From Stenotrophomonas maltophilia (GTDB taxonomy: Bacteria; Pseudomonadota; Gammaproteobacteria; Xanthomonadales; Xanthomonadaceae), in NCBI RefSeq assembly GCF_039555535.1, contig NZ_CP154630.1, positions 4,043,001-4,107,000 of the forward strand: 64,000 nt of DNA. The letters run 5' to 3'. A program made the translations under genes and the position numbers. Positions 1 to 64,000 of the stretch are shown piece by piece (position 1 is the first letter of the stretch; each line of letters begins with the position of its first letter). Under the pieces are notes generated by a model. That model saw only the letters and a program-made list of their open reading frames with translations, was not told where the DNA came from and made no database searches.

Positions 1-208
1 CCGCCACCAGGTTGCCGCGCGCGGTCAGTTCGCTGGCCTGCTGCGGGTCGGCCTTGATCGCTTCACAGGCGTACGCCACGCCCGGCGAATACGCCAGCGA
101 CAGGTCGCGCTGGGTCAGCATGGGCTTGGTAGCGGAAACCTTGATCTTGCCGGGCGGAGACATCCGGTGGTAATCGAGGGCGGCCTGTTTGAAATCTTCG
201 TTGGACAT
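1..208 (-). CDS. maeB: NADP-dependent malic enzyme, N-terminal part (cut by window edge)
   Basis: Only the first 69 codons are present; the gene runs off the left edge. The start is the ATG at 208. The encoded N-terminus (MSNEDFKQAALDYHRM, then KIKVSATKPM and LAYSPGVAYACEAI) matches the beginning of large bacterial malic enzymes of the MaeB type. These decarboxylate malate oxidatively to pyruvate with NADP and usually carry a C-terminal phosphotransacetylase-like domain, which cannot be seen here. Its position next to dctA fits a role in C4-dicarboxylate catabolism, but the two genes are separated by a terminator-like hairpin, so they are probably separate transcripts. Family assignment is confident; MaeB rather than another malic enzyme is inferred from the N-terminus only. 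Confidence 0.85.
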   Translation of the reverse strand, partial: MSNEDFKQAALDYHRMSPPGKIKVSATKPMLTQRDLSLAYSPGVAYACEAIKADPQQASELTARGNLVA

Positions 209-386
209 CGATGTGGGTTACATGAATGGGCAGAAGGGACAGGGGATGATACCCCCGTTGGAGCGTCCGGACCTGTCGCTATCCTGTCGCAGGCATGCTG
301 CGACCGCACAATTCCGTGCCGTATGCGACGGTACCGCGAGACCAGCTTCGGCGCCTCCCGTGACAGCCGTGGGACGCCCTGAAACG

Positions 387-423
387 CCGCGGGGCCGTAC
401 CACTGTCGTGATCGGCCCCGCGG
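387..423 (-). terminator. Hairpin downstream of dctA
   Basis: A perfect 11-bp GC-rich inverted repeat (387-397 and 413-423, loop of 15 nt) lies just after the dctA stop codon. On the minus strand it is followed by only a short T run (CGTTTC), so it is a probable but not classical intrinsic terminator. It would separate dctA from the downstream malic enzyme gene. Confidence 0.55.
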
Positions 424-438
424 TACCACACACCTGGA

Positions 439-1782
439 TCAGCCCTTGACCGGCAGCGCCTCGGGCAGCGCGTCCACCGGCGGCGGCAGCTCGCTCTCGC
501 GGCCATCCAGCGCCAGCTGCAGGCGGTTGCGGTCCAGCGCGCCTTCCCAGCGCGAGACCACCACGGTGGCCACCGCATTGCCGATGAAGTTGGTCAGCGA
601 GCGGCATTCGCTCATGAAGCGGTCCACGCCCAGGATCAGCGCCATGCCGGCCACCGGCACTTCCGGCACCACGGCCAGGGTGGCAGCCAGGGTGATGAAG
701 CCGGCGCCGGTGACGCCGGCCGCGCCCTTGGAGCTGAGCATGGCAACCAGCAGCAGGGCGATCTGGTGGCCCAGGGTCAGTTCGGTATTGGTGGCCTGGG
801 CAATGAACAGCGCGGCCAGGGTCATGTAGATGTTGGTGCCGTCCAGGTTGAACGAGTAGCCGGTCGGGACCACCAGGCCCACCACCGACTTGCTGCAGCC
901 GGCGCGTTCCATCTTCTCCATCAGCGACGGCAGCGCCGACTCCGACGAGGAAGTGCCCAGCACCAGCAGCAGTTCGGCCTTCAGGTAGCGCGCCAGCTTG
1001 AACACCGAGAAGCCACACAGCCGGCAGACCAGGCCCAGGATCACCGCCACGAACAGGAAGGCGGTGAGGTAGAACGAGCCCACCAGCCACGCCAGGTTGA
1101 CCAGCGAACCGACGCCGTACTTGCCGATGGTGAAGGCGATCGCGCCGAAGGCACCGATCGGGGCGGCCTTCATGAGGATGTGGACCAGCTTGAACACCGG
1201 GGCGACCAGCGCCTCCAGGAAGTTCAGGATCGGCTTGCCCTTCTCGCCCACCGATGCCAGCGCGATGCCGAACAGCACCGCGATGAAGAGCACCTGCAGG
1301 ATGTTGCCGTCGACGAAGGCGCTCACCAGCGTCTTCGGAATGATGTCCATCAGGAAGCCGACCAGGGTCAGGTCGTGCGACTTCTCGACATAGCTGTGCA
1401 CCGCGGTCTGGTCCAGCTCGGCCGGATTGATGTTCATGCCGGCGCCGGGCTGCACCACGTGCGCCACGATCATGCCGACGATCAGCGCCAGCGTGGAGAA
1501 GAACAGGAAGTACGCCATTGCCTTGGCAAACACGCGGCCCACCGTGCGCAGGTGGGTCATGCTGGCGATGCCGGTGACGATGGTCAGGAAGATCACCGGC
1601 GCGATGATCATCTTCACCAGGTTGATGAAGGCATCGCCCAGCGGCTTCATCTTCTCGCCGACCAGAGGTTCGTAGTGGCCGAGGATGGCGCCCAGGACGA
1701 TCGCCACGATCACCTGGAAATACAGCTGGCGATAGATCGGCAACGGCTTTGCAGGCGCCGGGGCTGCGGTCGGGATGTGCAT
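439..1782 (-). CDS. dctA: C4-dicarboxylate:cation symporter DctA
   Basis: A 447-residue inner-membrane symporter of the dicarboxylate/amino acid:cation (DAACS) family that takes up succinate, fumarate and malate. Many hydrophobic segments are evident, together with the serine-rich stretch [11 protein letters not shown] and the motif [14 protein letters not shown], which are hallmarks of this family's transport core. I chose the ATG at 1782 ([13 protein letters not shown]) because it gives the usual DctA length and is preceded by GGAG; longer in-frame starts upstream add an unrelated basic extension. The gene diverges from an O/P-type porin and a hybrid kinase with a DctB-like sensor, which suggests uptake controlled by that kinase and the LuxR regulator beyond it. 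Confidence 0.95.
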
Positions 1783-2112
1783 GGCGGACTCCGGAAGGGG
1801 CGTTTTCAGGCACGTACGGCCCCGGGACAGCGCGGGAACCGTTACCGTGGAAACTGCTCGCAGGCCCTGTGCTGCACGCGCAGGGGTGCGACCAATGGAC
1901 GCCTTTGTACGCGCCGGGCACGCCGGCGCAGATAACCTATTGGTACTAGCCCCCCGGTTCAGGTGGCGGCGATGCCTACACTGGCGCCGCACCGCCGATC
2001 ACGGGGAGGCCGGTGGCCCGGGCTGAACGGCCGGGCGTGTCCTTGCGAAAGTTTCGGCCCCTGCGGCCGTTGTTGTCCTGTCCACACGCAATCTGAGAGA
2101 GCCGCACCCAAC
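1783..2112. promoter_or_regulatory. Divergent control region between dctA and the porin
   Basis: This 330-bp gap contains no convincing gene. At 1935-1944 there is a short inverted repeat ACC-TATT-GGT, inside the longer AT-richer stretch ataacctattggtactag, which stands out from the GC-rich surroundings. It is a candidate binding site for the LuxR-type regulator encoded at 6461-7111, since NarL/LuxR-family regulators bind short inverted repeats of this kind. That link is inference; no second copy is documented here. Confidence 0.35.
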
Positions 2113-3282
2113 ATGCGCCCGATTCCCACCTTGCTGGCCCTGTCCCTGGCCGCCCTTCCCGCCTTCGCCTCGGCTGCCGATTTCGACAACTGGCCGACCA
2201 AGTACACCTTCGGCGACGGCACCGAACTGGCCGCCACCGCCAACATCGCCTACGACTACAACGACTTCTCCTCGGGCAGCGGCCTTGAGGACGACGACGC
2301 CGTGCGCCGCAAGGAGTTCGGTGCGACGCTGAAGAAGAAGGGCGTCTACGACGCGATGGTCTACTACGACTTCCAGGCCGACACCTGGCTGGACGTATTC
2401 GTGCGCTTCGAGAGCAAGGCCTTCTTCGGCCGCGACGTGGGTCGTTTCCGCTTCGGCTACATGAAGACCCCGGTCGGCCTGGATGCGAACACGTCCTCGC
2501 GCGCCGGCACGTTCCTGGAAACCGCGCTGCCCGTGCAGGCCTTCTACGCCGGCCGCCGCACCGGCGTGGAATGGGTGCTGGAGCGCCCCCAGTACCTGCT
2601 GCAGGCCGGCGCCTACGGTGGCAAGGACCTGCAGGGTGACAACCCCGGCACCACCCAGGCGGTGCGTGCGGTATGGACTCCGGTGAAGGCGCCGGGTGAC
2701 GTGATCCACCTGGGCCTGGCCTACTCGCAGGAAAATCCGCGCGGCTACAGCGATGGCCGTGACGTGCACCACGAGGCCAGCGCGCGCCTGCGCGCACGCC
2801 CGGAAGCCGGCCTGACCGACATCCGCTACGTCGATTCCGGTGCCCTGGTCACCGCCGACCAGATCCGCCGCACCGGCCTGGAAGGCATCTGGATCCGCGG
2901 CCCCTTCTCGCTGCAGGCCGAAGCCCTGCGCGCCACGGTCACCCGCCATGACGGCAAGCCGGATTACACCGGCAGCGGCCAGTACGCGATGGCCAGCTGG
3001 GTGCTGACCGGCGAGTCGCGCCCGTACAACGCCGGTGCCGTGGCCAACATCAAGCCGGCGCACGACTACGGTGCGGTGGAGCTGGTGGCCCGCTACAGCC
3101 GCCTGGACCTGGACGACGGCAGCATCCTCGGTGGCCGCCAGCACGACCTGACCCTGGGCGCGAACTGGTACCTGACCAGCCACTTCAAATTCCAGGCCAA
3201 TTACGTGAAGGTCGACGCCAGCCGTCGTGGTGTGCACAGCACGCCGGAGATCTTCGAACTGCGCGCGCAGATGCACTTCTGA
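2113..3282 (+). CDS. Porin, phosphate-selective porin O/P family
   Basis: A 389-residue outer-membrane beta-barrel. A signal peptide is visible (residues 1 to about 21, ending AFASA), followed by the mature start ADFDNWPTKY. Repeated amphipathic segments and the C-terminal aromatic residue (LRAQMHF) are typical of porins. The sequence resembles the O/P porin family (OprO/OprP-like), but its neighbours are a C4-dicarboxylate symporter and a DctB-like kinase rather than phosphate genes, so a carboxylate-uptake role is more likely than phosphate uptake. A second, related porin lies at 10494-11669 in a parallel context. The start is the ATG at 2113, which immediately precedes the signal peptide; longer starts would spoil it. 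Confidence 0.85.
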   Translation: MRPIPTLLALSLAALPAFASAADFDNWPTKYTFGDGTELAATANIAYDYNDFSSGSGLEDDDAVRRKEFGATLKKKGVYDAMVYYDFQADTWLDVFVRFESKAFFGRDVGRFRFGYMKTPVGLDANTSSRAGTFLETALPVQAFYAGRRTGVEWVLERPQYLLQAGAYGGKDLQGDNPGTTQAVRAVWTPVKAPGDVIHLGLAYSQENPRGYSDGRDVHHEASARLRARPEAGLTDIRYVDSGALVTADQIRRTGLEGIWIRGPFSLQAEALRATVTRHDGKPDYTGSGQYAMASWVLTGESRPYNAGAVANIKPAHDYGAVELVARYSRLDLDDGSILGGRQHDLTLGANWYLTSHFKFQANYVKVDASRRGVHSTPEIFELRAQMHF

Positions 3283-3300
3283 CCCCTTCCACGTCAGACC

Positions 3301-3329
3301 CCGGCGGGCGTGCATGCCACGCCCGCCGG
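3301..3329 (+). terminator. Perfect 12-bp hairpin between porin and hybrid kinase
   Basis: A GC-rich stem (3301-3312 with 3318-3329, 5-nt loop) lies 18 bp after the porin stop and 20 bp before the kinase start. No T run follows, so it may stabilise the porin mRNA 3' end or attenuate read-through into the kinase rather than act as a full terminator. Confidence 0.5.
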
Positions 3330-3348
3330 CCCTGCGTAGACTGCCGCC

Positions 3349-5991
3349 ATGTACTGGCTCAGCCGCCACCGGATGCTGTTGCTGACCATCGCGGTGATGG
3401 TCGGTGGCACCGTGCTGTCTGCAGTGGCCGCCGGCCACTACGCATGGCGGCGTGCCCTGGGCGACGAAAGCAGCCAGGTGCAACGCCAGCTGCAGCTGTA
3501 TGGCCAGGGCCTGCAGCAGCGCATCGACCGCTTCGGCACGCTGCCGCAGGTGCTGGCGCTGGACCCGGACCTGTTGCACGCCCTGCGCGTGCCGCCCTCG
3601 CCCGCCGAACGGCAGCGGCTGAACCTCAAGCTGCAACGCGCCAATGAGGTCACCCGCGCCTCGACCCTGACCCTGGTCGGCCACGACGGCGTGGCGGTGG
3701 CGGCCAGCAACTGGGACCAGCCGACCACCAATGTCGGCGAGAACTACAGCTACCGCCCGTATTACCGGCAGGCGCTGGCCAAGGGCCGTGGCCGCTTCTA
3801 CGGCATCGGCATGACCACCGGCGTACCCGGCTATTACCTGTCGCAGGCCATCGAGGAAGGTGGCCAGCGGCTGGGCGTGGTGGTGATCAAGGTCGAGCTG
3901 TCGGCGCTGGAACAGGAATGGCTGAGCAGCCCGGACGTGGTGCTGGCCAGTGACGACCACGATGTGGTCTTCCTGGCCAACCGAGACAACTGGCGCTACC
4001 GCCTGCTGCGCCCGTTGGGCGCCGACGAGCGCCGCGAAATGCTCGATGCCCGCCAGTACGCCGACCGTGCGCTGCAGCCACTGCGTGCGCGTACCGAGGA
4101 CGTGCTGGCCGACGGCGGCCGCATGGTGCGCCTGCTGGATCCCGCATTGCCGCAGCCGATGCTGTGGCAGAGCCTGGCGCTGCCTGTGGAAGACTGGAAC
4201 CTGCATCTGCTGCACGATGCCAGTGCAGCCACTTCTGCCGGTCGCGCGGCCGCACTCACCGGCGGTGCTGCGTGGCTTGCACTGGGCTTCCTGGTGCTGT
4301 TCGTGCAGCAGCGCCGGCGTCTGGCCAAGCACCGCCTGCGCAGTCGCCGCGAGCTCGAAACCCTGCTCAAGCAGCATGCGCAGGAACTGCGCACCGCACA
4401 GGATGGCCTGCTGCAGGCTGCAACCGACGCTGACAGCGGCCTCAGCCGCAGCCTGGCGCACCTGCCGCAGGGCGTGGTGGTGATCGACCGCGAACTGCGG
4501 CTGGTGGCATGGAATGCACGCTATCTCGAACTGTTCCGGTTCCCGGCAGACCTGGTGCGCGTCGGCCGTCCAATCGAGGAACTGTTCCGTTTCAATGCAC
4601 GCCGTGGCCTGCTCGGTCCGGGCCCGGTGGACGAGGCCATCGAGCGTCGCCTGAACCACCTGCGCAGCGGCCGCCCGCACATGCGCGAAAGCGAGAAGGA
4701 CGACGGCACGGTGCTGGAGATCCGTGGCAACCCGCTGCCCGACGGCGGCTTCGTCACCAGCTACGCCGACATCACCAGCTACAAGAATGCCGCGCGCGAA
4801 CTGCGTTCGCTGGCCGACGCGCTGGAGCACCGCATCGCCGAGCGCACCCGTGACCTGGACGAAGCACGCCGCGAAGCCGAACAGGCCAACCGCTACAAGA
4901 CCCGCTTCGTCGCCTCGGCGGTGCACGACCTGCTGCAACCGCTCAACGCCGCGCGCATGTTCGTCTCGGTGCTGCGCGGCAAACTGAGCGACCCGGCACA
5001 GCAGCAGACCAGCGACCACATCGACGCTGCACTGGCCGCGCAGGACGCGATCCTCAACAGCCTGCTGGACATCGCGCGACTGGAATCGGGCAGCCTGCCC
5101 ACGCGCGTGCAGGCGTTCCGGCTGGGCCCGCTGCTGCAGACGCTGGCGCGCGAGTTCGGCATCGCCGCACAGTCACGCGGGCTGGTGGTCGACTGGGTCG
5201 ATACTGCTGCGGTGGTGGTCAGCGATGAAGCGCTGCTGCGGCGCATCCTGCAGAACTTCCTGTCCAACGCATTGCGCTACAGCGAACGCGGCCGCGTGCT
5301 GCTCGGCTGCCGCCGCCGCGACGGTCTGCTGTGGATCGAAGTGCACGACCAGGGCCCGGGCATTCCCGATGCGCTGCAGGGCGAGATCTTCGAGGAATTC
5401 CGCCGCCTGCACGACGGCCAGCAGCGCGGCGCCGGCCTTGGCCTGGCGATCGTCGACCGCATCGGCCGCCTGCTTGGCCATCCGATCCGGCTGCGCTCGC
5501 AGCTGGGCCAAGGCAGCGTGTTCGCGGTTGGCGTGCCTTTCGGCGACGCCAGCGCGATTCCAGCCACCGCGCCAGCCCCGGTACTGGCGCAGGAGCCGGC
5601 GGCGGACAATCCACTGCGCGGGCGCCGTGTGTGGGTGATCGATGACGATCCGCACGTCTGCGCGGCCAGCCGCGCCCTGCTGGAACGCTGGGGCTGCGAG
5701 GTGATGCTGGCCGATGGCCCGCAGGCCGCGTTGCTGCTGGCCAGTGTCGAAACGGTGCCGGATCTGGTGCTGCTGGATGTACGCATGGGCGATCACCATG
5801 GCCCGGTGCTGTACGAGACGCTGGCCGAGCTGTGGCAGGCGCGCCCACCGGTGGTGCTGGTGACCGCCGAGCGTGATGCGGGGCTGCGCGAGATGGCTGC
5901 GGAGCGCGGTTGGGGGATGATGGCCAAGCCGGTGAAGCCGCCGGCGCTGCGGGCGTTGATGAGTCAGTTGCTGATCCGGCATCGCGGGTAG
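3349..5991 (+). CDS. Hybrid sensor histidine kinase with DctB-like sensor region
   Basis: An 880-residue membrane kinase. Order of parts: a transmembrane segment (about 8-28); a periplasmic double-Cache-like sensor with the motifs GENYSYRPYYRQAL and RGRFYGIGMTTGVPGYYLS, close to those of the DctB C4-dicarboxylate sensor; a second membrane segment (about 290-315); a coiled linker; a PAS domain (about 365-480); a dimerisation domain with the phospho-acceptor in SAVHDLLQPL (His526); an ATPase domain with NALRYS and GAGLGLAIV; and a C-terminal receiver whose acceptor is Asp810 (LLDVRMGD). It probably senses a carboxylate and passes phosphate to the LuxR-type regulator on the opposite side of the convergent gap. 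Its stop codon lies inside a 38-bp arm of a large inverted repeat. Domain calls are confident; the ligand is inferred. Confidence 0.92.
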   Translation: MYWLSRHRMLLLTIAVMVGGTVLSAVAAGHYAWRRALGDESSQVQRQLQLYGQGLQQRIDRFGTLPQVLALDPDLLHALRVPPSPAERQRLNLKLQRANEVTRASTLTLVGHDGVAVAASNWDQPTTNVGENYSYRPYYRQALAKGRGRFYGIGMTTGVPGYYLSQAIEEGGQRLGVVVIKVELSALEQEWLSSPDVVLASDDHDVVFLANRDNWRYRLLRPLGADERREMLDARQYADRALQPLRARTEDVLADGGRMVRLLDPALPQPMLWQSLALPVEDWNLHLLHDASAATSAGRAAALTGGAAWLALGFLVLFVQQRRRLAKHRLRSRRELETLLKQHAQELRTAQDGLLQAATDADSGLSRSLAHLPQGVVVIDRELRLVAWNARYLELFRFPADLVRVGRPIEELFRFNARRGLLGPGPVDEAIERRLNHLRSGRPHMRESEKDDGTVLEIRGNPLPDGGFVTSYADITSYKNAARELRSLADALEHRIAERTRDLDEARREAEQANRYKTRFVASAVHDLLQPLNAARMFVSVLRGKLSDPAQQQTSDHIDAALAAQDAILNSLLDIARLESGSLPTRVQAFRLGPLLQTLAREFGIAAQSRGLVVDWVDTAAVVVSDEALLRRILQNFLSNALRYSERGRVLLGCRRRDGLLWIEVHDQGPGIPDALQGEIFEEFRRLHDGQQRGAGLGLAIVDRIGRLLGHPIRLRSQLGQGSVFAVGVPFGDASAIPATAPAPVLAQEPAADNPLRGRRVWVIDDDPHVCAASRALLERWGCEVMLADGPQAALLLASVETVPDLVLLDVRMGDHHGPVLYETLAELWQARPPVVLVTAERDAGLREMAAERGWGMMAKPVKPPALRALMSQLLIRHRG

Positions 5992-6062
5992 TTTCCAGCC
6001 AACGGCACAGCCCCTCGTGGGTGGTGTCTGGCTGGTCGCGGAAGGCAGGATTGCTGAGGGCT

Positions 6063-6164
6063 GGCCGGGTGGGTGGGCAGTGCGGGGACGCCGTGAACCC
6101 ATCCATGGGGGCTTGGCCGCGGCATCCTTGCCGCGGACACCCCGCACTGCCCACCCACCCGGCC
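6063..6164 (+). repeat. Modular palindrome, copy A
   Basis: Outer arms of 25 bp are perfectly complementary (6063-6087 and 6140-6164). They enclose a core (gacgccgtgaaccc, then atccatgggggcttg) followed by an inner 8-bp hairpin (6117-6124 with 6129-6136). The same core layout recurs at 16401-16506 and, reversed, at 16657-16762, although the outer arm sequences differ completely. Confidence 0.8.
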
Positions 6165-6242
6165 GCTGACAGTTCACGGATGTTCTCCACCCACGGAGAA
6201 GAAAAAGAAGATCAAAAGCGGTCGCGCGCTGCGCTTGCTCGT

Positions 6243-6310
6243 GTAGAGCCGAGCCCATGCTCGGCTTCGCGGGCCGACCGGAAAGCAGCCGAGCGTGGGC
6301 TCGGCTCTAC
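6243..6310. repeat. SMAG-type GTAG repeats, facing pair
   Basis: A forward GTAGAGCCGAGC... copy (6243-6266) and a reverse copy (6287-6310) face each other across a 20-bp spacer, so the pair can fold into one long hairpin. They match the GTAG palindromes (SMAG) known to be abundant in S. maltophilia. Confidence 0.85.
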
Positions 6311-6460
6311 AAAAGGCGGCCTGCCAGGCTGCTTTTTCTTTTGATCTTCTTTTTCTTATCCGTGGCGTCCACCGCGCACCCCACCCGACCGGCTCACTCG
6401 CAGCTTTTGCTTTCAACGCCCCCAAAACCACCCACGAGGGGCTGCGCCGTTGGCTGGAAA

Positions 6461-7111
6461 CTACAACCCGATGCCGGCGTCGCCTTCCGGCTCCAGCGCC
6501 TTCACCAGCACCGCCGCCTGTGTGCGGCTGTGGCATTCGAGTTTCTTCAGGATCGCGGTGACATGCACCTTCACCGTGTTCTCGGCCAGGCCCAACGTAT
6601 AGGCGATCTGCTTGTTCAGCAGGCCATCGGCCAGGCACAGCAGCACCCGGAACTGCTGCGGCGTCAGCTGCGCCAGGCGGCTGGCCAGCAGCGCATCGGC
6701 CTCGGAACGCTCCGCCGCCATCGCCGGGAACCACAGGCCACCGTCGAGCACCGACTGCACCGCCTCGCCGATGGTCTCGGCCGGGGCCGACTTCGGGATG
6801 AAACCGGCTGCGCCGAACTGCTGGGCACGGCGGATCACCCGCGGATGGTCGTTGGACGAGAGAATCACCACCGGGATGTCCGGATGCGAGCCACGCACGT
6901 GCAGCAGCGCGGAAAAACCATGCGCACCGGGCATGGTCAGGTCCAGCAGCACCAGATCGACCTCGGGCTGCGCATCAAGGGCTTCGGCCAGCGCATCGGC
7001 ACTGGCCACCTCGCGCACCTGTGCCAGCGGCAGGCTCTGCCGCAAGGACTGCACCACCGCCGAACGCAGCAGCGGATGGTCATCGGCGATCAGGATGGTG
7101 TATTCGCTCAT
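6461..7111 (-). CDS. LuxR/NarL-family response regulator
   Basis: A 216-residue regulator with an N-terminal receiver (acidic pocket DD at residues 10-11, phospho-acceptor Asp57 in LVLLDLTMPG, conserved Lys in IPKSAP) and a C-terminal LuxR helix-turn-helix (LTPQQFRVLLCLADGL, then AENTVKVHVTAILKKL). It converges on the hybrid kinase at 3349-5991, which lacks its own DNA-binding output, so the two very likely form a phosphorelay controlling dctA and the adjacent porin. The stop codon sits in the right arm of the large inverted repeat. The start ATG at 7111 gives the standard length. Kinase pairing is inferred from position. Confidence 0.92.
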   Translation of the reverse strand: MSEYTILIADDHPLLRSAVVQSLRQSLPLAQVREVASADALAEALDAQPEVDLVLLDLTMPGAHGFSALLHVRGSHPDIPVVILSSNDHPRVIRRAQQFGAAGFIPKSAPAETIGEAVQSVLDGGLWFPAMAAERSEADALLASRLAQLTPQQFRVLLCLADGLLNKQIAYTLGLAENTVKVHVTAILKKLECHSRTQAAVLVKALEPEGDAGIGL

Positions 7112-7140
7112 GCCGACATTGTACGGGCAGCAAACCGCAT

Positions 7141-7164
7141 CCGCCGGGCATGGCCCGGCGCTAC
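7141..7164 (-). repeat. SMAG-type GTAG repeat
   Basis: A reverse-orientation GTAGCGCCGGGCC... palindrome with a 9-bp stem lies in the short gap between the LuxR regulator start and the solute-binding protein stop. The same variant recurs at 50383-50406. Confidence 0.75.
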
Positions 7165-7171
7165 CAGCACA

Positions 7172-8227
7172 TCAGCGCCCTGCCGGCTCTACGCTGCTGC
7201 GCCAGGCGTCGAGGAACTGGCGGCGCTTGAGCGCGTCCAGGTACACCAGCAGGCCGGGGCCAAGCTGGATCGGGCGGCGGCTACGGCCCGGTGCGTCTTC
7301 GCCCCGTGCGCTGCCGGTCACGATCGGCATCAGCCGCGCTTCGCGCGACAGCACCTGCTGGCCACGCGGCGAGAGCAGGTAATCGAGGAAGCGCCGCGCC
7401 TCTTCCGGGTGCGGGCCGGTGCGCGGTATGACTGCGGTGCGCAGTACCACCAGCGTGTAGTCCTCGGGCTCGACGATGGCCAGCGGCGCGCCGGCATCGA
7501 CACGGGCCTGCGCGTAGGAGCCGAGCACGTTGTAGACCAGTGACAACTGGCCGTTGGCGACCTGGTCCAGCAGCACGCCGGTGCGTTCCTCGCGCACCAC
7601 GTCGTTGTCGCCGAGCGCACCCAGCAACGCACCTGCGATGCTACCGCGCTGTGCGTCCTGGGTGGCCAGCAGGTAGCCGACGCTGCTGCGCTCGATGTCA
7701 TAGGTGCCGACCCTGCCGCGCAGCGGTGCGCCTTCGGCACGCAAGCGATCAAGCAGCTGGCGGCGCGTATGCGGCACCTTTGCCGCGGCCAGCGCGCGGG
7801 TGTTGTAGACCATCACCACCGGCTCGTAGCTGATGCCGAAGGCCTCGTTGCGCCACTGCGCCCAGGCCGGCAGTGCGGCAGTCTGCGCCGAGCGATGCGG
7901 CAGTGCGTGGCCATCGTTGACCAGCTTGGTCTGCAGGTCCATGCCGCTGGAGATCAGCAGGTCCGGCGATGCCGGTCCGCCGCGGTCGTGCAGGTAACGC
8001 GCGTACAGGTCCTGGGTGATGATGTCCTCGTACACCACTTCAGTGCCCGGATGCAGGCGCTGGTAGTCGGCGATGACCACCGCGAACACTTCGATGTCGG
8101 TGGTGCCGTGGATGCGCAGCTGCGCGGTGACCGCTCCCTGTGCGGGGAAACGGCGCACATCGCCGGGCGCGGCCAGCACCGGCAAGGCCAGCAGCAAGGC
8201 AACGGCAGCGGCGAACAGGCGGATCAT
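7172..8227 (-). CDS. Periplasmic solute-binding protein (iron/PgtC-like family), no permease
   Basis: A 351-residue secreted protein with a signal peptide (residues 1-19, ending PVLAA) and an extracellular solute-binding fold: an early IHGTTDIEVF strand, then YEDIITQDLYARYL, and the hinge segment FGISYEPVVMVYN. It resembles substrate-binding proteins of the iron(III)/thiamine cluster and the PgtC phosphoglycerate regulatory protein. It is the last gene of a three-gene operon; its ATG overlaps the kinase stop codon (ATGA). No transporter subunits are nearby, so it probably presents a ligand to the kinase rather than feeding an ABC importer. That role is inference from context. Confidence 0.85.
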   Translation of the reverse strand: MIRLFAAAVALLLALPVLAAPGDVRRFPAQGAVTAQLRIHGTTDIEVFAVVIADYQRLHPGTEVVYEDIITQDLYARYLHDRGGPASPDLLISSGMDLQTKLVNDGHALPHRSAQTAALPAWAQWRNEAFGISYEPVVMVYNTRALAAAKVPHTRRQLLDRLRAEGAPLRGRVGTYDIERSSVGYLLATQDAQRGSIAGALLGALGDNDVVREERTGVLLDQVANGQLSLVYNVLGSYAQARVDAGAPLAIVEPEDYTLVVLRTAVIPRTGPHPEEARRFLDYLLSPRGQQVLSREARLMPIVTGSARGEDAPGRSRRPIQLGPGLLVYLDALKRRQFLDAWRSSVEPAGR

Positions 8228-9615
8228 GAACTGCTCCGTGGCAGACGGATGGTGGCGATCAGCCCGCCCTGCGGGCGGTTGCTGAGGTCGATGCGGCCGC
8301 CATGGCTGTCGACCACGCGCTTGACGATAGCCAGGCCCAGCCCGGCGCCGCCGGACGGCGCGCCTTCGCCACGGGCGAAGCGCTCGAACACGCGTTCGGC
8401 ATCAGCGGGCGCGATGCCTGCACCATGGTCGGCGATGGTCAGCACCGCCTGCCCGCCTTCCACGGTCAACGCGATCTGCAACGGACCGTCGCCGCCGTAC
8501 TTCAGCGCGTTGTCGACCAGATTCTTGATCGCCTCGCGCAGCAGCAGCGCGTCGCCGTGCACCTGCACCGGCTCGGCGGTCATCGCAAGTTGCACGCGCG
8601 GTGCCGGGCCGGCCTGCGGCAGGGCTTCATGCAGGGCCTGGTGCACGGTTTCGGCCAGGTCCACCGCCGCAAAGCGCTGCAGGTGCGAACGATGGATCAC
8701 GCTGGCATCGCTGAGCAGCTGGTTGAGCAGGCGGCTCATGTGCGTGGCATTGCGTTCGATCGCCTGCAGGCTGCGGCGCATGTCGTCCGGATCGTCATCA
8801 TCCAGCGCCAGCTGTGCCTGCGCGCGCAGCGCCGCCAGCGGCGTTCGCATCTGGTGCGCGGCCTCGGCCATGAACGCACGCAGCGTTTCGTTGCTGCTGG
8901 ACAGGCGTTCCATGAAGCGGTTCAGTGCCGCCACCATCTGGTCCATCTCGCGCGGCACGCGCGCGTCCAGCGGCTTCAGGTCGGACGGTTCGCGCCGCGA
9001 CAGCTCGCGCTCCACCCGTACCAGCGGGCGGAACGCGCGATGCACGCCGAACGCCACCAGCGCCAGCAACAGGCCGGACAGCACACCGATCGCCAACAGC
9101 GCACGGTTGACCATGTCCTGCGCCACGGCTTCGCGGGCACGCCGGGTCTGGCCCACCTGCACCTGCACCTCGCCCTGCGCCGAGGCCGCGGCGAAACTGC
9201 GGCTGACCACCACGAAGCGCACCGTCTCACCGCTGTAGGCAGCATCGAACAACTGCGGCTGCGTACCGGGCCGACGCGGCGGCGACGGCAGATCGGCATA
9301 ACCGGTGATCAGGTTGCCGCGGCTGTCGGCGACGCGATAGAACACGCGATCTTCTGGCGCCATCGCCAGCAGATCCAGCGCCGCATACGGCAGATCCACC
9401 TGCCACTGCCCATCGACCAGGGCGACCGAATCGGCGATGGACAACGCCGAAGACACCAGCAGGTGATCGTAGGAACGGTTTGCCGCACGCTGGCCATAGT
9501 CGCGCGCGGCGAACAGCAGCGCCACCGCGAACACCGCCAGCAACGCACCGAGGTAGAGCAGCAGCGTGCGCCGCAGCGAGCCCGGCGCCGCGTTCGCAGC
9601 GCGTACGTCAGCCAT
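8224..9615 (-). CDS. TctE-like sensor histidine kinase
   Basis: A 463-residue inner-membrane kinase: membrane segment about 16-36, a periplasmic sensor region with the pattern of 2CSK_N/TctE kinases (SYDHLLVSSALSIADSV), a second membrane segment at about 170-195, a HAMP-like linker, a dimerisation helix with AAHQMRTPLAALRAQ (His254), and an ATPase domain with NLVDNALKYG and GAGLGLAIVKRVV. The ATG at 9615 overlaps the upstream regulator stop by 8 nt (ATGGCTGA), and its own stop overlaps the next ATG by 4 nt, so the three genes are translationally coupled. TctDE systems control tricarboxylate uptake in other proteobacteria. The divergent porin and CitMHS transporter are therefore plausible targets. 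Confidence 0.92.
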   Translation of the reverse strand: MADVRAANAAPGSLRRTLLLYLGALLAVFAVALLFAARDYGQRAANRSYDHLLVSSALSIADSVALVDGQWQVDLPYAALDLLAMAPEDRVFYRVADSRGNLITGYADLPSPPRRPGTQPQLFDAAYSGETVRFVVVSRSFAAASAQGEVQVQVGQTRRAREAVAQDMVNRALLAIGVLSGLLLALVAFGVHRAFRPLVRVERELSRREPSDLKPLDARVPREMDQMVAALNRFMERLSSSNETLRAFMAEAAHQMRTPLAALRAQAQLALDDDDPDDMRRSLQAIERNATHMSRLLNQLLSDASVIHRSHLQRFAAVDLAETVHQALHEALPQAGPAPRVQLAMTAEPVQVHGDALLLREAIKNLVDNALKYGGDGPLQIALTVEGGQAVLTIADHGAGIAPADAERVFERFARGEGAPSGGAGLGLAIVKRVVDSHGGRIDLSNRPQGGLIATIRLPRSSS

Positions 9616-10297
9616 CGGCGTCGGCGCTGCCATCACTGGCTTCCAGCAGGTAGCCGACACCGCGCACGGTGGTGATGCGCAGCGGTGCGCCCGCCAGTTT
9701 CTTCCGCAGGCGACCGACGTACAGTTCGATGGCATTCGGACCGGCTTCGTCGTCGAAGCCGAACAGGCCGTTGCCGATCTCGTCCTTGCCCACTACCTGG
9801 CCCATACGGCCGACCAGGATCTCCAGCAGGCGGTATTCGCGGTTGGGCAGCTCGATCGGTTCGCCGTCGAGCGTGACCCGGTGCGCCGCGTTGTCGAACT
9901 GGAAGCCACCGACCTGCACCACCTCGCTTGCCTGGCCACGCGCACGCCGCAGCAGCACGCGGCAGCGCGCCTCGAACTCGCGGAAATCGAACGGCTTGCC
10001 GAGGTAGTCGTCGGCGCCGACATCCAGCGCCTGTACGCGGTCCTCGATGCCGTCCCGTGCAGTCAGCATCAGCACCGGCGTGCTGTCGCCGCGCTCGCGC
10101 ATGCCGGCCAGCACGCGCAGGCCGTCGAGCTTGGGCAGGCCGATATCCAGCACTACCAGGTCGAAGCTCTGGTAGCGCAGCACGCTGGCGGCGGCCAGGC
10201 CGTCGGCCTGCCAGTCCACGGCATGGCCACTGCGACGCATGCGACGGATGATCGCATCGGCCAGATCCGGGTTGTCTTCGACCAGCAGCAGGCGCAT
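9608..10297 (-). CDS. TctD/OmpR-family response regulator
   Basis: A 229-residue regulator with a receiver domain (MRLLLVEDNPDLADAI; phospho-acceptor Asp51 in LVVLDIGLPKLDG; Lys in GKPFDFREF) and a winged-helix OmpR-type DNA-binding domain (PNREYRLLEILVGR, then VGRLRKKL and TTVRGVGYLL). It is the first gene of the operon regulator-kinase-binding protein and overlaps the kinase by 8 nt. The start at 10297 is the conserved MRLLLVED start; an upstream in-frame extension is unrelated. It faces the porin/CitMHS operon across a 196-bp control region, which also contains a GC hairpin at 10350-10370. Confidence 0.93.
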   Translation of the reverse strand: MRLLLVEDNPDLADAIIRRMRRSGHAVDWQADGLAAASVLRYQSFDLVVLDIGLPKLDGLRVLAGMRERGDSTPVLMLTARDGIEDRVQALDVGADDYLGKPFDFREFEARCRVLLRRARGQASEVVQVGGFQFDNAAHRVTLDGEPIELPNREYRLLEILVGRMGQVVGKDEIGNGLFGFDDEAGPNAIELYVGRLRKKLAGAPLRITTVRGVGYLLEASDGSADADG

Positions 10298-10493
10298 GGG
10301 CACGACGGTGGGAGGGGAAGCGAATGCTACCGCATGGCGCCGGGTCCGCCCGCCGGGGCGCGCCCGGCGGCCTTTTACGCTGCACCGCACAATCCGTTGA
10401 CAGGACGATGACAGCTTGCCCGACCCAGACTGCGGCCGCGCACCGTCCGGTGCCCACGATTGCCGCGCGCCTGGCGCGCACCTGGGAGGGTTT

Positions 10494-11669
10494 GTGGAAT
10501 TCACGTTTGCCTGGCGGCGTCCTGCCGCCATGATGGCGCTGGCTGCGCTGTCGGCGCCGGCCTTCGCTGCCGAAGACGACCGTCCGGTCACCGCCACTCT
10601 CGGTGGCCGCCTGCACCTGGACTTCGCCACCTTCGACAACGACAACCGCGGCACCCCGAACAAGGACGACACCGAAATCCGCCGTGCGTGGGTTGACGTG
10701 TCTGGCAAGTTCTTCGTAGTCGACTACAAGCTGGAGGCCGATTTCTCCGGCGACCGCGTCGAGGCCAAGGACGTGTACCTGGCGCGCAGCTTCGGCAAGG
10801 CCGGCAAGCTCACCGTCGGCCAGTTCAAGCAGTACTTCTCGCTGGATGACCGCACCAGCTCCAACTACGGCAGCTTCCTGGAGCGCGGCAATGCCGGCAC
10901 CACGCTGGCGCCGCTGTACCGTCTGGGCGCGTCGTGGCAGGCCAATCCGGGTGACTTCACCTGGGCCGCCAGCATCTACAGCCTGGAAAGCATCGACGCC
11001 TGGCAGGTGAAGGGGCGTGCTGCCGGTGGCCGTGTCACCTGGGCGCCCTCGCCCGCCGATGGCGACGTGCTGCACCTGGGCCTGTCGCTGGCCCGCGAGG
11101 CCTATGACAATCCGGGCGCGAACGGCGTTCCGGGCCTGAAGATCCGTCCGCGCCCGGCCGGCCACCTGTCCGACAACAGCCGCCTGACCCTGGTCGACTT
11201 CTCGGCCGGCCGCGATACCGACGTCAACAAATGGTCGCTGGAGTACGCGCAGGTGCGCGGCCCGTTGTCGTGGCAGGGCGAGTTCAGTGGCGCCACCTTC
11301 GATGACGGTGCGCAGCGCGGCGACGTGATGGCCGCCTACGGCATGGTCAGCTGGTTCGTCACCGGCGAAAGCCGCGCCTACGACCGCAAGACCGGCCGCT
11401 TCGCGCGGGTGAAGGATATCCGCCACAAGGCCGGCGCGTTCGAAGTGGCGCTGCGCTACGACCAGATGTGGGGCGCGCGGCATCTCGATGGTGCGCCGGA
11501 CCTGCGCCGCGGCAGCACCGAGGCGTGGACGCTGGGTGGCAACTGGTACCTGCGCGACAACCTGCGCTTCATGCTCAACGTGATCGAAAGCCGCAACCGC
11601 GACCGCCTTGCCGGGGTGACGGTGGACCGCACGCGCGCGGTCACCGGCCGCCTGCAGTACGACTTCTAA
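10494..11669 (+). CDS. Porin, phosphate-selective porin O/P family (citrate locus)
   Basis: A 391-residue beta-barrel porin related to the one at 2113-3282; both share the late segment GGNWYL/GANWYL, the motif VTGESRAY/LTGESRPY and an aromatic C-terminus (LQYDF here). I chose the GTG at 10494 because GGGAGG lies 6-7 nt upstream and the resulting N-terminus is a good signal peptide (positive region, then MMALAALSAPAFA). An ATG at 10416 would add an implausible leader. It is followed after about 70 bp by a CitMHS transporter, so it probably admits citrate or related acids through the outer membrane under control of the divergent TctDE-like pair. Confidence 0.85.
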   Translation: MEFTFAWRRPAAMMALAALSAPAFAAEDDRPVTATLGGRLHLDFATFDNDNRGTPNKDDTEIRRAWVDVSGKFFVVDYKLEADFSGDRVEAKDVYLARSFGKAGKLTVGQFKQYFSLDDRTSSNYGSFLERGNAGTTLAPLYRLGASWQANPGDFTWAASIYSLESIDAWQVKGRAAGGRVTWAPSPADGDVLHLGLSLAREAYDNPGANGVPGLKIRPRPAGHLSDNSRLTLVDFSAGRDTDVNKWSLEYAQVRGPLSWQGEFSGATFDDGAQRGDVMAAYGMVSWFVTGESRAYDRKTGRFARVKDIRHKAGAFEVALRYDQMWGARHLDGAPDLRRGSTEAWTLGGNWYLRDNLRFMLNVIESRNRDRLAGVTVDRTRAVTGRLQYDF

Positions 11670-11741
11670 GCCCGAATTCCCGGGCATGCCGCCCGGGCCC
11701 CTTCCACTCCCCCACGTCCTGTATTCGCAAGGAGTCCGCAG

Positions 11742-13838
11742 ATGATGCTGAGCATCCTCGGCTTTGGCATGGTCATTACATTCATGTACTTGATCATGAG
11801 CAAGCGGCTGTCGCCGCTGGTGGCCCTGATCACCATTCCCATCCTGTTCGCGCTGATCGGCGGCTTCGGCGCCGGCATCGACGAGATGATGCTGGAGGGC
11901 ATCAAGAAGATCGCGCCGACCGGCGTGATGCTGATGTTCGCCATCCTCTACTTCGGCGTGATGATCGATGCCGGCCTGTTCGATCCGCTGGTTCGGGTGA
12001 TCCTGCGCTTCGTCAAGGGCGATCCGATGAAGATCGTGCTCGGCACCGCGGTGCTGGCGATGCTGATCTCGCTGGACGGCGACGGCTCGACCACCTACAT
12101 GATCACCGTCTCGGCGATGCTGCCGCTGTACCAGCGCCTCGGCATGAACGCGCTGAACATGACCTGCGTGACCATCCTGGCCGGCGGCGTGATGAACCTG
12201 ACCCCGTGGGGCGGCCCGACCGCACGTGCGGCCACCGCGCTGCACGTGGATCCGGCTGATGTGTTCGTGCCGCTGATCCCGTCGATGGTGATCGCCTGTG
12301 CCGGTGTGCTGCTGCTGGCCTGGTACCTGGGCCTGAAGGAACGCCGTCGCCTTGGCGTGGTGACCCTGCCCAAGGGCGGCAGCTGGATGGACAACAGCGT
12401 GTCCGACGACAGCAATCCGCTGCCGACCGTGGAAGACGCCGAGGACATCAAGCGTCCGAAGCTGCTGTGGGTCAACCTGGCCCTGACCGTGGCACTGATG
12501 ACCGCGCTGATCATCGGCGTGCTGCCGATGCCGGTGCTGTTCATGGTCGGCTTCGCCATCGCGCTGGTGATCAACTACCCGAACCTGGCCGAGCAGCGCC
12601 GCCGCGTGGTCAACCATGCAGGCAACGTGCTGTCGGTGGTGTCGCTGATCTTCGCCGCGGGCATCTTCACCGGCATCCTCAACAACACCGGCATGGTCGA
12701 AGCCATGTCGCACAGCTTCCTGGCGGTGATTCCGGAATCGTGGGGCCCGTACCTGGCGGTGATCACCGCCGTGGCGTCGATGCCGTTCACCTTCTTCATG
12801 TCCAACGACGCCTTCTACTTCGGCGTGCTGCCGATCCTGTCCGAGGCCGCCGGCAACTACGGCATCACCCCGGTGGAGATGGCGCGCGCCTCGCTGGCCG
12901 GCCAGCCGGTGCACCTGCTCAGCCCGCTGGTGCCCTCTACCTACCTGCTGGTGGGCCTGGCCAAGGTCGAATTCGCCGACCACCAGAAGTTCACCCTGAA
13001 GTGGGCCATCGCCATCTCGATGCTGCTGATGATCGGCAGCCTGCTGTTCGGCCTGTATCCCCTCGCCGCCTGCCCCCTTGCCAAGGAGCCTTCTGCAATG
13101 ACGCTTCGAATCGCTTACGTCACCAGTGGAATGGGCAGTGTCGGCACTGCCATCTGCCAGAGCCTGGCCCGCAGCGGCCACACCGTGGTTGCCGGCTGCG
13201 CGCCGAACTCGCCGCGCAAGGCCAACTGGCTGCGCGAGCAGCGCGAACAGGGTTTCGATTTCATTGCCTCCGAGGGCAACGCCACCGACTGGGCCTCGAC
13301 CAGCGCCGCGTTCGCCAAGGTGCGTGCCGAGGTCGGCGAGGTGGACGTGCTGGTCAACAATTCCGGCGGCAGCCGCGATCTGCTGTTCCGGCAGATGACG
13401 GTGGAAGACTGGAACGCGGTGATCGCGTCCAACCTCAATTCGCTGTTCAACCTGACCAAGCAGGTGGTCGATGGAATGGCCACGCGTGGCTGGGGCCGCA
13501 TCATCAACATCGGTTCGGTCAGCGCCCACAAGGGCCAGATCGGGCAGGTGAACTACGCCACCGCCAAGGCCGCGATGCACGGTTTCAGCCGTGCACTGGC
13601 TGCCGAAGTTGCGTCGCGCGGGGTCACCGTCAACACGCTGTCGCCGGGCTACATTGCCAGCCAGGCGATCAGCAGCTTCCCGCCGGACGTGCTGGACCGG
13701 CTGGCCGCCTCGGTACCGGTGCGCCGCCTCGGTCGCCCGGAAGAAGTGGCCGGCCTGTGCGCGTGGCTGGCCTCGGACGAAGCCTCGTACGTGACCGGCG
13801 CCGACTATCCGGTCAACGGCGGCCTGTACATGGGTTGA
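11742..13838 (+). CDS. CitMHS-type citrate transporter continuous with a PhaB-type reductase (698-residue reading frame)
   Basis: Residues 1 to about 440 form a CitMHS-family metal-citrate:proton symporter (LGFGMVITFMYLIMSKRLSP, the motif SLDGDGSTTYMI, FMSNDAFYFGVLP, and a final segment LLMIGSLLFGLYPLA). No stop codon follows; codons for AACPLAKEPSA lead directly into the ATG at 13098 of a complete short-chain reductase. The join contains AAGGAG placed normally for that internal ATG, so the reductase can be made separately. Shifting the frame by one base near 13065-13080 would end the transporter at a TGA overlapping the internal ATG, the usual coupled arrangement. The fusion may therefore reflect a stop-codon loss, an indel, or a sequencing error. 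The transporter function itself is confident. Confidence 0.85.
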   Translation: MMLSILGFGMVITFMYLIMSKRLSPLVALITIPILFALIGGFGAGIDEMMLEGIKKIAPTGVMLMFAILYFGVMIDAGLFDPLVRVILRFVKGDPMKIVLGTAVLAMLISLDGDGSTTYMITVSAMLPLYQRLGMNALNMTCVTILAGGVMNLTPWGGPTARAATALHVDPADVFVPLIPSMVIACAGVLLLAWYLGLKERRRLGVVTLPKGGSWMDNSVSDDSNPLPTVEDAEDIKRPKLLWVNLALTVALMTALIIGVLPMPVLFMVGFAIALVINYPNLAEQRRRVVNHAGNVLSVVSLIFAAGIFTGILNNTGMVEAMSHSFLAVIPESWGPYLAVITAVASMPFTFFMSNDAFYFGVLPILSEAAGNYGITPVEMARASLAGQPVHLLSPLVPSTYLLVGLAKVEFADHQKFTLKWAIAISMLLMIGSLLFGLYPLAACPLAKEPSAMTLRIAYVTSGMGSVGTAICQSLARSGHTVVAGCAPNSPRKANWLREQREQGFDFIASEGNATDWASTSAAFAKVRAEVGEVDVLVNNSGGSRDLLFRQMTVEDWNAVIASNLNSLFNLTKQVVDGMATRGWGRIINIGSVSAHKGQIGQVNYATAKAAMHGFSRALAAEVASRGVTVNTLSPGYIASQAISSFPPDVLDRLAASVPVRRLGRPEEVAGLCAWLASDEASYVTGADYPVNGGLYMG
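13098..13838 (+). CDS. phaB: Acetoacetyl-CoA reductase-like short-chain dehydrogenase (PhaB family)
   Basis: A 246-residue NAD(P)-dependent reductase, here considered as an independent translation product within the longer frame. It has the glycine-rich nucleotide motif (TSGMGSVGTAIC), the NNSGGSRD strand (NNAG in most relatives), the catalytic Ser in INIGSVSAHKGQ, and Tyr/Lys in NYATAKAAMHGF. Whole-length similarity is to PhaB (ASEGNATDW, NLNSLFNLTKQVVDGM, NTLSPGYIA, a C-terminal VNGGLYMG). PhaB reduces acetoacetyl-CoA to (R)-3-hydroxybutyryl-CoA. No polymer synthase is adjacent, so its physiological substrate is uncertain. AAGGAG precedes the ATG by 8 nt. A strong terminator follows. Confidence 0.85.
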   Translation: MTLRIAYVTSGMGSVGTAICQSLARSGHTVVAGCAPNSPRKANWLREQREQGFDFIASEGNATDWASTSAAFAKVRAEVGEVDVLVNNSGGSRDLLFRQMTVEDWNAVIASNLNSLFNLTKQVVDGMATRGWGRIINIGSVSAHKGQIGQVNYATAKAAMHGFSRALAAEVASRGVTVNTLSPGYIASQAISSFPPDVLDRLAASVPVRRLGRPEEVAGLCAWLASDEASYVTGADYPVNGGLYMG

Positions 13839-13884
13839 GCCCGTCTCCACGCAATGCGTGGACCGCCTCCCCCACGGAGTGCGC

Positions 13885-13930
13885 GGGGCCGGTGAACCTT
13901 TGCTTGCGAGGGGGATCCGGCCCCTTTTTT
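13885..13930 (+). terminator. Intrinsic terminator after the citrate operon
   Basis: An 8-bp GC-rich stem (ggggccgg at 13885-13892 with ccggcccc at 13917-13924) is followed directly by six T residues (13925-13930). This is a classical rho-independent terminator ending the porin-transporter-reductase operon. Confidence 0.85.
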
Positions 13931-14064
13931 CATTCGGCTGCCAGACCTGCGCCGGTCCTGCACCGTTCGTTGGTTTTTCGTAAAGAAGGTTTCATGTTCC
14001 GTTCGCATAGTGGCCAAGCACCGCGCACGCGTGCCGGTGACCACCCCCAATGCAACGGACCACC

Positions 14065-16359
14065 ATGCAGACCCGATACCTGACGATCGCCGTGGCGATC
14101 GCGCTCTCCGCCGCCAGCGCCCACGCTGCCACCACCGCCGATACCGGCGCCAGCACCGATGCCGCGCTGAGCGCGCAGACGCTGGATACCGTCTCCGTGA
14201 TCGGCCAGGGCGAGACCCGCCAGGTGCAGCGCATCACCACCGTCGACAAGCAGGTGCTGCCGCCGGGTACCAGTGGCCAGAAGATCCTCGACCGCCTGCC
14301 GGGCGTGTCGGTGCAGTCCAACGATGCCTTCGGTGCCAATGAGGAATCGCAGACCATCAGCCTGCGTGGCTTCGACAAGAGCCGGCTGGGTTACACGCTC
14401 GATGGCATTCCGCTGGGTGACAACAGCTACGGCAACTACAACGGCCTGAGCATCGCCCGCGCGATCATCGCCGAGAACCTGGCTGGCGCCGAACTGTCGC
14501 AGGGCATCGGCTCGCTGGGCGTGGCCTCGACCAGCAACCTGGGCGGCACCATCCAGTATTTCTCGATGGACCCGTCCACCGAATTCGGTGGACGCGCCAG
14601 CGTCACCGTCGGCGACAACAACCAGCGCCGTGGCTACCTGCGCGTGGATACCGGCGACCTCAACGGCTTCTCGGCCTATGTGTCCGGCGTGCACCAGGAC
14701 CAGGACATGTGGGCCGCGCCGTACCAGAACCAGACCACCCGCCAGTTCAATGCCAAGGCGGTGTGGAATGTCGGCGACCACCGCTTCGGTGCGTTCGTGG
14801 CCACCTCGCGCGCCAGCCAGGCCAACTACGCCTACCTGTCCAAGGACATGCTGGCCCGCGGCCTGGGCTATGACTGGAACATCTACGCACCGGACTGGGA
14901 TCGCGCCGTCGCTGCCGCGTACTGCGCACCGGGCACGCTTGACCGCAGCAAGTGCAAGTTCAGTGGCGGCGTCACCAGCATCGACGATGCCTACTACCAG
15001 AGCCGTGCGCTGCGCGACGACAACCTGTACTCGGTTGATGCCGACCTGCGTCTGGGTGAGCAGGGTCGCCTGAAGCTGCTGGCCTACCACCATGACAACC
15101 GTGGTCAGGGCCACTGGTGGGCACCGGGCCAGCCGTCCTACCCGGGCACCGACAAGATGCTGCCGATCTCGATCCGCAGCACCAACTACACGATCAACCG
15201 CGATGGCCTGACCGCCGCGCTGTCGTGGACGGTGGGCATCCACGAACTGGAGGCCGGGCTGTGGTACGAGCAGAACGACCATAACGTCTCGCGCAACTTC
15301 TACTACATCAGCGGCCCGTTCCTGGACGACCTGTACCTGAAGAACCCGGACCGCCTGCTGTTCAACCAGGACTTCGACATCCGCACGCGCCAGTTCTACG
15401 TGCAGGACCGCATGCGCTTCCTGGACCAGCGCCTGACTGTGGACGTGGGCATCAAGAGCCCCAACACCCGCATGCGCGCCACTGCCAAGCCGGGCGTGGA
15501 AACCAGCATCGCCTCGGGCACGCTGACCGCCAGGGAATCGGTGCTGCCGCAGGTAGGCCTGGGCTTCAAGCTCAACGCCAACAACGAGTTGTTCGCCTCG
15601 TACGCCGAGAACATCGCCGCCTTCGTCGGTGGCGGCAGCGGTGGCCCGCTGCAGGTGTCGCCGGAATCGTTCGCGGCCAGCGCCGGCCTGGAGCCGGAGA
15701 AGTCCAAGAGCCTTGAAGCCGGCTTCCGTACCTTTGGCGAGAAGTACCAGGCCTCGATCGCCGCCTACAACGTGAAGTTCGACAACCGCCTGCTGTCGCT
15801 GAATCCGTGTTCCAGCATCGAAGTCGGTACGCGTCCGGAGTGCGTGACGCGCTTCATCAACGTCGGTTCGGTGAAGAGCCACGGTGCGGAGCTGACCTTC
15901 ATCCTCAAGCCGATCGACGGCCTGCAGTGGTACAACGCGCTGTCCTGGAACAAGACCACCTACGAGGATGACTACACCTCGGGCGGCGCCATCGTGCCGG
16001 TAGCCGGCAAGATCACGGTGGATACGCCGCAGCGCATGGCCTCCAGTGAAATCAGCTGGAACCGCGACGGCTTCTTCGCCAGCCTGCGTGCCAAGTACAC
16101 CGGCAAGCGCTACTACACCTACACCAACGACCAGTCTGTGCCGGGCGTGACCACCTTCGACGCCGGTGCGGGCTACGACTTCGGCCCGGGCCTGGGCCTG
16201 CGCAACGTGCGGGTGTCGTTGAATGCGACCAACCTGACCAACAAGCGCTATGCGGGCCAGCTGAGTTCGTTCGCACCGACCGATCCGAAGGGCACGCGGT
16301 ATGCGATCCATGCGAGCGCGCCGCGGCAGCTGTTCATGACGGTGGCGGCGGAGTTCTAA
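14065..16359 (+). CDS. TonB-dependent outer-membrane receptor
   Basis: A 764-residue receptor with a signal peptide (MQTRYLTIAVAIAL...SAHA), a TonB-box-like stretch (LDTVSVIGQG), a plug domain (GQKILDRLPGVSVQS, SLRGFDKSRLGYTLDGIPLG), and a beta-barrel ending in VAAEF. It contains cysteines in CAPGTLDRSKCKF and CSSIEVGTRPEC that may form loop disulfides. The ligand is not evident: no siderophore or vitamin genes adjoin, and I see no Fur-box-like site upstream. The alternative ATG at 14050 adds five residues; neither start has a good ribosome site. Because it follows the citrate operon, it might handle a metal-citrate complex, but that is speculation. Confidence 0.88.
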   Translation: MQTRYLTIAVAIALSAASAHAATTADTGASTDAALSAQTLDTVSVIGQGETRQVQRITTVDKQVLPPGTSGQKILDRLPGVSVQSNDAFGANEESQTISLRGFDKSRLGYTLDGIPLGDNSYGNYNGLSIARAIIAENLAGAELSQGIGSLGVASTSNLGGTIQYFSMDPSTEFGGRASVTVGDNNQRRGYLRVDTGDLNGFSAYVSGVHQDQDMWAAPYQNQTTRQFNAKAVWNVGDHRFGAFVATSRASQANYAYLSKDMLARGLGYDWNIYAPDWDRAVAAAYCAPGTLDRSKCKFSGGVTSIDDAYYQSRALRDDNLYSVDADLRLGEQGRLKLLAYHHDNRGQGHWWAPGQPSYPGTDKMLPISIRSTNYTINRDGLTAALSWTVGIHELEAGLWYEQNDHNVSRNFYYISGPFLDDLYLKNPDRLLFNQDFDIRTRQFYVQDRMRFLDQRLTVDVGIKSPNTRMRATAKPGVETSIASGTLTARESVLPQVGLGFKLNANNELFASYAENIAAFVGGGSGGPLQVSPESFAASAGLEPEKSKSLEAGFRTFGEKYQASIAAYNVKFDNRLLSLNPCSSIEVGTRPECVTRFINVGSVKSHGAELTFILKPIDGLQWYNALSWNKTTYEDDYTSGGAIVPVAGKITVDTPQRMASSEISWNRDGFFASLRAKYTGKRYYTYTNDQSVPGVTTFDAGAGYDFGPGLGLRNVRVSLNATNLTNKRYAGQLSSFAPTDPKGTRYAIHASAPRQLFMTVAAEF

Positions 16360-16400
16360 GTCAGAAGCGGGCGCTGCGGCGCATTGCGTATTTCTGCATG

Positions 16401-16506
16401 GCGCGGGTAGGCAGGCCCATGCAGGACACGCCGTAAACCCGTCCTTGGGGGCTCGATGGCGCCATCCATGGCGCCAACGGTCCTGCATGGGCCTGCCTAC
16501 CCGCGC
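16401..16506 (+). repeat. Modular palindrome, copy B
   Basis: Perfect 27-bp outer arms (16401-16427 and 16480-16506) enclose the core gacacgccgtaaacccgtcc followed by ttgggggctcg, then an inner hairpin with 8-bp arms (16457-16464 and 16469-16476). Layout and core match copy A at 6063-6164; arm sequences do not. It lies just after the TonB receptor stop in a convergent gap. Confidence 0.8.
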
Positions 16507-16557
16507 CCGACAATTTCCTGCGCCGGCGCGGAGGCAATGGAAAGCAAGAGCAAAAGC

Positions 16558-16596
16558 AAAAGCAGAGAGCCGGGCATTGCCCGGCTCTCTGCTTTT
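16558..16596. terminator. Strong bidirectional terminator hairpin
   Basis: A perfect 18-bp stem (16558-16575 with 16579-16596) with a 3-nt loop, starting in AAAA and ending in TTTT, lies midway between two convergent genes. It is flanked by a further 10-bp inverted repeat (gacaatttcc at 16509-16518, ggaaattgtc at 16645-16654). It is expected to stop transcription from both sides. Together with copies B and C it fills the 444-bp gene-free gap from 16360 to 16803. Confidence 0.85.
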
Positions 16597-16656
16597 CAAG
16601 CTCTTCAAGCGCAATCCCTCTGGTGGACTGCTGGCCGTCTCGCGGGAAATTGTCTG

Positions 16657-16762
16657 GAGCGGGAGGCTTGCGCTGGCCAGGACCGTCCACGGCATGGATG
16701 CCGTGGCCGAGCCTACAGGGACGTACTTGCGGCGTGTCCTGGCCAGCGCAAGCCTCCCGCTC
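16657..16762 (-). repeat. Modular palindrome, copy C (reverse orientation)
   Basis: Perfect 27-bp outer arms (16657-16683 and 16736-16762) enclose an inner hairpin (16687-16694 with 16699-16706) and, read on the minus strand, the core gacacgccgcaagtacgtcc then ctgtaggctcg. It is the third copy of the family in this window and points toward copy B across the central terminator. Confidence 0.8.
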
Positions 16763-16803
16763 TCCCCGATATCAATCAAGACGCCACAATCCGCCAACGC
16801 ATT

Positions 16804-18057
16804 TCATTCCGGCGCCAGCTGGTCCATCCGTATCCGGTTGGCAAACAGCGAAAACGCCAGCATCCCGGCCAGGCCGTTCGCCCGGCTCACCCAGTGCGGC
16901 AGCCAGCGCGGCGGCTTCAGCACACCCGCTTCGAACAGTGGCGCGAAGGCAATCGCATCGGCCAGGCTCATCTTGCCGGCAAACAACCAGCGGCAGACCT
17001 GCAGGCGGTCCTCGGCCAGCATGTGGCGGAAGAAGGTGTGCACCGACACCAGGCCGCGCAGGTACACCGTGTCCTTGGTGAAGGCCAGGCCGCCATTCGG
17101 CGGCACCCCACGGAACACGCGCTGTGCCGACGCAAAGCTCTCTTCGGCGTTCTGCCCGGCATTGCAGAAGTAGCGGAACACCTCGATGAAATCGGCACCT
17201 TCGCGCGCCATTGCAATCGCTTCGGTACGCAGGCTGATGCGCTTGAGGCGCTCGATGTCGATGCTGCCGGTGATCTGTTCGGCGAAAGTAGCCAGTCCTT
17301 CCTGGGTTGCCGTCACCCGTGGCGACGACAGCGCCAGGCTGGGCAGCACCGGCTGCTCGCGGCCGTTCAAAGCGGTCAGCGAATGCACCAGTGCTTCGTG
17401 GTGGAACAGCTGCGCACGGTCGTAGGCACTGAAGCGCGCACTGGTGCGCAGGCGGATACGGGTCGGACCGGCGGCGGCCTTGGAGACCAGTTCCGGGTCC
17501 AGCTGCACCTGGATGATGCGCGATTCAAAGAACGCATCGAGGTCGTTCTGCAGTTGCAGTTGCAGGGCGATGGCCGAGACCGGCACCTGCTCTTCCGGCG
17601 CCAGCAGTTCGTGGTCCAGTTCGGCGGCGATCTGGATGAAGTGCCGCGCCGCTTCGCGCGTACTCGGGCCATTGCCTGGCAGCGGCTGCTCGGGCGCACC
17701 AAACAGCTGCACCGAACAGGTATCGACGACGGCGGTGCCCAGCCCTTCCAAGAGCTGCGCGGCCAGGTCCCAGCTCTGCGCCGACTGCTGCACGTAGTGG
17801 CCCAGCGGGTGGCTGTCGTCGCAGTCGGCAGAGATCGCCGCCAGCGCGCGGCGCTCCTCGCTGAAATCCAGCCTCGGGTAGTCCACCTTCGGCAGCACCG
17901 GTTGCCCACGAGCCACGCTTTCCAGGAACGGCGCCTGCAGCGTTGCCGGCCAGCTGGTCAGGCCCAGCAGGCGGATGCCTCCCACGGCCTCGACCAGGCG
18001 CGCATCGAGCGCTGCATGGTGGGCCACGTCACGGTCCAGCGTCGCGGTCGGTTCCAT
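16804..18057 (-). CDS. QEGLA-motif protein (DUF1704), putative zinc peptidase
   Basis: A 417-residue soluble protein of the family named 'flavohemoglobin expression-modulating QEGLA motif protein'. It has the QEGLA signature (ATQEGLATFAEQ) and an HExxxH-type pair in LFHHEALVHSL, which correspond to the zinc-binding motif of the related eukaryotic MATCAP tyrosine carboxypeptidases. The catalytic residues appear intact, so peptidase activity is plausible, but the bacterial substrate is unknown. I chose the ATG at 18057 (MEPTATLDRD); an upstream ATG at 18111 would overlap a GTAG repeat and adds an unlikely basic leader. It ends in the convergent gap with the three palindromes. Confidence 0.85.
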   Translation of the reverse strand: MEPTATLDRDVAHHAALDARLVEAVGGIRLLGLTSWPATLQAPFLESVARGQPVLPKVDYPRLDFSEERRALAAISADCDDSHPLGHYVQQSAQSWDLAAQLLEGLGTAVVDTCSVQLFGAPEQPLPGNGPSTREAARHFIQIAAELDHELLAPEEQVPVSAIALQLQLQNDLDAFFESRIIQVQLDPELVSKAAAGPTRIRLRTSARFSAYDRAQLFHHEALVHSLTALNGREQPVLPSLALSSPRVTATQEGLATFAEQITGSIDIERLKRISLRTEAIAMAREGADFIEVFRYFCNAGQNAEESFASAQRVFRGVPPNGGLAFTKDTVYLRGLVSVHTFFRHMLAEDRLQVCRWLFAGKMSLADAIAFAPLFEAGVLKPPRWLPHWVSRANGLAGMLAFSLFANRIRMDQLAPE

Positions 18058-18100
18058 GGGCGGACTATAGCGCCCTGCCGTATCCGGCGCTGTGCGCCGC

Positions 18101-18174
18101 CGCCCGAGCATCGGCTCGGGCGCTACAGGGTGTCCCAGGATGCAACCGTTGTAGAGCCGAGCCCATGCTCGGCT
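18101..18174. repeat. Two SMAG-type GTAG repeats
   Basis: A reverse copy (18101-18126, GTAGCGCCCGAGCC type) and a forward copy (18151-18174, GTAGAGCCGAGC type) occupy the gap between rsgA and the QEGLA gene. They are different subtypes placed back to back. Confidence 0.8.
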
Positions 18175-18180
18175 GCCTTG

Positions 18181-19281
18181 CTACCGCCTACGCGGCTTTC
18201 CGGCCGGGCGGAACTGCTGGCCCTTGCCCTTCCTGCCACCGCGCTCCTGCGCGGTCTCGGCCTGTCGAACGGCCAGCTTGGCGGCGGCGGCGGCCACTTC
18301 TTCCTTCAGCTTGAAGTAGTTCAGCAGCCGGCTCTCTTCGATCTCACCGGCCTCGATCGCCGCACGCACCGCGCAGCCCGGTTCCTGCTGGTGCTTGCAG
18401 TCGTTGAAGCGGCACTGTGCCGCCAGCGCTTCGATATCGGCGAAGCCACCTTCGGACAGTGTTTCTTCGCCGGTCGGCTTCAACTCGCGCATGCCAGGGG
18501 TATCGATCAGGCAGGCGCCCATCGGCAGCGGCATCAGCGCACGATGGGTGGTGGTGTGGCGGCCGCGCGAATCGTTGGCGCGCACCGCGTTGGTCTTCAT
18601 CCGCTGCTCGCCGAGCAGCGTGTTTGTCAACGTGGACTTGCCGGCACCGGAGGAACCGACCAGCACCACGGTGCGGCCCGGGCCCAGCCACGGTTGCAGC
18701 ACGGCAACGCTTCCGGCATCCAGGCCGTTGATCGCATGCAGGGCAATGCCCTGCATCTCCAGCTCTTCCAGCACCGCCAGTGCGTCCTCGCTGTACTCGG
18801 TCTGGTCGGCCTTGGTCAGCACCACCACCGGTTCGGCACCACCACCACCGACCAGCAGCAGGTAGCGCTCGATGCGGCGCGGATTGAAGTCGGCATCCAG
18901 CCCGCAGACGATGAACACCGTATCGATGTTGGCCGCGATCACCTGCTGGTGGTAATGCTCGCCGGCCGCGCCGCGCTTGATCGCGGTACGCCGCGGCAGC
19001 AGGGCGACGATGCGGATGCCGTCGAGCAGCACCCAGTCGCCCACCGCCGGCCGTTCATGGCTGGGGAAACGCGGGCGCTGCCATTCGGGCAGCGACTCGG
19101 CCTTGATCGAGGCGTACGGGCCATCGGCCACCACGTAGTGGGTGCGGTGCTGTTCGATCACCCGTGCCGGGCGGGCCTGCGGGTGCGCGGCCATCGCGGC
19201 CTGCCAGTCGGCCTGCTGCGCCGGGCCCGGCCAGGGCCAGCCGATGGTCTGCAGGGCGATGAAATCGGGGGTCTGGGTCAT
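18181..19281 (-). CDS. rsgA: Ribosome small-subunit biogenesis GTPase RsgA
   Basis: A 366-residue circularly permuted GTPase that assists late 30S subunit maturation. Motifs occur in the permuted order: G4 (VVLTKADQ), G1 (GSSGAGKSTLTN), a G2 region (DSRGRHTTTH) and G3 (DTPGMREL). A zinc-binding module follows (CRFNDCKHQQEPGCAVRAAI). The N-terminal region has the expected OB-fold-like content (RPAVGDWVLLDG), and the C-terminus is lysine/arginine rich (GGRKGKGQQF), as is common for RNA-binding GTPases. Start at 19281 (MTQTPDF) or 19290 (MAAMTQTPDF) cannot be decided; neither has a convincing ribosome site. Confidence 0.95.
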   Translation of the reverse strand: MTQTPDFIALQTIGWPWPGPAQQADWQAAMAAHPQARPARVIEQHRTHYVVADGPYASIKAESLPEWQRPRFPSHERPAVGDWVLLDGIRIVALLPRRTAIKRGAAGEHYHQQVIAANIDTVFIVCGLDADFNPRRIERYLLLVGGGGAEPVVVLTKADQTEYSEDALAVLEELEMQGIALHAINGLDAGSVAVLQPWLGPGRTVVLVGSSGAGKSTLTNTLLGEQRMKTNAVRANDSRGRHTTTHRALMPLPMGACLIDTPGMRELKPTGEETLSEGGFADIEALAAQCRFNDCKHQQEPGCAVRAAIEAGEIEESRLLNYFKLKEEVAAAAAKLAVRQAETAQERGGRKGKGQQFRPAGKPRRR

Positions 19282-19404
19282 CGCCGCCATTCTACCTGTG
19301 CCGGCGCCCTGCCAGCCCAGCAGTGACGGGCCCGGAGCCCTTGCCATGCATTGCAGCAATTCCGGTAGGATGGAAGCCCCATGCCTTTTGACGGCCCATA
19401 CCCC

Positions 19405-20679
19405 ATGTCCACCTCCTCGCCCAAGCCCCTGGCCATCCGCGAGCGCCTTTCCGAAGTGCGCTACGAAATCCGCGGAGAACTGGCGCGGCGAGCCCGGGAG
19501 CTGGAGGCGCAGGGCCGCAAGCTGATCAAGCTCAACATCGGCAACCCGGGCAACTTCGGTTTCCGCGCGCCCGAGCACCTGCAGCGCGCGATCGCCGACG
19601 ACATGGGCCGCACCGACCCGTACACCCACCAGCAGGGCCTGCCGGTGGCGCGCGAAGCGATCGCGTCGTACTACGCCCGCCGCGGTGCACCCGATGCGCA
19701 CCCGGACCGCATGTTCGTCGGCAACGGCGTCAGCGAACTGATCGACCTGTCGCTGCGCGCACTGCTCAACCCGGGCGACGAAGTGCTGGTGCCCTCGCCG
19801 GACTACCCGCTGTGGTCGGCCTCGACCATCCTCAACGATGGCCGCCCGGTGTACTACCGCTGCGCCGCCGAAAACGGCTTCCAGCCGGACCCGAGCGAGA
19901 TCGAGGCCCTGGTCTCTTCGCGCACGCGCGCCATCGTGCTGATCAACCCGAACAACCCCAGCGGCGCCAGCTACCCCCGCGAACTGCTGGAGCGCGTGGT
20001 GGAGATCGCGCGCCGCCACAACCTGCTGTTGCTGGTCGATGAGATCTACGACCAGATCCTGTACGACGATGCGGTGTTCCAGCCGGTCGCGCCGCTGGCC
20101 GGCGACCACCCGTGCCTGACCTTCAGCGGCCTGAGCAAGGTGCACCGCGCCTGCGGCTGGCGCGTGGGCTGGGCCCACCTCAGCGGCGGCGACGCGCGCC
20201 TGGGCGATTTCCGCGCCGCGCTGGACCTGCTCGGTGCGCTGCGCCTGTGCGCCAACGTGCCGGGGCAGTACGCCATCGAGGCGGCGGTGAATGGCCCGGA
20301 CACCATTTCCGAGCTGTGCGCCCCCGGTGGCCGCCTGTATGAAACCCGCCGCGCGGTGATCGAAGCGTGCGAAGCCAGCGAGCACCTGTCACTGGTCGCG
20401 CCGGCTGGCGCGCTGTACGCGTTCCCGGCCGTGGTCGGCGCCGCCGCCAAGGGCTTCGACGACCATAATTTCGCACTGGACCTGATGAACAACGAAGGCG
20501 TGCTGGTGGTGCCGGGCTCGAGCTTCAACGTGCCCTACCGCCATCATTTCCGCGTGACCCTGCTGCCGGAAGCCTCAGTGATGCGCGATGTGTTCGCCCG
20601 CATCAACCGCGTGCTGGCGCGCCGTGCCGAGGACGCGACCAAGGTCGTGCCGATGAAGCCACGCCGCTCGGTGGCCTGA
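19405..20679 (+). CDS. alaA: Alanine aminotransferase AlaA-like, PLP-dependent
   Basis: A 424-residue class I/II aminotransferase close to E. coli AlaA along its length: KLIKLNIGNPGNFGF, VGNGVSELIDLSLRALL, VPSPDYPLW, INPNNPSGASYPRELL, LLVDEIYDQILYDDA, and the PLP lysine in GLSKVHRACG (Lys245). It makes alanine from pyruvate and glutamate. An ATG at 19381 adds eight residues and is nearer to an AGGATGGAAG ribosome-site-like stretch, so the longer form is possible. It is followed 3 bp later by a GTG-started esterase and then a methyltransferase, likely one transcript. Confidence 0.92.
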   Translation: MSTSSPKPLAIRERLSEVRYEIRGELARRARELEAQGRKLIKLNIGNPGNFGFRAPEHLQRAIADDMGRTDPYTHQQGLPVAREAIASYYARRGAPDAHPDRMFVGNGVSELIDLSLRALLNPGDEVLVPSPDYPLWSASTILNDGRPVYYRCAAENGFQPDPSEIEALVSSRTRAIVLINPNNPSGASYPRELLERVVEIARRHNLLLLVDEIYDQILYDDAVFQPVAPLAGDHPCLTFSGLSKVHRACGWRVGWAHLSGGDARLGDFRAALDLLGALRLCANVPGQYAIEAAVNGPDTISELCAPGGRLYETRRAVIEACEASEHLSLVAPAGALYAFPAVVGAAAKGFDDHNFALDLMNNEGVLVVPGSSFNVPYRHHFRVTLLPEASVMRDVFARINRVLARRAEDATKVVPMKPRRSVA

Positions 20680-20682
20680 GCC

Positions 20683-21300
20683 GTGGCGTTGTCCTACCTG
20701 GCGCTGGGCGATTCGTACACCATCGGTGAAGCGGTTGCAGTCGAAGGCCGTTGGCCGCACCAGCTGGCCGCTGCGCTGCGTGCGCAGGGCATCGACTTGT
20801 CCAACCCGCAGACCATTGCGACCACCGGCTGGACGACCGACGAGCTCGACGCGGGTATCGACGCGACCGCACCGCAGGGTCCGTTCGATTTCGTCAGCCT
20901 GCTGATCGGCGTCAACAACCAGTATCGCGGGCGTCCGCTGGACGAGTACCGCAACCAGTTCCAGGCCTTGCTGCAGCGGGCGATCGGCTTCGCCGGCGGT
21001 GATACCGGCCGCGTGCTGGTGCTGTCCTTCCCCGATTGGGGTGCCACCCCGTTCGGTGCCGGCAGTGGCCGCGACCTGGCCGCGATCGAGATCGAAACCG
21101 ACGAGTTCAATGCCGCCGCCGAAGTGATCAGCACCCGGCACGGCGTGGCCTTCGTCGACATCACCGACATCAGCCGCGCACAGGGCGACCAACCGACGAT
21201 GATCGCCGAAGACGGGCTGCACCCCTCGGCGAGGATGTACGCGCTGTGGAGCGCGCGCGCGCTGCCGGTTGCCGCGCATCTGCTTGGCGGCACGGACTGA
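20683..21300 (+). CDS. SGNH/GDSL hydrolase
   Basis: A 205-residue esterase/lipase-type protein. Block I is LALGDSYTIGEA (nucleophile Ser), an Asn-containing GVNNQYRG matches the block III region, and the C-terminal catalytic pair is in EDGLHPS (Asp and His). No signal peptide is visible, so it is probably cytoplasmic. The start is GTG, 3 bp after the aminotransferase stop, and the following methyltransferase starts 4 bp after its own stop. The substrate is unknown. Confidence 0.88.
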   Translation: MALSYLALGDSYTIGEAVAVEGRWPHQLAAALRAQGIDLSNPQTIATTGWTTDELDAGIDATAPQGPFDFVSLLIGVNNQYRGRPLDEYRNQFQALLQRAIGFAGGDTGRVLVLSFPDWGATPFGAGSGRDLAAIEIETDEFNAAAEVISTRHGVAFVDITDISRAQGDQPTMIAEDGLHPSARMYALWSARALPVAAHLLGGTD

Positions 21301-21304
21301 GGCG

Positions 21305-22024
21305 ATGGACGGCACGCCACGGAACGGCCCGCCCCTGCCCTGTACTCCCCTGACGGCCCCGCAGGCCCGCTTGATCGCCGAAGCGTTCCGCCCGGCGCAG
21401 GCCTGGGGCAACCGCCGCGACTACTACTACACCCGCAGCAAGCTCGGCAGCGATCCGCTGTACGACGGCGTGCTGCAGCATCTGCCTGACGACGGGCAGC
21501 CGGTGCTGGACCTGGGCTGCGGGCTGGGCCTGTTCGCCCATGTACTGCGCCAGCGTGGCGGTACCCAGCCCTACCTGGGCGTGGACGTGGATGCCGGCAA
21601 GATCGCCCGCGCGCAACGTGCCGCCGCCGGGCTGCATGACGTGCACTTCGACTGCGTGGACGTGCAGGCGCCACTGCCGGCGCAGGCCGGGCACGTCCTG
21701 CTGCTGGACGTGCTGCAGTACCTGGACGCGGGCCCGCAACAGGCGCTGCTGCGCGCCGCCAGCGAGCAGGTGGCACCCGGCGGCCGCCTGCTGCTGCGCA
21801 CACCGCTTGCCACCGGCGATGGCCGCGACCGCACCACGCGGATGGCGGACCGGCTGGCCTGGCTGGTCGGCTGGATGGGCACGCGCCCGCGCCACTACCC
21901 CGATCCACGGGTACTGCAGACGACGCTTGCCGAAGCGGGATTGCAGGTGACCGCCCCCCGGCCGCTGCATGGGCGTACGCCCTTCAACAGCTGGCTGCTG
22001 GTGGCCGAACGCCCTGAGGTGTAG
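21305..22024 (+). CDS. Class I SAM-dependent methyltransferase
   Basis: A 239-residue methyltransferase with the SAM-binding motif VLDLGCGLGLFAHVL, an acidic strand (YLGVDVDAGKIARA) and a later motif (GHVLLLDVLQYLD). It resembles small-molecule or lipid methyltransferases, but no specific substrate can be named. It is the last gene of the aminotransferase-esterase-methyltransferase cluster. Its TAG stop codon (22022-22024) is provided by the GTAG of an overlapping SMAG repeat. Confidence 0.85.
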   Translation: MDGTPRNGPPLPCTPLTAPQARLIAEAFRPAQAWGNRRDYYYTRSKLGSDPLYDGVLQHLPDDGQPVLDLGCGLGLFAHVLRQRGGTQPYLGVDVDAGKIARAQRAAAGLHDVHFDCVDVQAPLPAQAGHVLLLDVLQYLDAGPQQALLRAASEQVAPGGRLLLRTPLATGDGRDRTTRMADRLAWLVGWMGTRPRHYPDPRVLQTTLAEAGLQVTAPRPLHGRTPFNSWLLVAERPEV

Positions 22025-22163
22025 AGCCGAGCCCACGCTCGGCTGTGCTGTTGCGGTAGATCCACGCCATGCGTGGATGGCATACATGGCGGAGTCGAGC
22101 ATGGCTCGACTCTACAATGTGTTTCTCGCGACCATTCCTGTAGAGCCGAGCCCACGCTCGGCT
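22021..22163. repeat. Cluster of four SMAG-type GTAG repeats
   Basis: Forward GTAGAGCCGAGC copy at 22021-22044 (overlapping the methyltransferase stop), forward GTAGATCCACGC copy at 22056-22079, reverse GTAGAGTCGAGCC copy at 22092-22115, and forward GTAGAGCCGAGC copy at 22140-22163. They fill the convergent gap before the deacetylase gene and represent three sequence subtypes. Confidence 0.85.
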
Positions 22164-22187
22164 GCTCCACGCGGCCAGAACCCGGTG

Positions 22188-22967
22188 CTACGAGTCAGGC
22201 AGCTGCACCTTCAAGCCGCGCTCTTCCAGCGCCTGCAGCACGCGCTCGATGATCACCAGATTGTGGCCGTGGGCGGCGCCCTCGTGCAGCAGCACGATGG
22301 CCCCTGGGCGCAGGTCCGGCAGCAACCGCGCCAGCACGCTGTCCGGGGTGCAGCCGACGCCGTCGTAACCGCGCGCGCTCCAGCCCACGCGCGTCAGGCC
22401 CAGCGCCTTCAGCACCGGCGCCACGAACGGGTTGGTCATGCCCACCACCGAGCGATACCAGCGCACCGGATGCCCGCTCAGCGCCTGCAGCGCATGCTGG
22501 CAGCCTTCGATCTCGGCACGCATCGCCGCTGGGCCCAACCGCCAGAAGCGGGCCTGCGGGTGGCTGAGACTGTGATTGCCCAGATCGTGGCCACGGCGCA
22601 GGATCTCGGCCACCAGTTCCGGCTGTGCCAGCGCACGGTCCCCCACCAGGAAGAAGGTCGCACGCGCCTGGTGGCGGTCCAGCAGATCGAGCACGGCACG
22701 GGTTTCCGGGCCGGGGCCGTCATCGATCGTCAGCCAGACACTGTTGCCAGCGTCCGGCACCCGGCTGAGTACCGGTGCGTAGAAACGGCTGTTGGGCAGG
22801 AACACCGGCACCATGAACAGCGCATGGCTGGCCACCATCAGCGGCAGCCCCCAGTGCCACCCAGCCTGTACCCAGACCAGGATCACGGCCAGCTGCGACG
22901 CCACCAGCCAGGGCAGCCAGCGCCAGGGGCGGGCCGGGATGCGATGCAATGTTCCTGCGTTGCTCAT
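22188..22967 (-). CDS. Polysaccharide deacetylase (NodB-fold), membrane-anchored
   Basis: A 259-residue protein with hydrophobic N-terminal segments (RWLPWLVASQLAVILVWV and GLPLMVASHALFMVPVFL) and a NodB deacetylase domain: WLTIDDGPGPETRAVL (catalytic and metal Asp), GNHSLSHPQ (metal-binding His pair), RWYRSVVGM and a C-terminal IVLLHEGAA. It likely removes acetyl groups from a cell-envelope glycan. The ATG at 22967 (MSNAGTL) is preferred to the ATG at 22982. It diverges from the glutaredoxin fusion gene. Confidence 0.88.
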   Translation of the reverse strand: MSNAGTLHRIPARPWRWLPWLVASQLAVILVWVQAGWHWGLPLMVASHALFMVPVFLPNSRFYAPVLSRVPDAGNSVWLTIDDGPGPETRAVLDLLDRHQARATFFLVGDRALAQPELVAEILRRGHDLGNHSLSHPQARFWRLGPAAMRAEIEGCQHALQALSGHPVRWYRSVVGMTNPFVAPVLKALGLTRVGWSARGYDGVGCTPDSVLARLLPDLRPGAIVLLHEGAAHGHNLVIIERVLQALEERGLKVQLPDS

Positions 22968-23026
22968 CCCCCATGATGCCATGGGGGTTAGAATTGATGA
23001 TTCGAATTCCCGGAACCCCGACGTCC

Positions 23027-23953
23027 ATGTCCCTCGATCCCGCCCTGCGTTCGCGCATCGAATCCATCCTCAACGCCAACCGCGTCGTGCTGTTCATGAA
23101 GGGCCAGCCGTCGATGCCGCAGTGTGGTTTCTCGGCCAAGGCCGTGGGCGCGCTGCAGGACCTCGGTGTCGAGTTCGCCCACGTCAACGTGCTGGCCGAC
23201 CAGGAAATCCGTGAAGGCATCAAGGCCTACGGCGACTGGCCGACCATCCCGCAGCTGTACATCGACGGCGAACTGGTCGGCGGCAGCGACATCGTGCTGC
23301 AGATGGCCGCCAGCGGCGAGCTGAGCAGCGTGCTGGGCCTGGCCGCACCGGACCGCACCCCGCCGAGCATCACCGTCACCCCGGCCGCCGTGGAAATGCT
23401 CAAGGGCGCGCTGGCCGACGCTCCGGGCGCTGCCCTGCAGCTGAGCATCGACGCCGGCTTCCAGCCGAACTTCCAGCTGGCCCCGCATGACGAAGGCGCG
23501 ATCGCTGCCGAGTCCAACGGCCTGCGCGTGCAGTTCGACCTGTCCAGCGCCCGTCGCGCCAACGGCATCACCATCGACTGGGTGGACGACATCCGCGGCA
23601 AGGGCCTGGCGATCGACAACCCGAACGCACCGAAGCCGGTACAGGAAATCAGCGTGCGTGATGCCGACGACCTGGTGCGTGCCGGCAACATCACCCTGGT
23701 GGACGTGCGTCCGGCCGACGAGCGCGCCATCGCCGCCGTCGGCGTGCCGTTCAGGAGCTTCGACGGCAACGGCCGTGCGGAGCTGGAAGCCCTGCCGAAG
23801 GACACCGCACTGGCCTTCCTGTGCCACCACGGTGGCCGCAGCGCGCAGGCCGCCGAGCAGTTCCGTGCACTGGGCTTCACCAAGGTGTTCAACGTCACCG
23901 GCGGCATCAATGCCTGGTCCGAAGACGTGGACAACGGCGTGCCGAAGTACTGA
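23027..23953 (+). CDS. Monothiol glutaredoxin (Grx4 type) fused to an A-type-like domain and a rhodanese
   Basis: A 308-residue three-domain protein. Residues 1-105 are a CGFS monothiol glutaredoxin (active Cys33 in MPQCGFSAKA; PTIPQLYIDGELVGG) that would bind or transfer Fe-S clusters with glutathione. Residues about 112-205 resemble an IscA/HesB A-type scaffold (ITVTPAAVEMLKGAL, LQLSIDAGFQPNF, DWVDDIRGKGLAIDNPNAP) but lack the cysteines that ligate the cluster. Residues about 215-305 are a rhodanese with active Cys266 in FLCHHGGRS. Such Grx-rhodanese fusions are known in Xanthomonadaceae. The combination points to sulfur or iron-sulfur trafficking. Confidence 0.92.
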   Translation: MSLDPALRSRIESILNANRVVLFMKGQPSMPQCGFSAKAVGALQDLGVEFAHVNVLADQEIREGIKAYGDWPTIPQLYIDGELVGGSDIVLQMAASGELSSVLGLAAPDRTPPSITVTPAAVEMLKGALADAPGAALQLSIDAGFQPNFQLAPHDEGAIAAESNGLRVQFDLSSARRANGITIDWVDDIRGKGLAIDNPNAPKPVQEISVRDADDLVRAGNITLVDVRPADERAIAAVGVPFRSFDGNGRAELEALPKDTALAFLCHHGGRSAQAAEQFRALGFTKVFNVTGGINAWSEDVDNGVPKY

Positions 23954-23976
23954 CCGGTCCCGGCATGGGGTCGACT

Positions 23977-24017
23977 TGGGGTCGGATCCCTTTCCGCAGG
24001 AAAGGGCTCTGACCCCA
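23977..24017. repeat. 19-bp imperfect palindrome (ggggtc...gacccc)
   Basis: Arms 23977-23995 and 23999-24017 match at 17 of 19 positions around a 3-nt loop. The element lies directly before the true terminator in the same convergent gap and has no GTAG end, so it is a separate repeat type from the SMAG copies. Confidence 0.7.
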
Positions 24018-24020
24018 GCA

Positions 24021-24052
24021 CAGAAAACGCCGGCATTCGCCGGCGTTTTCTG
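24021..24052. terminator. Bidirectional terminator after the glutaredoxin fusion gene
   Basis: A perfect hairpin (cagaaaacgccggc, loop attc, gccggcgttttctg) with A and T runs on opposite sides serves both convergent genes. Confidence 0.88.
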
Positions 24053-24076
24053 CATCCACGCATGGCGTGGACCTAC
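24053..24076 (-). repeat. SMAG-type GTAG repeat supplying a stop codon
   Basis: Reverse-orientation GTAGGTCCACGCC palindrome. Its TAG (24073-24075 on the minus strand) is the stop codon of the DUF924 gene. Confidence 0.8.
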
Positions 24077-24612
24077 CCGGCAAACCCGCCTTCGGCCAGG
24101 TAATCCAGCTCTTCCGCCGTGGGCAAGCGACCGAGCACGGCATTGCGATGCGGGAAACGACCGAAGCGGCGGATGATGTCGCGGTGCAATTCGGCGTACT
24201 GCAGGTATTCCTTGTCACCCAGCACGTCGAACATCGCCACCGAACGGTCCTGGTCCAGCGGATCCTCGGAGTGCTCGAACGGCAGGTAGATGAAGGCGCG
24301 CAGCTTCGGGACCAGCTGCAGGTCCAGACCTTCCTCGATGGCGCGCATGGCGTAGTGCCGGGCCAGGCCATCGGTGGCGTAGGAATGGGCGGTTCCACGG
24401 AAGCAGTTGCGCGGGAACTGGTCCAGCAGCAGCATCAGCGCCAGCGCCCCTTCGGCGCTGCCCAGCCAATGCTCGCGCGCGCGCGCGGCCGCGGCGAAAT
24501 GCTCATCCAGAAACAACTGGCGGAACTGCGCGTCGAACGCATCGTCGCGGGCGAACCACTTCGCAGGGCCCGCTTCTTTCCAGAATTCCACCACTTGCGC
24601 GGCAACGTCCAT
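24073..24612 (-). CDS. DUF924 family protein
   Basis: A 179-residue helical protein of the uncharacterised DUF924 family, recognisable from EFWKEAGPAKWFARD, LLLDQFPRNCFRGTAHSYATD, ARHYAMRAIEEGLD and PFEHSEDPLDQD. The fold of this family resembles tetratricopeptide-like helical repeats; biochemical function is unknown. Start is the ATG at 24612; a GTG one codon upstream is possible. The stop codon is within a SMAG repeat. Confidence 0.88.
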   Translation of the reverse strand: MDVAAQVVEFWKEAGPAKWFARDDAFDAQFRQLFLDEHFAAAARAREHWLGSAEGALALMLLLDQFPRNCFRGTAHSYATDGLARHYAMRAIEEGLDLQLVPKLRAFIYLPFEHSEDPLDQDRSVAMFDVLGDKEYLQYAELHRDIIRRFGRFPHRNAVLGRLPTAEELDYLAEGGFAG

Positions 24613-24655
24613 CACCTACTCCCCAGGGCCGGCGCGCCGCGCCAGGCCATCATCA

Positions 24656-25432
24656 TCATTCGTCGAAGCGCAGGTGGCGGACCGACTTGCCGTTGCGCCG
24701 GATAAGCTTAAGCGCCTCGATACCGATCTGGATATGGTTTTCCACGAACTGGGAGCTGACCTTGGCATCGGACGCCTCGGTCTTGACCCCGTCGGGGATC
24801 ATCGGCTGGTCCGAGACCAGCAGCAGCGCGCCGCTGGGGATGTGGTTGGCGAAGCCGGCGGCGAACACCGTGGCCGTTTCCATGTCGATGGCCATGCAGC
24901 GCATCGCCCGCAGCCGCTCCTTGAAGGCCTCGTCGTGCTCCCAGACCCGGCGATTGGTGGTGTAGACGGTACCCGTCCAGTAGTCGTGGCCGAGGTCGCG
25001 GATCATGGTCGAGACCGCACGCTGCAGCGCGAATGCCGGCAACGCCGGTACTTCCGGCGGCAGGTAATCGCCCGAGGTGCCCTCGCCACGGATCGCGGCG
25101 ATCGGCAGCACCAGGTCACCCAGCTGGTTCTTGCGCTTGAGGCCACCGCACTTGCCCAGGAACAGCACCGCCTTGGGCATCACTGCCGACAGCAGGTCCA
25201 TGATGATCGCGGCATTGGGGCTGCCCATGCCGAAGTTGATCATGGTGATGCCGTCGATCGTGGCGCTGGCCATCGGCCGGTCCAGGCCGATGACGGGCGC
25301 ACCGGTCAGCTCGGAAAAGGTGTGCAGGTAGCCACCGAAGTTGGTCAGCAGGATGTGCTGGCCGAACTGGTCCAGGGGCACGCCGGTATACCGGGGCAGC
25401 CAGTTGTCGACGATTTCCTGCTTGCTCTTCAT
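24656..25432 (-). CDS. amn: AMP nucleosidase (short form)
   Basis: A 258-residue purine-phosphorylase-fold enzyme, matching the C-terminal catalytic half of AMP nucleosidases: TNFGGYLHTFSELTGAPV, MINFGMGSPNAAIIMDLL, FLGKCGGLKR, and CMAIDMETATVFAAGF, followed by LLLVSDQPMIPDGVKT. The enzyme cleaves AMP to adenine and ribose 5-phosphate. It lacks the N-terminal regulatory domain of the longer E. coli Amn. The conserved SDxP acid is present. Single-gene unit; the start ATG at 25432 gives MKSKQEIVDNW. Confidence 0.88.
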   Translation of the reverse strand: MKSKQEIVDNWLPRYTGVPLDQFGQHILLTNFGGYLHTFSELTGAPVIGLDRPMASATIDGITMINFGMGSPNAAIIMDLLSAVMPKAVLFLGKCGGLKRKNQLGDLVLPIAAIRGEGTSGDYLPPEVPALPAFALQRAVSTMIRDLGHDYWTGTVYTTNRRVWEHDEAFKERLRAMRCMAIDMETATVFAAGFANHIPSGALLLVSDQPMIPDGVKTEASDAKVSSQFVENHIQIGIEALKLIRRNGKSVRHLRFDE

Positions 25433-25584
25433 GGGCGGTCCGGTACGGCGGGGGACCTGGTATTTTCAGCCACCCGGCCGGTGCAGTCGAGCCGCCGTCG
25501 ACCGCCCTGTGAAGAAGGTCACTTGGCAAGCCCGCCACCACCGGGCTAGCGTCGGCGGTTGGACCACGCTGCAAGGGGAACTGC

Positions 25585-26994
25585 ATGGCATCGACGTTGT
25601 TGCGCGCCGGGGTGGCCCTGGCACTGCTTTCATCGAGTACGGCTCCGGCGATGGGCGCCTCGCGCTTCGTCGCCGATCCCTACCCCAGCACCTACCAGGC
25701 CCATCCTGATGCGCCGGTGCTGATCCAGAACGCCACGGTGCTGACCGGTACCGGCCAGCGCCTGGACAACGCCGACGTACTGCTGCGCGACGGCCGCATT
25801 GTCGCCGTTGGCCGCCAGCTGCAGGCCGATGCGGGCGTCACCCGCATTGATGCACAGGGCAAGTGGGTCACCCCCGGCCTGATCGACGTGCATTCGCACC
25901 TGGGTGTCTACCCCAGCCCGGGCGTTGGCGCGCACAGCGACGGCAACGAGATCACCGCGCCAGTCACCGCCAACGTCTGGGCCGAGCACTCTGTGTGGCC
26001 GCAGGATCCGGGCTTCGCCACGGCGCTGGCCGGCGGCGTGACCAGCATGCAGGTGCTGCCCGGCTCGGCCAACCTGGTCGGCGGGCGCGGCGTGACCCTG
26101 AAGAACGTCCCGGCCATCACCTACCAGGCGATGAAGTTCCCCGGCGCACCGTGGGGCCTGAAGATGGCCTGCGGCGAGAACCCCAAGCGGGTCTACGGCG
26201 AAGGCAAGGGCGTAGCCCCGGCCACGCGCATGGGCAACGTGGCCAGCTACCGTGCTGCCTTCATCGATGCCGCCGACTACATCGCCAAGAACAAGCCCAA
26301 GCCGGCCAAGCGCAAGGGCTGGTTCGGCAGCGACAAGGGCGACAGCGCCGGTGATGCCGGCGGCAAGCGCGATCTCAAGCTGGACACGCTGGCCGGCGCC
26401 ATCGAAGGCGACATCCGCGTGCACATCCACTGCTACCGCGCCGACGAAATGGCCACCATGCTCGACCTGGCCAAGGAATTCGGCTTCAAGGTGGCCGCCT
26501 TCCACCACGGCGTGGAGGCCTACAAGCTGGCCGACCGGCTGGCCGCCGACGGCGTCTGCGGCGCACTATGGGCCGACTGGTGGGGCTTCAAGATGGAAGC
26601 CTTCGACGGCATCCAGGAGAACATCGCGCTGGTCGACCGCCCGAAGAACAGCTGCGCCATCGTCCATTCCGATTCTCCCGAGGGCATCCAGCGCCTGAAC
26701 CAGGAAGCGGCCAAGGTGATGGCGTCCGCGCGCCGCGCGCGCATGCCGGAGATCACGCCCGAACACGCCATCACCTGGATGACCGCCAACGCCGCCAAGG
26801 CACTGGGCATCGAAGGCCAGACCGGCACCCTGGAGGCCGGCAAGATGGCCGACGTGGTGGTGTGGAACGGCAACCCCTTCAGTTCCTACGCGCTGGCCGA
26901 GCAGGTCTTCATTGATGGCCGCCGGCTGTACGACCGTGGCGCGCCAGCGAGCACGCCGCGTTCCGATTTCCAGCTTGGCCAGGAGGTGCGCTGA
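25585..26994 (+). CDS. Secreted amidohydrolase with intact metal site
   Basis: A 469-residue amidohydrolase-superfamily enzyme with a probable signal peptide (residues 1-24, ending PAMGA). The metal-binding HxH is in LIDVHSHLGVY; further expected ligands are in VHIHCYRADEM, AAFHHGVEAY and the late Asp in VHSDSPEGIQ. The C-terminal composite beta-domain (LEAGKMADVVVWNGNPF) is typical. A charged lysine-rich insertion (about 237-265) is unusual. The substrate is unknown. Its stop overlaps the next gene's start (TGATG), so the two are cotranslated partners. Confidence 0.88.
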   Translation: MASTLLRAGVALALLSSSTAPAMGASRFVADPYPSTYQAHPDAPVLIQNATVLTGTGQRLDNADVLLRDGRIVAVGRQLQADAGVTRIDAQGKWVTPGLIDVHSHLGVYPSPGVGAHSDGNEITAPVTANVWAEHSVWPQDPGFATALAGGVTSMQVLPGSANLVGGRGVTLKNVPAITYQAMKFPGAPWGLKMACGENPKRVYGEGKGVAPATRMGNVASYRAAFIDAADYIAKNKPKPAKRKGWFGSDKGDSAGDAGGKRDLKLDTLAGAIEGDIRVHIHCYRADEMATMLDLAKEFGFKVAAFHHGVEAYKLADRLAADGVCGALWADWWGFKMEAFDGIQENIALVDRPKNSCAIVHSDSPEGIQRLNQEAAKVMASARRARMPEITPEHAITWMTANAAKALGIEGQTGTLEAGKMADVVVWNGNPFSSYALAEQVFIDGRRLYDRGAPASTPRSDFQLGQEVR

Positions 26995-28256
26995 TGGGCG
27001 CGTTGAACAAGCGTCGTCGGGCATGGCCCGGCGCGACCGTGGTGGCATTGCTGTTGCTGGCAACCACGGCATCGGCACAGGACCTGCTGGTGCGCAACGC
27101 AACGGTGCACACGGCCAGCGCACGCGGCAGCCTGCAGAACACCGATGTGCTGGTCCAGGGTGGCATCATCCGTGCGGTCGGCCCCGGCCTGTCCGCGCCG
27201 GCCGGGGCGATCGTTGTCGAAGCCAATGAGCGGCCGCTGACCCCCGCCCTGTTCGGTGGCATCACCGAGACCGGCATCGAAGAGGTCTCGGGTGAATCGA
27301 GCACGGTGGACAGTTCGCTGAAGCTCGGCGAGCAGCCGCTGCGCCCGGAATTCGACGTCACCCTGGCCTACAACCCGGCCTCGGTGTTGATCCCGGTGAC
27401 GCGGCTGGAGGGCTTCGGCTTCACCGCACTCGGCGCCGCCACCGGTGGCGGCTTCGTGGCCGGCCAGGGCGGCGTGATGCGGCTGGATGGCAGCGTCGAC
27501 CCGATCGGTCCGCGCGCGCTGTTCCTGCGCCTGGGCTCGGCGGCATCGGAGCTGACCGGGCATTCGCGCGCCGCGCAATGGATGCTGCTGCAGCAGATGG
27601 TCGACGAAGCACGCGGCCAGGTGGCTGCGGATTCGCCGCACGCGCTGTTGACCCCGGCCGGCCGCCGCACGCTCAGCCGCTACCTGGCCGGCCAGGGCCG
27701 CATCGTGGTGGAGGTCGATCGTGCCTCGGACATCCGCCAGCTGCTGCGCTGGGCCGCGCGCGAGAAGGTGAAGATCGCGATCGCCGGTGCCGGCGAAGCC
27801 TGGCAGGTCGCGCCGGAGCTGGCCGCCGCACAGGTGCCGGTGTTCGTTGACGTGCTGGCCAACCTGCCGGCCAGCTTCGACCAGATCGGCGCCACCCTGG
27901 AAAACGCCGCGCGCCTGCAACGTGCCGGCGTGCCGGTGTCGTTCGTGCAGCGCGGCGACGCCACCCACAACGCGCGCAAGATGCGCCAGCTGGCCGGCAA
28001 TGCAGTGGCCAACGGCCTGCCCTGGGCCGACGGCCTGGCCGGGCTGACCCGGGTGCCGGCACAGGCGTTCGGCGTGGCCGATCAGATCGGCAGCATCGAG
28101 CCGGGCAAGCGCGCCGACCTGGTGCTGTGGGAGGGCGACCCGCTGGACGTGGCGCACTATGCCGAACAGGTCTGGCTGGGCGGCCGTGCAATGCCGATGC
28201 GCTCGCGCCAGACTGACCTGCGTGACCGCTACCTGCAGCGCAACGCGCAGCCCTGA
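26994..28256 (+). CDS. Degenerate amidohydrolase homologue lacking the HxH motif
   Basis: A 420-residue secreted protein (signal peptide ending ATTASA) that keeps the amidohydrolase beginning (LLVRNATVHTASARGSL) and end (IGSIEPGKRADLVLWEGDP) but has FGGITETG where the metal-binding HxH should be, and no clear His ligands later. It is therefore probably catalytically inactive and may act as a partner subunit for the active enzyme encoded immediately upstream, whose stop codon overlaps its ATG by one base. The partner role is inference. Confidence 0.8.
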   Translation: MGALNKRRRAWPGATVVALLLLATTASAQDLLVRNATVHTASARGSLQNTDVLVQGGIIRAVGPGLSAPAGAIVVEANERPLTPALFGGITETGIEEVSGESSTVDSSLKLGEQPLRPEFDVTLAYNPASVLIPVTRLEGFGFTALGAATGGGFVAGQGGVMRLDGSVDPIGPRALFLRLGSAASELTGHSRAAQWMLLQQMVDEARGQVAADSPHALLTPAGRRTLSRYLAGQGRIVVEVDRASDIRQLLRWAAREKVKIAIAGAGEAWQVAPELAAAQVPVFVDVLANLPASFDQIGATLENAARLQRAGVPVSFVQRGDATHNARKMRQLAGNAVANGLPWADGLAGLTRVPAQAFGVADQIGSIEPGKRADLVLWEGDPLDVAHYAEQVWLGGRAMPMRSRQTDLRDRYLQRNAQP

Positions 28257-28276
28257 CCGCCTTCAAGGAAACCCTC

Positions 28277-28909
28277 ATGGCCACGCTGCGCTGGTATTTC
28301 GACTTCGTCTCACCCTATTCCTACCTGCACTGGCAGAAGCTGAAGCGGCTGCCGCAGGTCGGCCAAATCCAGCCGGTGCCGATCGCCTTCGGTGCGGTGC
28401 TGCATCACCTGGGCAACCTGGGCCCGGCGGAAATCCCCGCCAAGCGCCGCTTCGCCTACCGCCACCTGCAGTGGACCGCGCAGGCCGAGGGCACCCCGAT
28501 GCGCTTCCCGCCCGGCCATCCGTTCAATCCGTTGTCGGCGCTGCGCCTGTGCCTGGCCGTCGGAGCCAGCGCACAGGCGGTGGACGTGCTGTTCGACTGG
28601 ATCTGGCGCGACGGCCATGCCGGTGACAGCGCCGAGGCCCTGCGCGAACCGGGTGCGCAGCTGGGCATCGAGGATGTCGCCAGCGCCATCACCGCCCCGG
28701 CGGTCAAGGAACAGTTGCGGCGCAACACGGAGGCCGCGATCGCGGCCGGCGTGTTCGGGGTACCCACCCTGGCCATCGGCGACGAACTGTTCTGGGGCAA
28801 CGACGCACATCCGCTGATGGCCGCGGTGCTGGCCGATCCCACCCTGCTGCAGCAGCCTGAATGGCAACGCCTCGACAGCCTGCCGATGGCGGTACAACGC
28901 AATCGCTGA
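28277..28909 (+). CDS. 2-hydroxychromene-2-carboxylate isomerase / DsbA-fold protein
   Basis: A 210-residue protein of the HCCA isomerase/GST-kappa family. The N-terminus WYFDFVSPYSYLHWQKL contains the serine that replaces the DsbA cysteine, and the C-terminal VFGVPTLAIGDELFWGND is the conserved cis-proline region. In aromatic degradation this family isomerises hydroxychromene carboxylates with glutathione; there are no other such genes nearby, so the true substrate is unknown. It follows the amidohydrolase pair by 20 bp, probably in the same transcript. Confidence 0.88.
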   Translation: MATLRWYFDFVSPYSYLHWQKLKRLPQVGQIQPVPIAFGAVLHHLGNLGPAEIPAKRRFAYRHLQWTAQAEGTPMRFPPGHPFNPLSALRLCLAVGASAQAVDVLFDWIWRDGHAGDSAEALREPGAQLGIEDVASAITAPAVKEQLRRNTEAAIAAGVFGVPTLAIGDELFWGNDAHPLMAAVLADPTLLQQPEWQRLDSLPMAVQRNR

Positions 28910-29003
28910 ACAGGGGTGACGCCTTTCCCTCGGGCGCGGGCTCTGGTTTTGAGATAGATTTCACGTTTCCGAATCTACAACCGCCCTGGAGGGGGAGCCG
29001 CGG

Positions 29004-29945
29004 ATGCGCATCGGAATCGTCGTCGACTCGGCCTGCGACCTGCCGCAGGACTTCATTGCCGAGCACAACATCGTGCTGCTGCCGATCACCGTCCGCATCG
29101 GCGAAGCCGTGCTGGCCGATCACCGCGATGAGCAGGCCACGCTGAGCTTCCTGCACGCGCACGTGGCCGAACACGGCGCCGAGGCGGAAACCATTCCCTT
29201 CAGTGTCAACCAGATCCGCGACCTGTTCCTGCAGCAGCTGGTGATCGATTACGACCACGTGTTCTGCATGACCATCACCAAGACCCGCAGCCCGATCCAT
29301 GACAACGCGCTGCAGGCCAGCTTCGCCATCCTCAACGACTACAAGCCGGTGCGCCAGGCGGCAGGCTACAACTCACCGTTCGCGCTGCGCGTGCTCGATA
29401 CCCAGAACCTGTTCGCTGCCCAGGCGGTGACCGCGGTGGAAGCGGTGCGCCTGCGCGAGAGCAACGCCAGCGTGCAGCAGATCCGCGAACGGCTGGAGGA
29501 ACTGGCTGGCAACGTGCACGGCTACATGGTGACCCGTGACCTGTATTACATGCGTGCGCGTGCACGGCACAAGGGCGACCGCAGTGTCGGCCTGCTCAGC
29601 GCGGCGCTGGGCAGCGCACTGGACATCAAGCCGGTGCTGCACGGCTATCGCGGCGAAACCGGGCCGGTCGCCAAGATCAAGGGCTTCGACAACGCGGTGC
29701 AGAAGCTGTTCGCGGTGGTCGGCCAGCGCGTGCGTGCCGGGCTGATGACACCAACGGTGTGCGTCAGTTACGGCGGTGAGCTGGACGAGCTGCGTACCCT
29801 GCCCGGCTACGCCCAGTTGAAGGAGGTCTGCGCCACCCATGGCGTGGCCGTGTACGAATCGGTGATGAGCCTGACCGGCATGGTCAATGTCGGCAAGGGC
29901 GCGGTCACCGTGGGCTTTGCCGATGGGCCACATCGGTTTGAATGA
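29004..29945 (+). CDS. DegV family fatty-acid-binding protein
   Basis: A 313-residue DegV (FakB-like) protein: MRIGIVVDSACDLPQDF at the start, FSVNQIRDLFLQQL, VFCMTITKTRSPI, and the fatty-acid cavity region ALDIKPVLHGYRGE. DegV proteins bind a fatty acid, and some present it to a fatty-acid kinase. No FakA-like kinase is visible next to it. The ATG at 29004 is preceded by GGAGGGGGAG, a strong ribosome site. Confidence 0.92.
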   Translation: MRIGIVVDSACDLPQDFIAEHNIVLLPITVRIGEAVLADHRDEQATLSFLHAHVAEHGAEAETIPFSVNQIRDLFLQQLVIDYDHVFCMTITKTRSPIHDNALQASFAILNDYKPVRQAAGYNSPFALRVLDTQNLFAAQAVTAVEAVRLRESNASVQQIRERLEELAGNVHGYMVTRDLYYMRARARHKGDRSVGLLSAALGSALDIKPVLHGYRGETGPVAKIKGFDNAVQKLFAVVGQRVRAGLMTPTVCVSYGGELDELRTLPGYAQLKEVCATHGVAVYESVMSLTGMVNVGKGAVTVGFADGPHRFE

Positions 29946-30022
29946 AGGTCGACCGTGGCGGGAATCTGCACATCGATTCCACCGCGACTGTGCCAGCCTT
30001 GCCGCACTTCAAGGAGAACTCC

Positions 30023-30361
30023 ATGCCTGCGCAGTACCACATCAGCCTGCCCGACCCGTCCAAGGCCCGTGGCAATGACCCTGACCTGTCCTTCCACTCG
30101 CAGGGCGCCGCCGGTTTCGCCGAAGAGCTGCAGGATGCCCTGCGCAGCGGCACGCTGTTCGAGCGCTGGAAGGCCAAGCAGCCCGACCCGGACGCGGTGG
30201 AACCGCAGTGGGGCGTGACCGATCCGGACGCCACCGTGACCGGCGAGCAGAAGGACCTGCGCATCAACCTGGTGGCCACCACCCGCATCGACAGCGATGT
30301 GTTCAAGCAGCGCCTGCGCCTGCTGGCCGGCAGCCACTGGGAACTACGCGACGTGCGTTGA
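30023..30361 (+). CDS. Small conserved hypothetical protein
   Basis: A 112-residue acidic cytoplasmic protein that I do not recognise. It begins MPAQYHISLPDPSKARG and contains SFHSQGAAGFAEELQDAL, FERWKAKQPDPDAVEP and a basic C-terminus (FKQRLRLLAGSHWELRDV). AAGGAG lies 9 nt upstream of the ATG, and codon use matches neighbouring genes, so it is probably expressed. It follows the DegV gene by 77 bp in the same direction. Confidence 0.75.
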   Translation: MPAQYHISLPDPSKARGNDPDLSFHSQGAAGFAEELQDALRSGTLFERWKAKQPDPDAVEPQWGVTDPDATVTGEQKDLRINLVATTRIDSDVFKQRLRLLAGSHWELRDVR

Positions 30362-30404
30362 GGCACCCGCCCGCCGGGCATGGCCCGGCGCTGACCATGC
30401 TCTG

Positions 30405-30534
30405 GTAGACGCCAACCTTGGTTGGCGCTTGCACAAACGGCTGCCAACCAAGGTTGGCCACTACTGACGCGCCGCCGAACATGGCCCGGCGCTTCCGAGG
30501 CATGCTCCGGTAGATGCCAACCTTGGTTGGCGCT
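30405..30534. repeat. SMAG-type repeats of the 'ccaaccttggttgg' subtype
   Basis: Forward copy 30405-30429, reverse copy 30443-30464 and forward copy 30510-30534. Each has GTAG next to a palindrome GCCAACC-TT-GGTTGGC. A further reverse copy at 31179-31200 lies beyond the DUF3916 gene, so that gene is bracketed by these repeats. Confidence 0.8.
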
Positions 30535-30572
30535 TTCCAACGCGCCGCGCATGTGGCTGGCACACTGTGGGA

Positions 30573-31139
30573 ATGAGAAACAGAGATGCGATCACCCGGC
30601 TGGGTACGCGCGGCGAGAAGAAGCTGCGCGATGCCCCACGCCGACTACGCGACCTGCAGCATTGGGCTGACTGCTTCAGTGGTGCGTTCCCCTCGTCAGA
30701 GGAGTTGGGCAGTCAAGCTCGCTACTGGAACTACAAGGTTCCAACCCGAGCCGGTCTGATCGAAGGCCCGGCCACCACCCTGAGAATCCAGCGTGCCTGC
30801 GCCCAATCGCTCATCAGCGCCTGCGCAAATCTGATCCAGTCGCGGCCCGCTTCACAGGCTACTGTGCGGGTAACCTGCTGCATCGCCCAGCCGGGGATGT
30901 TCTCCAGCGAGATTTGCCTTTACCTGGACGAAACGTACTTCCAGGGCCACGTCGCCTCGACAGCGGATGGTCAGGTCACCGCCATCACCTCGCGCAGCCT
31001 TTCCGCCGAATGGCAGCTCGTCCTACCCCAGGGCGTTGAGGAGCGAGGTGTGCAGGTCAGCATTCCTCCCACCGACCACGATGACGGTCTGGAACAGGAA
31101 TACTGGTTCTACGGCGAGGTCGCCGACAGGCGTTGGTGA
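30573..31139 (+). CDS. DUF3916 family protein
   Basis: A 188-residue protein resembling DUF3916: a basic N-terminus (MRNRDAITRLGTRGEKKLRD), RDLQHWADCFSGAFPSSEE, YWNYKVPTRAGLIEG, and a conserved strand ending CLYLDETYFQGHV. The function of this family is unknown. By eye its GC content is somewhat lower than the surrounding genes, and the gene is flanked on both sides by 'ccaacc...ggttgg' GTAG repeats, which hints at insertion as a unit. Start: the ATG at 30573, with a GTG two codons earlier possible. Confidence 0.65.
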   Translation: MRNRDAITRLGTRGEKKLRDAPRRLRDLQHWADCFSGAFPSSEELGSQARYWNYKVPTRAGLIEGPATTLRIQRACAQSLISACANLIQSRPASQATVRVTCCIAQPGMFSSEICLYLDETYFQGHVASTADGQVTAITSRSLSAEWQLVLPQGVEERGVQVSIPPTDHDDGLEQEYWFYGEVADRRW

Positions 31140-31178
31140 ACGAGGACGCAAGCTCGGTCGGCGCTTCCGGGAAGCGCT

Positions 31179-31200
31179 GCCAACCAAGGTTGGCAACTAC
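31179..31200 (-). repeat. SMAG-type repeat closing the DUF3916 bracket
   Basis: Reverse GTAGTTGCCAACC palindrome. Its TAG also ends the short efflux-protein-like remnant that follows on the minus strand. Confidence 0.75.
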
Positions 31201-31310
31201 CGAACCGCCGGGTAGTGGCGGCCGCTACCCAGCGCGCGGTACAGCGCTATGCGCACGATCGCAGCCCCGGTCTGACTGTACAGCGCGATGTCCTTGGATG
31301 GCCGGAACCC
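31197..31310 (-). pseudogene. Possible 3' remnant of an efflux outer-membrane factor
   Basis: On the minus strand about 35 codons read KDIALYSQTGAAIVRIALYRALGSGRHYPAV and then stop. The block ALYSQTGAAI...IALYRALGSG resembles the C-terminal end of NodT/OprM-type outer-membrane lipoproteins (…ALYRALGGG…). No upstream part of such a gene remains in any frame, so this looks like a decayed tail. The rest of 31200-31416 shows nothing I can identify. Moderate to low confidence because the match is short. Confidence 0.35.
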
Positions 31311-31416
31311 CAAACAGGCTGGTTCTGTACGACCAGCGGCGAGCCGGATTGGCCTGGCCGAACAGGATGAGGCGGTTTGGCGGCAACGGGCAGCAGCGCG
31401 TGACGGGCTGGCCTGC

Positions 31417-32862
31417 TCAGCAATCCATGGTTCCGTGCGCGTTGCCCTCGTCATCCAGCACGTGCGCATGCAGGACCACCTGGTTGCGGCCGGCCCGCTT
31501 GGCGGCATACAGGCCGGCATCGGCATCGGCCAGCAGTTGGTCGGCGCTGGCCATCGCTGGCGGATGCAAATAGCCCACGCCGATGCTGATGCTGACCGAC
31601 CCTTCCGGCAGCGGCAGCGCCGCCACCGCCTCGCGCAGGCGTTCGGCCAGTGCCAGCACGCCCGACAGCGCACTTCCGGGCACGATCACCGCGAATTCCT
31701 CGCCGCCGTAGCGCGCAACACGGTCACCGGCGCGGCCAGCACTCGCCTTCAGGACCGCTGCCACGGCCTGCAGGCAGCGGTCGCCGGCGGGATGGCCGTG
31801 GCGGTCGTTGAAGGCCTTGAAATGATCGATATCCAGCAGCAACAGGCCCAGTTCGGTGCCACTGCGCCGTGCGCGGTTCCACTCGGCCAGCAGCAGCGCG
31901 TCGAACTCGCGCCGGTTGGCCACGCCGGTCAGGCCATCCTGGCGCGCCAACTGATCCAGCGAGGCCTGCCGTTCCATCAGGTCCACCTGCAGCAGGATGC
32001 TGCGCAGGCCGAACCCCAGCGTCGCCACCACGAACCCGCTCACGGCCAGGGGCCGGGCGTGGTCGACCACCAGCGTGCCTACCACCAGCAGCAGCAGCGG
32101 CAGGATCATCGGACCCGCCGCCTGCACCGTGCGCGCCATCCGCGGATGCGGCGCCAGGACCCGCGCCGGTGCCTGGCTGAGCGCGAGCAGCGCCAGCAGC
32201 AGGAACGGCAGATCGATCAGCAGGTCGGCATAGGCACCGAACGCATCGCCGGAGGTGTAGTGGTTGATGTAGTACGCCACCAACAGGTAGGTCACCGCAT
32301 ACATCGCCAGCGCGCGGAAAAAGGTGCGCCGCTCGGGAACGTCGCCGGCCAGCCAGCGCACCACCGCGAACACAGCGATGCACAGGTTCTGGATATCGAA
32401 CATGCGTTGCATGTTGGACAGCGCGTGGTCGTCGATGTCAACGCGGGCGGCAAACGACTGCGCGTGCACGAAGAACAGCACGCCCAGCAGCGCCGCCATC
32501 GCCGCATCGATCAGGCTGATGCTGACCCGTTCCCGGCGCGCCCGGGCCAGGATGAACACCAGGGGCACACCGTAAAGCACGTAAAGGAACAGGCTTGCGC
32601 GCGGGGTGAAATCGGCACGCCCGGCGCCCAGGGCGTCGATCATGTTGAAGGCCATGCCGCCGGCCCACAGCAGCAGCGCCGCTGCCGTGGCGCGCCAGCC
32701 GAGCGCCGCCTTGTCGCGGCGCGCCCGCCACAGGCAGGCGGCGGCTGCCAGCAGCGGGGCGGCGGTCAGGAACACGAAGGAACCCGCACCGACCGGCCCC
32801 GGCCACATGGCCAGGACCAGGCCATGGCACAGCACATACAGCAGCGCCAGCACTACCGGCAT
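31417..32862 (-). CDS. Membrane-bound diguanylate cyclase (GGDEF)
   Basis: A 481-residue protein with an N-terminal region of about nine hydrophobic segments (residues 1 to about 305) and a C-terminal GGDEF domain. The active site reads GGEEF (RYGGEEFAVIV), the nucleotide-binding region LARQDGLTGVANRREFD is intact, and LLLLDIDHFKAFND supplies the metal-binding Asp, so it should make cyclic di-GMP. No clear RxxD inhibitory site is visible. Start ATG at 32862 (MPVVLALLYVL). The input signal of the membrane part is unknown. Confidence 0.92.
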   Translation of the reverse strand: MPVVLALLYVLCHGLVLAMWPGPVGAGSFVFLTAAPLLAAAACLWRARRDKAALGWRATAAALLLWAGGMAFNMIDALGAGRADFTPRASLFLYVLYGVPLVFILARARRERVSISLIDAAMAALLGVLFFVHAQSFAARVDIDDHALSNMQRMFDIQNLCIAVFAVVRWLAGDVPERRTFFRALAMYAVTYLLVAYYINHYTSGDAFGAYADLLIDLPFLLLALLALSQAPARVLAPHPRMARTVQAAGPMILPLLLLVVGTLVVDHARPLAVSGFVVATLGFGLRSILLQVDLMERQASLDQLARQDGLTGVANRREFDALLLAEWNRARRSGTELGLLLLDIDHFKAFNDRHGHPAGDRCLQAVAAVLKASAGRAGDRVARYGGEEFAVIVPGSALSGVLALAERLREAVAALPLPEGSVSISIGVGYLHPPAMASADQLLADADAGLYAAKRAGRNQVVLHAHVLDDEGNAHGTMDC

Positions 32863-32955
32863 GCATCCCCCGATCGGCAAGGCCGTATGGGTGCACGATA
32901 GCCCGGGGCGGCGCCACGATGGTGTGATCCACCACCGGAAAAGCGGCGCGCAACC

Positions 32956-33029
32956 GTAGAGCCGAGCCCATGCTCGGCTGCCATCCGGTCGGAGGCCCAA
33001 GGTAGAGCCGAGCGTGGGCTCGGCTCTAC
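32956..33029. repeat. SMAG-type GTAG repeats, including a perfect 28-bp palindrome
   Basis: Forward copy at 32956-32979, then 33002-33029, which is itself a perfect palindrome with 12-bp arms (GTAGAGCCGAGC ... GCTCGGCTCTAC). They lie between the cyclase start and the fghA stop. Confidence 0.85.
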
Positions 33030-33035
33030 AGGGGG

Positions 33036-33866
33036 TCAGCACTTCAGCGCGCGGGCGTGGTGGGCGATGTGCTCCCCAATGAAGCTGGCAATGAAGTAGT
33101 AACTGTGGTCGTAGCCCGGCTGCAGGCGCAGGGTCAGCGGATGGCCGGCGGCCGCGCAGGCCTCCTGCAGGCGCTGCGGCTGCAGCTGGGCCTGCAGGAA
33201 CTCGTCCGCCTCGCCCTGGTCGACCAGCAACGGCAGGCGCTCGCAGGCCGTCGCCAGCAGCGCACACGCGTCCCACTGCGCCCAGTCGGCCGGGTTGTCG
33301 CCCAGGTAGGCGGTGAACGCCTTCTGCCCCCACGGCACGTGGCTGGGCGCGACGATCGGCGAGAACGCCGACACACTGCGGTAGCGCCCCGGGTTGCGCA
33401 GCGCGGTCACCAGCGCACCATGGCCACCCATCGAGTGGCCGCTGATGCCACGCGCATCGGTGGCCGGGAAGTTCGCCTCGATAAGCGCCGGCAGCTCCTG
33501 AGCCACATAGTCGTGCATGCGGTAGTGCTTCGCCCACGGTGCACGGGTGGCGTTGAGGTAGAACCCCGCCCCCTTGCCCAGGTCATAGCCCTCGGCATCG
33601 GCCACGTCATCACCGCGCGGGCTGGTATCCGGCGCGACGATGATTACGCCGTGCTCGGCTGCATAGTTCTGCGCGCCGGCCTTGGTGATGAAATTCTGCT
33701 CGGTGCAGGTCAGCCCGCTCAGCCAGTACAGCACCGGCAGCTTCTGAGTGGCCGCCTGCGGCGGCAGGTACACGGCGAACTGCATGTCGCAGCCCAGCGT
33801 GGACGAACGATGGCGGTAGACGTCCTGCCAGCCGCCGAAACAGGCGCGATGTTCAATGCGTTCCAT
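33036..33866 (-). CDS. fghA: S-formylglutathione hydrolase
   Basis: A 276-residue esterase-D-family enzyme that hydrolyses S-formylglutathione to formate and glutathione, the last step of formaldehyde detoxification. The nucleophile elbow is [13 protein letters not shown], the oxyanion region [11 protein letters not shown], and the catalytic His is in [12 protein letters not shown]. The ATG at 33866 follows GGAGG with good spacing; a longer reading frame upstream overlaps the yqcC-like gene. It is the last gene of the frmR-frmA-yqcC-fghA cluster. Confidence 0.95.
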
Positions 33867-33888
33867 GGAACCCTCCTGCGTGCCGGCT

Positions 33889-34236
33889 TCAGCCGCCACG
33901 TGTGTTGATCAATTCATCCAGCTGCGACAGCAGGCGCAGCAGCGGTTCGACACCAGGCTGGCCGCCCAGGTTGCGGTACGCCGCGACCGCTACGTCACTG
34001 CGCGGTGGCCATTGGCCATCGGCGCGGGCTTCGTGCAGGCGCGGCAGGAACACCTGCGCCAGCCAGTGCTCGAACGACATGCCATCGTCGCTGCCGAAGG
34101 CCGAAGTCACCGCACGCGGTGGCCCCACGACGCCTTCGACCCAACCCAGCGCGCGCAGCGCCTGCTCGATCGGATCAACCAGGGCCGCGCGCGGGTCTTC
34201 CGCACGCGGCCGGCGCAGGGCATCCAGCCAGCCCAC
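33889..34236 (-). CDS. YqcC-like protein (DUF446)
   Basis: A 115-residue protein resembling Yqc[16 protein letters not shown], then [21 protein letters not shown], which is the conserved FxxWLQxxFLPR region. Function is unknown. The start is a GTG at 34236, 8 bp after the frmA stop, and it ends 22 bp before fghA, so it sits inside the formaldehyde operon. Whether it contributes to formaldehyde handling is not established. Confidence 0.78.
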
Positions 34237-34244
34237 GCCGCGGC

Positions 34245-35688
<1,444 letters not shown>

Positions 35689-35706
35689 GGCCAGGCTACC
35701 CAGGAA

Positions 35707-35727
35707 CTATACTGGGGGATAGTATAC
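35707..35727. promoter_or_regulatory. FrmR operator (TATACT-GGGGGATAG-TATA type)
   Basis: The sequence ctatactgggggatagtata at 35707-35726 has the TAC/TAT arms and central G run typical of CsoR/RcnR/FrmR operators. It lies 19 bp upstream of the frmR start, overlapping the expected promoter. Confidence 0.8.
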
Positions 35728-35759
35728 AAGCCGGAACCACGAACTCAATCCCGGCCTGC

Positions 35760-36665
35760 TCAATCGAACAACCCCTCACCCGCCAACCGGGTCAGCTCAT
35801 CCACCACGTAGCGCACCTTTGGCCGCAGATGACGCGTCGGTGGCCACAGCGCGTGGATGTCGATATGCCGCTGCATGTGCGCATCCAGCACCGACTGCAG
35901 CGCGCCGGATTCCAGGTGGCGGCGCACCAGTGAAACCGGCATCTGGCAGATACCGAGACTGGCGATGGCCGCTTCAATCACCGCGTCGCCGTCATTGAGC
36001 TGATACGGCGCATTCGGGATGAACGTCCCTTCGTCATCCTCGCTGCCGATCCGCCACCAGACCGGCTGGCCATGACGGAAGCCAACGATGCTGCGATGCT
36101 GCGCCAGTTCCTCCACGGTCGCAGGCACGCCATGCGCCTGCAGGTACTCCGGCGATGCGCAGGTGACCAGGCGCTGGCGCCCGAGCCGTCGCGCCACGAG
36201 GCGCTCGGCATGGTGCAATCCACCGAAACGGATCAGCAGGTCGATGCCCTCTTCGACCGGATCGACGAAGTGATCGGTGAAGGTCACCGTCAGCTGCAGG
36301 TCCGGGTACTGCCGGCACAGGCGCAACAGCACCGGCAGCACCACCAGCCGCCCAAACGAGGACGGCATGTCGACGCGCAGCCGCCCGCTGGGCAGTCCGG
36401 CCGACCCCAGGCAGGCCTCGGCGGCAGAGATTTCTTCCAGCGCCGCCGCACACGATGCGTAGTACGCCTCACCGTCGGTCGTCAGCGCGATGCGCCGCGT
36501 GGTGCGGTGGAACAGGCGCACCCCCAGCCGCGTTTCCAGCCGGGCGATGGCCTTGCCCACCGCCGAACGCGAGATGCCCAGCGCGTCGGCGGCTTCGGTG
36601 AAGCTGCCCGAGCGGGCCGTGGTGACGAAGGTCACCAGGCCATTCAAGGATTCCAGTGGCAACAT
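35760..36665 (-). CDS. LysR-family regulator next to the old yellow enzyme gene
   Basis: A 301-residue LysR regulator: helix-turn-helix FTEAADALGISRSAVGKAIA, then RLFHRTTRRIALT, and a substrate-binding C-terminal domain (DHFVDPVEEGIDLLIRFG, CASPEYLQAHG). Divergent from the flavin reductase gene at 36785, with a perfect GGGAC-AATTA-GTCCC palindrome (36682-36696) just upstream of its start. This is the usual architecture of a LysR regulator controlling the neighbouring enzyme; the inducer is unknown. Confidence 0.92.
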   Translation of the reverse strand: MLPLESLNGLVTFVTTARSGSFTEAADALGISRSAVGKAIARLETRLGVRLFHRTTRRIALTTDGEAYYASCAAALEEISAAEACLGSAGLPSGRLRVDMPSSFGRLVVLPVLLRLCRQYPDLQLTVTFTDHFVDPVEEGIDLLIRFGGLHHAERLVARRLGRQRLVTCASPEYLQAHGVPATVEELAQHRSIVGFRHGQPVWWRIGSEDDEGTFIPNAPYQLNDGDAVIEAAIASLGICQMPVSLVRRHLESGALQSVLDAHMQRHIDIHALWPPTRHLRPKVRYVVDELTRLAGEGLFD

Positions 36666-36675
36666 CCCTCACGCT

Positions 36676-36705
36676 CCATTGGGGACAATTAGTCCCGTTC
36701 AATGG
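36676..36705. promoter_or_regulatory. LysR-type operator palindrome
   Basis: GGGAC-AATTA-GTCCC (36682-36696) is perfectly symmetric, and outer CCATTG (36676-36681) and CAATGG (36700-36705) are also complementary. It lies in the divergent gap between the LysR and reductase genes. Confidence 0.6.
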
Positions 36706-36784
36706 GAAATCGAAGCGCTTTATGCACCTGCATGTCAACTCCATCCTGTGTGCATCGCGCCGCTGGCGCCTCCCCCACACCGAG

Positions 36785-37897
36785 ATGACCGACATGACCG
36801 CCGCCCTCTTCCACCCCTTCGACCTGTCAGGTACCGCCCTGCGCAACCGCATCGCGATGGCCCCGATGACCCGTGCCCGCAACCCCGGTTCGGTCGCCAA
36901 TGAGCTCACCGCGCAGTACTACCGGCAGCGTGCCAGCGCCGGCCTGATCATCAGCGAAGGCACCCCGGTCTCGCCACAGGGCCAGGGCTACATCGACGTG
37001 CCGGGTATCTGGTCAGCCGAGCAGGTGGCCGGTTGGACGCTGGTCACCGAGGCGGTGCATGCCGCTCAGGGCACGATCTTTGCCCAGCTCTGGCACGTCG
37101 GCCGCATGTCGCATTCCTCACTGCAGCCCAATGGTGGGCAACCGGTCAGCGCCGGCACGCGCCCGGTGGCCAGCGCACTGAAGAACACCTCGTTCGTCTA
37201 TCTGGAAGACGGCAGCCGCGGCCATGCCGATCCCACCCCGGCACGTGCACTGGCCACCGACGAGATCCCCGGCATCATTGCCGACTTCGCACGGGGCGCC
37301 GACAACGCGATCGCCGCCGGCTTCGACGGCATCGAGCTGCATGCCGCCAATGGCTACCTGTTCGAACAGTTCCTCAACCCGCTCATCAACCAGCGCGACG
37401 ACCGCTACGGCGGCTCGCTGCCCAACCGCGCGCGGTTGATCCTGGACACCGTCGATGCGATGGCTCAGCGCATCGGTGGTCACCGCATCGGCGTGCGCCT
37501 GGCACCGAACAACCTCACCTTCGACATGCCGTTCTACCCCGACAACGAGGCCACCTATCTGTACCTGGCCGAAGAACTGGGCAAGCGCGGGCTGGCCTAC
37601 GTGCACCTCAACGACAACCTGCAGCAGGGTGAATCGGTGCTGGGCAGCGCGTTCCTGAAGCAGTTCAAACAGGCCTACGGCGGCACCCTGATCCTGGCCG
37701 GTGGCATGACACGCACGCGCGCCCTACAGCTGGTCGAGGACGGCACCATCGATCTGGCCGCGTTCGGCCAGCCGTTCATCGCCAACCCGGATCTGGTCGA
37801 ACGCCTGCGCCACGACATCGCGCTGGCCACGCCCGACCGCAGCACCTATTACGGTGGCGGCGAGGCGGGCTACCTTGATTACCCACGCGCACAGTAG
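36785..37897 (+). CDS. Old yellow enzyme-family alkene reductase
   Basis: A 370-residue FMN-dependent NAD(P)H oxidoreductase (NemA/OYE family). Signatures: FDLSGTALRNRIAMAPMTRARN, ISEGTPVSPQGQGY, QLWHVGRMSH, GIELHAANGYLFEQFLNP and DDRYGGSLPNRARL. These enzymes reduce activated alkenes, nitro compounds or quinones. Start ATG at 36785 (MTDMTAALFHPF); a start at 36794 is also possible. The TAG stop (37895-37897) lies in an overlapping GTAG repeat. Confidence 0.93.
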   Translation: MTDMTAALFHPFDLSGTALRNRIAMAPMTRARNPGSVANELTAQYYRQRASAGLIISEGTPVSPQGQGYIDVPGIWSAEQVAGWTLVTEAVHAAQGTIFAQLWHVGRMSHSSLQPNGGQPVSAGTRPVASALKNTSFVYLEDGSRGHADPTPARALATDEIPGIIADFARGADNAIAAGFDGIELHAANGYLFEQFLNPLINQRDDRYGGSLPNRARLILDTVDAMAQRIGGHRIGVRLAPNNLTFDMPFYPDNEATYLYLAEELGKRGLAYVHLNDNLQQGESVLGSAFLKQFKQAYGGTLILAGGMTRTRALQLVEDGTIDLAAFGQPFIANPDLVERLRHDIALATPDRSTYYGGGEAGYLDYPRAQ

Positions 37898-37918
37898 ATC
37901 CACGCCATGCGTGGATGG
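37894..37918 (+). repeat. SMAG-type GTAG repeat supplying a stop codon
   Basis: Forward GTAGATCCACGCC palindrome whose TAG terminates the old yellow enzyme gene. Confidence 0.8.
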
Positions 37919-37956
37919 GGGCATACACTGCCCACCCACATCCACTGGATCTGACC

Positions 37957-38373
37957 ATGGATACGCCCACCGCAGCGTTCATCGTCAACCTCGACGTCCC
38001 CGACCTCGCCGCTGCCGAAGACTTCTACATGCGAGCCTTCGGCCTGCGCGTCGGCCGCCGTCTCGGGCCCGGTGCGGTGGAACTGCTGGGCGGCCCCACC
38101 CCGCTGTACCTACTGCAGAACGACCACGGCAGCCCTGCCACCGAGGACGGCGATGTGCGCGATTACGAGCGCCACTGGACGCCGCTGCACCTGGACTGGG
38201 TCGTGGATGACATCGAGGCCGCACTGACGCGTGCGGTTGCGGCCGGGGCGACACTCGAGCAGTCCGTGCGCGAGCGTCGCTGGGGCCGCATCGCCGTGCT
38301 GGCCGACCCGTTCGGCCACGGCTTCTGCCTCATCCAGTTCAGTGGCGAAGGCTACGACGCGCTGGTCGAATGA
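37957..38373 (+). CDS. VOC-superfamily (glyoxalase-like) protein
   Basis: A 138-residue protein with two beta-alpha-beta-beta-beta units of the vicinal-oxygen-chelate fold: IVNLDVPDLAAAEDFYMRAFGLRV at the start, WTPLHLDWVVDDIEAALTRAV in the second half and the final ADPFGHGFCLIQF. Metal-binding and substrate residues cannot be assigned reliably. It could be a lyase, a dioxygenase or a resistance-type binding protein. Start ATG at 37957. Confidence 0.85.
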   Translation: MDTPTAAFIVNLDVPDLAAAEDFYMRAFGLRVGRRLGPGAVELLGGPTPLYLLQNDHGSPATEDGDVRDYERHWTPLHLDWVVDDIEAALTRAVAAGATLEQSVRERRWGRIAVLADPFGHGFCLIQFSGEGYDALVE

Positions 38374-38385
38374 CCGGCGCGTCGT

Positions 38386-39081
38386 TCACCATGGCAGTGG
38401 CACGGCCTCGCCATTGGCGCGTTCGCCGTAGTACAGCGATGGCAGCAGACGCGAAAGGAAGCTGAACTCCGTATAGCAGTGCTTGAGCAGGCCAAGGCCG
38501 ACCGCATCGCTGGCATCGCGGTGCGGATCGGCGCTGTCCAGGCCGAGCACGAAGCGGCTGCGCAGCACGCAGCCAAACGGCGTATCGCGCGCCACGTGCA
38601 GCATCTGCCCATCGCAGGGATCACCGTTTGCATCCAGGCGCACGTGGTCACCGAAGCCGATGCGCGCGGCGATCAGCGCCGACACGTCACCTGCATCCTG
38701 CGCCGCCTGCAGGCGCTCGGGCACCAGCAGCGTGCGCGGGTCGTGGAACTTCAGGCGTGCCGCCACCGGCGGAATATCGGCCAGCGATTCCACCGCGTGG
38801 ATGCTGGCACCGTGGTAGCTGCGCCCTCGCTGCCAGGCCTCGTCCCAGCCGCGGTGCTCGACATGATCGACCGGGTGCCACCAGCGGATGTGCTGGCTTG
38901 TTTCAAAGAAGGTAAACCACCAGTCCAGCATGCGGCCCTTGCAACCGTGCAGATCGGTGCGCACTGCGACCAGCAGAGTGCCGTCTTCGCGGCGCTGGAC
39001 GCCGGTCTCAAGGTGCATCGGTGCCGGGTCAAGCAGATCGTGGTGGTCCAGCCAGGCGCGGGCGTTCACAGCGGTATCCAT
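38386..39081 (-). CDS. DAPG/phloretin hydrolase-like protein
   Basis: A 231-residue protein resembling the 2,4-diacetylphloroglucinol hydrolase (PhlG/phloretin hydrolase) family, judged from RMLDWWFTFFETSQHIRWWHPVDHV and the surrounding pattern of acids and histidines (HRGWDEAW, ESLADIPPVA), and the late HCYTEFSFLSRLLP. Those enzymes cleave a carbon-carbon bond in acylated phloroglucinols using a zinc ion. It diverges from a TetR gene with a palindrome between them, suggesting inducible expression, perhaps for detoxifying an acyl-phenol antibiotic. The substrate is inferred from family only. Confidence 0.7.
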   Translation of the reverse strand: MDTAVNARAWLDHHDLLDPAPMHLETGVQRREDGTLLVAVRTDLHGCKGRMLDWWFTFFETSQHIRWWHPVDHVEHRGWDEAWQRGRSYHGASIHAVESLADIPPVAARLKFHDPRTLLVPERLQAAQDAGDVSALIAARIGFGDHVRLDANGDPCDGQMLHVARDTPFGCVLRSRFVLGLDSADPHRDASDAVGLGLLKHCYTEFSFLSRLLPSLYYGERANGEAVPLPW

Positions 39082-39116
39082 GGGGGTCTCCTGGGGTTGG
39101 GAGATCCGACAATACG

Positions 39117-39133
39117 GAAACGTTCATCGTTTC
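39117..39133. promoter_or_regulatory. Candidate TetR operator
   Basis: A perfect inverted repeat GAAACG-TTCAT-CGTTTC lies in the 83-bp gap between the divergent DAPG-hydrolase-like and TetR genes. Confidence 0.5.
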
Positions 39134-39164
39134 GCAATTACTCGGGTGCGGTAAGATGGGTGTA

Positions 39165-39818
39165 ATGAACAGCACCGCCCTGCCCGATCCCGTCGCCCCC
39201 GCCCGCCGCCGTGGACGCCCCGCGCGACCGGAAGCCGAAGTCCGCCACGCCGTGCTGCAGGCTACGCTGGAGCTGCTGCTGGCACAGGGTTACGAGGCCA
39301 CCACGATCGAAGCGGTGGCGGCGCATGCCGGGGTGGCAAAGAAGACCGTGTACCGCCATGCCAGCAACCGCGAGGAACTGGTCGGGTTGGCGGTGCGTGA
39401 GTGGACCGACGGCTTCGCGCCACAGTTGCAGCGCGATGCGCGCGATGCCGACGAGGTGGTGCCGTTGCTGCAGGACATCCTGCAGGCGGTGTGCGCGCAG
39501 GCGCTATCGGCGCAGGCGGTGCAGGTGTTCCGGCTGCTGGCCACCGATTTTCCCGGCAAAGACGCGCTGCTGCAGGCCTATCTGGACAACGGCATCGAGC
39601 GCGGCCGAGCGCTGCTGGCCGACTGGCTGGCGCGGCAGCAGCAGCGTGGGCTGCTGCGTGAGGGGGATTCGGCGCGCATGGCGCGGCTGATCCTGGCGAT
39701 GACGGTGGCCGAACCGCTACGCGAACGCGTGATCGGGGTGGCGGCCGAGGATGCGCCGGTGGATGCGCACCTGCGTGAGTGCCTGGCGTTGTTGGCGCCG
39801 GTGTTGCAGGGGCCGTAG
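39165..39818 (+). CDS. TetR-family regulator
   Basis: A 217-residue TetR regulator with the DNA-binding domain at residues about 20-65: LQATLELLLAQGYEATTIEAV, then HAGVAKKTVYRHASNREELV. The C-terminal domain is helical and ligand-specific, with no recognisable signature. Divergent from the DAPG-hydrolase-like gene, which it probably represses. Start at 39165 (MNSTALPDP) or 39156 (MGVMNSTALP). Confidence 0.9.
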   Translation: MNSTALPDPVAPARRRGRPARPEAEVRHAVLQATLELLLAQGYEATTIEAVAAHAGVAKKTVYRHASNREELVGLAVREWTDGFAPQLQRDARDADEVVPLLQDILQAVCAQALSAQAVQVFRLLATDFPGKDALLQAYLDNGIERGRALLADWLARQQQRGLLREGDSARMARLILAMTVAEPLRERVIGVAAEDAPVDAHLRECLALLAPVLQGP

Positions 39819-39836
39819 GGTTGCCCCATCCACGAT

Positions 39837-40721
39837 TCACTCGCGCAGCATGTCCACGAACGCGCGCAGCGCGCCGGGCATCTGCCGCTGCTTCGGGTAG
39901 TACAACGCGAATCCCGCGAACGGTTCGCTCCAGTCTTCCAGCACCGCCACCATCTGCCCCGATTCGATGTAGGGCCGTGCGGTGTCTTCCAGCACATAGG
40001 CCAGGCCGATGCCATCGAGCACCGCGCCGACCACGGTGCCCTGCTCGCCCAGCGTCAACCGCCCCGGCACGTCGATTTCCAGCGCCTGCCCAGCGCGCTC
40101 GAACTGCCACTTGTACAGATGGCCACTGGCAAAGCGGAAACGGATGCACTCGTGTGCAGCCAGGTCACGCGGATGCTGCGGTGCCGGGTGCCGGCGCAGG
40201 TAGTCCGGCGCACCGACAATCAGCCCACGCAGCGGCGGCCCCATCGGCACCGCCACCATGTCCTCGGGCACGAACTCGTGCAGGCGCACGCCGGCGTCGT
40301 AGCCCTCGGCGACGATGTCGACCAGGCCATCGTTCTCGGTCAGTTCCACCCGCACGTCAGGATGGGCGTGCAGGAAGCGCGCCAGCCTCGGACCCAACTG
40401 GGTCGCCACGGCAGCGCGCGTCGCATTGATCCGCAGCAGGCCGGCCGGGGCGGCACGGAACTGGTTCATCTCCTCCAGCGCGTCATGCACCTGCCCCAGC
40501 GCCGGCTGCAACCGCTCCAGCAGGCGCTGCCCGGCCTCGGTCAGGGCCACGCTGCGGGTGGTGCGATGGAACAGGCCCACGCCCAACCGTTCCTCCAGCG
40601 CGCGGATCGCATAGCTCACCGCCGAGGTCGACAGAGCCAGTTCGGCACCGGCACGGCGGAAACTGCGATGACGGGCCACCGCGGCGAACGCGGCCAGATG
40701 GGTGAGGTTGTCAGTGGCCAT
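39837..40721 (-). CDS. LysR-family regulator next to the alcohol dehydrogenase gene
   Basis: A 294-residue LysR protein: MATDNLTHLAAFAAVARHRSF, STSAVSYAIRALEERLGV, LFHRTTRSVALTEAGQRLL, and a C-terminal co-inducer domain (VDIVAEGYDAGVRLHEF). It diverges from a zinc alcohol dehydrogenase gene; the intergenic TTCA-CTTGA-TGAA repeat (40733-40745) fits the T-N11-A pattern of LysR sites. Confidence 0.92.
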   Translation of the reverse strand: MATDNLTHLAAFAAVARHRSFRRAGAELALSTSAVSYAIRALEERLGVGLFHRTTRSVALTEAGQRLLERLQPALGQVHDALEEMNQFRAAPAGLLRINATRAAVATQLGPRLARFLHAHPDVRVELTENDGLVDIVAEGYDAGVRLHEFVPEDMVAVPMGPPLRGLIVGAPDYLRRHPAPQHPRDLAAHECIRFRFASGHLYKWQFERAGQALEIDVPGRLTLGEQGTVVGAVLDGIGLAYVLEDTARPYIESGQMVAVLEDWSEPFAGFALYYPKQRQMPGALRAFVDMLRE

Positions 40722-40732
40722 GATTGTGCAGT

Positions 40733-40745
40733 TTCACTTGATGAA
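40733..40745. promoter_or_regulatory. Candidate LysR-type site TTCA-CTTGA-TGAA
   Basis: A short perfect inverted repeat 12 bp upstream of the LysR start, in the divergent gap with the alcohol dehydrogenase gene. Confidence 0.45.
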
Positions 40746-40828
40746 TCATGCCGATATCCGCGCTTCTTGCCGCTGGGAACGGGGCGTATTGTAAAACGCC
40801 TTTCGACAAACCCTGCCAAGGATTCCCC

Positions 40829-41887
40829 ATGTCCCTCGCCCGTGGTTACGCCGCCCATTCACATACCGACCCGCTGGTTCCGTACGAGTTCGAACGCCGC
40901 GCGGTCGGCCCGGACGATGTGCGCATCGAGATCCTCTACAGCGGCATCTGCCACTCCGACCTGCACCAGGCCCGCGACGACTGGGGTGGCTCGATCTACC
41001 CGATGGTGCCGGGCCACGAGATCATCGGCCGCGTGACCGAGGTCGGCAGCAACGTCACCCGCTTCAAGGTCGGCGACCACGCCGGCGTGGGCTGCATGGT
41101 CGACTCGTGCCGCCACTGCGACGCCTGCGAGCACGACCTGGAGCAGTACTGCGCCGAAGGCGCGACCTGGACCTACAACGGCCGTGAACGCGAAAGCGGC
41201 GCACCGACCTACGGCGGCTATTCCGACCACGTGGTGGTCGAGCAGCGCTTCGTGGTGAAGGTATCCGACACCCTCGACCTGAAGGCGGCCGCCCCGCTGC
41301 TGTGCGCCGGCATCACCACCTGGTCGCCGCTGCGCCACTGGAAGGTCGGCCCGGGCCAGAAGGTTGGCGTGATCGGCCTCGGTGGCCTCGGCCACATGGG
41401 CGTGAAGTTCGCCAAGGCACTCGGCGCGCACGTGGTGATGATCACCACCACCCCGGAAAAGGGTGCCGACGCCAAGCGCCTGGGCGCCGATGAGGTGCTG
41501 GTCTCGCGCGATGCCGCGCAGATGAAGGCGCACGCCGGCAGCTTCGACTTCCTGCTCAACACCATCCCGGTTGGCCATGACACCAACCCGTACATGGGCC
41601 TGCTCAAGCGCGAGGCCACCATGTGCCTGGTCGGCGTGCTGACCGAACTGGACCCGCCGCTGACCGGCGGCAGTGTGATCTTCGGCCGCAAGCACCTGAC
41701 CGGCTCGGCGATCGGCGGCATGGCCGAGACCCAGGAAATGATGGACTTCTGTGCCGAGCACGGCATCGTCAGCGACGTCGAGATGATCGACATCAAGAAC
41801 GTCAACGAAGCCTGGGAACGCATGGCGAAGAACGATGTGCGCTACCGCTTCGTGATCGACATGGCGACGATGAAGAACGCAGCCTGA
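40829..41887 (+). CDS. Zinc-dependent NAD(P) alcohol dehydrogenase (YahK/cinnamyl type)
   Basis: A 352-residue medium-chain dehydrogenase of the cinnamyl-alcohol/YahK group. Catalytic zinc region GICHSDLHQARDDWGG and GHEIIGRV; structural zinc cysteines in CRHCDACEHDLEQYC; nucleotide motif GLGGLGHMGVKFAKAL. These enzymes reduce a range of aldehydes with NADPH. Start ATG at 40829, preceded by AAGGA. A strong terminator follows directly. The divergent LysR gene probably regulates it. Confidence 0.93.
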   Translation: MSLARGYAAHSHTDPLVPYEFERRAVGPDDVRIEILYSGICHSDLHQARDDWGGSIYPMVPGHEIIGRVTEVGSNVTRFKVGDHAGVGCMVDSCRHCDACEHDLEQYCAEGATWTYNGRERESGAPTYGGYSDHVVVEQRFVVKVSDTLDLKAAAPLLCAGITTWSPLRHWKVGPGQKVGVIGLGGLGHMGVKFAKALGAHVVMITTTPEKGADAKRLGADEVLVSRDAAQMKAHAGSFDFLLNTIPVGHDTNPYMGLLKREATMCLVGVLTELDPPLTGGSVIFGRKHLTGSAIGGMAETQEMMDFCAEHGIVSDVEMIDIKNVNEAWERMAKNDVRYRFVIDMATMKNAA

Positions 41888-41905
41888 TCCAAGGCAGATG
41901 TGAAA

Positions 41906-41938
41906 AAGAAAAACCCCGGCAATGCCGGGGTTTTTCTT
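41906..41938. terminator. Bidirectional intrinsic terminator
   Basis: A perfect 15-bp stem (41906-41920 with 41924-41938) with A and T runs on the two sides lies between convergent alcohol dehydrogenase and glutamate-cysteine ligase genes. Confidence 0.9.
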
Positions 41939-41978
41939 CTGGCAGTGCCAGCCGCTGGCCGGTAACCCCGCATGGTGG

Positions 41979-43343
41979 TCAGTACGCGAACTCGCGGAAC
42001 ACCGGATCCACATCGCCGTGCCAGCGGCCATGGAACAGCGCCAGCTTGCGCTCGGCCGGGGTCAGCCCCGATTCGACGATCTCCTGCAGCACGTCCAGGA
42101 ACTTGCTCTCGTCCTGGCCATCGGCATTGCGCGCTGCCCGGCGCTTGAGGCCTTCCACCGAAATCTTCACCGCCTCGCGGGCCAAGTCGCGCACCGTGCC
42201 GTTGCGGAACGGCAGGTTCATCGCATGCTTCGGTACACCGTCGCGCAGCGCATGGCGCTCGGCCAGGGTGAAGTCGCGCACCAGGTCCCAGGCGGCATCC
42301 AGCGCGGTGTCGTCGTACAGCAGGCCCACCCAGAACGCCGGCAGCGCACACAGGCGGCTCCACGGGCCACCATCGGCGCCGCGCATTTCCAGGTATTTCT
42401 TCAGGCGCACTTCCGGGAACGCGGTGGTCATGTGGTCCGACCAGTCGCGCAGCGTCGGCAGCGCACCCGGCAGCACCGGCAGCTTGCCCTGCATGAAATC
42501 GCGGAAGCTCTGCCCGCTGGCGTCGTGGTAGATGCCATCGCGGTAGGAGAAGTACATCGGCACGTCGAGCAGGTAATCGACATAGCGCTCGTAACCGAAG
42601 CCCTCCTCGAACACGAAGTCGAGCATGCCGGTGCGATCGGCGTCGGTGTCGGTCCAGATGTGCGAGCGATAGCTCAGGTAGCCGTTCGGCTTGCCTTCGG
42701 TGAACGGCGAATCGGCAAACAGCGCGGTGGCGATCGGCTGCAGCGCCAGCGACACGCGGAACTTCTTCACCATGTCCGCTTCGGTGGCGTAGTCCAGGTT
42801 CACCTGTACCGTGCAGGTGCGGGTCATCATGTCCAGGCCGAGCGAGCCGACCTTGGGCATGTACGAGCGCATGATCTTGTAGCGGCCCTTCGGCATCCAC
42901 GGCATCTCGTCGCGCTTCCACTTCGGCTGGAAACCCATGCCGAGGAAACCCAGCTGCAATTCGCCTGCCACCTGCGCCACTTCATTGAGGTGGGTGCCGG
43001 TCTCCACGCAGGTCTGGTGGATGGTCTCCAGCGCTGCGCCGGACAGTTCCAGCTGACCGGCCGGTTCCAGCGTCACCGACGCACCATCGCGCAGCAGGGC
43101 GATGGTGTTGCCGTTCTCCTGCACCGGCTCCCAGCCGAAGCGGACCAGGCCATTGAGCAGCGCTTCGATGCCACGCTCGCCCTCGAAGGTCGGCGGCCGC
43201 AGGTCGTCCAGGCGGAATCCGAACTTCTCGTGCTCGGTACCAATGCGCCACTGCGCACGGGGCTTCTCGCCGGAGGCGATCACCTCCACCAGCTGCGAGC
43301 GGTCGGTAATGGGGGTATCGGCGACGTGGCTGGGGCTCGACAA
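41979..43343 (-). CDS. gshA: Glutamate-cysteine ligase (plant/alphaproteobacterial type)
   Basis: A 454-residue enzyme for the first step of glutathione synthesis, ligating glutamate and cysteine with ATP. It belongs to the class resembling plant GSH1: [46 protein letters not shown], and [27 protein letters not shown] prefer the TTG at 43343 (…[14 protein letters not shown]) because the region before it (43344-43421) looks like promoter sequence, including a tatagt at 43408-43413; an ATG at 43421 would add 26 residues. Start confidence is moderate, function high. Its product also serves the neighbouring glutathione-dependent formaldehyde pathway. Confidence 0.92.
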
Positions 43344-43495
43344 GGGGAAGGCTCGCTGGACAGTGGCAGGGGATGTGGGGCCCGGGGCCTTCCATCGCAA
43401 GGGCGCACTATAGCGTGGCACCCCGTTGCGTCATGCGACGGTGACGGGTTTCAGCATCCTACCGACGCCCTCTTGACCCTCGTACACTCAGGGTC

Positions 43496-44200
43496 ATGAG
43501 CCGCCATTCACGACACCCCGAACTGCACCGCTCCGAGCGCGTCGGCTGGCTGCGTGCCGCCGTGCTGGGGGCCAACGATGGCATTGTCTCGGTGGCTGGC
43601 CTGGTGGTTGGTGTGGCCGCCAGCGGCGCTTCGGCCAGCACGATCCTGGCCACCGGTGTGGCCGGCACCGTGGCCGGCGCGATGTCGATGGCCGCCGGCG
43701 AATACGTCTCGGTGCAGACCCAGGCCGACACCGAAGACGCCGACCTGGCGATGGAAAAGCGCGAGCTGCACGAAGACCCGCACAGCGAACTGGAAGAGCT
43801 GGCCGGAATCTACCGCCACCGCGGCCTGGACCCGGCGCTGGCACGGCAGGTGGCTGAGCAGCTCACCGCACACGATGCACTGGGGGCGCACGCCCGCGAC
43901 GAACTGGGCATCACCGATACCCTGCGCGCGCGCCCGTTGCAGGCGGCGTTGGCTTCGGCTGGAGCCTTCACCTGCGGCGCCGCGCTGCCGGTGCTGACGT
44001 CCCTGCTCGCCCCGGTGGACAAGGTTGCGATGATCACCACCGGCAGCACCCTGCTGGGCCTGTGCCTGACCGGTGCGATGGCGGCCCGCGCCGGCGGCGC
44101 ACCGCCTGTCCGCGGGGCGATCCGGGTGATGTTCTGGGGTGCACTGGCAATGGCCGCCGCTGCAGGCGTCGGACGCCTGTTCGGCGCCCACGTGGCATGA
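43496..44200 (+). CDS. VIT-family (CCC1-like) metal transporter
   Basis: A 234-residue membrane protein of the VIT1/CCC1 family: VGWLRAAVLGANDGIVSVAGL, MSMAAGEYVSVQTQADTEDADL, a cytoplasmic acidic/helical domain (LEELAGIYRHRGLDPALARQVAEQL), and three C-terminal hydrophobic segments. The family moves Fe(II) or Mn(II) out of the cytoplasm. Its TGA overlaps the start of the AraC-type regulator (ATGA), so the two genes are coupled. Confidence 0.92.
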   Translation: MSRHSRHPELHRSERVGWLRAAVLGANDGIVSVAGLVVGVAASGASASTILATGVAGTVAGAMSMAAGEYVSVQTQADTEDADLAMEKRELHEDPHSELEELAGIYRHRGLDPALARQVAEQLTAHDALGAHARDELGITDTLRARPLQAALASAGAFTCGAALPVLTSLLAPVDKVAMITTGSTLLGLCLTGAMAARAGGAPPVRGAIRVMFWGALAMAAAAGVGRLFGAHVA

Positions 44201-45021
44201 CCGGCATGCTGCCGCCAGTTGCCGCGCTGCTGGCCGAGATGGCCAGCCTGGCCGGCTGCGAACGCGCCGAAGGCTATGCCTGCATCACCGCACGCCGCGA
44301 GCACGGCGCCAGTTCGGTGGAGATTCCGCAACCCCAGTTCGCGATCCTGCTGGAAGGCCGCAAGCAGGTACGCACCGCGCACCAGTCACTGGAGTTCGTG
44401 CCCGGCGACATCCTGCTGCTCACCCAGCGTTGCCGCATCGATGTGGTCAACACCCCCGACCCGCGCAGCGGCCGCTACCTCAGTGCCATCGTGCCGCTGT
44501 GTGCTGAAGTGCTGGCGGCGGCGCGCACGCTGTGGAGCGAAGCACTGCCCAGCGCAGGCACGGCGATGGCGCGCCTGCCGTTGATCGAACATGGCGTGGT
44601 GCTGCGGCAGTGGCGGCAATCGCTGCAGGACGGGCGTTACAGCGAAGCACGATTGGCGCTGGCGTCGTTGGTACTGACGCTGTGCCGGCAGGGGCATGGC
44701 AGCCTGCTGCTGCCGCAGGCCCCGAGCCTGGGCGAACAGATCCGCGACCGCATCGCTGCCGAACCCGCACGCGACTGGCAATCGCGCGATGTCGAGGAAC
44801 AGTTCGCGCTGAGCGGTGCAACCCTGCGCCGCCGTCTTGCCGCCGAGGACACCAGCCTGCGCCAGCTGCTCACCGAGGCGCGGCTGGCGCATGGCATGCA
44901 GCTGCTCTACACCACCGACCTGCCGCTGAAGACCGTGGCAGCGCGCGCGGGCTACCGCTCTGCGGCCAGTTTCAGCAGGCGCTTCGCCGAGCAGTACGGG
45001 CTGGCTCCCACAGACATCTGA
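44197..45021 (+). CDS. AraC-family regulator
   Basis: A 274-residue regulator. The N-terminus has the AraC_N-type cupin pattern (IPQPQFAILLEGRKQV, FVPGDILLLTQ), and the C-terminal part has two helix-turn-helix motifs (WQSRDVEEQFALSGATLRRR, then TDLPLKTVAARAGYRSAASF). Its ATG overlaps the VIT gene stop by 4 nt. An ATG at 44206 is a second possible start. The ligand is unknown; coupling to a metal transporter is suggestive but not proof of metal control. Confidence 0.9.
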   Translation: MTGMLPPVAALLAEMASLAGCERAEGYACITARREHGASSVEIPQPQFAILLEGRKQVRTAHQSLEFVPGDILLLTQRCRIDVVNTPDPRSGRYLSAIVPLCAEVLAAARTLWSEALPSAGTAMARLPLIEHGVVLRQWRQSLQDGRYSEARLALASLVLTLCRQGHGSLLLPQAPSLGEQIRDRIAAEPARDWQSRDVEEQFALSGATLRRRLAAEDTSLRQLLTEARLAHGMQLLYTTDLPLKTVAARAGYRSAASFSRRFAEQYGLAPTDI

Positions 45022-45157
45022 GGGGGTTCGGCAGGGCTTGCAGCCCTGCAGACACCCCCTTCCCTGAGCATTCCGCGCAGTGGTTTGAGCGCCGCGCACA
45101 CGCCCGCCACGGCACTCTGGGCACAACGGAACCGCCCGTCATCCACCGAGAACCGCC

Positions 45158-46132
45158 ATGACCCTGCGTCCCCTGCCGCTGCGCACCGCCCTGCTGCTGG
45201 CACTGTCCTCCCTGCCGCTGGCCGCGCTGGCCGAGGCCACCTCGCCCGCCCCCACCCAGCAGGTGCCCGGCGTCTACCACCAGCGCGTCGGTGCGCTGCA
45301 GGTCACCGCCCTGTTCGACGGCGTGGTCGCACTCGGCAGGCAGGAAGTGGTGGACGTGCCGCCGACGCTGGTCAGCCGCCTGCTGGAAGGCCGTTACGTG
45401 CCGGAAGACAAGAAGGGCCTGCAGACCGCGATCAATGCGTTCCTGATCCGCCAGGGCAACCACCTGACCCTGGTCGACACCGGCACCGCGCAGTGCTTTG
45501 GCCCCGGCCTGGGCCAGGTGCTGGGCAATCTGCGCGCCTCCGGCGTGGACCCGGCCGAGGTGGATGAGGTGCTGCTGACCCACGCCCATCCGGACCACCT
45601 GTGCGGCGTACTCGACGCGCAGGGCAAGCCGGCCTATCCCAATGCCACGGTGTGGCTGTCCAAGGCGGATGCCGATTACTGGCTCAACCCAGCCAGCGAG
45701 GCCACCGCGCCGAAGGGCGTGCGCTTCGCCTTCCCGCTGGCACGCAATGCGGTCGCGCCATACCAGGCCAGCGGCCACCTGCGCACCTTCAGCCCCGGCG
45801 ACGCCCTGCCCGGCGGCGCGGTGGCGATGGACACCCATGGCCATACGCCCGGCCATGTCTCTTACCGGTTCGACAGCCAGGGCCAGTCACTGCTGGTATG
45901 GGGTGATGTGCTGCACTTCCATGCGGTGCAGTTCGCGCACCCGGAGGCGGCATTCGAGGCCGATTCGGACCGCACAGCGGCGATCGCCAGCCGTCGCGGG
46001 CTGCTGCAGCAGGCCACCGCCCACGGTTGGTGGGTGGCCGGCGCGCACCTGCCGTTCCCCGGCCTGGGCCACGTGCGCAGCGAAGGCCAGGCATATGCCT
46101 GGGTGCCGGCGGAGTATTCGCCGTTGAAATGA
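45158..46132 (+). CDS. Secreted MBL-fold metallo-hydrolase
   Basis: A 324-residue metallo-beta-lactamase-fold enzyme with a signal peptide (MTLRPLPLRTALLLA...AALAE). The metal site is intact: THAHPDHLCGVL, the later His in DTHGHTPGHVSY and the Asp/His of VWGDVLHFHAVQF. The family contains lactonases and other hydrolases; nothing identifies the substrate. Likely periplasmic. The region 45022-45157 before it holds a small hairpin (gcagggc...gccctgc) and no gene. Confidence 0.9.
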   Translation: MTLRPLPLRTALLLALSSLPLAALAEATSPAPTQQVPGVYHQRVGALQVTALFDGVVALGRQEVVDVPPTLVSRLLEGRYVPEDKKGLQTAINAFLIRQGNHLTLVDTGTAQCFGPGLGQVLGNLRASGVDPAEVDEVLLTHAHPDHLCGVLDAQGKPAYPNATVWLSKADADYWLNPASEATAPKGVRFAFPLARNAVAPYQASGHLRTFSPGDALPGGAVAMDTHGHTPGHVSYRFDSQGQSLLVWGDVLHFHAVQFAHPEAAFEADSDRTAAIASRRGLLQQATAHGWWVAGAHLPFPGLGHVRSEGQAYAWVPAEYSPLK

Positions 46133-46146
46133 GCCAATGAGCCCTT

Positions 46147-46222
46147 GTAGAGCCGAGCCCATGCTCGGCTACCGGGGCCTGGCCGCGCTGCGCGCGGCAG
46201 CCGAGCGTGGGCTCGGCTCTAC
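46147..46222. repeat. SMAG-type GTAG repeats, facing pair
   Basis: Forward copy 46147-46170 and reverse copy 46199-46222 lie between the convergent hydrolase and engB genes and can fold into a long hairpin. Confidence 0.85.
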
Positions 46223-46238
46223 AGGAAAACCGGAAGCC

Positions 46239-46841
46239 TTACTCCAGCCCCAGCCAGCCGCCGATCACGCCACGGGCTTCGTCCACGCCGGTGCGGTCCT
46301 CGCCGGAGAACACCTGCACGCTGACGCTGTCGCCGTAGGCCGAGTGCAGTTCCTTGCGCACCTTCTGCAGGGTCTGCATCTGCTGGCTGCGGCTGAGCTT
46401 GTCGGCCTTGGTCAGCAGGGCGTGCGCCGGCAGGCCGCGCTGCACGGCGTAGGACAGCATCTGCCGGTCGTAGTCCTTCAGCGGATGGCGGATGTCCATC
46501 ACCACCACCAGCCCCTTCAGGGCTTCGCGGGTGCGGAAATACCTGTCGATGAAGGCCTGCCAGTGCGCCTGCAGGTCCAGCGGCACCTTTGCATAGCCAT
46601 AACCTGGCAGGTCGACCAGATGCGCTTCCGGGGTGACCTGGAAGAACACCAGCTGCTGGGTACGGCCAGGGGTCTTGGAGACACGGGCCAGGGCGTTCTG
46701 GCGGGTCAGCGCGTTGAGCGCACTGGACTTGCCGGCGTTGGAGCGGCCGGCGAAGGCCACTTCGGCCCCTTCGTCGGGCGGCAGCTGCCGCACGTTGTGG
46801 GCCGAAAGGTGGTAACGGGCGCGTTCGATGAGCAATGACAT
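46239..46841 (-). CDS. engB: Ribosome biogenesis GTPase EngB (YihA/YsxC)
   Basis: A 200-residue GTPase with G1 (FAGRSNAGKSSALN), G2 region (SKTPGRTQQL), G3 (VDLPGYGYAKVP) and G4 (LLTKADKLS). EngB is needed for 50S subunit assembly. The ATG at 46841 (MSLLIERARY) gives the standard length; longer in-frame extensions are unrelated. It diverges from cytochrome c4, as in many gammaproteobacteria. Confidence 0.95.
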   Translation of the reverse strand: MSLLIERARYHLSAHNVRQLPPDEGAEVAFAGRSNAGKSSALNALTRQNALARVSKTPGRTQQLVFFQVTPEAHLVDLPGYGYAKVPLDLQAHWQAFIDRYFRTREALKGLVVVMDIRHPLKDYDRQMLSYAVQRGLPAHALLTKADKLSRSQQMQTLQKVRKELHSAYGDSVSVQVFSGEDRTGVDEARGVIGGWLGLE

Positions 46842-46997
46842 GTGCCTAGGATCGCATGTTGCGGCGCCGCGCGCCCGTGCCGGCGGCCCCTGCGGGCATT
46901 TTGCTGCACTGCTGCGTTGACCGTGCGCGGAAACGGCGTTGATAATCCGGGCGATGCCGGCGGCCACCGCCCGGCCCGGTCCATACGGAGCTTCAGC

Positions 46998-47798
46998 ATG
47001 CGCCACGCTCGCGTTCTTGCCGTATCCGCCCTTGCCACTGCTGTAGTCGTTGCCGCTGCTGCGTTCGCGCAGACCACGTTGACCCCGCTGCCCGACAACG
47101 GGCCGATCAACACCGCCTCGCTGGAGGTGGACTTCAGCAAGACCCACTGGGGCGATGCCAAGGCTGGCCAGACCAAGGCTTCGGCCTGTGCGGCCTGTCA
47201 TGGCGCCGACGGAAATGCCACGGTCGAGATGTATCCGTCCATCGCCGGCCAGAGCGAACGCTACGTGGCCCAGCAGATGGCCCTGATCGCCAACGGCCAG
47301 CGCAGTTCCGGCGCGGCGGTGGCGATGGTCCCGTTCGTGCAGAACCTCACGCCGCAGGACATGCGCGACATCGGCGCGTTCTTCGCCACGCAGAAGGCCA
47401 CCGCCGGTATCGCCGACGACACGGCGGTCACCGACGGCCCGTACAAGGGCATGAAGTTCTACGAGATCGGCCAGCAGCTGTACCGCGGCGGAGACGCCAA
47501 GCGCGGCCTGCCGGCCTGCATGGCGTGCCACGGCCCCAGCGGTGCCGGTAATCCAGGTCCGGCCTATCCGCACATCGGTGGTCAGCACGCCAGCTATGTC
47601 GCGCGCCGCCTGCAGGAATACCAGGCCGGCCAGACCAACGAGACCGACAAGGCCCACTTCCAGATCATGGCGACAGTCGCGCAGAAGCTGAGCGAGCAGG
47701 AGGTGCAGGCGCTGTCGAGCTACCTGCAGGGTCTGCACAACAAGGCCGACGATGTGGCCACTGCCCCCCCGTCGGCGCAACCGGCTGCCGCCCCCTGA
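46998..47798 (+). CDS. Dihaem cytochrome c4
   Basis: A 266-residue periplasmic cytochrome with a signal peptide (MRHARVLAVSALATAVVVAAAAFA) and two CXXCH haem-binding sites (CAACH and CMACH), each in a repeated half (YPSIAGQSERYVAQQM and YPHIGGQHASYVARRL). This doubled structure is typical of cytochrome c4, an electron donor to terminal oxidases. The C-terminus has an unusual Ala/Pro-rich tail. Start ATG at 46998. A terminator follows. Confidence 0.93.
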   Translation: MRHARVLAVSALATAVVVAAAAFAQTTLTPLPDNGPINTASLEVDFSKTHWGDAKAGQTKASACAACHGADGNATVEMYPSIAGQSERYVAQQMALIANGQRSSGAAVAMVPFVQNLTPQDMRDIGAFFATQKATAGIADDTAVTDGPYKGMKFYEIGQQLYRGGDAKRGLPACMACHGPSGAGNPGPAYPHIGGQHASYVARRLQEYQAGQTNETDKAHFQIMATVAQKLSEQEVQALSSYLQGLHNKADDVATAPPSAQPAAAP

Positions 47799-47855
47799 CC
47801 ACCACTGGTCGGCCCGGGCCGCCACCACGGCCCGCGCCTGCGGTATGTTTCCTTC

Positions 47856-47886
47856 ACGCCGGCGACTGCGCCGGCGTTGCTTTTTT
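47856..47886 (+). terminator. Terminator after cytochrome c4
   Basis: Stem acgccggcg (47856-47864) with cgccggcgt (47869-47877), then tgc and six T residues. The next gene starts about 20 bp later. Confidence 0.85.
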
Positions 47887-47904
47887 CAACGGAGATGCGT
47901 GTCG

Positions 47905-48555
47905 ATGAGGTTGATTTCCCGCCTGCTGTTGTCCGTGCTGGTGCTGCTGCCGCTGGCAGCCTGCGCCGCTACCCCCGCCAATGCCCCGCTGGTCGAGGGC
48001 AAAGACTACGAGCGCATCGCCCAGCCGGGCCCGTTCCAGCCGCTGGCCGGCAAGATCGAGGTGGTCGAGGTCTTCGGCTACACCTGCCCGCATTGCGCCC
48101 ACTTCGAACCGCAGCTGGAAGCCTGGGCGGCCAAGCTGCCGGCCGACGTGCGCTTCACCCCGGTCCCGGCAGCCTTCGGTGGCGCCTGGGATGCCTGGGC
48201 ACTGGCCTACTACGCCGCCGACGAGGTCGGCGTGGCCAAGCGCAGCCACGCTGCCGTGTTCAAGGCCCTGCACGAGCAGGGATCGCTGCCGATGCAGAAC
48301 GTCTCGGCCGATGAGCTCGCCACCTTCTACAAGGCGTATGGCGTGACCCCGGACCGTTACCTGCAGGCCCTGCGCGGCGACGCCGTACAGAAGAAGGTCG
48401 ATGCCGCGCGCGCGTTCGCCCAGCGCACCAGGATCCCGGGGACCCCGGCGCTGATCATCAACGGCCAGTACCTGGTGCGTGGCAACAGCTTCGACGACCA
48501 GCTGCGCATCGCCTCGGCGCTGATCGCCCAGGCCCGCGCTGCCCGCGGCCGCTGA
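47905..48555 (+). CDS. dsbA: DsbA-like thiol:disulfide interchange lipoprotein, CPHC type
   Basis: A 216-residue protein with a lipoprotein signal (lipobox LAAC near residue 20) and a DsbA fold: VVEVFGYTCPHCAHFEP holds the CPHC active site, and the cis-proline loop is RIPGTPALIING. CPHC is the classical strongly oxidising DsbA motif. It should introduce disulfides in periplasmic proteins and may be reoxidised by DsbB elsewhere. Start ATG at 47905. A second DsbA-like gene follows in the same direction. Confidence 0.92.
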   Translation: MRLISRLLLSVLVLLPLAACAATPANAPLVEGKDYERIAQPGPFQPLAGKIEVVEVFGYTCPHCAHFEPQLEAWAAKLPADVRFTPVPAAFGGAWDAWALAYYAADEVGVAKRSHAAVFKALHEQGSLPMQNVSADELATFYKAYGVTPDRYLQALRGDAVQKKVDAARAFAQRTRIPGTPALIINGQYLVRGNSFDDQLRIASALIAQARAARGR

Positions 48556-48661
48556 ACCAACACCCACCACCGACACGGCGCTGTCGCCGCCGCATGTCAT
48601 CATTTCCCTCTGGCCGGCGCCTGGCGCCGGCCCCACCATTCCAGATGCTGGAGACGTTTCC

Positions 48662-49498
48662 ATGAAGATCCGTTACGCCCTCGCCCTCGCAGCGCTGCTG
48701 CCGATCCTGGCTGCCTGCAAGGCTGATGACGGCAGCACCAACACCACCGCGGCCCCGGCCGAACCGGCTGCAGCCCCGGCAGCCACCACCGAACCGGCTG
48801 CTGCGCCGGCGGCGGGCAGCGAAGGCGCCGCGCCGGCTGCCGCTGAAGGCGAGAAGGCCCCGGCCGAAGCGGCTCCGGCCACCGCACCGGCCCCGACCAC
48901 CGCCGCACTGACCGGCCCGGCCCCGGTGGAAGGTGCCGACTACCAGGTGATCCCGAACGGCCAGCCGTTCCAGCCGGCCACCGGCAAGATCGAAGTGACC
49001 GAGATCTTCGGCTACGTCTGCCCGGCCTGCGCCGCATTCCAGCCGCTGGTCGGCCCGTGGAAGGCCGGCCTGCCGAGCGACGTGAACTTCGTCTACGTGC
49101 CGGCCATGTTCGGCGGCACCTGGGATGACTACGCCCGTGCCTTCTACGCCGCGCAGACCCTGGGCGTGCAGGAGAAGACCCACGAAGCGCTGTACGCCGC
49201 CATCCACTCGCAGAAGACCCTGAAGGGCGAGCGCGGCCGTGATTCGGTGGAAGACATCGCCAAGTTCTACGGTGCCTACGGCGTGGATCCGAAGCAGTTC
49301 GCCGCCACCATGGGCAGCTTCGCGGTGAATGCCAAGACCAACTCGGCCAAGCAGTTCGCGCAGCGCAGCCAGATCAGCGGCACCCCGTCGATCATCGTCA
49401 ACGGCAAGTACCTGGTGAAGGGCAAGAGCTTCCCGGACATGCTGCGCATCGCCGACCACCTGATCGCCCGCGAACGCGGTGCGGCCCAGGCTCACTGA
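48662..49498 (+). CDS. DsbA-like lipoprotein, CPAC type with long Ala/Pro tether
   Basis: A 278-residue lipoprotein (lipobox LAAC, Cys19) with a low-complexity tether of roughly 65 residues rich in Ala, Pro, Glu and Thr before the DsbA domain (starting near PVEGADYQVIPNG). The active site is CPAC (VTEIFGYVCPACAAFQP) and the cis-proline loop is ISGTPSIIVNGKY. The different active-site dipeptide and the tether suggest different redox properties and reach from the upstream DsbA, though both share about 200 residues of similar fold. The two genes are separated by about 106 bp containing a GC-rich hairpin but no gene. Confidence 0.9.
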   Translation: MKIRYALALAALLPILAACKADDGSTNTTAAPAEPAAAPAATTEPAAAPAAGSEGAAPAAAEGEKAPAEAAPATAPAPTTAALTGPAPVEGADYQVIPNGQPFQPATGKIEVTEIFGYVCPACAAFQPLVGPWKAGLPSDVNFVYVPAMFGGTWDDYARAFYAAQTLGVQEKTHEALYAAIHSQKTLKGERGRDSVEDIAKFYGAYGVDPKQFAATMGSFAVNAKTNSAKQFAQRSQISGTPSIIVNGKYLVKGKSFPDMLRIADHLIARERGAAQAH

Positions 49499-49521
49499 TC
49501 CAAGAGAAGCATTTCCCGGCC

Positions 49522-50289
49522 GTGAATTCCCCCCGTACACGGACCCTGCGCTTGCTGACGGCCAACATCCAGGCCGGCTCAAGTACCCGCCGCTACAGCG
49601 ACTATGTGACCCGCAGCTGGTCACATGCGCTGCCGGCGGGTCGCAAGCGCAGCAGCCTTGACGCGATCGCCACCCTGGCGCGCGAACATGACATCGTCGG
49701 CCTGCAGGAGGCCGATCCGGGCAGCCTGCGCTCGGGCTTCACCAACCAGACCCACTACCTGGCCCAGCGCGCCGGCTTCAATTACTGGAGCCACCAGCCC
49801 AACCGGCGCATGGGCGGGGTCGCCTCCAGCGCCAACGGCCTGTTGAGCAAGCTGGAACCGGTTGAAGTGCAGGATCACGCCCTGCCCGGCCGCATCGGCG
49901 GGCGCGGCGTGCTGCTGGCCAAGTTCGGCGACGGCGCCGACGGCCTGGCAGTCGCAGTGGCGCATCTGTCGCTGGGCGCGGGCTCGCGGATGTCGCAGCT
50001 GGGCTTCATCGCCGAGCTGCTGTCCGACCACCCGAACGCGGTGCTGATGGGCGACTTCAACTGCCTGGCCGAGCGCCCGGAAATGCAGGTGCTGTACCAG
50101 AAGACCCGGCTGCAGCCGCCAGGTTGCATCGTGCCGACCTTCCCCAGCTGGCGCCCGGACCGCGCCATCGACCACATCCTGGTCAGCAGCGGCCTGCAGA
50201 CCCGCACCGTGGAAGCCGTACCGGCCGCGTTCTCCGATCACCTCGCCCTGGCGATGCAGATCGACGTCCCGGCCGACGCCCTGCGCTGA
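49522..50289 (+). CDS. Endonuclease/exonuclease/phosphatase-family protein
   Basis: A 255-residue protein of the EEP fold. Metal and catalytic motifs are TLRLLTANIQAG, GLQEADPGS, NAVLMGDFNCLAE, RAIDHILVSS and FSDHLALAMQI. It could act on DNA, phosphoinositides or other phosphoesters; the substrate is unknown. The start is GTG at 49522. It follows the second DsbA gene by 23 bp, so the three may be cotranscribed. Confidence 0.88.
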   Translation: MNSPRTRTLRLLTANIQAGSSTRRYSDYVTRSWSHALPAGRKRSSLDAIATLAREHDIVGLQEADPGSLRSGFTNQTHYLAQRAGFNYWSHQPNRRMGGVASSANGLLSKLEPVEVQDHALPGRIGGRGVLLAKFGDGADGLAVAVAHLSLGAGSRMSQLGFIAELLSDHPNAVLMGDFNCLAERPEMQVLYQKTRLQPPGCIVPTFPSWRPDRAIDHILVSSGLQTRTVEAVPAAFSDHLALAMQIDVPADALR

Positions 50290-50382
50290 CCGCACCCGGC
50301 AGGCGCCAACCTTGGTTGGCTTGTTGCCCAAGAGCTGCGGACAGCCGCTCTTGTGGGTGCGGACCGTTGGTCCGCACGCTCT

Positions 50383-50406
50383 CCGCCGGGCATGGCCCGG
50401 CGCTAC
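50383..50406 (-). repeat. SMAG-type GTAG repeat supplying a stop codon
   Basis: Reverse GTAGCGCCGGGCC palindrome; its TAG is the stop codon of the RhtA-like gene. Nearby at 50356-50376 is another perfect hairpin (gtgcggacc...ggtccgcac) and at 50307-50320 a ccaaccttggttgg palindrome without GTAG. Confidence 0.75.
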
Positions 50407-51278
50407 CCGGCCTGCGCGATCGGCCCCTTCAAGCGCCTTGCCGTCATCGTGCTGCCCACCGAGGCGAGCACCGTGCAGCCGATCGCCAGCCACTGCAGCC
50501 CGTGCAGGTGCTCGTGCAGCAGCAGCATCGCCCACAGCGCGGCCACCGCCGGTTCCATGCTGATCAGGATGCCGAAGGTCTCCTTCGGCAGGCGCTTGAG
50601 CGCCATCATCTCCAGCGACATCGGGATCGCACTGGACACCAGTGCCACCAGCAGGCCCGTCGCGAGGATCTTCGGATCGAGCAGCGCGGCACCGGCATGC
50701 ACCACGCCCACCGGCACCACCACCAGCGACGCGGCCAGCAGCCCCAGCGACACCGAATGCCCGGCATGCAGATGGCCGGCACGCTTGCCGAACACGATGT
50801 ACAGGCCCCAGCAGGCCGCCGCGCCCATCGCGTACAGCACACCGGCCGGGTCCAGCGCCGGCCCGCCGCCGATCGGCAGCAGCAACAGCAGCCCCAGCGC
50901 CGCGCACCCCACCCAGAGGAAATCGATCGGACGTCGTGATGACAGCATCGCCACCGTCAACGGCCCGGTGAATTCGATGGCCACCGCGATGCCGAAGGGA
51001 ATGGTGCGCAGGGCCATGTAGAACAGCAGGTTCATCAGGCCCAGAGTGAGCCCGTAGCGCAGGATGGTGACGGCATCCGGGCGGCTGGTCTTCCAGCGCC
51101 ATGGTCGCCAGAACAGCAGCAGCAACAACGCGGAAAAGCCCACGCGCAGCGCGCTGGTGCCTTGCGCACCGATCAGCGGGAACAGGTGTTTTGCGTAGGA
51201 AGTGCCGATGGCCAGCGAGGTGACCGAGCCGAGCACCGCCAGCGCCGGCAACATCGGCGCGAGTCGTGAGGTCTGCAT
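50403..51278 (-). CDS. EamA-family (RhtA-like) amino acid/threonine exporter
   Basis: A 291-residue inner-membrane protein with about ten membrane segments in two repeats of the EamA/DMT type (LAIGTSYAKHLFPLIGAQGTSALRVGFSALL in the first, GAAACWGLYIVFGKRAGHL in the second; ending LHEHLHGLQWLAIGCTV). Closest in pattern to RhtA threonine/homoserine exporters. It diverges from an Lrp/AsnC regulator, a common pair for amino acid export. Start ATG at 51278; a TTG two codons earlier is possible. Stop codon lies in a GTAG repeat. Confidence 0.9.
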   Translation of the reverse strand: MQTSRLAPMLPALAVLGSVTSLAIGTSYAKHLFPLIGAQGTSALRVGFSALLLLLFWRPWRWKTSRPDAVTILRYGLTLGLMNLLFYMALRTIPFGIAVAIEFTGPLTVAMLSSRRPIDFLWVGCAALGLLLLLPIGGGPALDPAGVLYAMGAAACWGLYIVFGKRAGHLHAGHSVSLGLLAASLVVVPVGVVHAGAALLDPKILATGLLVALVSSAIPMSLEMMALKRLPKETFGILISMEPAVAALWAMLLLHEHLHGLQWLAIGCTVLASVGSTMTARRLKGPIAQAG

Positions 51279-51350
51279 GCGCAAAGTCTATTGCGTCACC
51301 GCCGAGCACTTGGCTCAATTGACAGCCTGTTCGTGCAACTTCTGCTCGCC

Positions 51351-51833
51351 ATGGCCACCGCTCCCGTGTTCGACAGTTTCGACCGCGCCATCCTCGACCT
51401 CCTGCAGCGGAACAACACCCTGCCGCAGCGCGAAATCGCCGAGGCCGTGCACCTGTCCACCCCGGCCGTGCAACGCCGCATCAAGCGCCTGCAGGACAGT
51501 GGCGTGATCGCCGCCAACGTGGCGGTGGTCGCCGCAGCCAAGGTCGGGCGGCCGCTGACCATCATCGTCGAGGTGCGCGTGGTCAGCGAGCAGCGCGAAC
51601 GCGTGGCGCCGTTCAAGCGACGCGTGCAGAACGACCCGGCGGTACAGCAGTGCTATTCGATCACCGGCGACGGCGATTTCCTGCTGCTGCTTTCGGCCGC
51701 GTCGATGGAAGAATACGAGGCGATCACCGAGCGGTTGTTCGGCGGCGATGACAACATCGAGCGCTTCCGCACATCGGTAGCACTGGGCACGCTGAAGCGG
51801 AGTTTCGAGGTGCCGCTGCTGCGGGTGCCGTAG
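51351..51833 (+). CDS. Lrp/AsnC-family regulator
   Basis: A 160-residue regulator: helix-turn-helix FDRAILDLLQRNNTLPQREIAEAV and STPAVQRRIKRLQDSGVI, and a RAM-type ligand domain (VQQCYSITGDGDFLLLL, TERLFGGDDNIERFRTSVAL). Diverges from the RhtA-like exporter and probably controls it in response to amino acids. Start ATG at 51351 (MATAPVFDS). Its TAG (51831-51833) is provided by a GTAG repeat. Confidence 0.92.
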   Translation: MATAPVFDSFDRAILDLLQRNNTLPQREIAEAVHLSTPAVQRRIKRLQDSGVIAANVAVVAAAKVGRPLTIIVEVRVVSEQRERVAPFKRRVQNDPAVQQCYSITGDGDFLLLLSAASMEEYEAITERLFGGDDNIERFRTSVALGTLKRSFEVPLLRVP

Positions 51834-51899
51834 CGTCGAGCCATGCTCGACGGCTTTGGGGCCGCAAGGCAACAGCAGTCGAGCATGGCTCGACTCTAC
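51830..51899. repeat. SMAG-type GTAG repeats (gtcgagc subtype), facing pair
   Basis: Forward copy 51830-51852 overlaps the Lrp stop codon; reverse copy 51877-51899 faces it. Both contain tcgagccatgctcga-type palindromes. Confidence 0.8.
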
Positions 51900-51910
51900 A
51901 ATCGAAAACC

Positions 51911-52462
51911 ATGAGCACAACGCCCTCCCCCGCCCGTCGCCTGCGCCGCTGGTTGCTGCGTGGCCTGTGGCTGGCCATTGCGCTCGTCGCCGCGATGACG
52001 CTGTGGAACAGCCCATGGGCGGTCGCACCGAAGATGCTGTGGGCGCTCTCGCGGATGCCGCCGGCCACGCAACTACCGGTGCCGGTGGACGGCGTGCGGC
52101 CACGCCAGATCGCCGATACCTTCGGCGCGCCACGTGGCCGTGACCGCTCCCACGCCGGCATCGACATCTTCGCCAAACGCGGCACCCCAGTGCGCAGCGC
52201 CACGGCCGGTGTCGTCGCGGATGTCAGCGAACGCGGGCTCGGCGGGCGTCAGGTCTGGGTGATCGGGCCCGGGCGCGAACGCTACTACTACGCGCATCTG
52301 GAGGACTGGGCCGACGGCCTGGCACGCGGCCAGGTGGTGCAACCCGGCGATCTGCTCGGCCATGTCGGCGACAGCGGCAACGCCAAGGGCACGCCGCCGC
52401 ACCTGCACTGGGGCGTCTACGGCACCGACGGCGCGCGAAACCCGCTGCCATTGCTGCGCTGA
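51911..52462 (+). CDS. Membrane-anchored M23 metallopeptidase
   Basis: A 183-residue protein with one N-terminal membrane segment (about 16-32, LLRGLWLAIALVAAMTLW) and an M23/LytM-type domain. Zinc ligands are in RSHAGIDIFAKRGTPV (His and Asp) and in YYYAHLEDW and PPHLHWGVYG (His). The protein probably cleaves peptide cross-links in peptidoglycan from the outer face of the inner membrane. The conserved metal-binding residues appear intact. Confidence 0.88.
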   Translation: MSTTPSPARRLRRWLLRGLWLAIALVAAMTLWNSPWAVAPKMLWALSRMPPATQLPVPVDGVRPRQIADTFGAPRGRDRSHAGIDIFAKRGTPVRSATAGVVADVSERGLGGRQVWVIGPGRERYYYAHLEDWADGLARGQVVQPGDLLGHVGDSGNAKGTPPHLHWGVYGTDGARNPLPLLR

Positions 52463-52500
52463 CTGCCACTGCACACCCGCAGATCGATCTGTTCATGATT

Positions 52501-52524
52501 TGTAAATAGGAATAGTTCGTATTA
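52501..52524 (+). promoter_or_regulatory. Fur-box-like site
   Basis: The AT-rich stretch tgtaaataggaatag followed by ttcgtatta stands out in GC-rich DNA and resembles Fur boxes of the AAATGAGAATAG-TTCGCATTA type. It lies about 110-130 bp before the siderophore receptor start. Confidence 0.6.
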
Positions 52525-52633
52525 CCATTTCTTTCGTTTCCGGTGGTGCCAGGACGGCCTGCCCGTCCGTTTCCCACCCGTAGCGCCTCGCCTCTGGATG
52601 CCGGCCGAGCGCGCGTGCTCGTCCAGGATCCCC

Positions 52634-54796
52634 ATGACCCGTTCCGTCTTCCGTACGCCGCAGCCACAACGGCTGTCCGTTGCCGTGCTCGCCGTTCTCT
52701 GCGCCGTGGCCCCGGCCGCCTTCGCCGAAACCGCCGCCGATCCGACCAACCTCGACAAGGTGGTGGTGAAGGGTGAACGCGCCGAAGGCTATTCGGTGCG
52801 CCGCACCTCGGCCGGTACCCGCTTCGACCTGGCCCCGCGCGAGATCCCGCAGTCGATCAGCATCATCAGCCACCAGCGCATCGAAGATCAGAACCTGGAC
52901 GACATCATCGACGTGCTGGCCAACACCACCGGCGTGACCAGCACCCAGTCCGACAGCGAACGCACCGAGTTCTACGCGCGCGGTTTCTACATCGATGCCT
53001 ACCAGTTCGATGGCCTGCCGACGCAGATGGTGCAGAACTGGAGCTACGGTGATTCCGGCCTGGACCTGGCGCTGTACGACCGCGTGGAAGTGGTGCGTGG
53101 TGCCACCGGCCTGCTCAGTGGTGCCGGCAATCCGTCCGCGTCGGTGAACCTGATCCGCAAGCATGCCGACAGCGCCGAACTGAACGGCAGCGTCTCAGTG
53201 AACGTCGGCAGCTGGGGCCGCACCCGCACCACCGTGGACGTGGGCAGTGCGCTGAACGCCAGCGGCACCGTGCGCGGCCGCGTGATCGGCAGCTACCTGG
53301 ACACCGACGGCCAGATGGATCGCTACAACCAGCGCAAGACGCTGGGCTATGCGGTCATCGACGCCGACCTGACCCCGGACACCCAGCTGAGCGTGGGCTA
53401 CGACTACCAGCAGAAGCGCGCCAACGGCGCGACCTGGGGCGGCTTCCCGATGCTGTACTCCGATGGCTCGCGCACCGGCTATGATGAATCGTTCAACGCC
53501 AGCCCGAACTGGACCTACTGGGACACCACCAGCAAGCGCGCGTTCGCCACCCTGCAGCACGCCTTCAGCAATGGCTGGAAGTTCAAGGTCGGTGCCACGC
53601 ACGATGAGACCAAGGCCGACGACAAGCTGTTCTACCCGGCATACAACGACTGGACCACGGGCGCATCGAACTTCGACAGAACCAACGGCACGGGCATCTC
53701 ACCGTCCGCGGGCTTCTACAACACCGAGCGCAAGGTCACCGGCGTCGATGGCTACGTTGATGGTCCGTTCCAGCTGTTCGGCCGCGAGCACCAGTTCATG
53801 GCAGGCCTGAGTTACAACAAGCGCGAGTACGCCAACTACGGCGACTATCAGGTCGGCGGTGCCGGCCAGACCTGGGATCCGTTCGCAAGCTATCTGAACT
53901 GGACCGGCAACATCAGCGAGCCGAACTGGAACCCGCTGGCACTGGCCAGCGAGGGCACCATCACCCAGAAGGCCGGTTACGCGGCTGCACGCCTGTCGCT
54001 GGCCGATCCGCTGAAGCTGATCATCGGTGCCCGCTACACCGACTGGAGGAGCGAAGGCGAAGGCGCCGACCGCGCGCACAAGGTCACCACGCCGTATGCC
54101 GGCCTGGTGTTCGACATCAGCGACACCTACTCGACCTACGCCAGCTACACCGAGATCTTCCAGCCGCAGACGCTGAAGGATCGCAACGGCAGCTATCTCG
54201 ATCCGGTCGATGGCAAGAGCTACGAAGTGGGCGTCAAGGGGGCATGGTTCGACAACCGCCTGAACGCCTCGCTGGCAGTGTTCCGCATCGAACAGGACAA
54301 CGTCGGCCAGTCCACCGGTGAGCCGGTCATCGGCGGTACCGGCGGCGAAACCGCCTATCGCGCCGCACGTGGCACGGTCAGCCGTGGCTTCGAGTTCGAG
54401 CTGAACGGCGAACTGGCACCGGGCTGGAATGCCACCTTCGGCGCATCGCGCTACGTGGCCAAGGACATCAACGGCGCCGACATCAACACCAACCTGCCAC
54501 AGACCGCTCTGAAGCTGTTCACCAGCTACACCCCGCAGTCGCTGCAGGCACTGACCGTCGGTGGCGGTGCCAACTGGCAGAACCGCATCTACTACCCGGT
54601 GCCGGCCTACGGCCGCATCGAGCAGAGTGGCTATGCACTGGTCAGCGCCTTCGTACGCTACCGCATCTCGCCGGAGTTCAGCGTGCAGGCCAACCTCAAC
54701 AACCTGCTGGACAAGCAGTACCTGTCGCAGATCAACGGCTACGGCGCGTACGGCGATGGCCGCAACGGCTCGCTGACGTTCACCTGGTCGTTCTGA
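52634..54796 (+). CDS. TonB-dependent siderophore receptor (FpvA/FecA-like)
   Basis: A 720-residue receptor: signal peptide ending AAFAE, plug domain (FDLAPREIPQSISIISHQRI, VLANTTGVTSTQ, FYIDAYQFDGLPTQM, EVVRGATGLLSGAGNPSASV) and a beta-barrel ending LTFTWSF. The 'EVVRGATGLL' and 'NLIRK' pattern is typical of siderophore-type TonB receptors such as those for ferric pyoverdine or coprogen. A Fur-box-like sequence upstream supports iron control. No siderophore biosynthesis or reductase genes are next to it; the ligand is unknown. Confidence 0.92.
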   Translation: MTRSVFRTPQPQRLSVAVLAVLCAVAPAAFAETAADPTNLDKVVVKGERAEGYSVRRTSAGTRFDLAPREIPQSISIISHQRIEDQNLDDIIDVLANTTGVTSTQSDSERTEFYARGFYIDAYQFDGLPTQMVQNWSYGDSGLDLALYDRVEVVRGATGLLSGAGNPSASVNLIRKHADSAELNGSVSVNVGSWGRTRTTVDVGSALNASGTVRGRVIGSYLDTDGQMDRYNQRKTLGYAVIDADLTPDTQLSVGYDYQQKRANGATWGGFPMLYSDGSRTGYDESFNASPNWTYWDTTSKRAFATLQHAFSNGWKFKVGATHDETKADDKLFYPAYNDWTTGASNFDRTNGTGISPSAGFYNTERKVTGVDGYVDGPFQLFGREHQFMAGLSYNKREYANYGDYQVGGAGQTWDPFASYLNWTGNISEPNWNPLALASEGTITQKAGYAAARLSLADPLKLIIGARYTDWRSEGEGADRAHKVTTPYAGLVFDISDTYSTYASYTEIFQPQTLKDRNGSYLDPVDGKSYEVGVKGAWFDNRLNASLAVFRIEQDNVGQSTGEPVIGGTGGETAYRAARGTVSRGFEFELNGELAPGWNATFGASRYVAKDINGADINTNLPQTALKLFTSYTPQSLQALTVGGGANWQNRIYYPVPAYGRIEQSGYALVSAFVRYRISPEFSVQANLNNLLDKQYLSQINGYGAYGDGRNGSLTFTWSF

Positions 54797-54826
54797 GCAG
54801 GCACGGGGCACGATCGCCCCGCACTT

Positions 54827-54883
54827 GTAGAGCCGAGCCCATGCTCGGCTCAGAGAATCAGCCGAGCGTGGGCTCGGCTCTGC
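54827..54883. repeat. SMAG-type GTAG repeats, facing pair
   Basis: Forward copy 54827-54850 and reverse copy 54860-54883 (last bases ctgc instead of ctac) lie between the two TonB receptor genes, which converge. Confidence 0.8.
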
Positions 54884-54928
54884 ACCAGCAAGGCAGCGCC
54901 GGAACTGGCCGGCGCTGCCACCGTCACA

Positions 54929-57790
54929 TCAGAACCGCAGATCCGCGCGCAGGTACCAGTAACGACCACGCGGGATGTCATAGGTCGAAGCGTCGTAACC
55001 GTTCAACGAGCACGACAGGCAGATCGGCGGATCCTTGTCGAACACGTTGTTCAGGCCGGCCGTCAGCTGCAGCCCCTTCATCCAGTCGATCTTGTAGCCC
55101 ACCTGCATGTCATGGAAGGTGGTGGCCGACAGCGTATTGGTGCCCGCAGCCTGGTTGCTGCAGACCGGGAACACGGAAGCGTCACCGCAGTTTTCGGTCA
55201 GTTCGGAGATGTGCCGCACCGTCCAGTTGGCGCTCCAGCGGTCCATCGTCCAGCCGATGCTGGCATTGCTGGTCCACTCCGGAATCGAGCTGTCGGCCAC
55301 TTCCACGCCCGGCTTCTGCGGCTGCTTCTGCCCGGCCGCGCCGGTGGCCTCGTAACGGCCGACGAAGGTGTTCTTCCACGCCAGCTTGAACTGGCCGATG
55401 GAGGTCTGCGGCAGGGTCCAGAACAGATCCACGTCCCAGCCGTCGGTCTTGATCGAACCCAGGTTGGTCAGGCGGTTGTTGAAGCTGCTGACCGCACCGG
55501 TGCTGGCACGGGTGATGCCATCGCAGTAGACCGGGTCCAGCGTATCCACGCACAGGTCCAGCTGGGTCTGCGCGTTGATCGCCTGGATCGCACCATCGAT
55601 GGCATGGCGGTAGAAGGTCACCTCCACGTCGAAGCGCTCCGACCACGACGCATTGTTGCCGAACCACGGGCTCCACACGAAGCCGGCGCTGAAGCTGCGC
55701 GAGCGTTCCGGCTCCAGCTCGCGGTTGCCGCCGGTGGTCACCGAGATCTGCGAGTTGGCCTGCTGGAAGCCGGCCGGCACGCCCAGCGCGGCACAGTTGG
55801 CGGCGCTGCCACGCGGCGGAGTGCCGCCCAGACCCACCGAGCACGGGTCGAACAGCTGCAGGTCGGCACGCGCCGCCGAGCCGTACAGTTCACCGATCGA
55901 CGGTGCGCGGAAGCCCTCGGCGTAGGTGGTGCGCAGCACGAAGTCATCGGTCACCTGCCAGCGCAGGCCGTACTTGGGCGTGAACTCGCCACCGAAGGTG
56001 GAGTAGTCCGAATAGCGGCCGGCCAGGCTCAGGTCCAGTTTCTTGCCGAACGAGGAATCGGCGAAGATCGGCACGCTTAACTCCAGGTAGGCCTCGTTGA
56101 CGTCGTAGGAACCGGAGGTCGGCTGCGACGGCACGCCGTTGTAGTGGCCGATCACCGTCAGCGGATCGGGCTGGTAGGAGCCCTTGTACTTGCGGTACTC
56201 GAAGCCGGTGGCGAAGGATACCGGACCGGCCGGCAGCGAGAACAGCTCGCTGGACAGGTTGGCGGTGAACAGGCTCAGTTCGTTCTGGCTGCGGTCGCGC
56301 ACCACCGGCTGGATCCACTTCAGCATGTCCGGGGTGATCGAACCGACGCCGCCGAAGATGTTCAACGGCACGCAGCCCGGCGTGGCCGCACAGACGGACG
56401 GATCGCCCAGCGCCATGTTCACCTTGTAGATGTCATAGCTGCCGTAGTTGGTCTGTTCGGCCTTGTTCTTGCTGTACATGCCGTTGACGTCCCAGTACCA
56501 GCTGCGGTCGGCGGCATGGAAATCACCGACCAGGCCGGTGGCGAAGTAAGTGGTGTCCACTTTCTGCTTGAACACGCGCGCACCGCCTTCCACCGGGCGA
56601 CGACCGATCAGGCTCATGTTGTCGCCGGAAACCAGATCGAAGCCGAACGGGTTGTACGGATTCAGGCGCGAGACCACGATGTTGTCGGCCAACGGATTGC
56701 CGGTGGCGCCATCGGGGCCGAAGAACAGCGGCTCCGGGCCGGCCTGGTTGGTCGACTCACGACGGTTGCCCAGTGCCTTGACGTACCACTGCACGTTGTC
56801 GGTGATGTCGAAGCGGAACTGACCGAACAGGCCTTTGCGCTCCGACGGCGTCAGCACCATGTTGTATTCGGCGAAGTTGAAGCGGTCGGCGGTGGTGAAG
56901 CAGTGGTAGTCATCCGTGCGGCTGCAGCCGGCGCTGCCGTCGTAGCGCGGATTGCTCACGCCGGTATTGGGCACGATGTTCTGCACCGCACCGGTGTTCG
57001 GGTCGGTGAACATGAAACGGCCCTGCGGAATGCCACCGCTGCCGAACGCCAGGCCGGTGCCGGGAATCGGGAAGCGCGACTGCTCGCGGTCCTTGGCGAA
57101 TACCGGATCCTGCTTGGTCCAGCTGGCGCCCAGGAACAGGCTGAAGCGGTCGCCACTCTTGCCCCAGGCCAGGTCCACGCCCTTCTGCGTGCCGTCGCCC
57201 TTGCTGTACTCGCCGTAGTTCAGCGTCACCTGGCCGCCATCGAAATCGCGGCGGGTGATGATGTTGACCACGCCGGCGATGGCATCGGAGCCGTACAGCG
57301 ACGACGCGCCGTCCTCCAGTACCTCGATGCGCTCGACGATGGCCAGCGGAATGGTGTTGAGGTCGGTGGCCGAGCCCACACCGGACGCCGACGATTCATT
57401 GACCCAGCGGATGCCATCGACCAGCACCAGCACGCGCTTGGCACCCAGGTGGCGCAGATCGACCTGCGCTGAGCCGGCACCCACGCCGCTGCCATCGGGC
57501 GGGAAACCAAAGTTGCCGGACGAGTTGAACTTGGCGTTGAGCGCGGAGCCGGAACCGGTGAGCTGCTGCAGCACCTCGCCGATCGAGGTCAGGCCGGTGC
57601 GTTCGATGTCACCGCGGGTCAACGTCTGGATCGGCACCTGGCCTTCGACTTCAGCGCGCTTGATGCGGGTACCGGTGACTTCCACCGCATCGAGGTTGGT
57701 GGTGGATTGTGCAGTGGCACCCAACGGTGCCAGGGCCGTCACGCACAGCGCGACGGCAACCGCCAACGGGCGGTGATGCAGGTGAATCAT
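54929..57790 (-). CDS. Large TonB-dependent receptor
   Basis: A 953-residue outer-membrane receptor. Signal peptide ([21 protein letters not shown]...ATAQ), TonB-box-like region ([15 protein letters not shown]), a plug domain ([60 protein letters not shown]), and a long beta-barrel ending LRADLRF. It belongs to the family of large Xanthomonadaceae TonB receptors, often used for carbohydrates, peptides or metals; the substrate is not evident. The ATG at 57790 has GGAGAG upstream. The barrel contains several cysteine pairs (for instance [16 protein letters not shown]). Confidence 0.9.
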
Positions 57791-58419
57791 TCGCTCTCTC
57801 TCCAAAGGAATGTCGGGACATGGACTGCCGCGCTCCCCCCTGCATGGCGGCAGCGTCTCCTTTGTAAACAAGTGGTAAAAATCACGACGTGATGACCGGC
57901 ACTCTTTCACGCGGAATTGACGCAATTACAGGCCGATTGCGTCAGATAGCTGCAGGTTATGACCGGACGATACTGTTCACAGCAGGCAGCCTTGATGCTG
58001 GCTGCGACAGCGGCTTCCCGGCTTTCCCGCAATTGGGCAAGTGCTCTTGCCGATCCGTCCAACGACAATGCACCGGTGCCATCGGCAGCATGATCATCGC
58101 CGTTGCCGTCGGTTGACGGCGTCGAACAGATCGCATTTGAGCTGGAACTCATACCAAGATGGCGAGTAATCCATAGGCAGGAGCCCTTGCAATGACGGAC
58201 TGCAGATCGCCGGGATCACCGTGCGAACCTGAGGCACTCAATGGCTGCTCTTTTGGCTGCTGCCATCTCGATGACAGAGCCACATGCATCGACCAGCTTG
58301 AATCTACGAAGCAAATTCAGACAACACTTAGGAATAGTTTGAAAACTGCCCGTCAAACGAATTTCCGGGGCCAACCAAGGTGAGACTGAGAGCCCCAGTC
58401 ATTCTCATGAGGCTCAATT
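57791..58419. other. Long gene-poor interval upstream of the lower-GC secreted gene
   Basis: This 629-bp stretch has no convincing gene. Its first ~80 bp should contain the promoter of the minus-strand TonB receptor. From about 58,100 onward the base composition becomes visibly richer in A and T. A possible small cysteine-rich reading frame (58192-58383, 63 codons) has GGAG placed about 8 nt before its ATG, but codon use gives no further support, so I do not call it as a gene. Confidence 0.4.
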
Positions 58420-59307
58420 GTGAAAACAATCACCGTCATGATCCATGTCGCGGTTGTCACGGCATTGCTTCTGTTCCCTACAAGCGAATCGAGAGCGGGG
58501 GGCCTGATTGAATGCAACAACTGTGCCTCTCCCAAAGATGCAGCCCTGATGTCAGGCTCCGGGTTGGCGGTTGTAATGGACTTCGAAAAAGCCCGACTGA
58601 GCGCCTTCGAAGTTGAATATGATCGCGAGATCAGAAAGTGGCGCGCACTTTCGACACCGGTTCCCGCACAGATTCAAATGGCCTTCCTACGGATTCTGGA
58701 TGCGACGTCAGCCTTTCGAGGGCCACCTGAAGGGGCCCACGCGATGGCAGGAGGCGGATCAGTGGTCGTGCTGCATCCAGACAACCCCGGAAACTCCAAT
58801 GGAGTGAGGTTCCCCGAGTCTTACAAGTCCTCCAATACCTTTGACATCGTCGCCTCAGCCACACTGCGAACCCGACTTGGCCAGTATCTAGCCACAGAAC
58901 TGGCAGGAGCCAATACGGGAAGCCCAACCTGGAACAGCATCGCGCTCTCGATTCAACAAGCGGCCCTGAACTGGGCAGGCCTCAAAGGTGGCGGATCCAT
59001 AACAATAATGATCACATGGCGTGACGGATCGAAGACGCTTTATCGAGTAACACCGGACAACGTTGCCGAAGCGAAGTATCAGAAGGGCGAAAGTCGCGAC
59101 AGCATAGGCAACAAGGTTCCTGACGAATCCATCGCCGACCCGATCTCCGCCCCTTCGTACGCCGGACAATACTATTTCGGCCAGCATGGCGACCTGGACA
59201 ACTGGGTCAGATCCGCACAGATGTATGGAGTCCCCGTCCAGCGCGGAAGCAGCAGCCGCATCTCGTGCAGTTGGGATGGTCGCACAGTCTACTGCCAGCA
59301 ATACTGA
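58420..59307 (+). CDS. Lower-GC secreted protein of unknown function
   Basis: A 295-residue protein with a signal peptide (residues 1-26, ending SESRA), mature start GGLIECNNCASPKDAAL with a CNNC pair, and no further domain I recognise. Asn, Ser, Ile and Thr are more frequent than in neighbours, and the codons are less GC-rich (many AAA, ATA and TCA type choices). Later parts contain GGGSITIMITWRDGSKTLYRV and two cysteines near the end (SCSWDGRTVYCQQ). It looks horizontally acquired or under different codon selection. The start is GTG at 58420; an ATG at 58438 is an alternative. Confidence 0.65.
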   Translation: MKTITVMIHVAVVTALLLFPTSESRAGGLIECNNCASPKDAALMSGSGLAVVMDFEKARLSAFEVEYDREIRKWRALSTPVPAQIQMAFLRILDATSAFRGPPEGAHAMAGGGSVVVLHPDNPGNSNGVRFPESYKSSNTFDIVASATLRTRLGQYLATELAGANTGSPTWNSIALSIQQAALNWAGLKGGGSITIMITWRDGSKTLYRVTPDNVAEAKYQKGESRDSIGNKVPDESIADPISAPSYAGQYYFGQHGDLDNWVRSAQMYGVPVQRGSSSRISCSWDGRTVYCQQY

Positions 59308-59362
59308 CACCCTCATCCGCCGCTCATGTCGCAATCTCCCCCTGAGCGGCGGTTTAGATACG

Positions 59363-59770
59363 CTATCGCACGAAAGCGATGCGCTCCATGCCGGTGGCTT
59401 CGGCCGCAGCCAATATCCGGGCCATGCCTTCGTACTCGGCCGACGGATCGGTGGCGATGCGCAGCTCCGGCGGGTTGCCCGCATGTTCGCCCGCCTGTGC
59501 CTGCAGGCGCGCCTGCAGATCGCCGATGGCCATCGGCTGGCCATTCCAGCTCAGCTGGTTCGATGCGTCCAGGCGCAGCTCGATCGGCGGCGGCGGTTCG
59601 GGGCGATCAATCGTGCGATCGGTGGCCTGTGGCAACTGCACGGCAATCGGCCGGGCCATGATCGGCGCGGTCACGATGAAGATGATCAACAGCACCAGCA
59701 TCACATCCACCAGTGGCGTGACATTGATGTCCGCAAGCGGGCCGCTCCTTCCTGCGCTACTGAACGCCAT
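59363..59770 (-). CDS. exbD: ExbD/TolR-family biopolymer transport protein
   Basis: A 135-residue protein with one N-terminal membrane helix carrying the conserved Asp ([18 protein letters not shown]) and a periplasmic domain ([34 protein letters not shown]). ExbD works with ExbB and TonB to energise outer-membrane receptors. No exbB or tonB is adjacent, so this is a lone copy that must use partners encoded elsewhere. Start ATG at 59770. Confidence 0.9.
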
Positions 59771-59933
59771 GTGCCGCTCCCTGCAGCCGGGCCGTTCGCC
59801 CACGCCCGACACTACGTCGCCCGCTGGCCCGCGAGGCAGTGCCTGCAGCGTGAGCATTCAGCTGCCGTTGCCGAGCCAACGCGTGCACGCAATGCGAAAC
59901 TGAATTCAGCCAGCCCCCGCTATGCTGATCGCC

Positions 59934-61907
59934 ATGACCCGACGCACTCCCACTGCCCTGTCCTTGCTGCCCTTGGCCACCACGCTGCTGATCGGTTGCG
60001 CCAACGCCCAGTCCCTCGACGCCCAGAACGCGCAGCTGAAAGCCGCGATCGCTGCCGCCGAACGCGGCCAGTTCGATCCCGGCCAGGCCGGTGCGCTCAG
60101 TCGCCACCCGGCCTATGGCTGGCTGGAGTACGCGAACCTGCGTCGCAACATCGACACCGTCGATACCGCGCAGGCCCAGGCCTTCCTCAAGCGCTATGAT
60201 GGCCAGGCCGTGGCGACTACCTTCCGCAGCGTGTGGCTGCCCTCGGTCGCACGCCGCCAGGACTGGCCGACGCTGCTGGCCAACTGGGCGCCCACGGACA
60301 ACGTCGGGCTGCGCTGTGCGCAGCTGACCGCGCGCCAGGTGACGGGCAAGGTCGATCCGCAGTGGATCAGCGAAGCACAGGACCTGTGGCGCAAGAACGG
60401 CAAGTCGCTGCCGGACGGCTGCGACGCGGTATTCGCCGTGCTGCAGGCACAAGGCGGCCTGAGCGACGCCCTGCGCTGGGAGCGCATCGATGCCGCCGCC
60501 GACGCACAGCAGCCGGCCGTGATGCGCAGCGCCGCACGCGGCCTGCCCGCCGCGGACCTGGCGCAGGCCAACAGCTACGCCGCCTTCGTCGACAAGCCCA
60601 ACGCCAGCGCGTTGAACTGGCCGCGCAACGAGCGCAGCCGGCGCATCGCCACCGACGGCCTGGCCAAGCTGGCCAAGACCGACCCGGGTGCCACCGAACA
60701 ACAGCTGCCGCAGTACGCACAGGCCCTCGGCCTGAGCGCCGCCCAGCAGGGCCAGGTGCTGTACCAGATCGCCCTGTGGACCGTGGCCTCCTACCTGCCG
60801 GATTCGGCGCGCCGTCTCAATGCGGTACCCGAATCGGCCTATGACGAACGCCTGCACGAATGGCGTGTTCGCGAAGCAATGTCGCGCGGGGACTGGCCCG
60901 CAGCGCTGACCGCGATCCGCAAGATGGGCAGCAAGCAGCGCAGCGACCCGCGCTGGGCCTATTTCGAAGGCCGCATGCTGGAGAAGACCGGCCAGGCATC
61001 GCAGGCACAGCCGTTGTTCCGCGACGCCGCGCGTGCGCCCACCTTCCACGGCTTCCTGGCTGCCGACAAACTGCAGCAGGGCTACACGCTATGCCCGTGG
61101 AAGCCGAACGACAGTGCGCAGGCACAGGCGGTGATCGCGCGCGACCCGGCCATCCAGCGCGCGATGGCGCTTTACCAGATCGACCGCACCGGCTGGGCCG
61201 TGGCTGAGTGGAACAGCGCGCTGTCGCGCTTCGATGACACCCAGCGCCGCCTCGCCGTGCGCGTGGCGCAGGACAACGGCTGGTTTGATCGCGCCGTGTT
61301 CGCACTGGGCAAGCAACCGCAGGAGCAGCGCCTGTACGACCTGCGCTTCCCGCTGCACCACGACGCCACCATCCGCCGTGAATCAGCACGCAATGCGATC
61401 GACCCGGCCTGGGTGGCCGCGGAGATCCGCGCTGAAAGTACCTTTACCCCGCGCGCGCGCTCGCCTGCCAATGCCATGGGCCTGATGCAGGTGCTGCCGG
61501 CCACCGGTGCCAGCGTGGCCAAGTCCATCGGCCTGACCGGCTATGGCGGCGCCGACAGCCTGTACGACCCGGACACCAACATCGCCATCGGCACCGCCTA
61601 CCTGCGCCAGTTGATGAACAAGTACGACGGCCTGCCGTACGTGACCATCGCCGCCTACAACGCCGGCCCGACCCCGACCGCGCGCTGGCAGGGGCAGCGC
61701 CCGGGCTTTGAGCCGGATCTGTGGATCGAGACGATCAGCTACAAGGAAACCCGCGAGTACGTGGCCCGCGTGCTGGCCTTCAGCGTGATCTACGACTGGC
61801 GCCTCAATGGTGATGCCCTCCCGTTGAGCGACCGCCTGATGGGCCGCCTGGTCGACAAGCGCAAGAGCTTCAGCTGCGCCGCAAACGCCGACCAGGGCGG
61901 CGATTGA
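59934..61907 (+). CDS. slt: Soluble lytic murein transglycosylase (Slt70-like)
   Basis: A 657-residue periplasmic enzyme with an N-terminal export signal (LSLLPLATTLLIGCANA, also compatible with a lipobox), a long helical superhelix domain, and a C-terminal lysozyme-like domain. The catalytic Glu501 is in AEIRAESTFTPRARSP, followed by NAMGLMQVLPATG and IAAYNAGPTPTARW. It cleaves the MurNAc-GlcNAc bond of peptidoglycan to give 1,6-anhydro ends. An ATG at 59922 adds four residues. Confidence 0.93.
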   Translation: MTRRTPTALSLLPLATTLLIGCANAQSLDAQNAQLKAAIAAAERGQFDPGQAGALSRHPAYGWLEYANLRRNIDTVDTAQAQAFLKRYDGQAVATTFRSVWLPSVARRQDWPTLLANWAPTDNVGLRCAQLTARQVTGKVDPQWISEAQDLWRKNGKSLPDGCDAVFAVLQAQGGLSDALRWERIDAAADAQQPAVMRSAARGLPAADLAQANSYAAFVDKPNASALNWPRNERSRRIATDGLAKLAKTDPGATEQQLPQYAQALGLSAAQQGQVLYQIALWTVASYLPDSARRLNAVPESAYDERLHEWRVREAMSRGDWPAALTAIRKMGSKQRSDPRWAYFEGRMLEKTGQASQAQPLFRDAARAPTFHGFLAADKLQQGYTLCPWKPNDSAQAQAVIARDPAIQRAMALYQIDRTGWAVAEWNSALSRFDDTQRRLAVRVAQDNGWFDRAVFALGKQPQEQRLYDLRFPLHHDATIRRESARNAIDPAWVAAEIRAESTFTPRARSPANAMGLMQVLPATGASVAKSIGLTGYGGADSLYDPDTNIAIGTAYLRQLMNKYDGLPYVTIAAYNAGPTPTARWQGQRPGFEPDLWIETISYKETREYVARVLAFSVIYDWRLNGDALPLSDRLMGRLVDKRKSFSCAANADQGGD

Positions 61908-61920
61908 TCGCACTGCATCT

Positions 61921-62000
61921 GTAGAGCCGAGCCCATGCTCGGCTGCGGTTCTTTCCGGTCGCGTTGCCACACGATGAGCCGAGCATGGGCTCGGCTCTAC
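61921..62000. repeat. SMAG-type GTAG repeats, facing pair
   Basis: Forward copy 61921-61944 and reverse copy 61977-62000 lie between slt and the small membrane protein gene, directly in front of the latter's ribosome site. Confidence 0.85.
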
Positions 62001-62026
62001 ACGATCGCCCCGGGGAGGGGAACGCA

Positions 62027-62263
62027 ATGAGCCTGCTGGCCTGGATCGGGATATTCGCCGCCTGGAGCCTGTTCGCCACCTGGGTGCTGCGTTGGGGTGG
62101 CGCGGCCTGGATGGAAGGCTGGAAGTCGCTGGCCTTCGTCGACAGCTGGGGCAGCCTCTGGGACGAAGCGCAGATCAAGCTGTACTTCCTCTGCCTGTGG
62201 ATCGTCTACGGCCTGTGGTTCCTGGCCGGCCTGTTCGTGCCGGAGTGGCGCGGCCTGCCGTGA
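62027..62263 (+). CDS. Small membrane protein of unknown function
   Basis: A 78-residue protein with two hydrophobic segments ([19 protein letters not shown] and [20 protein letters not shown]) separated by a charged, tryptophan-rich loop ([20 protein letters not shown]). GGGGAGGGG lies about 9 nt upstream of the ATG, supporting expression. I do not recognise the family. It precedes cca by 55 bp. Confidence 0.75.
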
Positions 62264-62318
62264 TGCCTCTGCATCGGTCGTGCCGGAACATCTGCGCCGG
62301 CCGTGCGATCATCCCCCC

Positions 62319-63539
62319 ATGAAGATCTATCTTGTCGGCGGCGCCGTACGCGACCGCCTGCTGCAGCGCCCTGCCGGTGACCGCGACTGGGTCGTGGTCG
62401 GCGCCACGCCCGCGCAGATGGAAGCGCTGGGCTACACCGCCGTGGGCCGTGATTTTCCGGTATTCCTGCACCCGGAAACCGGCGAGGAATACGCGCTGGC
62501 GCGCACCGAGCGCAAATCCGGCCGTGGCTATCGCGGCTTCGTGGTCGATGCCGATCCGGCAGTAACGCTGGAAGACGACCTGCAGCGCCGCGACTTCACC
62601 ATCAACGCCATTGCCTGCGACGAAGACACCGGCCATCTGGTGGACCCCTACGGCGGCGTGCGTGATCTTGAACAGCGTGTGCTGCGCCACGTCGGTCCCG
62701 CCTTCGTCGAAGACCCGCTGCGCGTGCTGCGCGCGGCCCGCTTCATGGCGCGCTTTGCGCCGCTGGGCTTCACCGTCGCGCCGGAAACCATGGACCTGAT
62801 GCGCGAGATCGCCGCCAGTGGCGAACTGGATGCACTGGTGCCGGAGCGGGTGTGGCAGGAACTGCGCAAGGTACTGGTCAGTGCGCAGCCTTCGGCATTC
62901 CTGCGCACGCTGCATGATGCACAGGCACTGGGCCCGATCCTGCCCGAGCTGGAAGCGCTGTACGGCGTGCCGCAGCGCGCCGAGTTCCATCCGGAGATCG
63001 ACACCGGCGTCCATCAGGAAATGGTCAGCGACATGGCCGCGAAACTGGCACCGGGCGATGACCTGGTCGGTTTCGCCGCGCTCACCCACGATCTCGGCAA
63101 GGGTCTGACGCCGCCGGAAGAATGGCCGCGCCACATCATGCACGAGCAGCGTGGCATCAAGCCCTTGAAGGCACTGTGCGCGCGGTTGAAGATTCCCACC
63201 GAGCACCAGCAGCTGGCCGAGGCGGTCTGCCGCGAGCACTTGAACGTGCACCGCATCGACGAACTGCGCGATGCCACGGTGCTGGAACTGCTTGGCCGCT
63301 GCGATGCGTTGCGCCGCCCCGAACGCGTGGCGCGTATCGCGCTCTGCTGCGAGGCTGACAAGCGTGGCCGCCTCGGTTTCGAGGACGCCGACTACCCGCA
63401 GGGCGAGACGCTCAAGCGCCTGCACCAGGCGGCACTGTCAGTGCAGGCGCGGGATCTGGATACCACCCATCTGAAGGGCCCGGCCATCGGCGAAGCCCTG
63501 GCCAAGGCACGGGTGAAGGCGATTGCCGCTGCCCGCTGA
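62319..63539 (+). CDS. cca: Multifunctional CCA tRNA nucleotidyltransferase
   Basis: A 406-residue class II CCA-adding enzyme that completes or repairs tRNA 3' ends. The head has [18 protein letters not shown], the catalytic acids in [24 protein letters not shown] and [16 protein letters not shown]. The C-terminal HD domain is intact ([24 protein letters not shown]), as in the E. coli-type enzyme that also has phosphohydrolase activity. Start ATG at 62319. Confidence 0.96.
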
Positions 63540-63546
63540 AGACCTG

Positions 63547-63570
63547 GTAGTGCCGGCCGCTGGCCGGCAA
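63547..63570 (+). repeat. SMAG-type GTAG repeat (gccggccgctggccggc subtype)
   Basis: Forward GTAGTGCCGGCC palindrome in the convergent gap after cca. A degenerate relative (gcagtgccagccgctggccgg) lies at 41942-41962. Confidence 0.7.
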
Positions 63571-63586
63571 CCAGACAATCGCTGGA

Positions 63587-64000
63587 TCAGTGCGCCATGC
63601 CGCGGGTAATCGCCGCAGCACGCTGCTTCAGCTGCGCCACGGCATCGGGAATCATTTCCATGCCCACGTCCAGGCCCGGGTTCAGCACCAGGCCGACGCC
63701 GTCGCCGATCCCGGCCAGCAGCGCGTGCACCGCGATCGGCATGGCGTGGGCGAACTGCGGCAGCTGCTCATGCCACAGGCCGGCGCGCTCGGGCGCGGTG
63801 AACACCGCGAACATGGGCTCGCCGCTTTCGCTGGTCAGCACCAGCGGCGAGATGCTCTCGTCCCAGGCACCGTCTTCGCCGATGGCCTTGTCCAGCAACA
63901 CGAACGCCGTCGAGGTCAGCAGGCCGTCGAGGAACTGCGACGCGGTCAGCGTGCCGTCCTGGGCCTGCAGCAGGCGCACCTCGAGGTCGTTGAGGGGGTC
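63587..64000 (-). CDS. SseB-like protein, C-terminal part (cut by window edge)
   Basis: At least 137 residues read on the minus strand to a stop at 63587; the start lies beyond the right edge, probably only a few codons away (visible N-terminus DPLNDLEVRLLQAQDG). The pattern FLDGLLTSTAFVLLDKAIG, LTSESGEPMFAVFTAPERAG, and IAVHALLAGIGDGVGLVLNPG matches SseB-family proteins. Function is not established. It converges on cca. Confidence 0.78.
   Translation of the reverse strand, partial: DPLNDLEVRLLQAQDGTLTASQFLDGLLTSTAFVLLDKAIGEDGAWDESISPLVLTSESGEPMFAVFTAPERAGLWHEQLPQFAHAMPIAVHALLAGIGDGVGLVLNPGLDVGMEMIPDAVAQLKQRAAAITRGMAH

Follow-up and report, generated by a model that had tools for sequence, protein, structure and literature searches.

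A dispersed Gammaproteobacterial palindromic element with two ANGGAN hexaloops, a predicted CsrA/RsmA-binding element

Three copies of a palindromic element lie in the window, by which we mean the whole 64,000-nucleotide stretch of Stenotrophomonas maltophilia DNA that was analyzed, and all three are flanked by convergent genes as predicted by our own gene caller. Copy 1 occupies positions 6063..6164 (outer arms 6063-6087 and 6140-6164), copy 2 positions 16400..16507 (arms 16400-16427 and 16480-16507) and copy 3 positions 16657..16762 (arms 16657-16683 and 16736-16762), and their arms of 25, 28 and 27 bp, respectively, contain no mismatches. A sequence-only reading of this DNA had reported three copies with a common layout and perfect arms, which we could confirm at these positions in the orientations +, + and - on the strand used there. 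The core pattern matched the window three times (0.02 matches expected), and the model R1 matched copy 1 at 6151-6076 on the minus strand (88.4 bits), copy 2 at 16491-16416 on the minus strand (93.7 bits) and copy 3 at 16672-16747 on the plus strand (87.8 bits). Between copies 2 and 3, at the centre of their +- pair (16508..16656), there is a terminator-like hairpin that is bidirectional and has both A and T tracts. Copy 1 is enclosed by a symmetric composite of ~480 bp (5988-6466) with inverted ends (GTAGTTTCCAGCCAACGG...CCGTTGGCTGGAAACTAC), the first GTAG of which shares bases with the stop codon (TAG) of the gene upstream.

Where the sequence-only reading had recognized a single inner hairpin, there are two, both of which carry an ATCC-type loop on the strand that it used. 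On that strand the element, which is ~100 bases long, is laid out as arm, AC, hairpin 1, short link, hairpin 2, ACG or ACA, and arm, with arms mostly of 23-28 bp in the S. maltophilia genome, and its fold is a three-way junction. Hairpin 1 consists of 3 bp, a 5-nt bulge, a further 3 bp and a 6-nt loop, and hairpin 2 often of ~7 bp and a 6-nt loop. As RNA of that strand the window copies fold at -85 to -90 kcal/mol (folding z -10.6 to -10.9), and none of 200 shuffles folded as well. However, it is the opposite strand that gives meaning to the fixed parts: there each inner hairpin presents an ANGGAN hexaloop closed by a C-G pair, and the loop centres are ~23 nt apart in the standard layout. The ANGGAN strand is the minus strand for copies 1 and 2 and the plus strand for copy 3. 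In copy 1, hairpin 1 (6090..6112) has the hexaloop AUGGAU at 6101-6106 with a C-G closing pair and the 5-nt bulge, and hairpin 2 (6117..6136) has AAGGAU at 6124-6129. The corresponding loops of copy 2 are AAGGAC at 16441-16446 (hairpin 1, 16430..16452) and AUGGAU at 16464-16469 (hairpin 2, 16457..16476), and those of copy 3 are AGGGAC at 16717-16722 (hairpin 1, 16711..16733), which lies inside UACAGGGACGUA and is near the SELEX consensus for CsrA, and AUGGAU at 16694-16699 (hairpin 2, 16687..16706).

The sequence-only reading had set a search for further copies as a test of its claim, and the family proved not to be limited to the window: at up to three mismatches the core matched the 4.83-Mb chromosome 136 times (71 forward, 65 reverse), compared with one match for the reversed control. 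Sixty-six stretches were fetched around listed copies, giving 1.04 Mb together with the window, and of the 128 core matches that these contained at up to four mismatches we retained the 124 with no more than two. Arms of at least 15 bp were found in 116 of the 124 copies, and 62 of those 116 have perfect arms. Arms reach 22 bp or more in 108 copies, of which 90 group into four clusters by their arms (of 37, 29, 15 and 9 copies) and 18 are singletons, one of the latter belonging to the largest cluster in a shifted register. The three window copies are all singletons, so that the proposal that arms are entirely different between copies stood for the window and failed for the family. GACA occurs within 14 nt past the second arm in 102 of the 116 copies of the S. 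maltophilia genome, and GTAG at either end in none of them, as anticipated when the element was declared distinct from SMAG repeats. By eye, low-complexity GCAACA/GCAACG tracts precede many copies in this genome.

The conservation of the loops was assessed mainly in hairpin 2. The search pattern covers hairpin 1 only and includes its loop, so the conservation of the hairpin 1 loop is partly by construction; hairpin 2 was scored by a best-stem search that was blind to the loop letters. Because pairing is possible between the A and the U that bound the loop, best stems that left a 3- or 4-nt loop were opened by one pair to view the hexaloop. A hairpin 2 loop of the form A.GGA. with a C-G closing pair was present in 242 of the 257 copies (from 282 distinct elements) that have arms of at least 10 bp. 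By group, A.GGA. was found in 111/114 copies of the source genome, 26/27 orthologs of the window locus and 38/39 copies from other Xanthomonadaceae genera, and further out in 17/20 copies from other families of the order and 50/57 from other families of the class. A second set drawn from named genomes, which includes Stenotrophomonas and in which 81 of 99 elements were used for the loop count, had A.GGA. in 67 of the 81, with 46 distinct stems and a C-G pair closing 62 of the 67 loops. Several of the non-matching hairpin 2 loops (4 of 15 and 3 of 14 in the two sets) are five-base loops that keep AGGA without the N. Within 75 copies from other genera the fixed letters of the hairpin 2 loop are nearly invariant (A 75, G 75, G 74, A 74), the last position is mostly T or C and position N is free (T38 G26 A8 C3), and the hairpin 2 stem shows three or four Watson-Crick pair types at most positions; thus the loops are far more conserved than the stems. 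The exact string UACARGGAUGU occurs in 22 of 255 copies. The family supplies most of the strong ANGGAN hairpins in the 1.04 Mb sampled, which had been selected for their proximity to copies: listed elements contain 114 of the 121 C-ANGGAN-G hairpins whose stems have 5 bp or more, one shuffle gave a single such hairpin, and some of the other seven look like diverged copies.

Covariation was analyzed in an alignment (A1) of 75 elements, out of 134 in other genera, that were selected because they had the standard layout and arms of 12 bp or longer, a selection that favours helix 1 and leaves helices 2 and 4 unselected for pairing. Paired cells made up 97.4% of this alignment compared with 66.0% after shuffling, and 591 cells were altered on both sides compared with 171, values to be read with the qualification that several rows share a genome and that the shuffles ignore relatedness. 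The covariation score was 0.818 vs 0.211 in the shuffles and collapsed when partners were slid by one column, and so the arms covary beyond chance, the other test that had been set. Counted by pairs, two-sided change was no more frequent than in the shuffles (21 vs 19.9 pairs). The paired cells and two-sided changes bear out the earlier suggestion of selection on the fold together with a fixed central sequence.

The mismatches that remain in the arms are strongly asymmetric. Read on the ANGGAN strand, G.U is far commoner than A.C, with 108:24 distinct events (p 6e-14), and the bias recurs by group, at 38:5 in the S. maltophilia genome and 22:1, 15:2 and 33:16 in the other groups; in the window-locus orthologs alone it is 6:3 and not significant. 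The named-genome set gave raw counts of 78:8, again for G.U on the ANGGAN strand, and the stem of hairpin 2 gave 15:4 alongside 72 other mismatches. Unbiased mutation or strand-symmetric template switching would be expected to give a 1:1 ratio of these mismatches. The explanation that replicative template switching keeps a neutral palindrome perfect, to which the near-perfect arms and the inversion and deletion described below for the window locus would lend themselves, is consequently disfavoured and in our opinion very improbable, as it predicts strand symmetry rather than 108:24 and leaves the conservation of the loops across unrelated stems and families unexplained. We read the wobble bias as one strand folding while single-stranded, which RNA and DNA would fit alike. 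Present transcription does not explain it, since the bias is equally strong whichever strand is in mRNA (raw counts of 13:0 where only the opposite strand should be mRNA and 8:0 where the ANGGAN strand is), and transcription context was not supported as its cause. The raw counts were 17:3 in convergent and 1:2 in divergent contexts.

The 124 copies are arranged as 42 pairs and 40 singles, a few of the latter appearing to have a diverged partner missed by the pattern. The order is +- in all 42 pairs; their cores begin 277-458 bp from one another, and the ANGGAN strands are directed outwards. Among pairs less than 700 bp apart in other genomes, 13 were in the +- arrangement, 3 --, 3 -+ and 1 ++, making the +- order there a strong tendency and no rule. 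In the fetched stretches, by our own gene caller, the genes that flank pairs are convergent in 19 cases, tandem in 18 and divergent in 5, and those that flank singles are convergent in 13, tandem in 25 and divergent in 2. Pairs lie in convergent gaps more often than expected (p 3e-4); the claim that the elements lie between convergent genes was accurate for all three window copies, but strictly convergent placement was rejected for the family, at 19 of 42 pairs. For singles in tandem contexts the orientation is random (13 vs 12), and similarly it was 13 vs 11 in tandem contexts of other genomes, where a crude gene caller placed 51 of 99 copies. SMAG-like repeats occur inside some pair centres.

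The outer gene is directed at the element in 82 of the 124 cases (p 1.4e-4), a preference that, with the enrichment of convergent gaps, would suit a structural RNA 3' end with incidental loops, its stem protecting or ending mRNAs in the manner of REP hairpins. We regard this explanation as improbable. It does not account for the much stronger conservation of loops than of stems; the strand favoured by the wobble bias is the one opposite to the RNA of the upstream gene; the outer gene is directed away in 42 of the 124 cases; and in 116 copies neither end is followed by a T run. An intrinsic terminator was accordingly rejected as a candidate, since none of the 116 copies had 5 or more T in 8 nt after the stem on either strand, and only 8 of 42 pair centres had a terminator-like hairpin (by our own criterion).

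Searches at up to one mismatch found the core in 78 of 398 genomes and 24 of 98 genera of the order (reversed control, 3 matches), in 33 of 229 genomes and 30 of 195 genera of the class (control, 1 match) and in 14 of 299 genomes sampled across the phylum (control, 1 match). The last 14 are 14 of the 87 genomes that belong to the class, and by hand count the core was absent at that stringency from all 212 sampled phylum genomes outside Gammaproteobacteria. Carriers among the matches listed include Stenotrophomonas, Xanthomonas, Marinobacter, Halopseudomonas, Shewanella, Rheinheimera and Methylomicrobium. At 22 of 30 class loci (one per genome) the core has arms of 10 bp or more, some core matches being bare, and no core was found in 5 of 22 sampled genomes of the genus. 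The exact core also occurs in three viral contigs (L380, L381 and L382), and at L255:1342-2706 there are six tandem 227-bp units in a single orientation, each comprising one element and a GTAG-type REP-like hairpin. At the gathering score no Rfam family matched the elements in the window or at six relative loci; the sX9 sRNA of Xanthomonas was matched at L280:437-512 (minus strand), a position outside the element.

Comparison of the copies 2/3 locus among relatives revealed how the element changes in place. Among 61 genomes of the genus, 59 had a match to the 1.2-kb region around the two copies, near full length in 19 of them, including the source genome. The left element is present in all 19 with three arm types (in 10, 4 and 5 genomes), and the right element in 15, as judged by the core pattern, with two arm types (in 6 and 9). 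The arms at this locus are mostly 20-28 bp and nearly complementary, and the layout is constant. As the arm types vary among orthologs that share this layout, the arms have been rewritten or replaced while the architecture was kept. All six left-right combinations of arm types were found. In L142 the right core has diverged with its GGA loops kept; in L147, which is a single assembly, the left element keeps its position but has the reverse orientation to its orthologs, the core having flipped between perfect arms; in L154 the left element has been lost, apparently between short direct repeats; and in L155 both elements are missing.

In Gammaproteobacteria, CsrA/RsmA regulates metabolism and lifestyle on a global scale. 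In the portions of the reports available, the high-affinity CsrA/RsmE site is ANGGAX on a stem (PMC4005645), the CsrA SELEX consensus is RUACARGGAUGU with six-base loops in 44 of 55 ligands, and bridging of two sites by CsrA works at 10-63 nt and best above 18 nt (PMC7652899). By sequence the element has an ANGGAX hexaloop on a stem, and its loop spacing of ~23 nt is inside the 10-63 nt range. We consider it somewhat probable that this dispersed Gammaproteobacterial element is a CsrA/RsmA-binding element, as its sequence predicts, which serves as a decoy or in local control. The selected molecule would then be RNA rather than single-stranded DNA, one CsrA dimer may bridge both loops, and transcripts carrying the ANGGAN strand are predicted to capture CsrA/RsmA, likely as decoys, the effect being either titration of CsrA or local control of the transcript that carries the element. 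Because pairs aim the other strand inwards, a transcript crossing a pair would meet the ANGGAN copy second on either DNA strand, and the ANGGAN copy of a pair would probably be present mainly in read-through RNA. More speculatively, and in our estimation unlikely, the class-wide element may have seeded chromosomes with hundreds of predicted high-affinity CsrA sites that form a distributed CsrA sink, with in-place inversion between the perfect arms switching sites into or out of the local transcript. If binding of this kind were true, it would add an unexpected layer of Csr control and provide a protein partner for intergenic palindromes.

Several observations speak against the CsrA reading. 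The orientation in tandem contexts is random, the wobble bias ignores transcription context, and G591, in which no csrA was detected, carries the core. The long stable stems of the element are a further point, being unlike those of most SELEX winners, which had four or fewer contiguous pairs in the part of the study available (PMC7652899). The gene for CsrA was found in 30 of 33 core-bearing genomes of the class and in 164 of 196 others, a co-occurrence that is not significant (p 0.43). The core-bearing genomes in which csrA was not found are G591 (98% complete, with 7 core matches), G405 (75%) and G496 (67%). GGA motifs alone also prove little, since RsmU, in which all four predicted GGA motifs were changed, was still bound by RsmA and its overexpression phenotype was not abolished, according to the accessible part of the report (PMC7694677).

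The sRNAs that sequester CsrA/RsmA, such as CsrB, RsmX/Y/Z and, in Xanthomonas campestris, RsmU, likewise present several GGA motifs in hairpin loops, the element having two hexaloops of the high-affinity form. In contrast to these single sRNA genes, however, the element occurs as well over a hundred dispersed copies with a long variable closing stem, its binding is predicted, and no promoter of its own was seen. As far as the available text of their paper extends, the authors of RsmU found it only in Xanthomonas, whose sequenced genomes yielded them no homologue of CsrB or RsmX/Y/Z (PMC7694677). None of the titles and abstracts listed by our literature searches named a CsrA-binding repeat family, and six core strings had no match in the full texts searched.

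The evidence against the CsrA reading leaves real room for a mobile single-stranded DNA element, in which the ANGGAN strand would fold as single-stranded DNA for a putative recombinase, with the loop and bulge as recognition marks and G.T tolerated. Much of the natural history of the family is of the kind that such an element would leave: a high copy number with arm clusters common to different copies, a fixed +- pairing like that of terminal repeats (42/42), the tandem array, the in-place inversion in L147 and the loss in L154, and a wobble bias independent of transcription. Even so, we judge it rather unlikely, as left and right arms assort freely at the window locus (six combinations of 3 left and 2 right arm types) and no credible R1 match was found within 1.5 kb of 21 Y1_Tnp genes, the class examined, at 4 loci of the source genome and 17 in four relatives. 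The one weak match near a Y1_Tnp gene scored 15.6 bits (E 0.16) and left 25 model positions on the hairpin 1 side unaligned. We know of no recombinase that reads ANGGAN loops. Integron attC sites have conserved R boxes at their ends, and no common motif was visible by eye at the outer ends of 30 copies from across the class. The ends of MITEs are conserved in sequence. MITEs such as ERIC and NEMIS resemble the element in being small and non-coding with inverted repeats (in part after PMC3733652), but differ in those conserved ends, the arms of the element being its most variable part.

Finally, SMAG/GTAG REPs are intergenic, high-copy, palindromic and often near each other, as is the element, but are 20-40 bp long with a GTAG end, whereas the element is ~100 bp long with two inner hairpins whose loops are conserved. 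An origin from REP/RAYT or TIRYT transposases was rejected for the 21 Y1_Tnp loci tested in five Stenotrophomonas genomes. The TIRs of S. maltophilia TIRYT transposases share with the element self-complementarity and pairing at short distance, and REPs and tyrosine transposases of this species are treated in PMC3733652, of which part was available, so that the element might be supposed to belong to a REP or TIR family already described there. We give this very little credence: two transposase genes of D457 are flanked by repeats that differ in sequence from the element, a self-complementary one (GGGGTCAGATCC...) at 1189182 and a further TIR at 4555490, and the element itself is at neither locus (L384 and L388). 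Because both of these TIR-type loci carry other repeats, the TIR family of PMC3733652, as far as its available part indicates, most likely corresponds to the D457 repeats and not to the element. Self-complementary GGGGTCAGATCC...TCTGACCCC repeats, which flank a Y1 transposase gene in D457 (L384:1295-1335), also occur inside several element pairs of the source genome.
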